Shown here: one piece after another, positions 1 to 39,131 of the stretch | Layout of the letters: each line of letters opens with the position of its first letter | Position numbering within the stretch: the stretch's first letter is position 1 | Origin: an uncultured SAR86 cluster bacterium | GTDB taxonomy: Bacteria; Pseudomonadota; Gammaproteobacteria; Magnimaribacterales; Magnimaribacteraceae | Length of the DNA: 39,131 nt | Reading direction: 5' to 3' | Assembly: GCA_902618945.1 (NCBI GenBank) | Contig: CACNCK010000013.1 | Coordinates: forward strand, 1-39,131 | Notes under the pieces: generated by a model | Told to the model about the DNA's origin: nothing | Seen by the model: the letters and a program-made list of their open reading frames with translations, nothing else | Database searches by the model: none | Program-made: the position numbers and the translations under genes

Positions 1-1
1 G

Positions 2-112
2 GCAGTTCAAGTAGCCTTCGTAGAAAATACAGCCACGTTTCAAAATTTAGCTAGGAGCGATAGATTCCCACCTCAATACTATGATGAGAATGATGATTCT
101 TTCCCTTCGTAA
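2..112 (+). CDS. C-terminal fragment of an unidentified protein
   Basis: The window opens inside a reading frame that runs from base 2 to a TAA at 110-112, giving 36 residues that start AVQVAFVENTATFQ and end in an acidic, aromatic tail (QYYDENDDSFPS). The 5' part lies outside the window, so neither the family nor the length can be judged. No motif is recognisable. It runs in the same direction as the next gene, about 100 bases downstream. It is reported only because the frame is open from the window edge to its stop; it could be a chance frame. Confidence 0.45.
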   Translation, partial: AVQVAFVENTATFQNLARSDRFPPQYYDENDDSFPS

Positions 113-167
113 ATTGCAGCGCAAGTATCTAAAGTGGATATTTCAAAATACCTTTTTAAAGTTAATG

Positions 168-173
168 TATAAT
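168..173 (+). promoter_or_regulatory. Possible -10 element for the ferritin-like gene
   Basis: A perfect TATAAT lies about 40 bases before the ATG at 212, in the 99-base gap after the partial gene. No convincing -35 hexamer sits 16-18 bases upstream. In AT-rich DNA this is weak evidence. Confidence 0.3.
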
Positions 174-211
174 CTTTAGTAACTCTGCCAAGATTAAATG
201 TTTTACTTGAG

Positions 212-1288
212 ATGAAAATTAAATATACAGAAGAAACACCAAGAAAAATTAGAGATTACGAAGAAATAGAACTGGTTTTAAGTTCTGAAGAAGTTGAAGA
301 TATTGCTGAGATATTTAAAACTCCATTAACAGGAACCTATAATTGGGACTACACGGTACAAGATAATCGCATAGCTAAGCTTTATGAACTAGGAAAGAAG
401 CTCAATTGGAATGTATCTATGGATATAGATTGGGATAGGCCCATGGTTGTATCTGATGAAATACCACCCATGTTTTGGGATGAGTATCCTCCTTACAAAA
501 AATTAAATCCAGAAGAGAAGAGAGAATTCTTAAGACACAGAGGTGCTAGTCAATTTAGTCAATTTTTACATGGTGAACAGGGGGCACTTCTAGTTGCTTC
601 TCAGTTGGTATCATGCGCGCCTACATATCAAGCAAAGCTTTATGCTGCCTCACAGGCGTTTGACGAGGCAAGGCATGTTGAAGCTTTTACAAAGTATATT
701 CAAAATAGATCTAAGCTTATGTATCCAGTAGGGGCCGGCTTAAAAAGCTTGCTAGACAAGATCCTTACAGATGAGAGATGGGACCTTAAACTCATAGGAA
801 TGCAAATTATTATTGAAGGTTTGGCTCTAGCTGCTTTCAATACTGCCAAAGCAGTTACTCCTGACCCAGTATTGAGGGATATTCTGCATTTGATTATCCG
901 AGATGAAGCCAGACATGTAACTTTCGGGGTGAATTATCTTGAAGACTTCATCGAAAATCTTTCTGATCAAGAAAAGGAAGATAGAGCTATGTTCGCTTAC
1001 GAAGCTTGTGTTATTAGCAAGGAGAGACTCTTTCCTACAGATGTATTTAGAAAATTTGGCTGGGATGAAGACGAAGCTAGAGAATTTTCAAACAATGCAG
1101 GTTTTGCTTCTGAATTTCAGAGACTTTTATTCTCTAGAGTTGTACCTAACCTCTCAAGGATAGGCTTACTTACAGACAATGTAAGGCCTCTTTACGATAA
1201 ACTCGGTGTACTCGAATTCGAAAGCCATGATCCTGATGGCGATATACCCTGGGCTGAATTAGAGAAACCTCTCGATTTATCAGCCTAA
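212..1288 (+). CDS. Ferritin-like diiron protein (R2/AurF-like fold)
   Basis: This 358-residue protein carries the carboxylate-bridged diiron signature of the ferritin/RNR-R2 superfamily. E122 is followed by an E-x-x-H (E152, H155 in DEARHVE), then E202 and a second E-x-x-H (E232, H235 in RDEARHV). That is the classic E, ExxH, E, ExxH ligand set on a four-helix bundle. Members include ribonucleotide reductase R2, fatty-acid desaturases and N-oxygenases. The tyrosyl-radical context of a true R2 is not evident and no large RNR subunit lies nearby. A diiron oxygenase, oxidase or desaturase-like role is the safest reading; the substrate is unknown. The gene stands alone before pyrG with 94 bases between. 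A clear Shine-Dalgarno sequence is not seen. Confidence 0.75.
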   Translation: MKIKYTEETPRKIRDYEEIELVLSSEEVEDIAEIFKTPLTGTYNWDYTVQDNRIAKLYELGKKLNWNVSMDIDWDRPMVVSDEIPPMFWDEYPPYKKLNPEEKREFLRHRGASQFSQFLHGEQGALLVASQLVSCAPTYQAKLYAASQAFDEARHVEAFTKYIQNRSKLMYPVGAGLKSLLDKILTDERWDLKLIGMQIIIEGLALAAFNTAKAVTPDPVLRDILHLIIRDEARHVTFGVNYLEDFIENLSDQEKEDRAMFAYEACVISKERLFPTDVFRKFGWDEDEAREFSNNAGFASEFQRLLFSRVVPNLSRIGLLTDNVRPLYDKLGVLEFESHDPDGDIPWAELEKPLDLSA

Positions 1289-1334
1289 TATTATATTTCT
1301 ATTGTTCCTTATACAGGATTTTGTTAACCTGTAA

Positions 1335-3847
<2,513 letters not shown>

Positions 3848-3855
3848 GACTTTTT

Positions 3856-5127
3856 ATGAAAATACAAAATATTGAAGGCTTTGAAGTTATAGACTCAAGA
3901 GGCAATCCAACAGTAGCGGCGAGAGTTAACCTTGAAACCTCAATATCTGCTTTAGCGATGGTACCATCTGGAGCTTCGACTGGTCAGCATGAAGCAAATG
4001 AGAAACGCGATAAAGATACAAGCAGATATCTAGGCAAAGGTGTCTTAGGTGCGGTTAATGCAATTAATACAGAGATATCCTCTTTACTAAAAGGTAAGGA
4101 TATATTTGACCTGCTAGCTAATGACAGACTAATGATAGATACAGACGGAACTTGCAATAAAAGTAATCTTGGAGCAAATGCTATCTTGGCTGTTTCTATG
4201 GCATCTGCAAAAGCCGCTTCGATGGCTAGTAAAATTCCTCTTTACACTTTCTTAAATAATAAATACTCAGAATTCTGTGAGACAGATATTTCGCCTTCTC
4301 TTCCAATTCCAATGATGAATATTCTTAACGGTGGAGCCCATGCAGATAATCCAATTGATTTTCAAGAATTTATGATTCAACCAAGAGGGTTCAATTCTTT
4401 TTCTGAAACGTTAAGAGCCGGAGTGGAGATTTTTCATACCCTAAAAAATATCCTCTCTTCAAAAGGTCTAAATACATCAGTAGGTGATGAAGGAGGTTTT
4501 GCTCCAAATATAAAATCACCAGAAGAGGCTCTGGATTTAATTATGACAGCAATAGAAAAGGCAGGATACGTACCAGGTGAGCAAGTCGCGTTATGTCTGG
4601 ATATAGCTGCAACTGAATTTTATTCGGATTCAGTCTACACCCTTGCAGGCATGAATAAAGATTTTAACTCTGCTGACATGGTAGGTTACATTCAAGACTT
4701 GTGTAAAAAATATCCTATAAGCTCAGTTGAAGATGGGCTTGACGAAGATGATTGGGACGGATGGACAAAACTAACAGAATTATTAGGTTCCAAAATTCAA
4801 CTAGTCGGTGATGACTTGTTTGTTACTAATCCAGAAAGAATTAAGAAAGGCATTAAAAGCAATTCTGCTAATTCAGTTTTGGTTAAGGTAAATCAGATTG
4901 GAACACTTCTAGAAACTTTTGAATCCGTGAAGACCTCTTTGGATAATAATTTTACTACTGTTATTTCTCATAGATCTGGCGAAACTGAAGATACATTTAT
5001 TGCAGATTTAGCCGTAGCTGTAGCTTCAGGTCAGATAAAAACAGGAGCACCTTCAAGATCAGATAGGGTAGCTAAATATAATAGACTATTGATGATAGAG
5101 TCGGATTCTGAAATATATATTCGATGA
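3856..5127 (+). CDS. eno: Enolase
   Basis: Enolase converts 2-phosphoglycerate to phosphoenolpyruvate in glycolysis and gluconeogenesis, and in many proteobacteria is a degradosome component. At 423 residues it has the expected length. Visible signatures are EVIDSRGNPTV near the N-terminus, the substrate loop VPSGASTGQHEA, NGGAHADNPIDFQEFM, VGDEGGFAPN, SVEDGLDEDDWDGW (metal-binding acidic residues), LVKVNQIGTL (catalytic Lys) and SHRSGETEDTFIADLAVA. The product phosphoenolpyruvate is a substrate of KdsA just upstream. The stop overlaps the ftsB start as ATGA. Confidence 0.98.
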   Translation: MKIQNIEGFEVIDSRGNPTVAARVNLETSISALAMVPSGASTGQHEANEKRDKDTSRYLGKGVLGAVNAINTEISSLLKGKDIFDLLANDRLMIDTDGTCNKSNLGANAILAVSMASAKAASMASKIPLYTFLNNKYSEFCETDISPSLPIPMMNILNGGAHADNPIDFQEFMIQPRGFNSFSETLRAGVEIFHTLKNILSSKGLNTSVGDEGGFAPNIKSPEEALDLIMTAIEKAGYVPGEQVALCLDIAATEFYSDSVYTLAGMNKDFNSADMVGYIQDLCKKYPISSVEDGLDEDDWDGWTKLTELLGSKIQLVGDDLFVTNPERIKKGIKSNSANSVLVKVNQIGTLLETFESVKTSLDNNFTTVISHRSGETEDTFIADLAVAVASGQIKTGAPSRSDRVAKYNRLLMIESDSEIYIR

Positions 5128-5465
5128 TAAAAAAAGTAATTCTAATCATAAAAGCGCAACCGATTTTCTTTGTTTCTTTTATCATATTAAGTTTTATAAT
5201 TGGACTAACTCAATATCAATTTTGGTTTGGAGATTTTAGTAGGAGCGACTTACAAATTCTTAAAGAAGATATTGCTTTAGTCGAATCAGAGACTAATTTA
5301 ATCAAGATACAAAACCAAGATTTGCTAATAGAAAAACAAAAATTAAGCTCTGGAAAGGAAGCCCTAGAAGGAGCAGCTAGAATAGAGCTTGGAATGATAA
5401 AACAAGGTGAAAAGTTTTATGTTTTTAAAGAAGAGTCTTCTGATGACTCATTAAAAGATAATTAA
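5124..5465 (+). CDS. ftsB: Cell division protein FtsB
   Basis: This 113-residue bitopic protein has a short cytoplasmic N-terminus, one hydrophobic segment at about residues 13-31, then a Glu/Lys/Gln-rich stretch with heptad character (about 45-80) that should form the periplasmic coiled coil. FtsB forms a complex with FtsL and FtsQ that activates septal wall synthesis. Sequence conservation in the family is low, so the call rests on architecture, length and position: eno-ftsB-ispD is a conserved gammaproteobacterial order. The C-terminal motif AARIELGMIKQGEKFY matches the usual FtsB pattern (E-x-A-R-x-x-L-G-M-I-x-x-G-E-x-F-Y). It overlaps eno by four bases. Confidence 0.93.
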   Translation: MIKKVILIIKAQPIFFVSFIILSFIIGLTQYQFWFGDFSRSDLQILKEDIALVESETNLIKIQNQDLLIEKQKLSSGKEALEGAARIELGMIKQGEKFYVFKEESSDDSLKDN

Positions 5466-5466
5466 A

Positions 5467-6159
5467 TTGATAGAACCATTCGTAGTAATATTACCTGGCG
5501 CAGGTTCAGGATTGCGTTTCAACTCAGATACCCCAAAGCAATTTCAGAAAATAGAGGGAAAGTTAGTTATTGATTATTCCATAGATCTCTTTTTAAGTTT
5601 CAAAGAATGTAAAAAAATAATAATCGCCTTGCCTGATATACATTTATTCGATAAAAAAATTTTTAAACAGGAGAGAATTAAAATTATCGAAGGAGGAGAT
5701 TCAAGAGCAGACTCTGTAAGGGAAGGTTTTAATGTGTTGATGTCATTAGGGCATAAAGAGAATATATTGATTCACGATGTTGCTAGACCTTGTCTTCAGT
5801 CGATTGAAGTCAAAAATTTTTTAAATTTTTTTTCAACTTCAAAAGCAGATGGGGTGATTTTTGCAAAACCTAGTACAGATACATTAAAGTCTTCAAAAGA
5901 TGGTAAAGTCATAGACAATACGGTTGATAGATCTTTATTTTGGGAGGCACAAACACCACAAATTTTTAATTCCCAGAAATTATTTCAGGCTTATAATTCC
6001 TTCGGTGGAGATTTAAGTAAGATTACAGATGAATCATCTCTTTTCGATAACAAAAAAGAGAATATACTTTTATTCAAAGGCTCTTCCAATAATATGAAAA
6101 TAACTTACCCGGGCGACTTGCAATTAGCAGAACATGTAATAATGAGTTCTAAGGAATAG
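5467..6159 (+). CDS. ispD: 2-C-methyl-D-erythritol 4-phosphate cytidylyltransferase
   Basis: IspD transfers CMP from CTP to methylerythritol phosphate in the non-mevalonate (MEP) isoprenoid pathway. Length is 230 residues. The nucleotide-binding motif reads LPGAGSGLRFNSDTPKQF, a slight variant of the usual PAAGxGxRM...PKQ. Further signatures are GGDSRADSVREG and ILIHDVARPCL. The start is a TTG at 5467, one base after the ftsB stop; it gives the normal N-terminus and no ATG is better placed. ispF follows four bases downstream. CTP comes from PyrG of the same block, and IspG of the same pathway begins at the window end. Confidence 0.95.
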   Translation: MIEPFVVILPGAGSGLRFNSDTPKQFQKIEGKLVIDYSIDLFLSFKECKKIIIALPDIHLFDKKIFKQERIKIIEGGDSRADSVREGFNVLMSLGHKENILIHDVARPCLQSIEVKNFLNFFSTSKADGVIFAKPSTDTLKSSKDGKVIDNTVDRSLFWEAQTPQIFNSQKLFQAYNSFGGDLSKITDESSLFDNKKENILLFKGSSNNMKITYPGDLQLAEHVIMSSKE

Positions 6160-6163
6160 ATGT

Positions 6164-6637
6164 ATGCGTATTGGACATGGATATGATGCTCATAAATTGG
6201 TTCCAGGTAGTGGAATGACTCTGGGAGGAATTGAAATTAAATGCGATTACTCACTTGAAGCTCATTCTGATGGAGATATTTTAGTGCATGCTTTGATTGA
6301 TGCATTACTGGGAGCAGCAGCATATGGCGATCTTGGAACATATTTTCCTTCTGAAGATCAGTCACTCAAGAATATTTCTAGCTTATCTATGTTATCTACA
6401 GTTTTAGAAAAACTTAATAAAGATGGTTTCAAGATTTCAAATATTGACCTCACTTATGTGGGGCAAGTCCCTAAATTAATATCTTATAGTAAAGAAATTA
6501 GACAAAATTTATCTACCTTCATTAACATGGACATCAATGATATAAGTTGCAAAGCGACAACAACTGATCATTTAGGGTTTGAAGGAAAACTAAAAGGAAT
6601 ATCTTGTCACTGTGTTGTTTTAATAGACCGTCAATAA
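6164..6637 (+). CDS. ispF: 2-C-methyl-D-erythritol 2,4-cyclodiphosphate synthase
   Basis: IspF cyclises CDP-methylerythritol 2-phosphate to the cyclodiphosphate with loss of CMP, in the MEP isoprenoid pathway. At 157 residues it has normal size. Zinc ligands D8, H10 and H42 are visible in GYDAH and HSDGDILVHA, with the conserved LLGAAAYGDLGTYFP and the C-terminal KATTTDHLGFEGKLKGISCH. It follows ispD, as in most gammaproteobacteria. In E. coli and Pseudomonas truD normally follows ispF; here surE comes three bases after the stop and truD is absent. Confidence 0.97.
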   Translation: MRIGHGYDAHKLVPGSGMTLGGIEIKCDYSLEAHSDGDILVHALIDALLGAAAYGDLGTYFPSEDQSLKNISSLSMLSTVLEKLNKDGFKISNIDLTYVGQVPKLISYSKEIRQNLSTFINMDINDISCKATTTDHLGFEGKLKGISCHCVVLIDRQ

Positions 6638-6640
6638 AAA

Positions 6641-7408
6641 ATGAAAATTCTACTTTCAAATGATGATGGATATGATGCACCTGGACTCGAAGTACTTTTT
6701 GAGACACTTAAAAGTTTTGCAGAACTTTGTGTTGTAGCTCCCGAAGATAATAATAGCGGAGCAGGATGCTCTATAACGACTAATAAACCCATGCATGTTA
6801 CCAAGCAAAAAAATGGCTTTTTTTCTGTAAGTGGCAGACCTGCAGACTGTGTTTATCTTGGAATAAATGAGTTAGCTCCGTGGAAACCGGATATTGTGAT
6901 TAGCGGTATAAATCTTGGTGCAAATATGGGAGAAGACCTACTTTATTCTGGAACAGTCGGTGCTGCATTAGAAGCAAGAGGCTTAGATTATCCTTCTATA
7001 GCTATATCTGCTGCTGCATTTCATCAACCTGGTTCTGAAAATTACATGGAACCTAATTATCAAACCTCTGCAGATGTAATTCTAGATCTTCTTCAAAATT
7101 ATGAATTAGGTGCAATCGATCCATCGCTAGTTCTAAATATCAATACACCTAATGTTGAATTTTCAAAGGATCTTAGATACGTAATTACTTCAGTTGGGAC
7201 ATGGGGAGCAAGAACTCCTCCTAGCGTAGAGATAGATATAAAAGGTAATAAAACATTTTGGACGACCCATAGAGATAAATTTCCACAGAATAAAGAAAAT
7301 TCCGACATAGCAACATTACAAGGCAGTAAAGTCTCTATATCCCCAATTAATCCGAGTTTCACTATTGACGAAGTATCCAGTGGAAACTTTCGTTTGAAAA
7401 TGAAATGA
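6641..7408 (+). CDS. surE: 5'/3'-nucleotidase SurE
   Basis: SurE is a divalent-metal-dependent phosphatase of nucleoside monophosphates linked to stationary-phase survival. At 255 residues it is normal. The N-terminus MKILLSNDDGYDAPGL holds the metal ligands in NDD. VVAPEDNNSGAGCSIT, GRPADCVYLGI and ISGINLGANMGEDLLYSGTVGAA are the other family signatures. The stop overlaps the pcm start as ATGA, the standard surE-pcm pair. Confidence 0.95.
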   Translation: MKILLSNDDGYDAPGLEVLFETLKSFAELCVVAPEDNNSGAGCSITTNKPMHVTKQKNGFFSVSGRPADCVYLGINELAPWKPDIVISGINLGANMGEDLLYSGTVGAALEARGLDYPSIAISAAAFHQPGSENYMEPNYQTSADVILDLLQNYELGAIDPSLVLNINTPNVEFSKDLRYVITSVGTWGARTPPSVEIDIKGNKTFWTTHRDKFPQNKENSDIATLQGSKVSISPINPSFTIDEVSSGNFRLKMK

Positions 7409-8088
7409 GCCTAGATAAAGATTATTTGCAAGGTCAGGGCATGACCTCCTTGCGGACAAGGCAAAGACTAATTGAAAGACTTACTGAGAAAGGTATATCA
7501 GATGTTAGAGTATTGGAGGCTATGAGAGATAGCCCTCGGCATTTGTTTTTAGATGAAGCTCTCGCAACAAGGGCATATGATGACTTATCCTTACCAATTG
7601 GTTATCAGCAGACAATCTCTCAACCTTACATAGTAGCCAGGATGACAGAATGTCTGATTTCAGATGATCGTTTATCAGAAACTCCACTCGAAAATACTCT
7701 AGAAATTGGAACGGGTTGTGGTTATCAAACATATCTTTTGTCTATTTTTTCAAAAAAGGTTACAACTATTGAAAGAATCGAGCCTCTTCAGATCAAAGCT
7801 AAGAATATTCTTAAGAATCTTAAAGTTAACAATGTGTCTTTTAAGTTTGATGATGGTAACAACTTAGGTCAGCAACAATACGATGCGATTCTTTCAGCAG
7901 CAGCTCCTTTTGAAGTTCCACAAAACCTTAAAGAGCGTCTTTCAATTGGTGGTAAATTAGTTTTACCTGTTGGCAATAATGAACAACAAGTTCTTACCTT
8001 AGTAAAAAGGATTTCAGAAGATGAATTTTTAGAAGAAAAACTGGAAGAGGTTATGTTCGTCCCTTTGCTTAAAGGAGTGGTTTCATAG
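7405..8088 (+). CDS. pcm: Protein-L-isoaspartate O-methyltransferase
   Basis: Pcm uses S-adenosylmethionine to methylate isoaspartyl residues in aged proteins, starting their repair. Length is 227 residues. Signatures are SPRHLFLDEALATRAYDD, LPIGYQQTISQPYIVARMTE and the SAM-binding glycine motif LEIGTGCGYQT, then ILSAAAPFEVP and GGKLVLPVG. It overlaps surE by four bases. In many gammaproteobacteria nlpD and rpoS follow; here a DUF368 gene follows directly. Confidence 0.95.
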   Translation: MSLDKDYLQGQGMTSLRTRQRLIERLTEKGISDVRVLEAMRDSPRHLFLDEALATRAYDDLSLPIGYQQTISQPYIVARMTECLISDDRLSETPLENTLEIGTGCGYQTYLLSIFSKKVTTIERIEPLQIKAKNILKNLKVNNVSFKFDDGNNLGQQQYDAILSAAAPFEVPQNLKERLSIGGKLVLPVGNNEQQVLTLVKRISEDEFLEEKLEEVMFVPLLKGVVS

Positions 8089-8129
8089 ATACAGAAGGTA
8101 AATTCTCTCTATTCTGCAAAGGAATTGCC

Positions 8130-8927
8130 ATGGGAGTGGCAGAAGTTATCCCAGGTATTTCTGGAGGCACTCTAGCTCTTATCTTGGGTATATACGAGAG
8201 ACTTATAAATGCTATAAGCGCTTTTAACTTTGAACTTATTAATTTGCTTAAGAATAAAAGAATATTTGAAGCTTGGGATCAAGTTGATGGAACTTTTATT
8301 ACGTTACTTATTATTGGTATGTTGACCTCAATTTTCATCTTTTCTTCCTTTTTATTATTCTTCATGGAAGAGTATCCTTTTATTTTCAAGTCCTTTTTGT
8401 CTAGCATTTTGCTCGGTTCTGCCTTTTTAGAACCATTGAAACCTAAAATGTCAGCAAGATTTTTAATAGGATTAACACTTTCAATTTGTATTTGCAGTTT
8501 TCTATATCTTTTACCTTCTAGAGAATTGGTGGAGGTAAACCATTTGTACTTATTCTTTTCAGGATTCATTGCGATCACGGCATTAATAATTCCAGGTATA
8601 TCTGGTAGTTTTATTCTTCTCTTACTTGGAACTTATACCACAATGTTAGTGGCTGTTAGGGATTTAAATTTTTATCTAATTTTTATCTTTCTGTCAGGAG
8701 CAATAATTGGCTTATTAAGTGTAGTCAGATTTATCAAGTTTCTATATGAAAAGGAAAGACACTTACTCCTTTCAATTTTTTTTGGTTTGGTGATTTTTTG
8801 CGTACCACTTATTTGGATAAATGAAACCAGTAATTCAACTGCTGACTTTAATTTTCTTTCTGTTGCAACTGGAGGTTCGCTTGGTTTTCTTTTAATTTTT
8901 TTATTTAACAAGACTAAGATAAATTAG
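8130..8927 (+). CDS. DUF368 (PopT-like) membrane protein, probable undecaprenyl phosphate translocase
   Basis: This polytopic membrane protein of about 265 residues has the two repeated DUF368 signatures, [20 protein letters not shown] at the N-terminus and [20 protein letters not shown] in the second half. This fits an internally duplicated transporter fold. DUF368 members (PopT) were recently assigned to recycling undecaprenyl phosphate across the inner membrane for wall and LPS synthesis; the substrate here is inferred. The ATG at 8130 has AAGGA six bases upstream. The family's usual KGxxMG opening, however, extends about 15 residues further up, with no ATG, GTG or TTG available (see findings). 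The stop TAG overlaps the fdxA stop on the other strand. Confidence 0.85.
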
Positions 8928-9247
8928 CGTTCGATCATATCAAATTTATCTTTCACTTCTTTCCATTGTTCTGAATCAGGAAGAGGATCTTTTTGTTCAA
9001 CTATATTGGGCCACTCCATGCAGAGCTCCGCATTCAGTTCTATATATTTTATTTGATCCTCTGGAACTTCATCTTCCGAATAAATAGCTTCTATCGGACA
9101 TTCAGGTTCACATAACGCGCAGTCGATACACTCATCTGGATTGATAACCAGCATATTTGGACCTTCGTAGAAACAGTCAACAGGACAAACTTCTACACAG
9201 TCTGTTAACTTGCATTTGACACATGCATCTCCAACAATAAAAGCCAT
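8924..9247 (-). CDS. fdxA: 7Fe ferredoxin FdxA ([3Fe-4S][4Fe-4S])
   Basis: This 107-residue ferredoxin closely resembles Azotobacter vinelandii ferredoxin [41 protein letters not shown] and PLPD near the C-terminus. Cysteines C9 and C17 with the CVEVCP region fit the 3Fe cluster, and [12 protein letters not shown] supplies the 4Fe cluster. It is a low-potential electron carrier in the cytosol. In Pseudomonas fdxA lies between rpoS and mutS near recA. Here it sits between the DUF368 gene and cinA-recA, so the locus is conserved but thinned. It is convergent with DUF368 and divergent from cinA. Confidence 0.96.
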
Positions 9248-9343
9248 CTGCCATCATTTTACCAGCTAACCAATATTCTAGTAACCATCATCTAGACAAA
9301 GATTTGATTTCTGTTCTAATGACAAAGAATATTATTTAGTAAA

Positions 9344-9832
9344 TTGGAATTAACTGATCTAGAAAATCTTAGCTCACATTTAGGAGCTCTTCTTCTTGAA
9401 AAGAAGATGTATTTTACTTGCGCAGAGTCTTGCACAGGTGGGTTACTATCTCAATCTATAGTTTCTGTGGCTGGAAGTTCAGCTTGGTTTGGGTGTAGCT
9501 TTATTACATACTCAAACCACTCTAAGCACAAGATGCTTGGTGTCTCAAAGGATTCACTAAAGTCGTTTGGAGCTGTAAGTGAAGAAGTAGTAGGAGAAAT
9601 GGTTACTGGAGCTCTAAGTGAAAGCAGAGCAAATCTTGGTATTGCAATAAGCGGTATAGCTGGGCCAGGAGGAGGTTCTTCTGAAAGGCCTGTAGGAACT
9701 GTATGTATAGCCTGGAAACTCAATGAAGGAGCAGAAATTAAAGAAACATTCCTATTTGATGGCAATAGAAACGAGGTAAGGTATAGAACAGTTTTGAAAG
9801 CTTTAGAGGGGGCTATAGACTTATTAAAGTAA
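9344..9832 (+). CDS. pncC: CinA C-terminal domain protein, nicotinamide-nucleotide amidase (PncC)
   Basis: This protein of about 162 residues consists only of the CinA C-terminal domain: TCAESCTGGLLSQSIVSVAGSS, SFITYSNHSKHKMLGV, GAVSEEVVGEMVTGAL and ISGIAGPGGGSSERPVGTV. Stand-alone proteins of this type deamidate nicotinamide mononucleotide in pyridine nucleotide recycling. The start is a TTG at 9344; no ATG gives a complete domain. It is immediately upstream of recA, the usual cinA-recA arrangement, but recA has its own SOS promoter in the 72-base gap. Confidence 0.92.
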   Translation: MELTDLENLSSHLGALLLEKKMYFTCAESCTGGLLSQSIVSVAGSSAWFGCSFITYSNHSKHKMLGVSKDSLKSFGAVSEEVVGEMVTGALSESRANLGIAISGIAGPGGGSSERPVGTVCIAWKLNEGAEIKETFLFDGNRNEVRYRTVLKALEGAIDLLK

Positions 9833-9844
9833 AATTTTAAATAA

Positions 9845-9864
9845 TACTGTTTATTTATACAGTA
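9845..9864 (+). promoter_or_regulatory. LexA (SOS) box of recA
   Basis: TACTGTTTATTTATACAGTA matches the gammaproteobacterial LexA consensus (TACTGTATATATATACAGTA): both CTG/CAG half-sites at the correct ten-base spacing, and 19 of 20 bases. It lies 41 bases before the recA ATG and just upstream of the -10 element. A repressor here would cover the -35 region, as in E. coli recA. Confidence 0.95.
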
Positions 9865-9869
9865 TTTTG

Positions 9870-9875
9870 TATAAT
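9870..9875 (+). promoter_or_regulatory. -10 element of the recA promoter
   Basis: A perfect TATAAT lies six bases after the LexA box, about 30 bases upstream of the recA start. The -35 region at the standard distance falls inside the LexA box (CTGTTT) and is weak, consistent with a LexA-controlled promoter. GGAG lies about seven bases before the ATG as ribosome binding site. Confidence 0.8.
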
Positions 9876-9904
9876 GCAATAATATTTTTAAACGGAGAAA
9901 TATT

Positions 9905-10924
9905 ATGGCTCATAAAAAGGTGACTGACATAAAAGAAGTAGACAAATCCAAGCAACTAGACAGTGCTTTAGGTCAAATTGAGAGACAGTTTGGCTCAGGA
10001 ACCGTCATGCGTATGGGAGAAAAGAGAAATGAAAAAATTCCTGCTATTCCGACCGGATCATTAGGACTCGATATTGCATTGGGCATTGGTGGACTTCCTA
10101 GAGGTAGAATCGTTGAGATTTATGGTCCTGAGTCTTCTGGCAAAACAACACTTACTCTCGAAGTAATAGCACAATGTCAAAAATTAGGTGGTACTGCCGC
10201 ATTTATTGATGCTGAACACGCATTAGATCCCATCTATGCTGAAAAACTTGGAGTAAATGTTGATGAATTATTAGTTTCACAACCTGATACAGGTGAGCAA
10301 GCTTTGGAAGTTGCAGATATTATGGTTTCATCTGGTGGCGTCGATATATTAGTTATTGATTCTGTAGCCGCTTTAGTCCCTAAAGCTGAAATAGAAGGAG
10401 AGATGGGAGACCATCACGTTGGTCTGCAAGCAAGATTAATGTCACAAGCCCTTAGGAAGATCACTGGAAATGTTCAAAAATCTGATACCTTAGTCATTTT
10501 TATCAATCAAATAAGACACAAAATAGGAGTTATGTTTGGAAGTCCGGAAACAACTGCAGGAGGAAATGCCCTCAAGTTTTATTCTTCTGTCAGAATGGAC
10601 ATAAGAAGAATCGGTACAGTTAAAGATGGTGATGAGGCTGTAGGAAATGAAACTCGAGTGAAGGTCGTCAAAAATAAAGTTTCACCACCTTTTAAACAGG
10701 CAGAATTTCAGATACTTTACAATAAAGGGATAAACAGATTGGGAGAGTTAATTGATAAAGGAGCTGATCTCGATATCATAGAAAAGGCGGGAGCTTGGTA
10801 TAGTTACGAAGGCGAGAAGATAGGACAAGGCAAGGCTAACTCCATTGAGTTTCTTGAACAAAATCCTAAATTACTGAAGACGATAGAAAAGCGAGTAATG
10901 GATTCCATCAATAAAGAGGATTAA
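9905..10924 (+). CDS. recA: Recombinase RecA
   Basis: RecA forms filaments on single-stranded DNA, drives homologous strand exchange and triggers LexA self-cleavage. At 339 residues it is a normal bacterial length. Visible features are the Walker A motif GPESSGKTT at residues 74-82, [30 protein letters not shown] (Walker B region), QALRKITGN and loop 2 [22 protein letters not shown]. It is transcribed from a LexA-boxed promoter and ends in a hairpin terminator, so it is probably monocistronic. recX, which usually follows recA, is absent; a thiolase gene comes next. Confidence 0.99.
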
Positions 10925-10966
10925 TTTCTCTTTCTCAAACTACCTATTTTGTTATAGGATTCAAAT

Positions 10967-10994
10967 GTGGCGACTAATTGAGTCGCCACTTTTA
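10967..10994 (+). terminator. Rho-independent terminator of recA
   Basis: GTGGCGACT and AGTCGCCAC form a perfect nine-base-pair stem around the loop AATTG, followed by TTTTAT. It lies about 43 bases after the recA stop and before the thiolase ribosome binding site. The GC-rich stem stands out in AT-rich DNA. The T-run is short. A weaker inverted repeat (CCTAT/ATAGG, 10943-10958) lies just before it. Confidence 0.85.
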
Positions 10995-11012
10995 TGAAAA
11001 TAAGGAGATATT

Positions 11013-12191
11013 ATGGGGAATGCATATATAGTCGGTGCAGTAAGAACACCAGGGGGTAGAAAAAATGGAAAGCTAAGTCAGTGGCATCCTGCTGATCTAG
11101 GAGCTTTAGTTCTTGACGAAATAGTAGAAAGAACAGGGGTAGAACCCGATATGATTGATGATGTGATTTTTGGATGTGTCAGTCAGTCAGGTGCGCAATC
11201 AGGGAACATAGCTAGAACAGCTGTATTAGCATCTTCTTTGCCTGAATCGGTTCCAGGCACAACAGTTGACAGGCAATGCGGTTCTTCTCAGCAAGCTATT
11301 CACTTTGCTGCGCAAGCTGTGATGTCTGAAACGCAGGATATAGTTATAGCTGGTGGTGTAGAGGTAATGAGTCAGGTACCAATAGGGGCAGCGATCATAG
11401 ATAGTTTTAATGCAGGACATGGTCAACCTTTTGGAGGCAAGGGTACCAGTGAGAGATATCCTGGCGTGCAATTTAGTCAATTCACTGGGGCTGAGATGAT
11501 GGCTGAAAGATGGAAAATGCCAAGAGAAGAATTGGATAGTTTTGCTTTGGCTAGTCATCAAAAAGCTATTAATGCAACAGAGGGTGGTTTTTTTGACAGA
11601 GAAATTGTTCCTGTTGAAGGACATCTACCCAATGGCGAGAAGGAGATGGTCACTGTAGATGAAGGAATTAGATTTGATGCAAGTGAAGAAAGTCTATCTG
11701 GTCTGAATACTTTAACTGATGAAGGAGTTTTAACAGCTGGAACATCAAGCCAAATTTGTGATGGAGCAGCTGCAGTTATGTTAGTAAATGATGCCGGTCT
11801 CAAGAAGCTTGGACTCAAACCAAGAGCAAAGGTAGTAGCATTAGCTCTGGCAGGTGATGATCCGGTAATTATGTTGACAGGACCAATACCTGCATCAAAA
11901 AATGTATTAGAAAAAGCCTCTATGTCTATTGATGATATTGATTTGTATGAAGTGAATGAGGCGTTTGCACCAGTTCCATTGGCGTGGGCAAAAGAATTAA
12001 ATGCTGATTTAGATAAATTAAATGTTAATGGAGGAGCAATGGCACTAGGTCATCCATTAGGAGGAACAGGAGCAAAACTTATGACTACCTTGTTGCACGA
12101 ACTTGAAAGAAGGGAAGCTAGGTTTGGTTTACAAGCGATTTGTGAAGGCGGAGGTACTGCCAACGCAATGATAATTGAAAGAATCAGTTAG
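11013..12191 (+). CDS. Thiolase (acetyl-CoA acyltransferase family)
   Basis: This 392-residue thiolase either cleaves 3-ketoacyl-CoA with CoA or condenses two acetyl-CoA. The nucleophile is C89 in DRQCGSSQQAIH. The other active-site residues are H347 in GHPLGGTGAK and C377 in CEGGGTAN. Motifs NEAFAPVPLAW and NVNGGAMALGHP are typical. FadA or AtoB function cannot be separated by eye, and no fadB-type partner is adjacent. The general look (WHPADLGALVLDEIVERTG) is like thiolases of fatty-acid or steroid side-chain degradation in marine bacteria. AAGGAG lies five bases before the ATG. The TAG stop overlaps the proS stop on the other strand. Confidence 0.92.
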   Translation: MGNAYIVGAVRTPGGRKNGKLSQWHPADLGALVLDEIVERTGVEPDMIDDVIFGCVSQSGAQSGNIARTAVLASSLPESVPGTTVDRQCGSSQQAIHFAAQAVMSETQDIVIAGGVEVMSQVPIGAAIIDSFNAGHGQPFGGKGTSERYPGVQFSQFTGAEMMAERWKMPREELDSFALASHQKAINATEGGFFDREIVPVEGHLPNGEKEMVTVDEGIRFDASEESLSGLNTLTDEGVLTAGTSSQICDGAAAVMLVNDAGLKKLGLKPRAKVVALALAGDDPVIMLTGPIPASKNVLEKASMSIDDIDLYEVNEAFAPVPLAWAKELNADLDKLNVNGGAMALGHPLGGTGAKLMTTLLHELERREARFGLQAICEGGGTANAMIIERIS

Positions 12192-13462
12192 CCTTTAATA
12201 ATTGAAACAAGATCTTGATGAGAAACCAATTTAGGTTTTTCATCTTGTCTTTCCTTTAATTCAATTTCACCCGTTTCTATAGTTCTTTCACCGATAATTA
12301 TTGTGAAAGGAATTCCTATAACTTCCATGTCAGCAAACTTAACTCCAGGCCTCTTATCTCTATCGTCCCAAAGCACATCAACCTTGTTATCCTTAAGTAA
12401 TTGATAAATTTCTGAGCATTTTCTCTTTATTTCCTCTTTACTCTTTTGATTTACTTCGACTATTGCTACTTCAAATGGTGCTAGAGATTTTGGCCATATA
12501 ATTCCTTTATCATCATAGTTTTGTTCAATCGAAGCAGCCACAATTCTGGAAGCGCCTATTCCGTAACATCCCATTTCAGGATATATATCTTTATCTTCAC
12601 CTTGTATCTTCAAATTAAGAACCTCAGAATACTTACTTCCTAATTTGAAAATATGTCCAACTTCAATTCCTCTTTTTAACTTCAATAATCCTTTACCATC
12701 TGGACTTGGCATACCCTCCAGTGAAGCAGGATTTTTACTTTCTTTATGTTCCGCCAATAGCTCCGCATTAATTGCATAATCACTTTTGTCACTGAAAGCT
12801 AGTAGGTCTTCTCCCGCATCTGCAAGAACATGAAATTCTTCTGAATCTGAGCCACCTATAGCGCCACTATCTGCTTTGACAATTCTGTAATTTAATCCAA
12901 TGGCATCGAATATTTTTATGTATGCTTCCTTCATAATAGAGTAACTTTTATCCATACCCTCTTTATCAATATCAAAAGAATACGCATCTTTCATAATGAA
13001 TTCTCTGGACCTCATCACTCCAAATCTAGGTCTTATTTCATCCCGAAATTTGGTTTGAATTTGATATAAATTCAAAGGAAGTTGCTTATAACTTGTAATG
13101 AGATTTTTGCATAAATCAGTAATTATTTCCTCGTGGGTTGGTCCAAGACAGAATTTATTCTCGTGTCGGTCAAAAAACACTAAAAGTTCTTGTCCATACT
13201 TATCGATTCTTCCAGATTCTTCCCATAGCGAAGCTGGCTGGACCATAGGCATCAAGATCTCCTGAGCCCCTGCATCATTCATACCTTTTCTGATGATATT
13301 CTCTACTTTTTGAAGTACTTTTTTTCCTAATGGGAGCCAGTTATATATTCCAGATGAAACTTGTCTAATTAGACCAGCTCTTATCATGAATTGATGGCTA
13401 ATTATCTCTGCATCCGCAGGATTTTCTCTTTGAGTGCCTAAGATTAAGTGTGAAGCTTTCAT
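12188..13462 (-). CDS. proS: Prolyl-tRNA synthetase, short form without editing domain
   Basis: ProRS charges tRNA-Pro. The class II core is complete: ENPADAEIISHQFMIRAGLI, motif 2 around FRDEIRPRFGVMRSREF and MKDAYSFD, and motif 3 GCYGIGASRIVAA, followed by the anticodon-binding domain (VDVLWDDRDKRPGVKFADME). The large INS editing domain (about 180 residues between motifs 2 and 3 in E. coli, which is 572 residues) is missing. Only about 50 residues link SDYAINAELL to RGIEVGHIFKLG, which gives about 424 residues in all. This is the form familiar from alphaproteobacteria and mitochondria. I start it at the ATG giving MKASHLILGTQRENPADAE; an upstream in-frame ATG at 13486 would add eight residues. 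Confidence 0.95.
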   Translation of the reverse strand: MKASHLILGTQRENPADAEIISHQFMIRAGLIRQVSSGIYNWLPLGKKVLQKVENIIRKGMNDAGAQEILMPMVQPASLWEESGRIDKYGQELLVFFDRHENKFCLGPTHEEIITDLCKNLITSYKQLPLNLYQIQTKFRDEIRPRFGVMRSREFIMKDAYSFDIDKEGMDKSYSIMKEAYIKIFDAIGLNYRIVKADSGAIGGSDSEEFHVLADAGEDLLAFSDKSDYAINAELLAEHKESKNPASLEGMPSPDGKGLLKLKRGIEVGHIFKLGSKYSEVLNLKIQGEDKDIYPEMGCYGIGASRIVAASIEQNYDDKGIIWPKSLAPFEVAIVEVNQKSKEEIKRKCSEIYQLLKDNKVDVLWDDRDKRPGVKFADMEVIGIPFTIIIGERTIETGEIELKERQDEKPKLVSHQDLVSIIKG

Positions 13463-13520
13463 AAAGTAGCTTAGTAATACTAACATATAGCTAGTTTTCG
13501 AGAATCTATATAATTAAAAT

Positions 13521-13529
13521 TGCTATAAT
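13521..13529 (+). promoter_or_regulatory. Extended -10 promoter element before the FmdB-like gene
   Basis: TGCTATAAT is a perfect extended -10 (TGnTATAAT) about 45 bases before the ATG at 13575, in the divergent gap with proS. A second TATAAT lies at 13509-13514. No good -35 is evident, which extended -10 promoters tolerate. It probably drives the long fmdB-like/aspS/yebC/tol block. Confidence 0.55.
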
Positions 13530-13574
13530 TACTACCCTAATTGAAATTCAACTTAATTTATTTAGTAATCGTTT

Positions 13575-13853
13575 ATGCCGACATATATTTTTAAGAATAT
13601 AAAAACCGATGAGGTTTTTGAGAAACAAATGCGGATTTCGGAGCTAGACGAATATAAGAAAGAAAATCCTGATCTGATTCAGATGCCCACGGCTCCATCA
13701 TTTAGACTTAAAGGAACAGGATGGTATGAAACAGACTTTAAAACAGGTAATAAAAAAAATATTGCTAAAAGCGATAGTGAAACTCAGTCATCTCCCAAGC
13801 CTAAAGAAAAAAAAGATTCTTCGACAAAAAAAGTATCACCGGAAAAGAAATGA
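13575..13853 (+). CDS. FmdB-family-like protein lacking the zinc-ribbon cysteines
   Basis: This 92-residue protein begins MPTYIFKNIKTDEVFEKQM and ends in a Lys/Ser/Pro-rich tail. Gammaproteobacterial FmdB-type zinc-ribbon proteins are commonly encoded just before aspS and contain the stretch FRLKGxGWYETDFKxGNKKN. The same stretch is present here (FRLKGTGWYETDFKTGNKKN, about residues 46-65). However, the protein has no cysteine at all, so it cannot form the usual C4 zinc ribbon. Its N-terminal half (ISELDEYKKENPDLIQMPTAP) resembles cysteine-free FmdB-like proteins of marine T4-type phages as I remember them. The function is unknown. The stop overlaps the aspS start as ATGA. Confidence 0.75.
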   Translation: MPTYIFKNIKTDEVFEKQMRISELDEYKKENPDLIQMPTAPSFRLKGTGWYETDFKTGNKKNIAKSDSETQSSPKPKEKKDSSTKKVSPEKK

Positions 13854-15625
13854 AAAGAACGCATAAATGTAACCAAGTTACTGCAGCCTTAATAGGTCAA
13901 GAGATTACTATCTCTGGTTGGATTCATAGGAGGCGGGATCATGGCGGTGTAATCTTTTTTGATGTAAGAGATGAGGACGGATTGGTTCAAGTTGTCTATA
14001 ACCCAGAATCTAAAGATATATTTTCCTTGGCAGAGACTTGTAGAAATGAATTTGTAATATTCTCAAAAGGGGTTGTAAGTGAGAGACCAGTCGGCTCAGC
14101 TAATGATAATTTAGTAACGGGAGAGGTTGAGATCATTGCTTCTGATCTTCAAATCCTAAATCCATCTTTACCAATTCCTTTTCAATTAGATGAATATTCA
14201 TCTGTTGGAGAGGAGACTCGTTTGAAATTTAGGTTCTTGGATTTGAGACGGACTGAAATGCAAGATAATCTCAGACTAAGATCAAAAGTATCAACCTCGC
14301 TTAGAAGCTACCTTGCTAATGAAGATTTTATTGAAATCGAAACACCACTTTTAACAAAAGCAACACCGGAAGGTGCAAGAGACTATTTAGTTCCAAGTAG
14401 GACATTTCCAGGTCAATTCTTCGCTTTACCTCAGTCTCCACAATTATTTAAGCAAACACTTATGGCTTCCGGTTTTGAAAAGTATTTTCAATTTGCTAAA
14501 TGTTTTAGAGATGAAGATTTAAGGGCTGATCGACAGCCAGAATTTACACAATTAGACATAGAGATGTCCTTCGCAGATTCCAAAGAAGTTATGAGCTTAA
14601 TTACCAAAATGATTAAACAAGTATTCAAAGAATCTCTGTCAGTTGATTTGGGAGATTTTGTAGAGATTACATACCTCGAAGCTATCGAGAAATATGGTGT
14701 TGATAAACCAGACCTAAGAAATCCTCTAGAGTTACTTGAAGTTAAAGAATTGTTTAAAGAATGTGATTTTAAGGTTTTTAGTGAACCAGCAAATGACAAA
14801 GATTCAAGAATTGCAGCCATTAAAGTGCCTAATGGGAAATTATTAACTAGGAAACAAATAGATGAGTATACCGAGTTTGTTGGAAACTATGGTGCAAAAG
14901 GACTAGCTTACATAAGGGTAGAAGATCCCTCGAAAGGGAAAGAGGGACTTCAATCGCCAATTATAAAATTTATAGAGGATTCCATCATAGAATCTTTAAT
15001 AGAAACTTTAGAAGTTCAAGAAGGAGATATCATTTTCTTTGGAGCAGGAAAAAGAAATATTGTGAATGATTCCTTGGCTGCATTACGGGATCTTGTCGCA
15101 AAAGACCTAGATTTACTTACTTGTGAATGGGCACCATGTTGGGTAGTAGATTTTCCAATGTTTGAAAAAAACAAAAGTGGAGAGTTAACACCATTACATC
15201 ATCCATTTACTGCTCCGAATTGCACTGCAGATGAACTAAAAGACGACCCGCTTGGTGCATTAACAGAGGCATACGATATTGTTTTAAATGGTACTGAGCT
15301 TGGAGGAGGTTCTGTAAGAATACATGATAGATTGATGCAAGAGACTGTTTTGAAGCTTCTCAATATTAATGAGAAAGAGGCCGAGGAGAAATTTGGTTTC
15401 TTAATTTCAGCATTACAGCATGGCTGTCCGCCGCATGCAGGATTGGCAATAGGTTTTGATAGAATGATTATGTTAATGACTGGTTCAGATTCTATAAGGG
15501 ATGTAATCGCCTTTCCTAAAACTCAAACAGCATCTTGTTTACTTACTGAGGCACCAGGACAAGCTGCTCAGGAACAACTTGAAGAATTACACATTAGGTT
15601 CCATGGACTAGAAAAGGAGGATTAA
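13850..15625 (+). CDS. aspS: Aspartyl-tRNA synthetase
   Basis: AspRS charges tRNA-Asp. At 591 residues it is almost the E. coli length. The N-terminal OB-fold anticodon domain includes ISGWIHRRRDHGGVIFFDVRD. The catalytic core has motif 1 IETPLLTKATPEGARDYLVPSR, the sequence LPQSPQLFKQTLM, motif 2 FRDEDLRADRQPEFTQLDIEMSF, a bacterial insert domain, and motif 3 GLAIGFDRMIMLMTG with DVIAFPKTQ. Whether it also charges tRNA-Asn cannot be decided here. It is coupled to the FmdB-like gene (ATGA), and yebC begins at the very next base after the stop. Confidence 0.98.
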   Translation: MKRTHKCNQVTAALIGQEITISGWIHRRRDHGGVIFFDVRDEDGLVQVVYNPESKDIFSLAETCRNEFVIFSKGVVSERPVGSANDNLVTGEVEIIASDLQILNPSLPIPFQLDEYSSVGEETRLKFRFLDLRRTEMQDNLRLRSKVSTSLRSYLANEDFIEIETPLLTKATPEGARDYLVPSRTFPGQFFALPQSPQLFKQTLMASGFEKYFQFAKCFRDEDLRADRQPEFTQLDIEMSFADSKEVMSLITKMIKQVFKESLSVDLGDFVEITYLEAIEKYGVDKPDLRNPLELLEVKELFKECDFKVFSEPANDKDSRIAAIKVPNGKLLTRKQIDEYTEFVGNYGAKGLAYIRVEDPSKGKEGLQSPIIKFIEDSIIESLIETLEVQEGDIIFFGAGKRNIVNDSLAALRDLVAKDLDLLTCEWAPCWVVDFPMFEKNKSGELTPLHHPFTAPNCTADELKDDPLGALTEAYDIVLNGTELGGGSVRIHDRLMQETVLKLLNINEKEAEEKFGFLISALQHGCPPHAGLAIGFDRMIMLMTGSDSIRDVIAFPKTQTASCLLTEAPGQAAQEQLEELHIRFHGLEKED

Positions 15626-16372
15626 GTGGCCGGTCATTCAAAGTGGGCAAACATTAAGCATCGAAAAGGAAGACAGGATGCTAAGAGAGGTAAGATTTTT
15701 TCTGTATTAATCAGAGAACTTACAGTTGCGGCAAAGCTTGGTGGCGGCGTAACAGATGATAATCCAAGATTGCGCACTGCTGTTGATAAAGCTTTAGCTG
15801 CAAATATGACTAAAGATACTATTGAAAGAGCTATTCAAAGGGGAGCTGGTGGCATAGAAGGTGAAAATTTAGAGGAGGTAAGTTTTGAAGGATATGGACC
15901 TGGTGGAATAGCGATAATTGTAGAATCTATGACAGATAATAATAATCGCACAGTAGCTGAAGTAAGACATGCATTCACAAAATTAGGTGGTAATCTAGGA
16001 ACTAACGGGTCCGTATCTTACCTGTTTGAAAAAAAAGGTTTAATAAATACTGCTCCAGATCAAGATGCAGATCAGGTAATGGAGATTTCAATTGAAGCTG
16101 GAGCTGAAGATATTGAAGTAAATGATGACGATAGTATAACAGTGAGCTCTTCACCAGAAGATTTTGAAAATATAAAAAAAGCTCTGTTGGAGAAGGAAAT
16201 TGATCTTATTGACTCTGATGTAGCCTTAGTTCCAGAGACAACTGTTAAAGCCGATTTAGATACTTCTATAAAGGTTTTTAAGTTGCTTGAAATGCTTGAA
16301 GATCTTGACGATACTCAAAATGTGACCTCCAATATAGAGTTTGCTGAAGGCATGCTGGATCAATTGGATTAA
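15626..16372 (+). CDS. yebC: YebC/PmpR family protein
   Basis: The 248-residue YebC family is a translation factor that relieves ribosome stalling at proline-rich stretches, in older literature also a transcriptional regulator. The start is GTG: MAGHSKWANIKHRKGRQDAKRGK. Further signatures are NPRLRTAVDKALAANMTKDTIERAI, RGAGG, YEGYGPGG-type FEGYGPGGIAI, NRTVAEVRHAFTKLGGNLGTNGSV and FEKKG. In E. coli and Pseudomonas ruvC, ruvA and ruvB follow; here a small PDDEXK nuclease gene follows after one base. Confidence 0.96.
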   Translation: MAGHSKWANIKHRKGRQDAKRGKIFSVLIRELTVAAKLGGGVTDDNPRLRTAVDKALAANMTKDTIERAIQRGAGGIEGENLEEVSFEGYGPGGIAIIVESMTDNNNRTVAEVRHAFTKLGGNLGTNGSVSYLFEKKGLINTAPDQDADQVMEISIEAGAEDIEVNDDDSITVSSSPEDFENIKKALLEKEIDLIDSDVALVPETTVKADLDTSIKVFKLLEMLEDLDDTQNVTSNIEFAEGMLDQLD

Positions 16373-16373
16373 A

Positions 16374-16793
16374 ATGACAAATTCTAGAAATAAAGGCGCT
16401 TCTTTCGAGAGAGAAGTGGCTAATTTGTTGACTAATGATTTGAATTTAACAAAAAATATCAGACGAATACTCGAGCAAACCAGGGAGAAGCATTTACCTG
16501 ATTTAATGTTGGGAAGATGGTATCTCGAATGTAAGAGATACGGATCTGGAGCTGAACCATTAGATGCTTGGTGGAAGCAAGTCTTAGAAGCTACAAAAAA
16601 TAAAGGAATCCCTGCTTTAGTATACAAATTCGATAGAAGGCCAATTAAAGTTAGAGTGCCCCTAGGAGCCATAAATCCTTCACTACATTTAGATTCACCT
16701 TTTACAGCAGATCTATTGTGGGATGACTTTATTTTCCTCCTAAAAGAACTTTATGCCAACGATATAGCTGATCATGAACACATAGACTTATGA
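16374..16793 (+). CDS. PDDEXK nuclease, Holliday junction resolvase-like (Hjc/phage type)
   Basis: This protein has about 139 residues from the ATG at 16374 (MTNSRNKGASFEREV); upstream starts would overlap yebC. The order of acidic residues fits the PD-(D/E)XK fold: E12 in FEREVANLL, D43 in LPDLMLG and E52-x-K54 in LECKRY, followed by AWWKQVLEAT, which resembles the helix after the ExK motif in archaeal Hjc and phage resolvases. NKG-x-x-FEREVA is the usual opening of those enzymes. Such enzymes cut four-way DNA junctions. It sits exactly where ruvC-ruvA-ruvB lie in other gammaproteobacteria, between yebC and ybgC, and its stop overlaps the ybgC start (ATGA). The resolvase role is inferred from motifs and position; another structure-specific or restriction-like nuclease is possible. 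Confidence 0.78.
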   Translation: MTNSRNKGASFEREVANLLTNDLNLTKNIRRILEQTREKHLPDLMLGRWYLECKRYGSGAEPLDAWWKQVLEATKNKGIPALVYKFDRRPIKVRVPLGAINPSLHLDSPFTADLLWDDFIFLLKELYANDIADHEHIDL

Positions 16794-17188
16794 AGGATTA
16801 TCATTTTAGAATTTATTACGAAGATACAGATGCACAAGGCGTTGTATATTATGCTAACTATCTGAAATTTTTTGAAAGAGCTAGAACCGAGTATTTAAGA
16901 GGAGTTGGCTACGAACAAATGAAGCTTATGCAGGAAGGTATTATATTTATTGTCAGGAGTCTTGAGCTAAAACTTATAAAGCCAGCAAAGTTAGATGACT
17001 CTGTTAAAGTGAGAACTGAATTGTCAAAGGTCGGAAAAGTAAGTTTTGATTTTATACAAACCGCATATGTTAATGATTCCTTGATTACTGAAGCGAATAT
17101 TAAATGCGGTAGCTTAGATCCGATAACTTTTACTCCTTCAGCACTTCCTGAATATTTATATAAAGGAATGCAAAAACTACTTTTATAA
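16790..17188 (+). CDS. ybgC: Tol-Pal-associated acyl-CoA thioesterase YbgC
   Basis: This hot-dog fold thioesterase of 132 residues is the standard first gene of the tol-pal cluster. The 4HBT signature is RIYYEDTDAQGVVYYANYLKFFERARTEYLR, with the catalytic Asp in DTDAQG. It hydrolyses acyl-CoA or acyl-ACP and is linked to phospholipid metabolism. It overlaps the upstream nuclease gene by four bases and lies four bases before tolQ. Confidence 0.96.
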   Translation: MKDYHFRIYYEDTDAQGVVYYANYLKFFERARTEYLRGVGYEQMKLMQEGIIFIVRSLELKLIKPAKLDDSVKVRTELSKVGKVSFDFIQTAYVNDSLITEANIKCGSLDPITFTPSALPEYLYKGMQKLLL

Positions 17189-17192
17189 TTAT

Positions 17193-17867
17193 ATGGATCT
17201 CTCAATTTTAGAATTATTTTTGAATGCAAGTATTGTAGTTAAATCTGTCATAGTGATTCTAATTCTTGCATCTCTTGTCTCTTGGATGATAATTTTTGAG
17301 CGTTGGATTTACATAAAAAAAGTAAATCAGGAATTCTTCAATTTTGAAACTAGATTCTGGTCAGATTCAGGACTAGAAGCCTTACTTTTAACAAGTCAAG
17401 AAGGGGAGCATGAACCAATTGGGGCTGAATATATTTTTCAAGTTGGATATCTTGACTACAAACGTCTCATAGCAGAAAAAATTGATTCAGATACTATCAT
17501 ATCGAGTGTGCAGAGAAATATGCAGGCTGCGTTAACAAAAGAGCAATCATTGCTTGAAAAACATTTACCTTTTTTAGCCACTATTGCTTCTGTGAGTCCT
17601 TACATAGGTTTATTTGGAACGGTTTGGGGCATAATGAACTCGTTCAGAGGACTAGCCGGTTCATCTCAAGCAACATTATCTGCAGTAGCTCCTGGTATCT
17701 CTGAAGCTCTAATTGCAACGGCGATAGGACTTTTTGCAGCGATACCTGCTTTAATCGCTTACAACAAGTATATATCTGATTCTGATAGACTCATTTCAAG
17801 TTTTGAAGGATTTAAAGAGGAATTTTCTTCGGTTCTTCATCGTGATATGCAGTCTGACAAAAAATGA
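17193..17867 (+). CDS. tolQ: Tol-Pal system protein TolQ
   Basis: TolQ is the inner-membrane stator protein (ExbB/MotA family) that with TolR turns proton flow into movement of TolA during cell constriction. At 224 residues it is normal. One membrane segment lies at about 13-34 before FERWIYI. Two more lie in the conserved C-terminal half: HLPFLATIASVSPYIGLFGTVWGIMNSF, then GISEALIATAIGLFAAIPALIAYN. It overlaps tolR by four bases (ATGA). Confidence 0.97.
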   Translation: MDLSILELFLNASIVVKSVIVILILASLVSWMIIFERWIYIKKVNQEFFNFETRFWSDSGLEALLLTSQEGEHEPIGAEYIFQVGYLDYKRLIAEKIDSDTIISSVQRNMQAALTKEQSLLEKHLPFLATIASVSPYIGLFGTVWGIMNSFRGLAGSSQATLSAVAPGISEALIATAIGLFAAIPALIAYNKYISDSDRLISSFEGFKEEFSSVLHRDMQSDKK

Positions 17868-18280
17868 AACGAAGAAATCTTATATCTGATATTAATGTTG
17901 TTCCTTATATCGATGTAATGCTGGTTTTGTTGGTTATTTTTATGATATCTGCACCTTTGATGGTTCAAGGAATTCAAATAAATCTTCCCGAAGCGCCCTC
18001 AGAAGCTTTACCAGTAAAGAATAATGAACCTCTCATTATTTCCATTAAAAAGGATGGAGCTATCTTTTTAGAAACTGAATCCACTAAAGACAGATCTCTA
18101 AGTCTTGAGGAGATGAACAATTTTGTGTCGAAGATTTTTGAGGCTAGTCCTGGTTTGCAAGTCGTCATAAGAGGTGATGGTGAAGTGAAGTATGAGAGAG
18201 TCATGACTGTTATGGCTGAGTTACAAATAGCCGGAGCTAGTGACATAGGATTAATCTCGCAACCAATAACATCTAAGTGA
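17864..18280 (+). CDS. tolR: Tol-Pal system protein TolR
   Basis: TolR (ExbD family, 138 residues) has a short cytoplasmic N-terminus, one membrane helix at about residues 14-33 and a periplasmic domain. The conserved proton-pathway aspartate is D17 in VVPYIDVMLVLLVIFM. QINLPEA and the C-terminal VVIRGDGEVKYERVMTVMAELQIAGASDIGLIS are typical. It overlaps tolQ by four bases and tolA by four bases. Confidence 0.96.
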   Translation: MKRRNLISDINVVPYIDVMLVLLVIFMISAPLMVQGIQINLPEAPSEALPVKNNEPLIISIKKDGAIFLETESTKDRSLSLEEMNNFVSKIFEASPGLQVVIRGDGEVKYERVMTVMAELQIAGASDIGLISQPITSK

Positions 18281-18882
18281 ACTATTTTGCTCCACTCTTT
18301 TTATCAGTATTTATCCATTTTGGTATAGTTTTATCATTTTCAAATTTTTTCACCATAGACTTTGATAAATTTAATATTGAAGCGGAAAAACCTATTACTG
18401 CATATATTATATTTGTTGAAAATAAAAAGACCCAAAAAGAACTCATCAAAATTCAACAAGATCTTCCAAATAAGAATATTTTGGAAGCTGAGGTCGAAAA
18501 GATAGACATCACCAGCAATACTTCAATCATAGAAGCAATTGAAGCTCTGGAAAATATAAAAACTTCCGATAATCGAGAAAGAGCGGAAGTATCTCAATCC
18601 GATGTTGAGAAATACTCTTATGTAATAAAAAAACAAGTCATGGCAAACTGGAAAAGACCTAAAAATCTAAATTCGAATTTAAAGACTGAAATCCAAATTA
18701 ATCTCGTGCCTACGGGTGAGATTATATCTTCAAAAATAATTAAAGGGAGTGGAAACAAAATTTTTGATGATTCAGCTTTGTCTGCGGTTTTAAAGGTTAG
18801 ATCTTTTGAAGGTTTAAACATGCAAATGAATCTATTTGATCAGCACTTTAGAGAATTTATTTTAATATTTAGTCCTAATTAA
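18277..18882 (+). CDS. tolA: TolA, short form
   Basis: TolA spans the periplasm from the TolQR motor to Pal and TolB at the outer membrane. This one has 201 residues against about 350-420 in E. coli and Pseudomonas. It has an N-terminal membrane helix (about 5-25). A charged linker of about 70 residues replaces the long helical domain II. A TonB-like C-terminal domain follows: YVIKKQVMANWKRP, INLVPTGEIISSKIIKGSGNKIFDDSALSAVLK. Start GTG overlaps the tolR stop (GTGA). Identity rests on architecture and on position between tolR and tolB. Confidence 0.9.
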   Translation: MNYFAPLFLSVFIHFGIVLSFSNFFTIDFDKFNIEAEKPITAYIIFVENKKTQKELIKIQQDLPNKNILEAEVEKIDITSNTSIIEAIEALENIKTSDNRERAEVSQSDVEKYSYVIKKQVMANWKRPKNLNSNLKTEIQINLVPTGEIISSKIIKGSGNKIFDDSALSAVLKVRSFEGLNMQMNLFDQHFREFILIFSPN

Positions 18883-18895
18883 TTTGAATGACGCA

Positions 18896-20188
18896 ATGTT
18901 TTACAAGAATATTATTTTAATAACTGCATCATTATTCTTTCTTTCAACTCTTTCTGGACAACTTAGAATAGAGATCAAAGGTGGACTAGAGGACCCAATT
19001 AATGTAGCGGTAGTTCCTATGCAATGGAATTTAGATACCCCTCAAGATTTATTTATTCATGAGGTAATAAAGTCTGATCTTGAATCATTCGGAGAGTTCG
19101 TTGTATTGCCTCCTAAGAATATGTTGAGCTTACCTAGTTCTAAAGAAGACGTTTTTTTTAAAGACTGGAGAATATTAGGAACAGATTTCTTGGTGATAGG
19201 AAATGTAGGTCTTTCGGAGGTGGAGAATGAAATAAAAGTTTCATTTATCATTTTTGATGTTGTGAAAGAAAGATTAATACACAGAGGTATAGTATTAGGT
19301 ACCAAAAAAACTTTGAGAAGAATGAGTCATAAAATCAGTGATAACATTTATTCAAAAATACATGGCATCCCAGGTATTTTTTCAACTCAAATAGCCTATA
19401 TAGATAAGCCATCTGTCAGTGATCCTAACTATAACTTAATGATTTCAGATCTAGATGGATTTCAGAGCTTATCTCTTTTTTCTTCTCCTCAACCTTTGAT
19501 GTCTCCAAGTTGGTCTCCTGACAGGAAGAAAATTGCTTATGTATCTTTTGAAGAGGGAACTTCGCGTATCTTTATACAGCAGCTTTCTAATGCCGAAAGG
19601 TTTGGTCTTAAACTAGAAAGAGGTATTAATAGCTCACCAAATTGGTCACCAAATGGTGATAAATTGTCTGCTGTCCTATCCAGGACAGGTAATCCAGATA
19701 TTTTTATATATGATCTTAAACTTTCTAATTGGATCCAAGTTACGAATCACTTTGGAATTGATACTGAACCAGATTGGTCACCTGATTCTAGAAAAATTTT
19801 ATTTACCTCAAATAGATCAGGTTCACCGCAAATATATGAAGCAAATGTAAAAACGAAGAGAATAAAAAGAATTACTTTCGATGGAACTTATAATGCGAGG
19901 GGCAGGTATCTACCCAACGGAAAGGACATTGTCTTTGTTCACAGAAGAAATGGTGTCTTCCATATAGCCAAGCAAAACCTGAGATCTGGAAATATAAATA
20001 TATTAACCGATACTTCATTAGATGAATCTCCAACAGTTTCACCTAATGGAAATGTAGTTATTTATGCAACTAAGGACGGGGATAAGGATATATTGGCTGG
20101 TATTACTTTAGATGGTAAGACAAAATTTGTTATGCCTTCATTGAAGGGAGAGGCAAGAGAACCGTCCTGGTCTCCTCTGATAGATTAG
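18896..20188 (+). CDS. tolB: Tol-Pal system translocation protein TolB
   Basis: TolB is a periplasmic protein with an N-terminal mixed domain and a C-terminal six-bladed beta-propeller that binds Pal. About 430 residues is normal. The propeller repeats are visible as SPSWSPDRKKIAYVSFE, SSPNWSPNGDKLSAVLSR, TEPDWSPDSRKILFTSNRSG and SPTVSPNGNVVIYAT, ending REPSWSP. I start it at the ATG giving MFYKNIILITASLFFLSTLSGQ, a clean signal peptide. An in-frame TTG at 18884 would add four residues. Confidence 0.95.
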   Translation: MFYKNIILITASLFFLSTLSGQLRIEIKGGLEDPINVAVVPMQWNLDTPQDLFIHEVIKSDLESFGEFVVLPPKNMLSLPSSKEDVFFKDWRILGTDFLVIGNVGLSEVENEIKVSFIIFDVVKERLIHRGIVLGTKKTLRRMSHKISDNIYSKIHGIPGIFSTQIAYIDKPSVSDPNYNLMISDLDGFQSLSLFSSPQPLMSPSWSPDRKKIAYVSFEEGTSRIFIQQLSNAERFGLKLERGINSSPNWSPNGDKLSAVLSRTGNPDIFIYDLKLSNWIQVTNHFGIDTEPDWSPDSRKILFTSNRSGSPQIYEANVKTKRIKRITFDGTYNARGRYLPNGKDIVFVHRRNGVFHIAKQNLRSGNINILTDTSLDESPTVSPNGNVVIYATKDGDKDILAGITLDGKTKFVMPSLKGEAREPSWSPLID

Positions 20189-20202
20189 AATCAAAATAGA
20201 AG

Positions 20203-20208
20203 TATAAT
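20203..20208 (+). promoter_or_regulatory. Possible -10 element and RBS for pal
   Basis: TATAAT lies in the 37-base gap between tolB and pal, 17 bases before the ATG. It is followed by a strong ribosome binding site ACAGGAGG. Extra pal expression from its own promoter would suit this abundant lipoprotein, but the -35 region is unconvincing and the start site would lie very near the RBS. Confidence 0.3.
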
Positions 20209-20225
20209 AGAGACAGGAGGCTTAA

Positions 20226-20690
20226 ATGAATATCATACAAAAATCTTTAATAACTTTTCTCGTAATTACTGTAGCTTCATGCAGTTCTGTCTCAATGGAT
20301 AGGACAAGCGATTCAACAGCCATATCCGCATCTGCATCAGGTGCTTACTCTGATAGCGGTCTTACATCCAACAATATTCTTTACTTTGCATATGATAGAT
20401 CAGATATAAATTCTGAGGGCAGGGCGAAAATTAGATCCCTTGCTAATGTTATAAAAGACAATAATTTAAGTGTAAGGGTTGAGGGACATTGTGATGAGAG
20501 AGGAACACGTGAATATAATTTAGCCCTTGGAGAACAACGAGCCAAAACAGTCGCTGAATTATTGATTATCAATGGAGTTTCTTCAGAAAAAATTTCTACT
20601 GTAAGTTATGGTGAGGAAAAACCAGCCGTATCTGGCTCTAATGAGAACTCTTGGTCAAAGAATAGAAGGGCACTCGTTAAAACATTCTGA
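20226..20690 (+). CDS. pal: Peptidoglycan-associated lipoprotein Pal
   Basis: Pal is an outer-membrane lipoprotein (154 residues) that binds peptidoglycan and TolB. The signal peptide ends in a lipobox with the lipidated Cys at residue 19 (TVASCSS). A Ser/Thr-rich linker follows. The OmpA-like domain has LYFAYDRSDINSEGRAKI and the peptidoglycan-binding signature VEGHCDERGTREYNLALGEQRA, ending SWSKNRRALVKTF. A strong AGGAGG lies just upstream. Confidence 0.97.
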   Translation: MNIIQKSLITFLVITVASCSSVSMDRTSDSTAISASASGAYSDSGLTSNNILYFAYDRSDINSEGRAKIRSLANVIKDNNLSVRVEGHCDERGTREYNLALGEQRAKTVAELLIINGVSSEKISTVSYGEEKPAVSGSNENSWSKNRRALVKTF

Positions 20691-20695
20691 TTAAT

Positions 20696-21367
20696 TTGAA
20701 AAATATTTTTTTTAGTTTTTTTCTTCTATCTACCTTTACGATTTTTTCTGAAGAAAATGAAAGTTTAGAACTTCTCTATAAAAAGATAGAAGTCCTTGAA
20801 GAGGAAATTAGAGATTTAAGAAATTTACTTGAGGAAAATTCCATTCTGGTTGATAGGTCTCTTGAACTTCAACAGCAGAGATATTTAGACTTAGATTCAA
20901 GAATATTAGAAATATCGAAAATCTCATCAGAGAAGCTCAACTCAATTGATGAGGAGGGTCAGTATTTAGATACTGAAGAAAAAGAGTTATTTAAGTCAGC
21001 GTTAATTTTATTTGAAGAATCAAGATTCGCTGAGGCGTTAGAAATTTTCTCTCAAATTATAATTACTTTCCCTAATGGAGCTTTTACAGCCGATGCATAT
21101 TTCTGGTCTGGTGAACTATTTTTGGCTCAAGAGATGTACGAAGATGCCAAACTAAGCTTTAAAAATGTTGTAGATAATTTTTATCAACATTCTAGAGCAC
21201 CAGATTCGTTATTTAAATTAGGTGAAATTTATAGAATAGAAGGTGATATTGAGAGATCATTAGGATTTTATGATAAGGTCAATGAAGATTTTCCTGATTC
21301 AGGAGCTTCTCAACTATCAAAAAAATCACAAGAAATTTTAAAAGAAGAGTCGAATTTAGTTGAGTAA
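20696..21367 (+). CDS. cpoB: Cell division coordinator CpoB (YbgF)
   Basis: This 223-residue protein has a signal peptide (MKNIFFSFFLLSTFTIFS). It is followed by an N-terminal coiled coil (about residues 20-65, Leu/Glu heptads) that trimerises and binds TolA in E. coli, and C-terminal TPR repeats (LFKSALILFEESRFAEALEI, AYFWSGELFLAQEMYEDAKL, DSLFKLGEIYRIEGDIERSL). CpoB links PBP1B with the Tol machine during constriction. The start is a TTG at 20696, five bases after the pal stop. A tRNA-Lys follows, as in E. coli. Confidence 0.93.
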   Translation: MKNIFFSFFLLSTFTIFSEENESLELLYKKIEVLEEEIRDLRNLLEENSILVDRSLELQQQRYLDLDSRILEISKISSEKLNSIDEEGQYLDTEEKELFKSALILFEESRFAEALEIFSQIIITFPNGAFTADAYFWSGELFLAQEMYEDAKLSFKNVVDNFYQHSRAPDSLFKLGEIYRIEGDIERSLGFYDKVNEDFPDSGASQLSKKSQEILKEESNLVE

Positions 21368-21389
21368 ACCTTTAAAATACGCAATTTTC

Positions 21390-21465
21390 GGGCCGTTAGC
21401 TCAGTCGGTAGAGCAGTTCGCTTTTAACGAATTGGTCCTGCGTTCGAGTCGCAGACGGCCCACCA
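21390..21465 (+). tRNA. tRNA-Lys (anticodon TTT)
   Basis: A complete 76-base cloverleaf is visible. The acceptor stem is GGGCCGT paired with ACGGCCC, the D arm GCTC/GAGC and the anticodon stem GTTCG/CGAAT with loop CTTTTAA (anticodon TTT). The T stem is CTGCG/CGCAG with TTCGAGT, discriminator A and encoded CCA. Position after cpoB matches the E. coli tRNA-Lys/Val cluster, but here only one tRNA is present. It starts 22 bases after the cpoB stop and is probably cut from the same transcript. Confidence 0.97.
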
Positions 21466-21473
21466 ACCCTTAG

Positions 21474-21839
21474 ATGTATATCTTTTTAATTTGTTTAGGA
21501 GGTTCCATAGGAGCTCTGAGCAGATATTATTTATCAAGTCTATTTCAAGAGTCAGAGAATTTTGAAATTCCCTTCGGAATTTTAATTGTAAATATATCAG
21601 GTTGTTTCTTATTGGGTCTGTTCTACCACGTAATGGATTCCAATCTAGAAAGATACTTGACACCATTTCTTTTCATTGGATTCTTGGGTGCATTTACAAC
21701 CTTTTCTGCATTTTCAAAAGAGTCTTTAGATTTGTTATATCAAGGTAATTTTTTGATGGCCCTTTTATATATAATATTGTCAGTATCAACATGCTTAGGG
21801 GCAACATGGTTAGGAATGCACCTTACAAGAGTTAGTTAA
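21474..21839 (+). CDS. crcB: Fluoride channel CrcB/Fluc
   Basis: This 121-residue, four-helix membrane protein exports fluoride as a dual-topology dimer. Signatures are GGSIGALSRYYL, the sequence PFGILIVNISGCFLLG and the selectivity region FLGAFTTFSAFSKES. The ATG lies only eight bases after the CCA of tRNA-Lys, with no room for the fluoride riboswitch often found ahead of crcB and no clear ribosome binding site. Its 3' end overlaps the reverse-strand gene by eight bases. Confidence 0.94.
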   Translation: MYIFLICLGGSIGALSRYYLSSLFQESENFEIPFGILIVNISGCFLLGLFYHVMDSNLERYLTPFLFIGFLGAFTTFSAFSKESLDLLYQGNFLMALLYIILSVSTCLGATWLGMHLTRVS

Positions 21840-22416
21840 CTTTTAGCCCTCTAGTATCCCTCATTATTTGCCTATAACTATATCCTCTATAACCCTCAGA
21901 AGTTAAAAGTTTTGATGCCTCCTTGCGTAGCCAAGTTATTCCTTTTCCTGGGTTATCTGATTGTAATTCCTTTATGACGTTCACAACTCTTTCTTTTTTT
22001 AGAGCTGATTCCATTGAAAGACTACTATTATTGAGCTCTTTGTATTTGGGAGAGGATTTATCAGTCATGTAACCTTTTAAATTTGAGACTTCAAGTGCAT
22101 CCATCATCAACATAGTATTGTATACAATGGTTTTTGATATTGGATTTCTATCCACTTCATCAAGTACAAGTTTTGCCCTAAAAATTATATGGGCTGCTAG
22201 CCTTAACCTCTCTGATATATTTTCACTATCTAACATAGTAATTACATCATCCCATTTGGTAGAAAAATCAGATTCAGCTAAAATTTCAGCTGCAGCGGCG
22301 GCAATATTTTGTAAGTTCTTTTTTGGATCAAGATCTTCAACTGCCTCTTGAAGTTGAGTTAGAGAAATATCTAGATGTGATTCTTTAGATTTCATATATT
22401 TTTTTATCTTAACCAT
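21832..22416 (-). CDS. Unknown protein, conserved-looking soluble helical protein
   Basis: I do not recognise this 194-residue protein. It has no signal peptide or membrane segment. The composition is mostly helical: an acidic N-terminal half with a run of alanines (IAAAAAEILAES), a middle with RLRLAAHIIFRAKLVLDEV, and a basic C-terminal third (ITWLRKEASKLLTSEGYRGY, RQIMRDTRGLK) that could bind nucleic acid. The intact 585-base frame against crcB and the convergent end argue that it is real. A second in-frame ATG at 22395 would shorten it by seven residues and leave more room for a divergent promoter; the present gap to the next gene is only 25 bases. Confidence 0.65.
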   Translation of the reverse strand: MVKIKKYMKSKESHLDISLTQLQEAVEDLDPKKNLQNIAAAAAEILAESDFSTKWDDVITMLDSENISERLRLAAHIIFRAKLVLDEVDRNPISKTIVYNTMLMMDALEVSNLKGYMTDKSSPKYKELNNSSLSMESALKKERVVNVIKELQSDNPGKGITWLRKEASKLLTSEGYRGYSYRQIMRDTRGLKVN

Positions 22417-22441
22417 TGTTGTTTAATTATTAAATACCTTT

Positions 22442-22792
22442 ATGTACACCATAATTAAGATTATTTTTACCGCCTTAGTGATAGTGATCATTTCTGAAAT
22501 AGCTAAGAGGTCAACACTAATTGCGGGTATTGTAGCTTCTATTCCATTAACGTCCTTGTTAGCTTTTATGTGGCTATACTTTGATACACACGACCCTAAC
22601 TCCATAAGAGACTTATCCAGAAATATACTCTTAATGATACCTCCTTCATTAACATTCTTTATCGCTTTATACAGCTTAATAGGATGGGATATGTCTTTCT
22701 ATTCAAGTCTATCTATATCAATTTTGCTTACAGCCTTTGTGTATTGGATATATTTCATTATATTAGGATTCTTTGGAGTTAATTTAAAATAA
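22442..22792 (+). CDS. Small membrane protein, DUF3147 family
   Basis: This 116-residue, four-helix membrane protein has the pattern ISEIAKRSTLIAGIVASIPLTSLLAFMWLYFDTHD, which I recognise as the DUF3147 signature (I-S-E-x-A-K-R-x-P/T-x-x-x-x-x-A-S-x-P-L). It then has SRNILLMIPPSLTFFIALYSL and two further hydrophobic segments. The function is unknown. It lies eight bases before the DUF1543-like gene and probably shares a transcript with it and hinT. Confidence 0.75.
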   Translation: MYTIIKIIFTALVIVIISEIAKRSTLIAGIVASIPLTSLLAFMWLYFDTHDPNSIRDLSRNILLMIPPSLTFFIALYSLIGWDMSFYSSLSISILLTAFVYWIYFIILGFFGVNLK

Positions 22793-22800
22793 GAAACAGT

Positions 22801-23070
22801 ATGAAATTATTTATGGTGCATGTTGGATTTTATGACAGATCTATTGGAGAGGGGCTCTACGAGACCCACTTGAATTATTTTATAGCCGCTGAGAATGCTA
22901 AAGAAGCCAAAACCAAGACACATTCCTTAGAGGAATTTCAGGCAAAATCTATGCACATTGATGGTATTAAAGAGATTTCAAATGTTCAAGGCTATGAAGT
23001 TATTTTGAAGGAAGGATCCGAATTAGAGCAAGGAGAGGTCATTTCATATGATCAAGCAAAGGAGTTATAA
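22801..23070 (+). CDS. DUF1543-like small protein
   Basis: This 89-residue soluble protein starts MKLFMVHVGFYDRSIGEGLYETH and contains MHIDGIKEISNVQGYEVILKEG. The opening MKLFMVxxG and the later I-DG-x(n)-V-x-GY-x-I pattern resemble the DUF1543 family, whose function is unknown. The assignment is from memory of the family pattern and is moderate. The gene lies between the DUF3147 gene and hinT with two-base spacing to the latter. Confidence 0.6.
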   Translation: MKLFMVHVGFYDRSIGEGLYETHLNYFIAAENAKEAKTKTHSLEEFQAKSMHIDGIKEISNVQGYEVILKEGSELEQGEVISYDQAKEL

Positions 23071-23072
23071 GA

Positions 23073-23414
23073 GTGAGTGATACAATTTTCCAAAAGATCA
23101 TCGATAAGGAATTACCAGCAGACATAATTTATGAAGATGATAAATCTTTAGTTTTTAGAGACATTAATCCCGTTGCGCCCACTCATCTTTTAATAATTCC
23201 AAAAAAACAAATAAAAAAAATATCTGATGCACAAAAAGAAGATCAGGATCTTCTTGGTCATTTGTTTCTTGTTGCAGGAGAGGTAGCAAGACAATTAGGA
23301 ATACAAGATGCTTTTAGGCTTGTTGTGAATAATGGTGCAGGAGCACAACAAACTGTTTTTCATCTCCATATACATCTTATAGCTGAAAGAGAATTTTCCT
23401 GGCCTCCTGGTTAA
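23073..23414 (+). CDS. hinT: HIT family purine nucleoside phosphoramidase HinT
   Basis: This 113-residue HIT-domain protein hydrolyses AMP-lysine and similar phosphoramidates. The N-terminus MSDTIFQKIIDKELPADIIYEDD, the sequence INPVAPTHLLIIPKK, VVNNGAGAQQTVFHLHIHLIAERE (histidine triad HLHIHL) and a C-terminal FSWPPG are all typical of HinT. The start is GTG at 23073. The TAA stop overlaps the bepA stop on the other strand as TTAA. Confidence 0.95.
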   Translation: MSDTIFQKIIDKELPADIIYEDDKSLVFRDINPVAPTHLLIIPKKQIKKISDAQKEDQDLLGHLFLVAGEVARQLGIQDAFRLVVNNGAGAQQTVFHLHIHLIAEREFSWPPG

Positions 23415-24853
23415 GAGAAGGACTTGAGGGCTTCAATTGATTTATGGGATCTTTCAATCTTGTTATGGATAGCCTCTGTAAGTTGAAAATTATTACCAGT
23501 TAAATCCAGAGCCATCCTTAGATGTTTTATTGATGTTTCGTAAGACCCAGTTAAGAAAAAATATTCTGCTCTGGATAGATGCAATCCTATTAAATTTTTA
23601 TCAAGCCCTTGCACCTCTGCTAACCAATACCAAACCTGAGGATCTTTAGGTCTTTTCAATGTAAGATCCTTTAGTATCTTTTCTCCAGATTTATAGTCAC
23701 CTTTATTCATCAACACTTTGTTGTAAAGCATAGATACAGGATAATTGTAAGGATTAGTGCTTAACAAAGATGATGCCAATGCTTCTGCCTCAAAATAATT
23801 TTCTGCTTCAATATGGAGTTCTAAGAGACCTATTTGAAGTATGAGATTTTCACTATCCATTTCCAATGCTTGCCTCATGGTATTTAATGCTTGGGAGTGT
23901 TTGTTGTCCCTAGAATATGCCAAGGCAAGTCCATAGTGCGCTTCTAATTTCTCTCTTTCATCTGACGAATTTGTAAGCTCTTTTTGAAATATTGTTACAG
24001 CTTGTCGAGGTACTTCGGAAAAATGTACGATTGTCCTATTCCTAACAAGATCATAATCAAGTGAATTTCTATATTTTTTGTTTTCAAAACCTTGTGCCCT
24101 GGATTGAGCATCCGCGATTCTATTTTTAGTAAGAGGGTGAGACCTTAAAAACTCAAGTTCATTCGAACCAGAAAGCCTACTTAAAGATTGTAACTTTTCA
24201 AACATATAAGAAGTACTTTTTGGATCGAAACCTGCCGATACCATATTTTTAAATCCAATTCTGTCAGCTTCCTGCTCATCGCCTCGACTAAAGGAGAGGT
24301 TCTGCTGAGTAATTGCTTGTTGACCTACTAGAAGAGCATTTGGATTACTAGTTGCCCCAGCAAGGGCTATACTTCCTAATATCATAAGGGAATTGGCTAA
24401 ACTCCTATCTTTTTGCCTCTGCATTCTCCTTGCGAAATGTCTTTGACTTAAATGAGCTAATTCATGAGATAAAACAGAAGCAAGTTGACCTTCAGTCTCC
24501 GCATGAAAAATAAGACCAGCATTGATACCGATAATACCGCCAGGGGCAGCAAAAGCATTAACAGACTTTTCGTCTATTAGTGCAATCTCCAATCTTCTAT
24601 CAGTTAATTCACTGAATTCGGATAATCTGTAAACTAAATGTTCGGTATAATCCTGAGAAACCGGATCGATATATTCTGGTAAAGTTCTTCGAAGTTGGGC
24701 CATATATAGCCTTCCTAAATTATATTCAGATGCAATAGATATTACCGAAGATGAGCTATCTCCTATAACAGGGAGGTTCTCCTCAGAAGAAGATAAGTTG
24801 CTAGATGCCAAGATCAACAAATAGATTATGAATTTCGCTATAATGCTATGCAT
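23411..24853 (-). CDS. bepA: Periplasmic M48 metalloprotease/chaperone BepA (YfgC)
   Basis: This 480-residue protein has a signal peptide (about 1-22) and an M48 peptidase domain with HEXXH at H130-E131-H134 (SHELAHLSQRHF), and the third zinc ligand E195 in DEQEADRIG. A conserved His-Pro at about 239 (RSHPLTKNR) corresponds to the regulatory histidine of E. coli BepA. C-terminal TPR repeats include AHYGLALAYSRDNKHSQALN and VWYWLAEVQGLDK. BepA assists or degrades outer-membrane proteins such as LptD at the Bam complex. The length matches E. coli (487). Confidence 0.93.
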   Translation of the reverse strand: MHSIIAKFIIYLLILASSNLSSSEENLPVIGDSSSSVISIASEYNLGRLYMAQLRRTLPEYIDPVSQDYTEHLVYRLSEFSELTDRRLEIALIDEKSVNAFAAPGGIIGINAGLIFHAETEGQLASVLSHELAHLSQRHFARRMQRQKDRSLANSLMILGSIALAGATSNPNALLVGQQAITQQNLSFSRGDEQEADRIGFKNMVSAGFDPKSTSYMFEKLQSLSRLSGSNELEFLRSHPLTKNRIADAQSRAQGFENKKYRNSLDYDLVRNRTIVHFSEVPRQAVTIFQKELTNSSDEREKLEAHYGLALAYSRDNKHSQALNTMRQALEMDSENLILQIGLLELHIEAENYFEAEALASSLLSTNPYNYPVSMLYNKVLMNKGDYKSGEKILKDLTLKRPKDPQVWYWLAEVQGLDKNLIGLHLSRAEYFFLTGSYETSIKHLRMALDLTGNNFQLTEAIHNKIERSHKSIEALKSFS

Positions 24854-24927
24854 ATAATTTTTATAATGCCAATTATATTAAATTAAAGAATTAGATTTCC
24901 TAAAATATTGTTAGTTCCACAATTATA

Positions 24928-25965
24928 ATGCAGAGTTTATTAGATAAATTTATTAAAAGGTTTTTTTCCAATGAGGAATCTGTATATTTTGCCGTTCTTC
25001 TAATTTTTTCTTTCCTTTTTATAATTTTCTTTGGCGATATCTTATTACCAGTAATTATCAGTGTAGTTATAGCGTTTCTTTTAAATGGGTTAATGAATGC
25101 CTTACTAAAGATGGATATTTCTCAACAACTATCATTGACCATAACCCTAATAGTCTTTTTTGGCTGTTATATGAGTTTATTTTTTGCTCTCCCTTCAATT
25201 GGCACAGAAATTAATAATTTATTGCAAAATCTTCCGATAATTGTGAGCTCTTTTCAACAAACTCTAGTTGAGATGAATAATTATTTTTCAAAAGAAGATA
25301 TCGATTTGATTTTCGCTAATTTGAGCAATCAGATTAATAGTTTATTAAGCTCAGCCTTAGGCCAATTAGCAGGGACAATTTCTTTAATGTTTAATGCTAT
25401 CCTTTACGCAATAATGATTCCTTTGATGGTCTTCTTTTTCCTGAAGGATAAAAATGTATTACTACCAATTGCTTCATTTTTACTACCCAAAGAGAATGGA
25501 TTTATGCAATCTGTTTTTTCAGAAATGAATGATCAACTCTTTAATTATGTTACTGGAAAATTTTTGGAAATGATTATTGTTGCCAGTGCCTCGTATATCT
25601 TATTTGCTGCACTTGGACTTCCTTATGCTGTATTAATTGCAATACTTGTTGGTCTTTCAGTAATCATCCCTATATTTGGCGCTATTTTAGTGACCGTCCC
25701 AGTTGTTTTGATTGGTCTTTATGAGTGGGGTGTATCTGAGAATTTTTACTGGCTATTGGGATTCTATCTATTAATACAAATTTTAGATGGTAATGTCCTA
25801 GTTCCTATACTATTTTCAACTAGAAATAATCTTCACCCGGCAGTTATAATTATTGCTATTCTATTTTTCGGAGGAATTTGGGGTTTTTGGGGGCTATTTT
25901 TTGCCATTCCTTTAGCAACATTTATAAAAGCAATCATTAATTCGTGGCCAGATCCGATTGATTAA
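24928..25965 (+). CDS. PerM/AI-2E family transporter
   Basis: This 345-residue polytopic membrane protein begins with a hydrophobic pair of helices (about 18-55) containing DILLPVIISVVIAFLLNGLMN. A central soluble section follows, then PLMVFFFLKDK and a C-terminal set of helices with AALGLPYAVLIAILVGLSVIIPIFGAIL and LDGNVLVPILFSTRNNLHPAVIIIAILFFGGIWGFWG, the family signature. Substrates range from autoinducer-2 to Na+/H+ and remain unknown here. It sits between bepA (divergent) and bcp (convergent, four-base overlap); perM and bcp are also close in many gammaproteobacteria. Confidence 0.88.
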   Translation: MQSLLDKFIKRFFSNEESVYFAVLLIFSFLFIIFFGDILLPVIISVVIAFLLNGLMNALLKMDISQQLSLTITLIVFFGCYMSLFFALPSIGTEINNLLQNLPIIVSSFQQTLVEMNNYFSKEDIDLIFANLSNQINSLLSSALGQLAGTISLMFNAILYAIMIPLMVFFFLKDKNVLLPIASFLLPKENGFMQSVFSEMNDQLFNYVTGKFLEMIIVASASYILFAALGLPYAVLIAILVGLSVIIPIFGAILVTVPVVLIGLYEWGVSENFYWLLGFYLLIQILDGNVLVPILFSTRNNLHPAVIIIAILFFGGIWGFWGLFFAIPLATFIKAIINSWPDPID

Positions 25966-26435
25966 CTCTTAAGAAGTTTTGCTGCTTCTAGAACTTCTTT
26001 GGCATGACCAGTAACTTTAACTTTTCTCCATTCATTGACCAACTTCCCTTTTGAATCAATCAAAAATGTACTCCTCTCTATTCCCATATATTTTTTACCA
26101 TACATGCTCTTTTCCTTTATAACATCGTATTGTTTGCATATTTTCTCATCAGGGTCGGATATTAGTTCGAAATTAAACTTCTCATTCTTTTTAAATTTTT
26201 CATGAGATTTTATTGATTCTCTAGATAAACCAAAAATCACAGTATTTGCTCTGGTAAATTGAGATTTTAAATCTCTGAAGTCTTGACCCTCTGTAGTGCA
26301 GCCAGGAGTGCTATCTTTCGGATAAAAATATAATACTACATTTTTACCTTTCAAATCAGAAAGGCTTACATTCTTATTTCCAGTGCATTCGCCCTTAAAG
26401 ATTGGCGCTTTATTATTTATTTTAGGTGTTGGCAT
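25962..26435 (-). CDS. bcp: Thiol peroxidase Bcp/PrxQ-type peroxiredoxin, no canonical resolving Cys
   Basis: This 157-residue peroxiredoxin reduces hydroperoxides with electrons usually from thioredoxin. The active site is FYPKDSTPGCTTEGQDFRDL with peroxidatic C46, Thr and Arg in place. In E. coli Bcp the resolving cysteine is five residues later; here that residue is not Cys (CTTEGQ), nor is there a Cys at the alternative PrxQ position (HEKFKKNEKF). Other cysteines are C17 and C100. It may be a one-Cys variant. GGAGGAG precedes the ATG. bcp-dapA adjacency, divergent here, is common. Confidence 0.93.
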   Translation of the reverse strand: MPTPKINNKAPIFKGECTGNKNVSLSDLKGKNVVLYFYPKDSTPGCTTEGQDFRDLKSQFTRANTVIFGLSRESIKSHEKFKKNEKFNFELISDPDEKICKQYDVIKEKSMYGKKYMGIERSTFLIDSKGKLVNEWRKVKVTGHAKEVLEAAKLLKS

Positions 26436-26457
26436 ATCTCCTCCGTTAGAAACATTC

Positions 26458-26463
26458 TATAAT
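26458..26463 (+). promoter_or_regulatory. Possible -10 element for dapA
   Basis: TATAAT lies 35 bases before the dapA ATG in the 62-base divergent gap with bcp. No convincing -35 is present, so this is tentative. Confidence 0.3.
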
Positions 26464-26497
26464 ATTAAGATTCTAACATTGAGTTAAAAAATAATTA

Positions 26498-27394
26498 ATG
26501 TTTAATCTAAAAGGCTCTATTACAGCTCTGGTTACTCCGATGGAATCGGATGGGGAGATAAATTGGGAAGGATTAAGAGATCTAATCGAGTGGCACATTA
26601 GTTCTAATACGTCAGGACTAGTAGTTGTTGGAACAACTGGAGAGTCAGCTACCTTAGATGTTTCAGAACATGTAAAACTTATAGAAAGAGCTGTAGATAT
26701 TTCAAATGGCAGAATAAAAGTTATAGCTGGCACGGGAGCTAACTCTACAAAAGAAGCTATATATCTCACTTCTTCAGCCAAATCTGCAGGTGCTGACGCT
26801 GCACTTTTAGTTACACCCTATTATAACAAGCCGACACAAGAAGGTTTATATCTGCATTATAAGTTAATTGCAGATGAAGTTGACTTCCCTCAAATTCTTT
26901 ACAATGTGCCTTCAAGGACAGGATGTGATCTTTTGAATGATACTGTTATGAGGTTAGTTGATCATCAAAATATCGTTGGTCTGAAAGATGCAACTGGCGA
27001 TCTTGGACGCTTAGAAGATTTTGTGACCAATTTAGATTCAGAACAGAAAGATAATTTTGCTTTATATTCCGGAGACGATCCAACTGCTACTGAATTTATG
27101 ATAAGTGGTGGAATGGGAACAATTTCAGTAACTTCCAACATTGTTCCCAAAACAATATCTAATATATGTGATTATGCTCTGAGCGGAGAAGCCAAGGCAG
27201 CTAGAGATTTAGATACAACGCTAGTCAGACTCAATCAAATTCTATTTATAGAATCTAACCCAATTCCCGTAAAATGGATGCTGAATCGAATTGGAAGAAT
27301 AACTGACGGCATAAGATTACCTCTGTCTCCTTTGGATACAAAGTTCCATGATAAAGCCGAGGAAGTTTTGGCTGAATTAAACTTATTAAATTAG
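26498..27394 (+). CDS. dapA: 4-hydroxy-tetrahydrodipicolinate synthase
   Basis: DapA condenses pyruvate with aspartate semialdehyde, the first step to diaminopimelate and lysine. Length is 298 residues. The Schiff-base lysine is K163 in GLKDATGD, Y135 is in LYNVPSRTG, and T46-T47 are in VGTTGES. PYYNKPTQEGLYLHYK is the family signature. dapA-bamC-purC is the E. coli order. The last base of its TAG stop is the first base of the bamC GTG. Confidence 0.97.
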   Translation: MFNLKGSITALVTPMESDGEINWEGLRDLIEWHISSNTSGLVVVGTTGESATLDVSEHVKLIERAVDISNGRIKVIAGTGANSTKEAIYLTSSAKSAGADAALLVTPYYNKPTQEGLYLHYKLIADEVDFPQILYNVPSRTGCDLLNDTVMRLVDHQNIVGLKDATGDLGRLEDFVTNLDSEQKDNFALYSGDDPTATEFMISGGMGTISVTSNIVPKTISNICDYALSGEAKAARDLDTTLVRLNQILFIESNPIPVKWMLNRIGRITDGIRLPLSPLDTKFHDKAEEVLAELNLLN

Positions 27395-28371
27395 TGAATA
27401 TGAATAAATTTATATACGTACTGATAGTTTCTGTCTTTTTAAGTTCTTGTAGTTACCTTTTAACTGATCACAAGAATGACTACCTAAAAGAAAGACAAGA
27501 AAAGTCATTAAAGTTACCAGAAAATTTGACCACTAGACCGATCATTGATTACTACCCTATAAATTCTTCAAATCCTGAGACTGTTGGCAATGAATATAAC
27601 ATCCCAATGCCACAACAAGTATTTTCTTCAGGTACCTCTAATGAGGTAAGGATGCATAAATTAGGTGAAATTAGATGGGTTTATGTTGAAACTTTGCCCA
27701 GTAGCGCATGGCCAATGATGAATGATTTTTGGATTACAAGTGGTTATAACCTGGCAAAATCAGATCCTACATCAGGAATTATTGAGATTACTAATATAGG
27801 AGATAGCGAAATAAAGTCCAAACTTGTTATGAAAGTTGAACATGGTATTAGACAAGCTAGCTCCGAAATTTTTGTTTCTCATTTGGAAGAAATTGAAGGT
27901 CAATGGGTACGAGTAGTGGGAGACAATAATCTTGAGGAAGAAACTATGCGAAAGGTATTGGATTACTTCGCAACTACACCGCCAAGCGGAGGTACCTCAT
28001 TGGTAGCCTTAAACTTGAATTATGGCCAGAAAGCCGCACTCATCCAAGATGATAGTCAAGAGAGTTTTATAGAGCTCAACTTAGAGTATGCGCGTGCTTG
28101 GGCTGCTGTTGATAGAGCGCTAAAGGAAGCTTTAATCAATGTAAATGATCTTGACAGAGATGAAGGAGTTTTCTACGTAAACTTTTCAAGAGAAGATCAA
28201 AAGGGTTTTATTAGAAGAATCTTTTCTGGAGATTCATTTAATGGGGACTTTAGAATCTTAGTTAAAGAAATTGATGAAAACACATGTAGAGTTACAATAA
28301 GTTCAGAAGCGGAGGAAGCTCAAGCTTATGAGCGCGAGCTTCTTTCAGAGATAAACCAATCATTATCTTAA
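27394..28371 (+). CDS. bamC: Outer membrane assembly lipoprotein BamC
   Basis: BamC (NlpB) is a lipoprotein of the beta-barrel assembly complex and is restricted mainly to gammaproteobacteria. At 325 residues it is near the E. coli length (344). A signal peptide ends in the lipobox LSSC (C19 from the GTG). An unstructured segment with the conserved N-terminal region ([16 protein letters not shown]) follows. Two helix-grip domains come next, with [23 protein letters not shown] at the start of the first and [36 protein letters not shown] at the start of the second. Start is GTG at 27394; an in-frame ATG at 27400 is an alternative. Its place between dapA and purC supports the call. Confidence 0.93.
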
Positions 28372-28375
28372 TTTT

Positions 28376-29092
28376 ATGGAAAATATTGAAAAGGGCGAAC
28401 TAATTACCACCGGAAAAGCCAAATCTTTGTTCGAGTCTAGTGAATTAGACTACCTCATAATGCACTATCGAGATGATACCTCTGCATTCGACGGCAAGAA
28501 GATTGAAAGTTTAGATGGGAAAGGGACCATTAATAACAAATTTAATGCCTTCATAATGGAGTATCTTGAAGGGGAAGGAATTCCTACTCACTTTGAAAAA
28601 CTTATAAGTGAAACAGATAGTCTGGTTAAAAGACTTGAAATGGCACCTGTAGAGTGTGTTGTAAGAAATGTAGCTGCTGGAAGTATTTGCAAAAGACTTG
28701 GTTTGGAGGAGGGGATGGACTTAAATCCTCCTACATTTGAATTCTTTTACAAAGATGACGAACTTGGCGATCCAATGATAAATGAATACCATATTAAATC
28801 TTTTGGTTGGGCCACTGAAGATCAAGTAACTCAAATGCAAACAAAAACTTTTCAAGTTAATAATGCGTTGAAGAAGTTATTTTCCGAAGCTGGGATGATT
28901 TTAGTAGATTACAAATTAGAGTTTGGAGATTTCAAAGGTGAACTTCTATTAGGAGATGAATTTACGCCAGATGGTTGTAGAGTTTGGGATGAAGAAACTA
29001 GAGAGAAACTCGATAAAGACAGATTCAGACAAGGACTGGGCGATGTTGTTGAATCTTATCAAATAATGGCAAAGAGACTGGGTGTCATCTAG
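28376..29092 (+). CDS. purC: Phosphoribosylaminoimidazole-succinocarboxamide synthase
   Basis: PurC joins aspartate to CAIR using ATP in purine synthesis. At 238 residues it is the bacterial single-domain form. Signatures are [28 protein letters not shown], the sequence [18 protein letters not shown], and [33 protein letters not shown]. It follows bamC by four bases. It converges with korB with only two bases between their stops. Confidence 0.97.
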
Positions 29093-29094
29093 AT

Positions 29095-30150
29095 CTATTT
29101 GAGACCAGAATTTATATCCTTTAATTTTTCTGAACCGGGACAAAGATCATTAAGATTCATCTCGTTCAAAGGTTTATCAGAGACATTTAAAATTTCTTTT
29201 AAGTCCTTGGCTTCTGGATCAGCGTAAAGAAGACCTGTTAGAACCTTTCCATCTCTTTGAGACTCTTGAATATTTTGAATGGCTTTGATTTTGTCTGCAG
29301 GGTCGTAGTTCTCAGAGATTTTTTCAAGAGTAAGCACTGAACCATCGTGCAGAGGAACGTCTACCGAAGACCCTCTTGGATAATCAGCAAGTATTTCCTT
29401 TCCTGAAGGTACAAAGTCAGGCTTAGACAAGGCATCATTATGTTCTCGGATGTAGTCGTAACTCTTAGTTGAAGAATTATGATTATTGAAGGTTACACAA
29501 GGAGAGATTATGTCTAAAAAAGAGAAACCTTTATGGGAAAGGGCAGCTTTTAGCAGAGGTATTAATTGATCTTTATCTCCAGAAAAGCTTCTTGCTACAA
29601 AACTTGCACCTAACTGAATTGCCATGGATGGCAAATCTATTGAAGGAAATAGGTTGTCATCTCCATACTTACTTTTAGACTCCAAATCATTTGTAGCTGA
29701 AAATTGACCTTTTGTAAGTCCGTAAGTGCCATTATTTTCAACTATATATGTCATATTTAGCTGCCTTCTGGCACAGTGTATAAATTGACCAATACCTATT
29801 GATGCGCTGTCACCATCTCCAGAAATTCCTAAATATAGCAGCTCATGATTAGCCATAGCAGCACCGGTGGCAATTGATGGCATCCTCCCATGAACTGAAT
29901 TGAATCCATGAGATTGATTCAAAAAGTATGCAGGAGCTTTAGATGAACAACCTATACCGGACAATTTTGCAACTTTATAAGATTCTATACTTAGTTGGAA
30001 ACAAGCCTCAACTATTGCTGAGCTTATTGAGTCATGCCCACATCCAGCACAAAGGGTAGAAACGGCACCTTCATAGTCTCTTCGTGTTAGGCCCAAATCA
30101 TTTTTTTCAAGAAGTGGATGATGATTCTTTGGTTTTACTATATAAGTCAT
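29095..30150 (-). CDS. korB: 2-oxoacid:ferredoxin oxidoreductase beta subunit (KorB-like)
   Basis: This 351-residue subunit binds thiamine pyrophosphate: STLCAGCGHDSISSAIVEA, IGCSSKAPAYF, then the TPP motif SGDGDSASIGIGQFIHCARRQLNMTYIVENNGTYGLTKGQ. With KorA it oxidatively decarboxylates a 2-oxoacid, probably 2-oxoglutarate or pyruvate, to an acyl-CoA, passing electrons to an Fe-S carrier. It is the last gene of a reverse three-gene operon. The set looks like the KorAB type found in aerobes such as Mycobacterium; the substrate cannot be told by eye. Confidence 0.92.
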   Translation of the reverse strand: MTYIVKPKNHHPLLEKNDLGLTRRDYEGAVSTLCAGCGHDSISSAIVEACFQLSIESYKVAKLSGIGCSSKAPAYFLNQSHGFNSVHGRMPSIATGAAMANHELLYLGISGDGDSASIGIGQFIHCARRQLNMTYIVENNGTYGLTKGQFSATNDLESKSKYGDDNLFPSIDLPSMAIQLGASFVARSFSGDKDQLIPLLKAALSHKGFSFLDIISPCVTFNNHNSSTKSYDYIREHNDALSKPDFVPSGKEILADYPRGSSVDVPLHDGSVLTLEKISENYDPADKIKAIQNIQESQRDGKVLTGLLYADPEAKDLKEILNVSDKPLNEMNLNDLCPGSEKLKDINSGLK

Positions 30151-30159
30151 TTAAATTCC

Positions 30160-31977
30160 TTAAGACGCAGCTAATGCCGGTTTACCCGATATATGAGCAT
30201 TTATTTTATTGATAATATGTTCAGCGGTTATAGGTTGACCATCAAAACAAAGTATCGATACAAGCTTATCAGGAATTATTCCACCTTCAGCCATAATTAA
30301 TGTTCTCATTTGACCATCTCTATTTTGTTCAACTATAAAAAGAAGGTCATGATCCTCAATAAATTCCCAAACTTCAAGATTAAATGGGAAAGCCCTAATT
30401 CTCATTGCATCAATACTTAAATTCTGTTCATCCAGGACATCTAAAGCCTCTTGCATAGAGCAATCAGTACTTCCGAAATAAATAATTCCCATCGAACTAG
30501 TATTCTTTTCTTGATTAAATACTGGACTAGGAACTAAAGAGGATGCTGTTTGAAATTTCTTGACCAGTCTAGTTAGCATTTCAGCATTTTTAACCCCATC
30601 TTCGGTATAACCCGCATACTCATCATGTGAGGTACCTCTTGTAAAATATGCCCCTTTTTCAGGATGTGTTCCAGGATAAGTTCGATAGGGTATACCGTCT
30701 CCATCAACATCTAAATATCTTCCAAATTTTTCTATACTATCCAGATCGTCCTTAGAAAGAACTTTTCCACGATCATATTGATTATTATCATCCCACTCAA
30801 ATTCTTTAGTAGACCAATCATTCATCCCTAAGTCTAAGTCTAGCAGCACTATGACAGGTGTCTGAAGGCGATCTGCGAGATCAAAAGCTTCCACAGCAAA
30901 ATCAAAACATTCCTTAGGATCTGATGGTATTAATAAAATATGTTTTGTATCTCCGTGAGAGGCATATGCTGAGCATAAAATATCCGACTGTTGTGTTCTT
31001 GTGGGCATACCTGTTGAAGGCCCGCCTCTTTGTACATTAAATAAAACAGTAGGAACTTCAGCAAAATAGGCTAACCCAATAAACTCGCTCATCAAGGAAA
31101 CTCCTGGTCCGCTAGTGGCAGTAAAAGCTCTTGCCCCATTCCAATTTGCTCCAATGGTCATACCCATAGCTGCTAATTCATCTTCAGCTTGAATAAATGC
31201 AAATTTATTTTTTTCAGTGCCTATTTCTTTCCTCATTTTTTCACTATATTTGCTATAAGACTCTGCAAGTGAAGTAGAAGGTGTTATTGGATACCAAGCA
31301 CAAACAGTAGCACCTCCGTAGACACAACCCAAACCGGCAGCATCATTCCCACTTGTTAGGATTAATCCATCAGTTTTATTTGATTTGTTAACTTTGATTT
31401 CACAATAGTCTTTGAAGTTTTCTTCAGCATAGTTATATCCAATATTTAGAGCCTTTACATTTGGTTCAATCAGTTTCTCTTTACCTTTAAATTGCTCTTC
31501 TATTAGTGATATGTATATTTCTTTATCCATTTCAAGAATGGAAGCTAAAAAGCCTACATAACCTAGATTTTTAAAGAGAAGTCTTTGTTTCGGATTAGTA
31601 AATTCTTGGACGCATAATTTTGTGAGTGGAATTTCTAAGATATTTATATCTTCTCTACCAAAATCTCTTTTCCAAGAAGAATCGTAGATTAGGTAACCGC
31701 CTTCTTTGAGATCTTCCACATCTTTTTGATATGATTGAGGATTCATGGCAACAAACAAATCAATACCTTCTCTCCTGCCGAGGTATCCCTTTTCATTGAC
31801 TCTGACTTCAAACCATGTCGGTAATCCTTGTATATTAGAAGGAAAGATATTTTTTGGACTAACTGGTATTCCAGATCTAAAGACTCCTTTAGCAAACATT
31901 TGATTAGCGCTTGCAGAGCCTGAACCATTAACATTTGCAAATTTGATTACAAAGTCATTGACAGATTTTATTTTCAT
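30160..31977 (-). CDS. korA: 2-oxoacid:ferredoxin oxidoreductase alpha subunit with fused gamma domain (KorA-like)
   Basis: This 605-residue protein fuses an N-terminal gamma domain (about 1-190; FANVNGSGSASANQMFAKGVFRSG, FVAMNPQS) to the alpha, pyrimidine-binding domain (GNDAAGLGCVYGGATVCAWYPITPSTSLAE, EDELAAMGMTIGANWNGARAFTATSGPG, LFNVQRGGPSTGMPTRTQQSD). A transketolase C-terminal-like part (SSMGIIYFGSTDCSMQEAL, FIVEQNRDGQMR) follows. I chose the ATG at 31977, which shares one base with the upstream stop (TAATG) and gives MKIKSVNDFVIKFANVNGSG. A longer frame begins upstream inside the neighbouring gene and is unlikely. The gene is followed by korB after nine bases. Confidence 0.93.
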   Translation of the reverse strand: MKIKSVNDFVIKFANVNGSGSASANQMFAKGVFRSGIPVSPKNIFPSNIQGLPTWFEVRVNEKGYLGRREGIDLFVAMNPQSYQKDVEDLKEGGYLIYDSSWKRDFGREDINILEIPLTKLCVQEFTNPKQRLLFKNLGYVGFLASILEMDKEIYISLIEEQFKGKEKLIEPNVKALNIGYNYAEENFKDYCEIKVNKSNKTDGLILTSGNDAAGLGCVYGGATVCAWYPITPSTSLAESYSKYSEKMRKEIGTEKNKFAFIQAEDELAAMGMTIGANWNGARAFTATSGPGVSLMSEFIGLAYFAEVPTVLFNVQRGGPSTGMPTRTQQSDILCSAYASHGDTKHILLIPSDPKECFDFAVEAFDLADRLQTPVIVLLDLDLGMNDWSTKEFEWDDNNQYDRGKVLSKDDLDSIEKFGRYLDVDGDGIPYRTYPGTHPEKGAYFTRGTSHDEYAGYTEDGVKNAEMLTRLVKKFQTASSLVPSPVFNQEKNTSSMGIIYFGSTDCSMQEALDVLDEQNLSIDAMRIRAFPFNLEVWEFIEDHDLLFIVEQNRDGQMRTLIMAEGGIIPDKLVSILCFDGQPITAEHIINKINAHISGKPALAAS

Positions 31978-33998
31978 TAAGAATATGCCTTCGCTTCTTG
32001 ATAGAGGAAATTTTGCATGTCCCAAGCTCCTGTAGGACATCTCTCAGCACATAAACCACAATGCAGACAGACATCTTCGTCTTTCACCATGACACGTGAA
32101 GTCTGCTCTAATTCCTCAGAAACCAAAATTTGCTGATTTAAATTAATTGCAGGGATTCTTAGTTTATTTCTTAGATTTTCTTCAGAGTCATTGTGAACAA
32201 AACTTATGCAATCTGTAGGACAGATATCTACACATGCATCACATTCAATACAAAGATCTTCTGAGAAGACAGTTTGAATATCACAGTTTAAGCAACGCTC
32301 TGCTTCCTCAAGAGCAGTAATTTCATCAAAACCCAACTCAACCTCCATCTTAAGATCTTTTAGAGCATTTTTTTGGTCTGCATGGGGCACTAAAAACCTT
32401 TTGGCTTGCGAAATATCATTATTGTAGGACCATTCGTGGACTCCCATTTTCTGACTTATAAGAGTAGTTGTTGGCTCTGGCCTATCGTAAAGATCAGAAC
32501 TTTTACAGAACTTATCGATTGAGATTGCGGCTTGATGACCATGTGCGGCTGCCCAAATTATATTTTCTGGTCCCCATGCGGCATCTCCACCAAAGAAAAC
32601 CTTCTCATTTGATGACTGAAAAGTAACCTTATCGACTATTGGCATATCCCACTCACCAAATTCTATTCCAATATCTCTTTCAATCCACTCAAAAGCATTA
32701 TCCTGTCCAATTGCGACTAGTACATCATCACACTCAAGAATCACAGGATCATCACCTGTAGGAACAAGACTTCTTTTACCATTTTCGTCAAATACAGCTT
32801 CAACTTTTTCAAACTCCATTCCAACTAGCTTTTCATCTTTAATTAAGAAGCGTTTGGGCACATGATTATCTAGGATAGGTATTCCTTCACCTAGAGCATC
32901 TTCTATTTCCCATTCTGAAGCTTTCATTTGGTCAAAAGGACTTCTCACTGCAACCTTCACTTCTTCAGCACCAAGTCTTATGGCCGTTCTGCAACAATCC
33001 ATAGCTGTGTTTCCACCGCCCAACACTATTACTTTTTTCCCTACTGATTTGGTATGTTCAAAGGCTATGCTTGTAAGCCAATCTATCCCTATATGAATAT
33101 TTTTATCAGCGGCTTCTCTGCCTTCGATATTTATATCTCTACCTTTAGGTGCTCCTGTTCCCACGAAGACTGCATCAAAATCTTTTTCTAAAAAATCTTT
33201 CATACTCTTTATTTCAGAATTAAATTCTGTTTTGATACCCATGTTCAAGACTTGATCAACTTCCTCATTTAAAACCTCTTCCGGAAGTCTAAAAGAGGGT
33301 ATATTCGTTCTCATTAGACCACCAGCTTGTGGATCTTTTTCGAAGAGGGTGCATTGATAACCCATCATTACCAAGTCTCTTGCCACTGTTAATGAAGCAG
33401 GACCACCTCCTATGAGACCAACTTTCTTTCCATTGCTAATTTCAGGAGTAGGTATTAAATTCGCAATATCATCTTTATAGTCATAAGTGACTCTCTTAAG
33501 CCTGCAAATTGCTACAGCTTTTTCATGAGTTCTAGTTCTCCGACAGGCAGGTTCACAGGGTCTATCACAGGTTCTTCCGAGTATTCCAGGAAATACATTA
33601 GACTCCCAATTTAGCATATATGCTTCATTGTAGTTGCCTTGAGAAATTTGTCTTATGTACTCAGGTACAGGTGTATGAGCAGGGCAGGCGTGCTGACATT
33701 CTACAACTTTATGATAGTACTGAGGATTTGCGGTATCTGTAGGAGGTACATATTGGGTAACCGTTTGCTCAGGTACAGAGAAAAGGTCGAGACTCTCTTG
33801 GCTTTTCGCTTGATCTATTTTAGCCTTTAGTTGTTCAACTACTTGCCATCTTAATTCTTGCGCTTTATCTAAATCGTGAGTCTGAAGTGACCTTCTCAAA
33901 TCATATCCTAATTCCTCTCTCAGAGTTTTAGGTACAGCTACTTTAACCCACCAAGTGTTGTACCTTTTAAACAAGTACCTTGTGTCTGCGTTACTCAT
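31977..33998 (-). CDS. GltD-like FAD/NAD(P) oxidoreductase with ferredoxin domains and integrase-like N-terminus
   Basis: This 673-residue flavo-iron-sulfur protein heads the korAB operon. Residues about 6-65 (TRYLFKRYNTWWVKVAVPKT, GYDLRRSLQTHDL) look like the N-terminal DUF6538-type domain of tyrosine integrases. Next comes a GltD/dihydropyrimidine-dehydrogenase-type Fe-S domain (C101, C105, C144, C148, C152), an FAD motif GLIGGGPASL at 184-193, a second nucleotide motif GGGNTAMDC at 317-325, and GQDN...FFGGDAAWGP closing the FAD domain. Two [4Fe-4S] motifs end the protein (C583-C586-C589-C593 and C644-C647-C650-C654). The likely role is to move electrons between KorAB and NAD(P). No recombinase catalytic domain is present. 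Confidence 0.88.
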   Translation of the reverse strand: MSNADTRYLFKRYNTWWVKVAVPKTLREELGYDLRRSLQTHDLDKAQELRWQVVEQLKAKIDQAKSQESLDLFSVPEQTVTQYVPPTDTANPQYYHKVVECQHACPAHTPVPEYIRQISQGNYNEAYMLNWESNVFPGILGRTCDRPCEPACRRTRTHEKAVAICRLKRVTYDYKDDIANLIPTPEISNGKKVGLIGGGPASLTVARDLVMMGYQCTLFEKDPQAGGLMRTNIPSFRLPEEVLNEEVDQVLNMGIKTEFNSEIKSMKDFLEKDFDAVFVGTGAPKGRDINIEGREAADKNIHIGIDWLTSIAFEHTKSVGKKVIVLGGGNTAMDCCRTAIRLGAEEVKVAVRSPFDQMKASEWEIEDALGEGIPILDNHVPKRFLIKDEKLVGMEFEKVEAVFDENGKRSLVPTGDDPVILECDDVLVAIGQDNAFEWIERDIGIEFGEWDMPIVDKVTFQSSNEKVFFGGDAAWGPENIIWAAAHGHQAAISIDKFCKSSDLYDRPEPTTTLISQKMGVHEWSYNNDISQAKRFLVPHADQKNALKDLKMEVELGFDEITALEEAERCLNCDIQTVFSEDLCIECDACVDICPTDCISFVHNDSEENLRNKLRIPAINLNQQILVSEELEQTSRVMVKDEDVCLHCGLCAERCPTGAWDMQNFLYQEAKAYS

Positions 33999-34038
33999 GC
34001 TTTGAGATTAAATTCATTCAAATTAAATTACGAATATA

Positions 34039-34049
34039 TGGTACATGTA
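34039..34049. repeat. TGGTACATGTA repeat, copy 1
   Basis: TGGTACATGTA occurs here and again 77 bases downstream (34116-34126), one copy on each side of the Fur box. Its core GTACATGTA is nearly palindromic. It is followed by the related imperfect dyad GGTTTATATACC at about 34053-34064. The repeats may be operator sites for an unknown dimeric regulator of the kor operon, the isc operon or both. Confidence 0.5.
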
Positions 34050-34091
34050 TTAGGTTTATATACCAATACTTTTTGTGAAAATTGTCTATGT

Positions 34092-34110
34092 GTTAATGAT
34101 AATCATTATC
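34092..34110. promoter_or_regulatory. Fur box
   Basis: GTTAATGATAATCATTATC matches 18 of 19 bases of the classical Fur consensus GATAATGATAATCATTATC. It lies in the 195-base divergent region between the oxidoreductase-korAB operon (its start is about 95 bases away) and iscR (about 85 bases away). An iron-responsive repressor here could control either direction. No fur gene is in the window. Confidence 0.88.
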
Positions 34111-34115
34111 ATTAA

Positions 34116-34128
34116 TGGTACATGTACC
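34116..34128. repeat. TGGTACATGTACC palindrome, copy 2
   Basis: This copy extends to the perfect 12-base palindrome GGTACATGTACC at 34117-34128, followed by a run of T. It shares TGGTACATGTA with the copy at 34039-34049. The stem would be only four base pairs, so a dimeric operator is more likely than a terminator, and no gene reads into it from the left. Confidence 0.5.
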
Positions 34129-34154
34129 TGTTTTTTTTGTTTTTTGGATACATA

Positions 34155-34179
34155 ATTCTTGACTAATTTACTTGGGAAC
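34155..34179. promoter_or_regulatory. IscR type 1-like binding site
   Basis: The segment is centred on TTGACTAATTTACTTGGGAA. About 20 of 25 positions agree with the E. coli type 1 IscR consensus (ATASYYGACTRWWWYAGTCRRSTAT) as I recall it. It overlaps the iscR -35 hexamer and the spacer, the usual place for autorepression by [2Fe-2S]-IscR. Confidence 0.65.
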
Positions 34180-34186
34180 ATATAAT
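34159..34186 (+). promoter_or_regulatory. iscR operon promoter (-35 TTGACT, -10 TATAAT)
   Basis: TTGACT at 34159-34164 and TATAAT at 34181-34186 are separated by 16 bases, the best sigma70-type promoter in the window. The expected transcription start falls about 34192-34194, on or next to the GTG start codon, so the mRNA may be leaderless. Confidence 0.8.
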
Positions 34187-34193
34187 TCTGCCC

Positions 34194-34646
34194 GTGAACT
34201 TGACTACCAAAGGCAAATACGCTGTCACAGCAGCGCTTGATTTAGCGATGCAACAAACAATTGCAGATGGATTTACAAAGATTTCTGATGTTGCAAAACG
34301 ACAAGATATACCTGCTGCTTACTTAGAACAAATATTTAGCCGCTTACGAAAGGCTGGAATTCTGCATGCAGCGAGAGGACCTAATGGTGGATTTAAGCTT
34401 ACTAAACAAAGAGATAAGGTGATGATCGGTGAGATCATAAGTGCAGTTGAAAGAAATATGGATGCTACCCAATGTTCTGGTGAGGGAATTTGCAACAGTG
34501 GTACTAAGTGTATCGCACATAATTTTTGGATAGATTTTAATGACAATGTAAATGAATTTTTAATGAATAGATCTCTTGATGATGTCATTACGAATAGGAG
34601 AGGTAGTGTTGAACAAAAGGGTCAAGCCCTTATAGCTACAGGATAA
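34194..34646 (+). CDS. iscR: Fe-S cluster assembly transcription factor IscR
   Basis: IscR (Rrf2 family, 150 residues) senses Fe-S supply and represses the isc operon when it carries a [2Fe-2S] cluster. The winged-helix N-terminus is LTTKGKYAVTAALDLA with SDVAKRQDIPAAYLEQIFSRLRKAGIL and RGPNGGFKL. Cluster ligands C94, C100, C106 and H109 have the same spacing as E. coli C92, C98, C104 and H107. The start is GTG, giving a normal N-terminus; no Shine-Dalgarno sequence precedes it. iscS follows after three bases. Confidence 0.96.
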   Translation: MNLTTKGKYAVTAALDLAMQQTIADGFTKISDVAKRQDIPAAYLEQIFSRLRKAGILHAARGPNGGFKLTKQRDKVMIGEIISAVERNMDATQCSGEGICNSGTKCIAHNFWIDFNDNVNEFLMNRSLDDVITNRRGSVEQKGQALIATG

Positions 34647-34649
34647 AAT

Positions 34650-35864
34650 ATGCAATTACCTATTTACCTAGATTATGCGTCAACTACACCGGCAGATCCT
34701 CGAGTGGTCAAGAAGATGCAAGAATGTTTATCGCTTGATGGAAATTTTGGAAATCCAGCATCAAGATCGCATGCCTTTGGATGGAAGGCTGAAGAGGCAA
34801 CTGAAGAGGCCCGACAGCACGTTGCAGATTTGGTTAATTGTGATTCTAGAGAAATTGTTTGGACCTCCGGTGCTACAGAATCTGACAATCTAGCGATTAA
34901 AGGAGCAGCTAGATTCTACAAGACTAAAGGAAATCACATCATAACCTCAAAAATAGAACATAAAGCTGTTCTAGATAGTTGCAGGCAATTGGAAAGAGAA
35001 GGCTTTGATGTCACTTACCTCGATCCAGACAGCAATGGAATAATATCTCCAAACCTAGTTAAAGAATCAATAACAGATAAAACGATTTTAGTTAGCTTAA
35101 TGCACATCAATAATGAAATTGGAGTTGTTAATGACATCAAGGCTATAGGAGAAATAACTAGAGAAGCCGGCATAATATTCCATGTAGATGCTGCACAAAG
35201 CACAGGTAAGCTTCCGATTGACCTTTCTGAACTTAAAGTAGATCTTATGTCGTTTTCAGCACACAAAACTTATGGACCTAAAGGAATAGGTGCTTTGTAC
35301 GCAAGCAGAAAGCCTAGGGTTAGGCTTGAAGCTCAAATTCATGGTGGCGGACATGAAAGAGGTATGAGATCTGGTACTTTAGCGACCCATCAAATTGTTG
35401 GCATGGGTGAGGCTTTTAGAATAGCAAAGCTAGACATGGATGAGGATAATAAGAGAATAGAAAACCTTAGAAATAAGTTTTGGAATGCTATTAAAGATAT
35501 GGAAGAAGTCTATTTAAACGGTGATGAGATATCTAGGGCTCCTGGATTCTTAAATGTAAGCTTTAATTATGTAGAGGGTGAATCACTAATAATGGCCCTT
35601 AAAGATATAGCAGTATCTTCCGGTTCAGCTTGTACTTCAGCTAGCTTAGAGCCATCTTATGTTCTCAGAGCTTTAGGGCTAAAAGATGAACTCGCCCACA
35701 GCTCTATTAGATTTGCCATAGGAAGATTCACCACTGAAGAAGAAGTAGAATACACAATAGACCTGGTTAGAGACTCGGTTGAGAAATTAAGGACACTTTC
35801 TCCTTTATGGGATATGTATAAAGATGGTGTCGATCTAGACGCAATTGAATGGGCGGAAGGATAA
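34650..35864 (+). CDS. iscS: Cysteine desulfurase IscS
   Basis: IscS is a PLP enzyme that takes sulfur from cysteine for Fe-S clusters, thiolated tRNA and cofactors. At 404 residues it is the same size as E. coli. PLP-binding K206 is in [17 protein letters not shown], and the sulfur-carrying C328 is in [21 protein letters not shown]. Both have E. coli numbering. N-terminal [13 protein letters not shown] and [13 protein letters not shown] are typical of group I desulfurases. Confidence 0.98.
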
Positions 35865-35890
35865 TTTAGTAATTTTAAATGAGGTAACTT

Positions 35891-36295
35891 ATGGCATACA
35901 GCAAGAAAGTAGTTGAGAAGTTTGAAAACACGCTTAACGAACCAGATAAAAACAGTGTAGGAAGATGGGATCCCTCTGATTTGGATATTGGAACAGGAAT
36001 GGTAGGTGCTCCAGCTTGTGGGGATGTGATGCGACTTCAAATTAAGTGCAAACCAGAAAACAATAGTCATGTAATAAGCGATGTTAAGTTCAAGACATAT
36101 GGTTGCGGCTCTGCGATTGCTTCCTCTAGTGAATTAGTTGATATGCTAATTGGCAAAACACTTGAAGAAGCTCGAGAAATCAAGAATAAAGATATTGCAA
36201 ATGCCCTTGATCTTCCACCAATAAAAATTCACTGCTCTGTTTTAGCAGAAGATAGTATTCACAAAGCTATCGAGGATTACGAATCAAAGCTCTAA
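35891..36295 (+). CDS. iscU: Fe-S cluster scaffold IscU
   Basis: IscU is the scaffold on which the [2Fe-2S] cluster is built. This one has 134 residues. Cluster ligands C43 (PACGDVM, with D45), C72 (YGCGSAIASSS) and H114-C115 (IHCSVLAEDS) are present. The HscA-recognition motif LPPIK (LPPVK in E. coli) is at about residues 108-112 although hscA is not in the operon. The N-terminus is a few residues longer than in E. coli. A GAGG precedes the ATG. Confidence 0.97.
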   Translation: MAYSKKVVEKFENTLNEPDKNSVGRWDPSDLDIGTGMVGAPACGDVMRLQIKCKPENNSHVISDVKFKTYGCGSAIASSSELVDMLIGKTLEEAREIKNKDIANALDLPPIKIHCSVLAEDSIHKAIEDYESKL

Positions 36296-36296
36296 T

Positions 36297-36653
36297 ATGT
36301 CTTCGGTAAACTCGTATACACCAAAAGAATTCAGCTTGTCTAAGGCTGCGATTAATCACTTTTCTTCGAACTTGGCGGGAAAAGATTCCATAGGAATAAG
36401 GTTGTCAGTATCAGAATCTACAGGTTGCTCAGGATATACTTACCAAATTGATTACGTAGAAAAAGAAGAGTCTAATGATTTAGTTTTTAAATTTGAAGAT
36501 ATCACTGTATATATCGATGCAAATTCTTTCAAATATTTAAAAGGAACAAAAGTAGACTTCCTAGTTGAAGGTGTCAATGAAGGCATAAAGTTCTTAAATC
36601 CAAATGTCAAAGCCATCTGCGGATGCGGTGAAAGCTTTGAGGTGGACATTTAA
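36297..36653 (+). CDS. iscA: A-type Fe-S carrier IscA
   Basis: This A-type carrier of 118 residues delivers [4Fe-4S] clusters to target proteins. The three ligand cysteines are C44 in STGCSGYTY, and C108 and C110 in ICGCGESF near the C-terminus. The N-terminal FSLSKAAINHF matches the family. It lies between iscU and fdx, the iscA position, although hscB and hscA are missing after it. ErpA or SufA cannot be excluded by motif alone; context decides. Confidence 0.93.
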   Translation: MSSVNSYTPKEFSLSKAAINHFSSNLAGKDSIGIRLSVSESTGCSGYTYQIDYVEKEESNDLVFKFEDITVYIDANSFKYLKGTKVDFLVEGVNEGIKFLNPNVKAICGCGESFEVDI

Positions 36654-36659
36654 ACCCTT

Positions 36660-36998
36660 ATGACCAAAATCAAAGTCTTCCCACACGAAGAGCTTTGTCC
36701 AAAAGGAGCGGAAATAGAAGCAAAGCCTGGACAGACGCTTGCAGAAGCATTACTTGATAATAAAATTAAAATAGAGCACGCTTGTGAGCTTTCATGTGCT
36801 TGCACGACTTGTCATGTAATTGTGAAAAATGGATTTGAAAACCTTTCTGATGCATCTGATGATGAAGAAGATATGCTTGATAAAGCATGGGGTTTAGAGG
36901 CGGAGTCAAGGTTAAGTTGTCAAGTCGAAATCTCCGAATTTGATTTAGAAATAGAGCTTCCAAAATATACTATCAATATGGTCTCGGAGAATCATTGA
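36660..36998 (+). CDS. fdx: ISC-type [2Fe-2S] ferredoxin Fdx
   Basis: Fdx supplies electrons for cluster assembly on IscU. At 112 residues it is similar to E. coli (111). Cluster cysteines C42, C48, C51 and C87 have E. coli numbering (HACELSCACTTCHV and RLSCQV). FPHEELCPKGAEIEAKPGQTL opens the protein. The TGA stop overlaps the iscX ATG (TGATG). Confidence 0.97.
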   Translation: MTKIKVFPHEELCPKGAEIEAKPGQTLAEALLDNKIKIEHACELSCACTTCHVIVKNGFENLSDASDDEEDMLDKAWGLEAESRLSCQVEISEFDLEIELPKYTINMVSENH

Positions 36999-37192
36999 TG
37001 TTGTGGACTGATGTAAATGAAATAGCTATTGAACTAGCGGAGAAACATCCTGATATCGATCCTACCTATATTTTATTTACTGATTTAAGGAGATTAGTCA
37101 TGGAACTTGACACTTTCATTGATAGCCCAGAAAAGACAAATGAAAAAATATTAGAAGCTATCCAAATGCTGTGGATTGAAGAGAGAGAATAG
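36998..37192 (+). CDS. iscX: Fe-S assembly protein IscX
   Basis: This acidic protein of about 64 residues binds IscS and tunes desulfurase activity according to iron. The sequence LWTDVNEIAIELAEKHPDID, then ILFTDLRRLVMEL and NEKILEAIQMLWIEE matches E. coli IscX (KWTD...FTD...NEKILEAI...W). The ATG at 36998 overlaps the fdx stop; an in-frame TTG one codon earlier is an alternative. It ends the isc operon. Confidence 0.95.
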   Translation: MLWTDVNEIAIELAEKHPDIDPTYILFTDLRRLVMELDTFIDSPEKTNEKILEAIQMLWIEERE

Positions 37193-37211
37193 CTATTATT
37201 TTCCTCGTAAG

Positions 37212-37217
37212 TATAAT
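37212..37217 (+). promoter_or_regulatory. Possible -10 element for ndk
   Basis: TATAAT in the 54-base gap between iscX and ndk, 29 bases before the ATG, with AGGGGA as ribosome binding site. No clear -35, so read-through from the isc operon is also possible. Confidence 0.35.
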
Positions 37218-37246
37218 GCGTTTTTTTAAAAACTAGGGGAAATAAG

Positions 37247-37651
37247 ATGGCTTTAGAACGCACTCTTTCGATAATAAAACCGGATGCTGTAGCCAAAGGG
37301 CACGTAGATGAAATCTGTAAGAGGCTGGAAGATGCTGGCCTATCAATTACTGAGAAAAAAAGGATTCATCTTGATTATGCTTTAGCAGAGGGATTTTATA
37401 TTGAACATAAAGGAAAACCTTTTTTTGAAGACCTCATTAAATTCATGACTTCAGGACCTATTCAGGTCCAAGTTTTAGAAGGTCATGATGCTATTGTGAA
37501 TTACAGAGCTGTCATGGGCAGCACTAACCCTAAAGAAGCAGCGCCTGGAACTCTTAGGGCAGATTTTGCTGAGTCAATAGATGCAAATGCAGTTCACGGT
37601 TCTGACTCTCCAGAATCTGCAAAAAGGGAAATTAACTATTTCTTTGGCTAA
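37247..37651 (+). CDS. ndk: Nucleoside diphosphate kinase
   Basis: Ndk equilibrates NTP and dNTP pools through a phosphohistidine. This one has 134 residues. [18 protein letters not shown] opens the protein. The catalytic H117 is in [20 protein letters not shown], and [17 protein letters not shown] is conserved. In gammaproteobacteria ndk is followed by rlmN, pilF/pilW, rodZ and ispG; here rodZ follows after 12 bases, with rlmN and the pilus gene missing. Confidence 0.97.
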
Positions 37652-37663
37652 TGCAAATAAGCT

Positions 37664-38527
37664 GTGACTGATGCTCAAGAAATTTCTGTAGGTGAGATTT
37701 TAGCTTCTGCAAGGAAGAAAAAAAGGTTACGTTATAAAAAACTTTCTTCGGAATTAAATATTGATGCAATCTACCTTATTGCACTCGAAGAGGGTAACTT
37801 TGATTTCATTCCAGGAGGTGAGGCATATGTCAAAGGTTTTCTCAGATCGTATGCTAAAAAGTTAGATTTAAATCCAGATGATGTCATTGATAAATACCTA
37901 AACTCAAGGGAAGGCTCTTTAAGCGCGACAAAGAAATTATCTCCAAAAGATCAAATAAATAGTAATCCTAAAAATCTGCCCAACATCGGATTAATAGCAA
38001 CCTTTTCTGTAGTTTTTCTTTTAGTCTTAGGAATAATATTTCGAGAATATGTAAATGATAACCAAGAAGTTACAAATATAAGTGAAACCGCTAAAACGGT
38101 TACTTCAAATGATTCTAATGAGACGGATTATGAAAATAATCTTCTTATTTTAAAACCCAATGAGAATCAATTTACAAAATCTACAAGTGACCTCTTTACA
38201 GCTATAGATAATGATATTGACTCTCAAGCAAATGCATTTCCCTCAGAAGGATATCCTTTAAACAGAATTGATATAAAAGTTTATGGAGATTGCTGGCTTG
38301 AAGTTATCAATGAAGATAAAAGAATTATCTATGACCTAGCAAAGGAAGGAGATGAGTTTGTATTGAATGAATCAAAAGTAAAAATTATCGCTGGAAATTT
38401 TAAGAATGTTGAAGTGTTATTTAATGATAAAATAGTAAATCTAAAGGATTATGCCAATACCAAACAAGTAAGTTGTATTGTATTGCCTTCAGGGGATTGT
38501 AGTGATTTCAAAGCAGCAGATAGTTAG
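37664..38527 (+). CDS. rodZ: Cytoskeleton protein RodZ
   Basis: RodZ links MreB to the wall-elongation machine. This 287-residue version has an N-terminal helix-turn-helix domain (about 8-75; VGEILASARKKKRLRYKKLS, ALEEGNFDFIPGGEAYVKGFLRSYAKKL), one membrane helix at about 107-127, a low-complexity periplasmic linker and a C-terminal DUF4115 beta domain (YGDCWLEVINEDKRIIYDLA, VKIIAGNFKNVEVLFNDK). The start is GTG at 37664. Its 3' end overlaps the start of ispG by 26 bases, as is common for rodZ-ispG. Confidence 0.93.
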   Translation: MTDAQEISVGEILASARKKKRLRYKKLSSELNIDAIYLIALEEGNFDFIPGGEAYVKGFLRSYAKKLDLNPDDVIDKYLNSREGSLSATKKLSPKDQINSNPKNLPNIGLIATFSVVFLLVLGIIFREYVNDNQEVTNISETAKTVTSNDSNETDYENNLLILKPNENQFTKSTSDLFTAIDNDIDSQANAFPSEGYPLNRIDIKVYGDCWLEVINEDKRIIYDLAKEGDEFVLNESKVKIIAGNFKNVEVLFNDKIVNLKDYANTKQVSCIVLPSGDCSDFKAADS

Positions 38528-39131
38528 AAAGAAAACAAGAAAGATATATGTCGGTGATGTTCCTGTTGGCGGCGATTCACCTATTTCGGTTCAAAGTATG
38601 ACAAATACTCTAACTGCTGATTCAGACTCTACAATAAGGCAAATCCAGCAGTTACATGAAGCAGGTGCGGATATTGTAAGAGTATCAGTTCCTGATCAAG
38701 AAGCTGCCGATTCTTTTCATGTCATTAAAAGTAAGTCACCATTGCCATTAGTTGCTGATATTCATTTTGATTACACAATGGCCCTTGAAGCGATCAAAGG
38801 AGGAGCCGACTGTATAAGAATAAATCCAGGGAATATAGGAAAAGAAGAAAAGATAAAAGAAGTAATATCCGCAGCTAAAGATACTAATACGCCTATCAGG
38901 GTTGGGATAAATGCCGGTTCTCTAGAGAGGAAATTGCAAATTAAGTATGGTGAACCAAACTCAGATGCTTTGGTAGAGTCAGCCTTAAATCATATCAACA
39001 TACTTAAAAGATTAAACTTCGAAGATTTTAAATTAAGCATCAAAGCCTCTGATGTTCAGATGACTATTGAAAGTTACAGAAAGATTTCAGAACTGATTGA
39101 TCAGCCTCTTCATTTAGGAATTACTGAAGCG
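38502..39131 (+). CDS. ispG: 4-hydroxy-3-methylbut-2-enyl diphosphate synthase (partial, N-terminal part)
   Basis: The window ends inside this gene after 210 codons. IspG (GcpE) is the [4Fe-4S] enzyme that reduces methylerythritol cyclodiphosphate to HMBPP in the MEP pathway. The TIM-barrel part is visible: RKIYVGDVPVGGDSPISVQS, QSMTNTLTADSDSTIRQI, AGADIVRVSVPD, PLVADIHFDYTMAL, CIRINPGNIG, KYGEPNSDALVESAL and QPLHLGITEA. The C-terminal cluster domain is outside. Start is GTG at 38502 with AGGGG six bases upstream; it overlaps the end of rodZ. IspD and IspF of the same pathway are encoded near the other end of the window. Confidence 0.95.
   Translation, partial: MISKQQIVRKKTRKIYVGDVPVGGDSPISVQSMTNTLTADSDSTIRQIQQLHEAGADIVRVSVPDQEAADSFHVIKSKSPLPLVADIHFDYTMALEAIKGGADCIRINPGNIGKEEKIKEVISAAKDTNTPIRVGINAGSLERKLQIKYGEPNSDALVESALNHINILKRLNFEDFKLSIKASDVQMTIESYRKISELIDQPLHLGITEA

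Follow-up and report, generated by a model that had tools for sequence, protein, structure and literature searches.

Among the closest described relatives in kind of the nuclease reported here is Hjc_15-6 of the Thermus phage Tth15-6 (PDB entries 7bgs and 7bnx), a small PD-(D/E)XK enzyme with the motif E10-SD39/40-EVK53-55 that cleaves X-shaped DNA (PMC8805305). The archaeal resolvases Hjc and Hje (PF01870; PDB entries 1ob8, 1gef, and 2wcw) share this small-nuclease design and the same catalytic order. In bacteria, the known case of another nuclease standing in for RuvC is RecU of Firmicutes, in which RuvAB is kept and RecU is mostly encoded at a distance from RuvAB (Rocha et al. 2005; PMC3403352). 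Rocha et al. (2005) surveyed 117 bacterial species and reported that, of the genomes with RecA, only two were without RuvAB, each of them with RecG. YebC, YbgC, TolB, and TolQ are listed as genomic companions of RuvABC (PMC3403352). Here we describe X, a 139-codon PD-(D/E)XK gene that lies between yebC and ybgC-tolQRAB in DNA of the SAR86 cluster. X occupies the same chromosomal slot as the RuvABC resolvasome and presumably acts on the same substrate, but it has a different fold, is a single protein, and comes with no motor. Unlike the RecU case, RuvB has been lost too and the new gene sits inside the ruv site; unlike the phage gene for Hjc_15-6, X is a fixed chromosomal gene, although its motif, E12-PD42/43-ECK52-54, resembles that of the phage enzyme. 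We consider it likely that SAR86 uses X as its Holliday-junction resolvase, that the gene was captured from a phage and replaced ruvC-ruvA-ruvB in place, and that its product acts without RuvAB.

The window, by which we mean the whole 39,131-nucleotide stretch analysed (contig C13), derives from a genome of 1.37 Mb in 30 contigs that is 81.55% complete. The genes discussed here all lie on the forward strand, in the order aspS (13850–15625), yebC (15626–16372), X (16374–16793), ybgC (16790–17188), and then tolQ, tolR, tolA, and tolB with pal-like genes (17193–20690), followed by further genes. yebC is the 5′ marker of the native ruvC site, and the tol block forms the rest of the native neighbourhood. 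aspS was named by eye, as was the tol block, for which gene order was used in addition; synteny was probed with tolQ, tolR, and tolB. The window also encodes RecA (9905–10924; TIGR02012, 558.2 bits, cut-off 325.3), the recombinase that would supply X with junctions to resolve. Direct reading confirmed the preliminary description of the locus: the yebC stop codon TAA at 16372 is followed by a 1-base gap (16373), the ATG of X at 16374, and its TGA at 16793, and the ybgC start at 16790 overlaps the end of X in an ATGA. The opening NKGASFEREVANLL and residues E12, P42-D43, and E52-C53-K54 likewise read as described earlier. The codons for E12 (16407–16409) and D43 (16500–16502) specify proposed catalytic or metal residues that correspond in motif order to E10 and D40 of Hjc_15-6, and the E52-C53-K54 codons (16527–16535), within a strand of the predicted model (residues 49–55), specify a proposed E-x-K catalytic motif corresponding to E53-V-K55. 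An in-frame TTG lies at 16341, 33 bases 5′ of the ATG and inside yebC, and the start codon shared by relatives is the ATG at 16374 rather than this TTG. At 35.8% GC, 139 stop-free codons in one given frame have a chance probability of ∼4e-5, uncorrected for the number of frames and positions; conservation is the stronger evidence that X is a real gene.

Of the 61 genomes sampled from the order, which span four families and 17 genera, 57 carry X, including all 26 good ones (at least 90% complete, at most 5% contaminated, and several in a single contig). The remaining four SAR86 genomes gave no yebC match, and the locus is therefore missing from those assemblies. In a set of 124 loci with X, which is partly redundant in that the genome_contigs loci and the genome set overlap in many assemblies and which holds 83 distinct X proteins (one prophage copy included), X lies directly after yebC in 123, and ybgC was found 3′ of X in 114; the sole locus with another order is the prophage copy. 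The KGxxFER and PDL...ECK motifs are kept in all 123 chromosomal copies. All 28 aligned SAR86 rows have E12, D43, E52, and K54, and in a 30-row alignment that includes phage relatives and proteins of a second type, Y (see below), E12, E52, and K54 are invariant and D43 nearly so. X is under strong constraint: among 15 loci of the genus, its median dN/dS is below those of four neighbouring genes, at 0.036 (21 pairs) against 0.044 for yebC (20), 0.072 for tolQ (15), 0.079 for part of aspS (18), and 0.135 for ybgC (30), all from pairs limited to dS 0.15–1.5.

The loss of RuvABC, proposed earlier from the window alone, was supported across the sampled order. Profile searches of the 61 genomes found no RuvC and no RuvB over cut-off (best score 29.3 bits, cut-off 299), and RuvA over cut-off in only one genome, G031, on a 3.25-kb contig; no intact ruvABC was recovered. 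RusA was found in none of 36 chosen genomes (29 SAR86 and seven of family f42, described below) and in three of 14 control genomes; in the same 14 controls, RuvC was found in eight and RuvB over cut-off in 10. Sub-cut-off RuvB matches are present in all 61 genomes and were set aside as other AAA+ proteins by score. A family search named two of these weak matches, at L001 of the window's genome and L072 of G050, as DnaX; the Pfam RuvB_N match of 27.1 bits in the window's genome (nominally over the model cut-off of 27) is DnaX and not RuvB. RuvA gave a match of any strength in 12 genomes. The weak match on L072 is RecR, and the remaining weak ones were assessed from their scores and the lengths of their ORFs, three of them lying in ORFs of 605–627 residues with a stop. 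The ruvA of G031 (L071:2547–3146) is convergent with an efflux-type gene on a contig without ruvB; its best match among 24 other ruv loci is 48% identical, and its GC content of 0.376 is SAR86-like. This lone gene may be a contaminant or a relic.

The preliminary description took ruvC-ruvA-ruvB to be native to this interval in E. coli and Pseudomonas. We read 9 kb in each of 20 RuvC-positive genomes of the class, hand-picked among the best RuvC matches listed: yebC precedes ruvC in 18, ruvA comes next in all 20, ruvB is present in 16, and tolQ in 13. Linkage of yebC to ruvC holds as the native order in these genomes; proximity to tol does not hold for E. coli, in which the tol genes lie elsewhere than the ruv interval. 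Of the 16 RuvC-negative class genomes outside SAR86 among those listed, 11 gave no yebC match, several of them at >95% completeness, and the absence of RuvC there may therefore reflect an assembly gap or a real loss alike. G132 has yebC followed by dissimilar ORFs and masked sequence; the contigs of G189 and G269 break off within yebC. Two others, G098 and G344, belong to f42.

The protein encoded by X matches Pfam PF24608, PDDEXK_15 (37.7 bits, cut-off 27, E 2.4e-9), described in Pfam as "Phage putative PDDEXK endonuclease," and phrog_244 (E 3.8e-13), titled RusA-like Holliday junction resolvase; "RusA-like" in that title is a label, and X matches PF24608, not PF05866. Both families are described as phage families, and the descriptions mention no fixed host version. 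PF24608 is common to X, Y, and all 30 aligned proteins, and phrog_244 to X and the five relatives tested. No NCBIfam model was found for X, and Pfam searches at E values up to 10 gave no match to PF01870 (archaeal Hjc), PF02075 (RuvC), PF05866 (RusA), RecU, or Mrr, although six of the 30 aligned relatives match PF01870 at E ≤ 0.01. An AlphaFold2 model built from the 28-row alignment (mean pLDDT 87.6, pTM 0.84) was compared with the PDB by Foldseek. Ranks 1–11 were chains of four archaeal junction resolvases, at E values of 2.0e-3 to 3.3e-2, none reaching 0.001, and with TM scores of 0.43–0.51 on query length; a restriction enzyme followed at rank 12 (probability 0.54). Among predicted viral folds there were 26 matches at E ≤ 0.001 (best 2.2e-12); most are nameless, and three carry the label Holliday junction resolvase. 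The predicted fold of X is thus nearest to the archaeal Hjc/Hje resolvases and not to restriction enzymes, at a TM score of ∼0.5. By sequence, neither an X-only profile nor one of X with its phage clade, both without Y-type rows, retrieved an Hjc chain from the PDB; once Y-type rows were included, the first nine of 14 PDB sequences were Hjc or related proteins (best E 6.6e-4), one of them titled only ST1444. Because profiles of X and its phage clade fall short by sequence, the link between X and Hjc depends on the predicted fold or on the bridging clade. Overall, these results, with no Pfam match of X to a restriction-endonuclease family, agree with the earlier suggestion of a phage- or archaeal-type resolvase put in place of ruv. 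Both X and its phage clade keep a WWxQ helix (W66, W67, and Q69 of X; 16569–16580), whose W67 and Q69 are the same in all 25 rows aligned.

Relatives of X occur in phages. A scan of viral contigs gave at least 458 relatives among 600 candidates, of which 80 loci were kept, and eight phage records carry relatives as well. In some cases these lie near genes for a primase-helicase, a RecE-like exonuclease, or a Ref-like nuclease (neighbours picked by hand), and DNA methyltransferase genes, one of them among the hand-picked neighbours, adjoin some phage copies. X profile matches occur in eight of the 369 class genomes: four SAR86 genomes, G098, and three in prophage-like contexts (G276, G069, and G161; loci L223, L224, and L225), which, judged by eye from their neighbours, resemble prophages or other mobile DNA. 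G069 has a second X-profile match, on L227. In a tree of 113 proteins (140 columns, unrooted, with a long-branch warning, and with viral rows from separate X and Y searches), 28 SAR86 X proteins group with one phage copy (100/97), and this clade lies inside viral diversity. The phage contig with that copy (L139:7977–8417) also encodes tail fibre, holin, and endolysin proteins, and the copy adjoins a second endonuclease gene (phrog_452). The copy is 59% identical to X of the window and joins SAR86 family f2 at 94/93, which is not starred. Since it nests within the SAR86 clade, this phage appears to bear a SAR86-type resolvase, hinting that L139 comes from a SAR86 phage. The G053 prophage copy (L069:9017–9436), an X-like nuclease gene beside genes for a RecE-like exonuclease and a primase/helicase, is additional to the chromosomal X of that genome.

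A second case was found in f42, a gammaproteobacterial family with genomes of 0.7–1.1 Mb. Profile search found RuvC in none of 12 f42 genomes and in all eight genomes of f166 and f184, two families of the same order. Nine of the 12 f42 genomes, and none of the eight others, encode Y, a 104-residue PDDEXK_15 protein that differs from X and lacks the WWxQ helix and the C-terminal part of X. Y lies directly 3′ of yebC in all nine loci, with ybgC-tolQ next in eight; the four f166/f184 loci that we read have yebC-ruvC-ruvA-ruvB-tolQ, with ybgC in three. Neither RuvC nor Y was found in the f42 genomes G430, G432 (93% complete), and G433. Y scores 18.5 bits against Hjc PF01870 (cut-off 21.1), and a six-row Y profile matches the Hjc_15-6 structure 7bgs at E 8e-6, whereas X alone gives no such sequence match. 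A tree of yebC and tolQ (35 of 44 loci) places f42 with f166/f184, at a support of 93/93 that falls short of the starred level, and SAR86 apart from f42, with a RuvC-positive genome at 94/97. From these sequence comparisons, a swap at the ruv site seems to have occurred twice, once in SAR86 and once in f42, the loss in f42 being scored by RuvC. The state of G432 makes the double swap slightly less probable.

Three other readings of these data have to be weighed, and one of them, that ruv genes are present in SAR86 but were overlooked in incomplete genomes or as diverged copies, can draw on the limited completeness of the window's genome and on the one ruvA over cut-off in G031. Against it, none of the 26 good genomes, all of them at least 90% complete, has RuvC, and none has RuvB over cut-off; the ruv locus itself is sequenced and occupied by X, with no ruv match in any of the 124 loci; and the identical search recovers RuvC from 343 of the 369 genomes of the class and from 298 of the 313 good ones. 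These observations largely refute the overlooking of ruv, to which we attach hardly any probability. A single ancient replacement common to SAR86 and f42, in which X and Y are one gene that has diverged, would account for the shared locus and Pfam family and for the similarity of the two profiles (hhalign probability 95.2, E 2.6e-8), and the tree that separates the two proteins is unrooted, with few columns, long branches, and separately gathered viral rows. That tree nonetheless places X and Y beside different viral rows, with a split of 100/99, while the order-mates of f42 uniformly have RuvC and the yebC and tolQ tree groups f42 with them and SAR86 with a RuvC-positive genome. We regard a single replacement as very improbable.

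More serious, though still unlikely in our judgement, is that X is a phage-derived branched-DNA or restriction-type PD-(D/E)XK nuclease with another job that came to lie in a deleted ruvCAB site, junctions being resolved by YqgF/RuvX or avoided through RecG and other pathways. Nucleases of many kinds share the PD-(D/E)XK fold. The methyltransferase genes beside some phage copies would fit a restriction-like role too, and one of the 30 aligned relatives matches Mrr_cat, weakly (E 0.0022). It has also been suggested that YqgF might act in genomes without RuvC and RecU (Rocha et al. 2005). Several points argue against another job and for a resolvase: a second lineage placed a different member of the same family at the same site, the closest solved folds belong to junction resolvases, the median dN/dS of X is below that of every other gene compared, and no DNA methylase gene adjoins X in the window, as judged by eye. 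Overall, the central claim that RuvABC was replaced by X is well supported, and the finding is wider than first claimed, in that it covers the whole sampled order and has a parallel in f42.

By analogy with the described enzymes, we infer that X cleaves four-way junctions, and its dimeric state, metal, branch-migration partners, and the direction and timing of its capture are inferred likewise. X would nick opposite strands of the junction, like archaeal Hjc and Hjc_15-6, probably as a dimer with two PD-(D/E)XK sites (E12, D43, E52, and K54) and a divalent metal. Its capture from a phage would predate the divergence of the four sampled SAR86 families, and it would have taken over the whole ruvC-ruvA-ruvB slot between yebC and ybgC; standing in place of the entire ruv block, it would thus act without RuvAB. 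RecG, which the preliminary description named as a possible source of branch migration, may well supply it in those SAR86 genomes that have RecG, among them the window's genome (683 bits). RecG is over cut-off in 35 of the 61 genomes and scores at least 640 bits in 51, and in G022 the copy is split across two contigs. A full copy is missing from nine genomes: G028 (86% complete; part of RecG lies where a contig ends), G033 (66% complete), and seven f2 genomes at 93–96% completeness (G035, G038, G041, G044, G047, G050, and G053), in which the best match is an ORF of ∼1000–1100 residues, Mfd by length. Two f2 genomes of another genus, G056 and G059, have RecG. Because seven genomes of such completeness are without it, RecG cannot be the general branch-migration motor of SAR86. 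In this f2 subgroup, the candidates would perhaps be RecA itself or RadA, which has been reported to stimulate branch migration (PMC4786428).

Taken together, the results make it reasonably probable that two streamlined gammaproteobacterial lineages each swapped the whole of RuvABC for one phage resolvase at the native site and that a SAR86 subgroup is RecG-less in addition. If so, RecA recombination in that subgroup would lack both classical motors of branch migration and use a single nuclease of viral origin. The SAR86 order is abundant in the ocean, and if X is a resolvase, then a successful free-living lineage would be able to do without the RuvAB motor, and an enzyme from a phage could assume a core repair step within the native operon. 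The parallel in f42 turns a single anecdote into a testable pattern, and PDDEXK_15, a little-known phage family, becomes a concrete subject for enzymology. Our literature search returned no account of SAR86 in connection with ruvC, with Holliday junctions, or with recombination and RecG, and none of the absence of RuvC or RuvB in SUP05. The enzyme is of a known kind; its wholesale substitution for RuvABC in place is undescribed within the literature searched.

Several loci depart from the common layout in minor ways. In the f4 loci L061–L068, no ybgC match was found 3′ of X (tblastn, E 1e-4), and in L067 and L068 tolQ and tolR are likewise absent from the stretch. In the SAR86 locus L102, ∼3.2 kb separate X from the next ybgC match. 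Contig L103, titled as a Thaumarchaeota archaeon metagenome-assembled genome, carries the aspS-yebC-X-ybgC-tol block with an X that is 79% identical to that of the window, and its archaeal title is probably a binning error. Elsewhere in the window, a 673-residue ORF on the reverse strand (31977–33998) is NAD(P)-binding/GltD-like from about residue 76 onward, and its N terminus resembles by eye that of a phage integrase, which may reflect a fusion or a wrong start.
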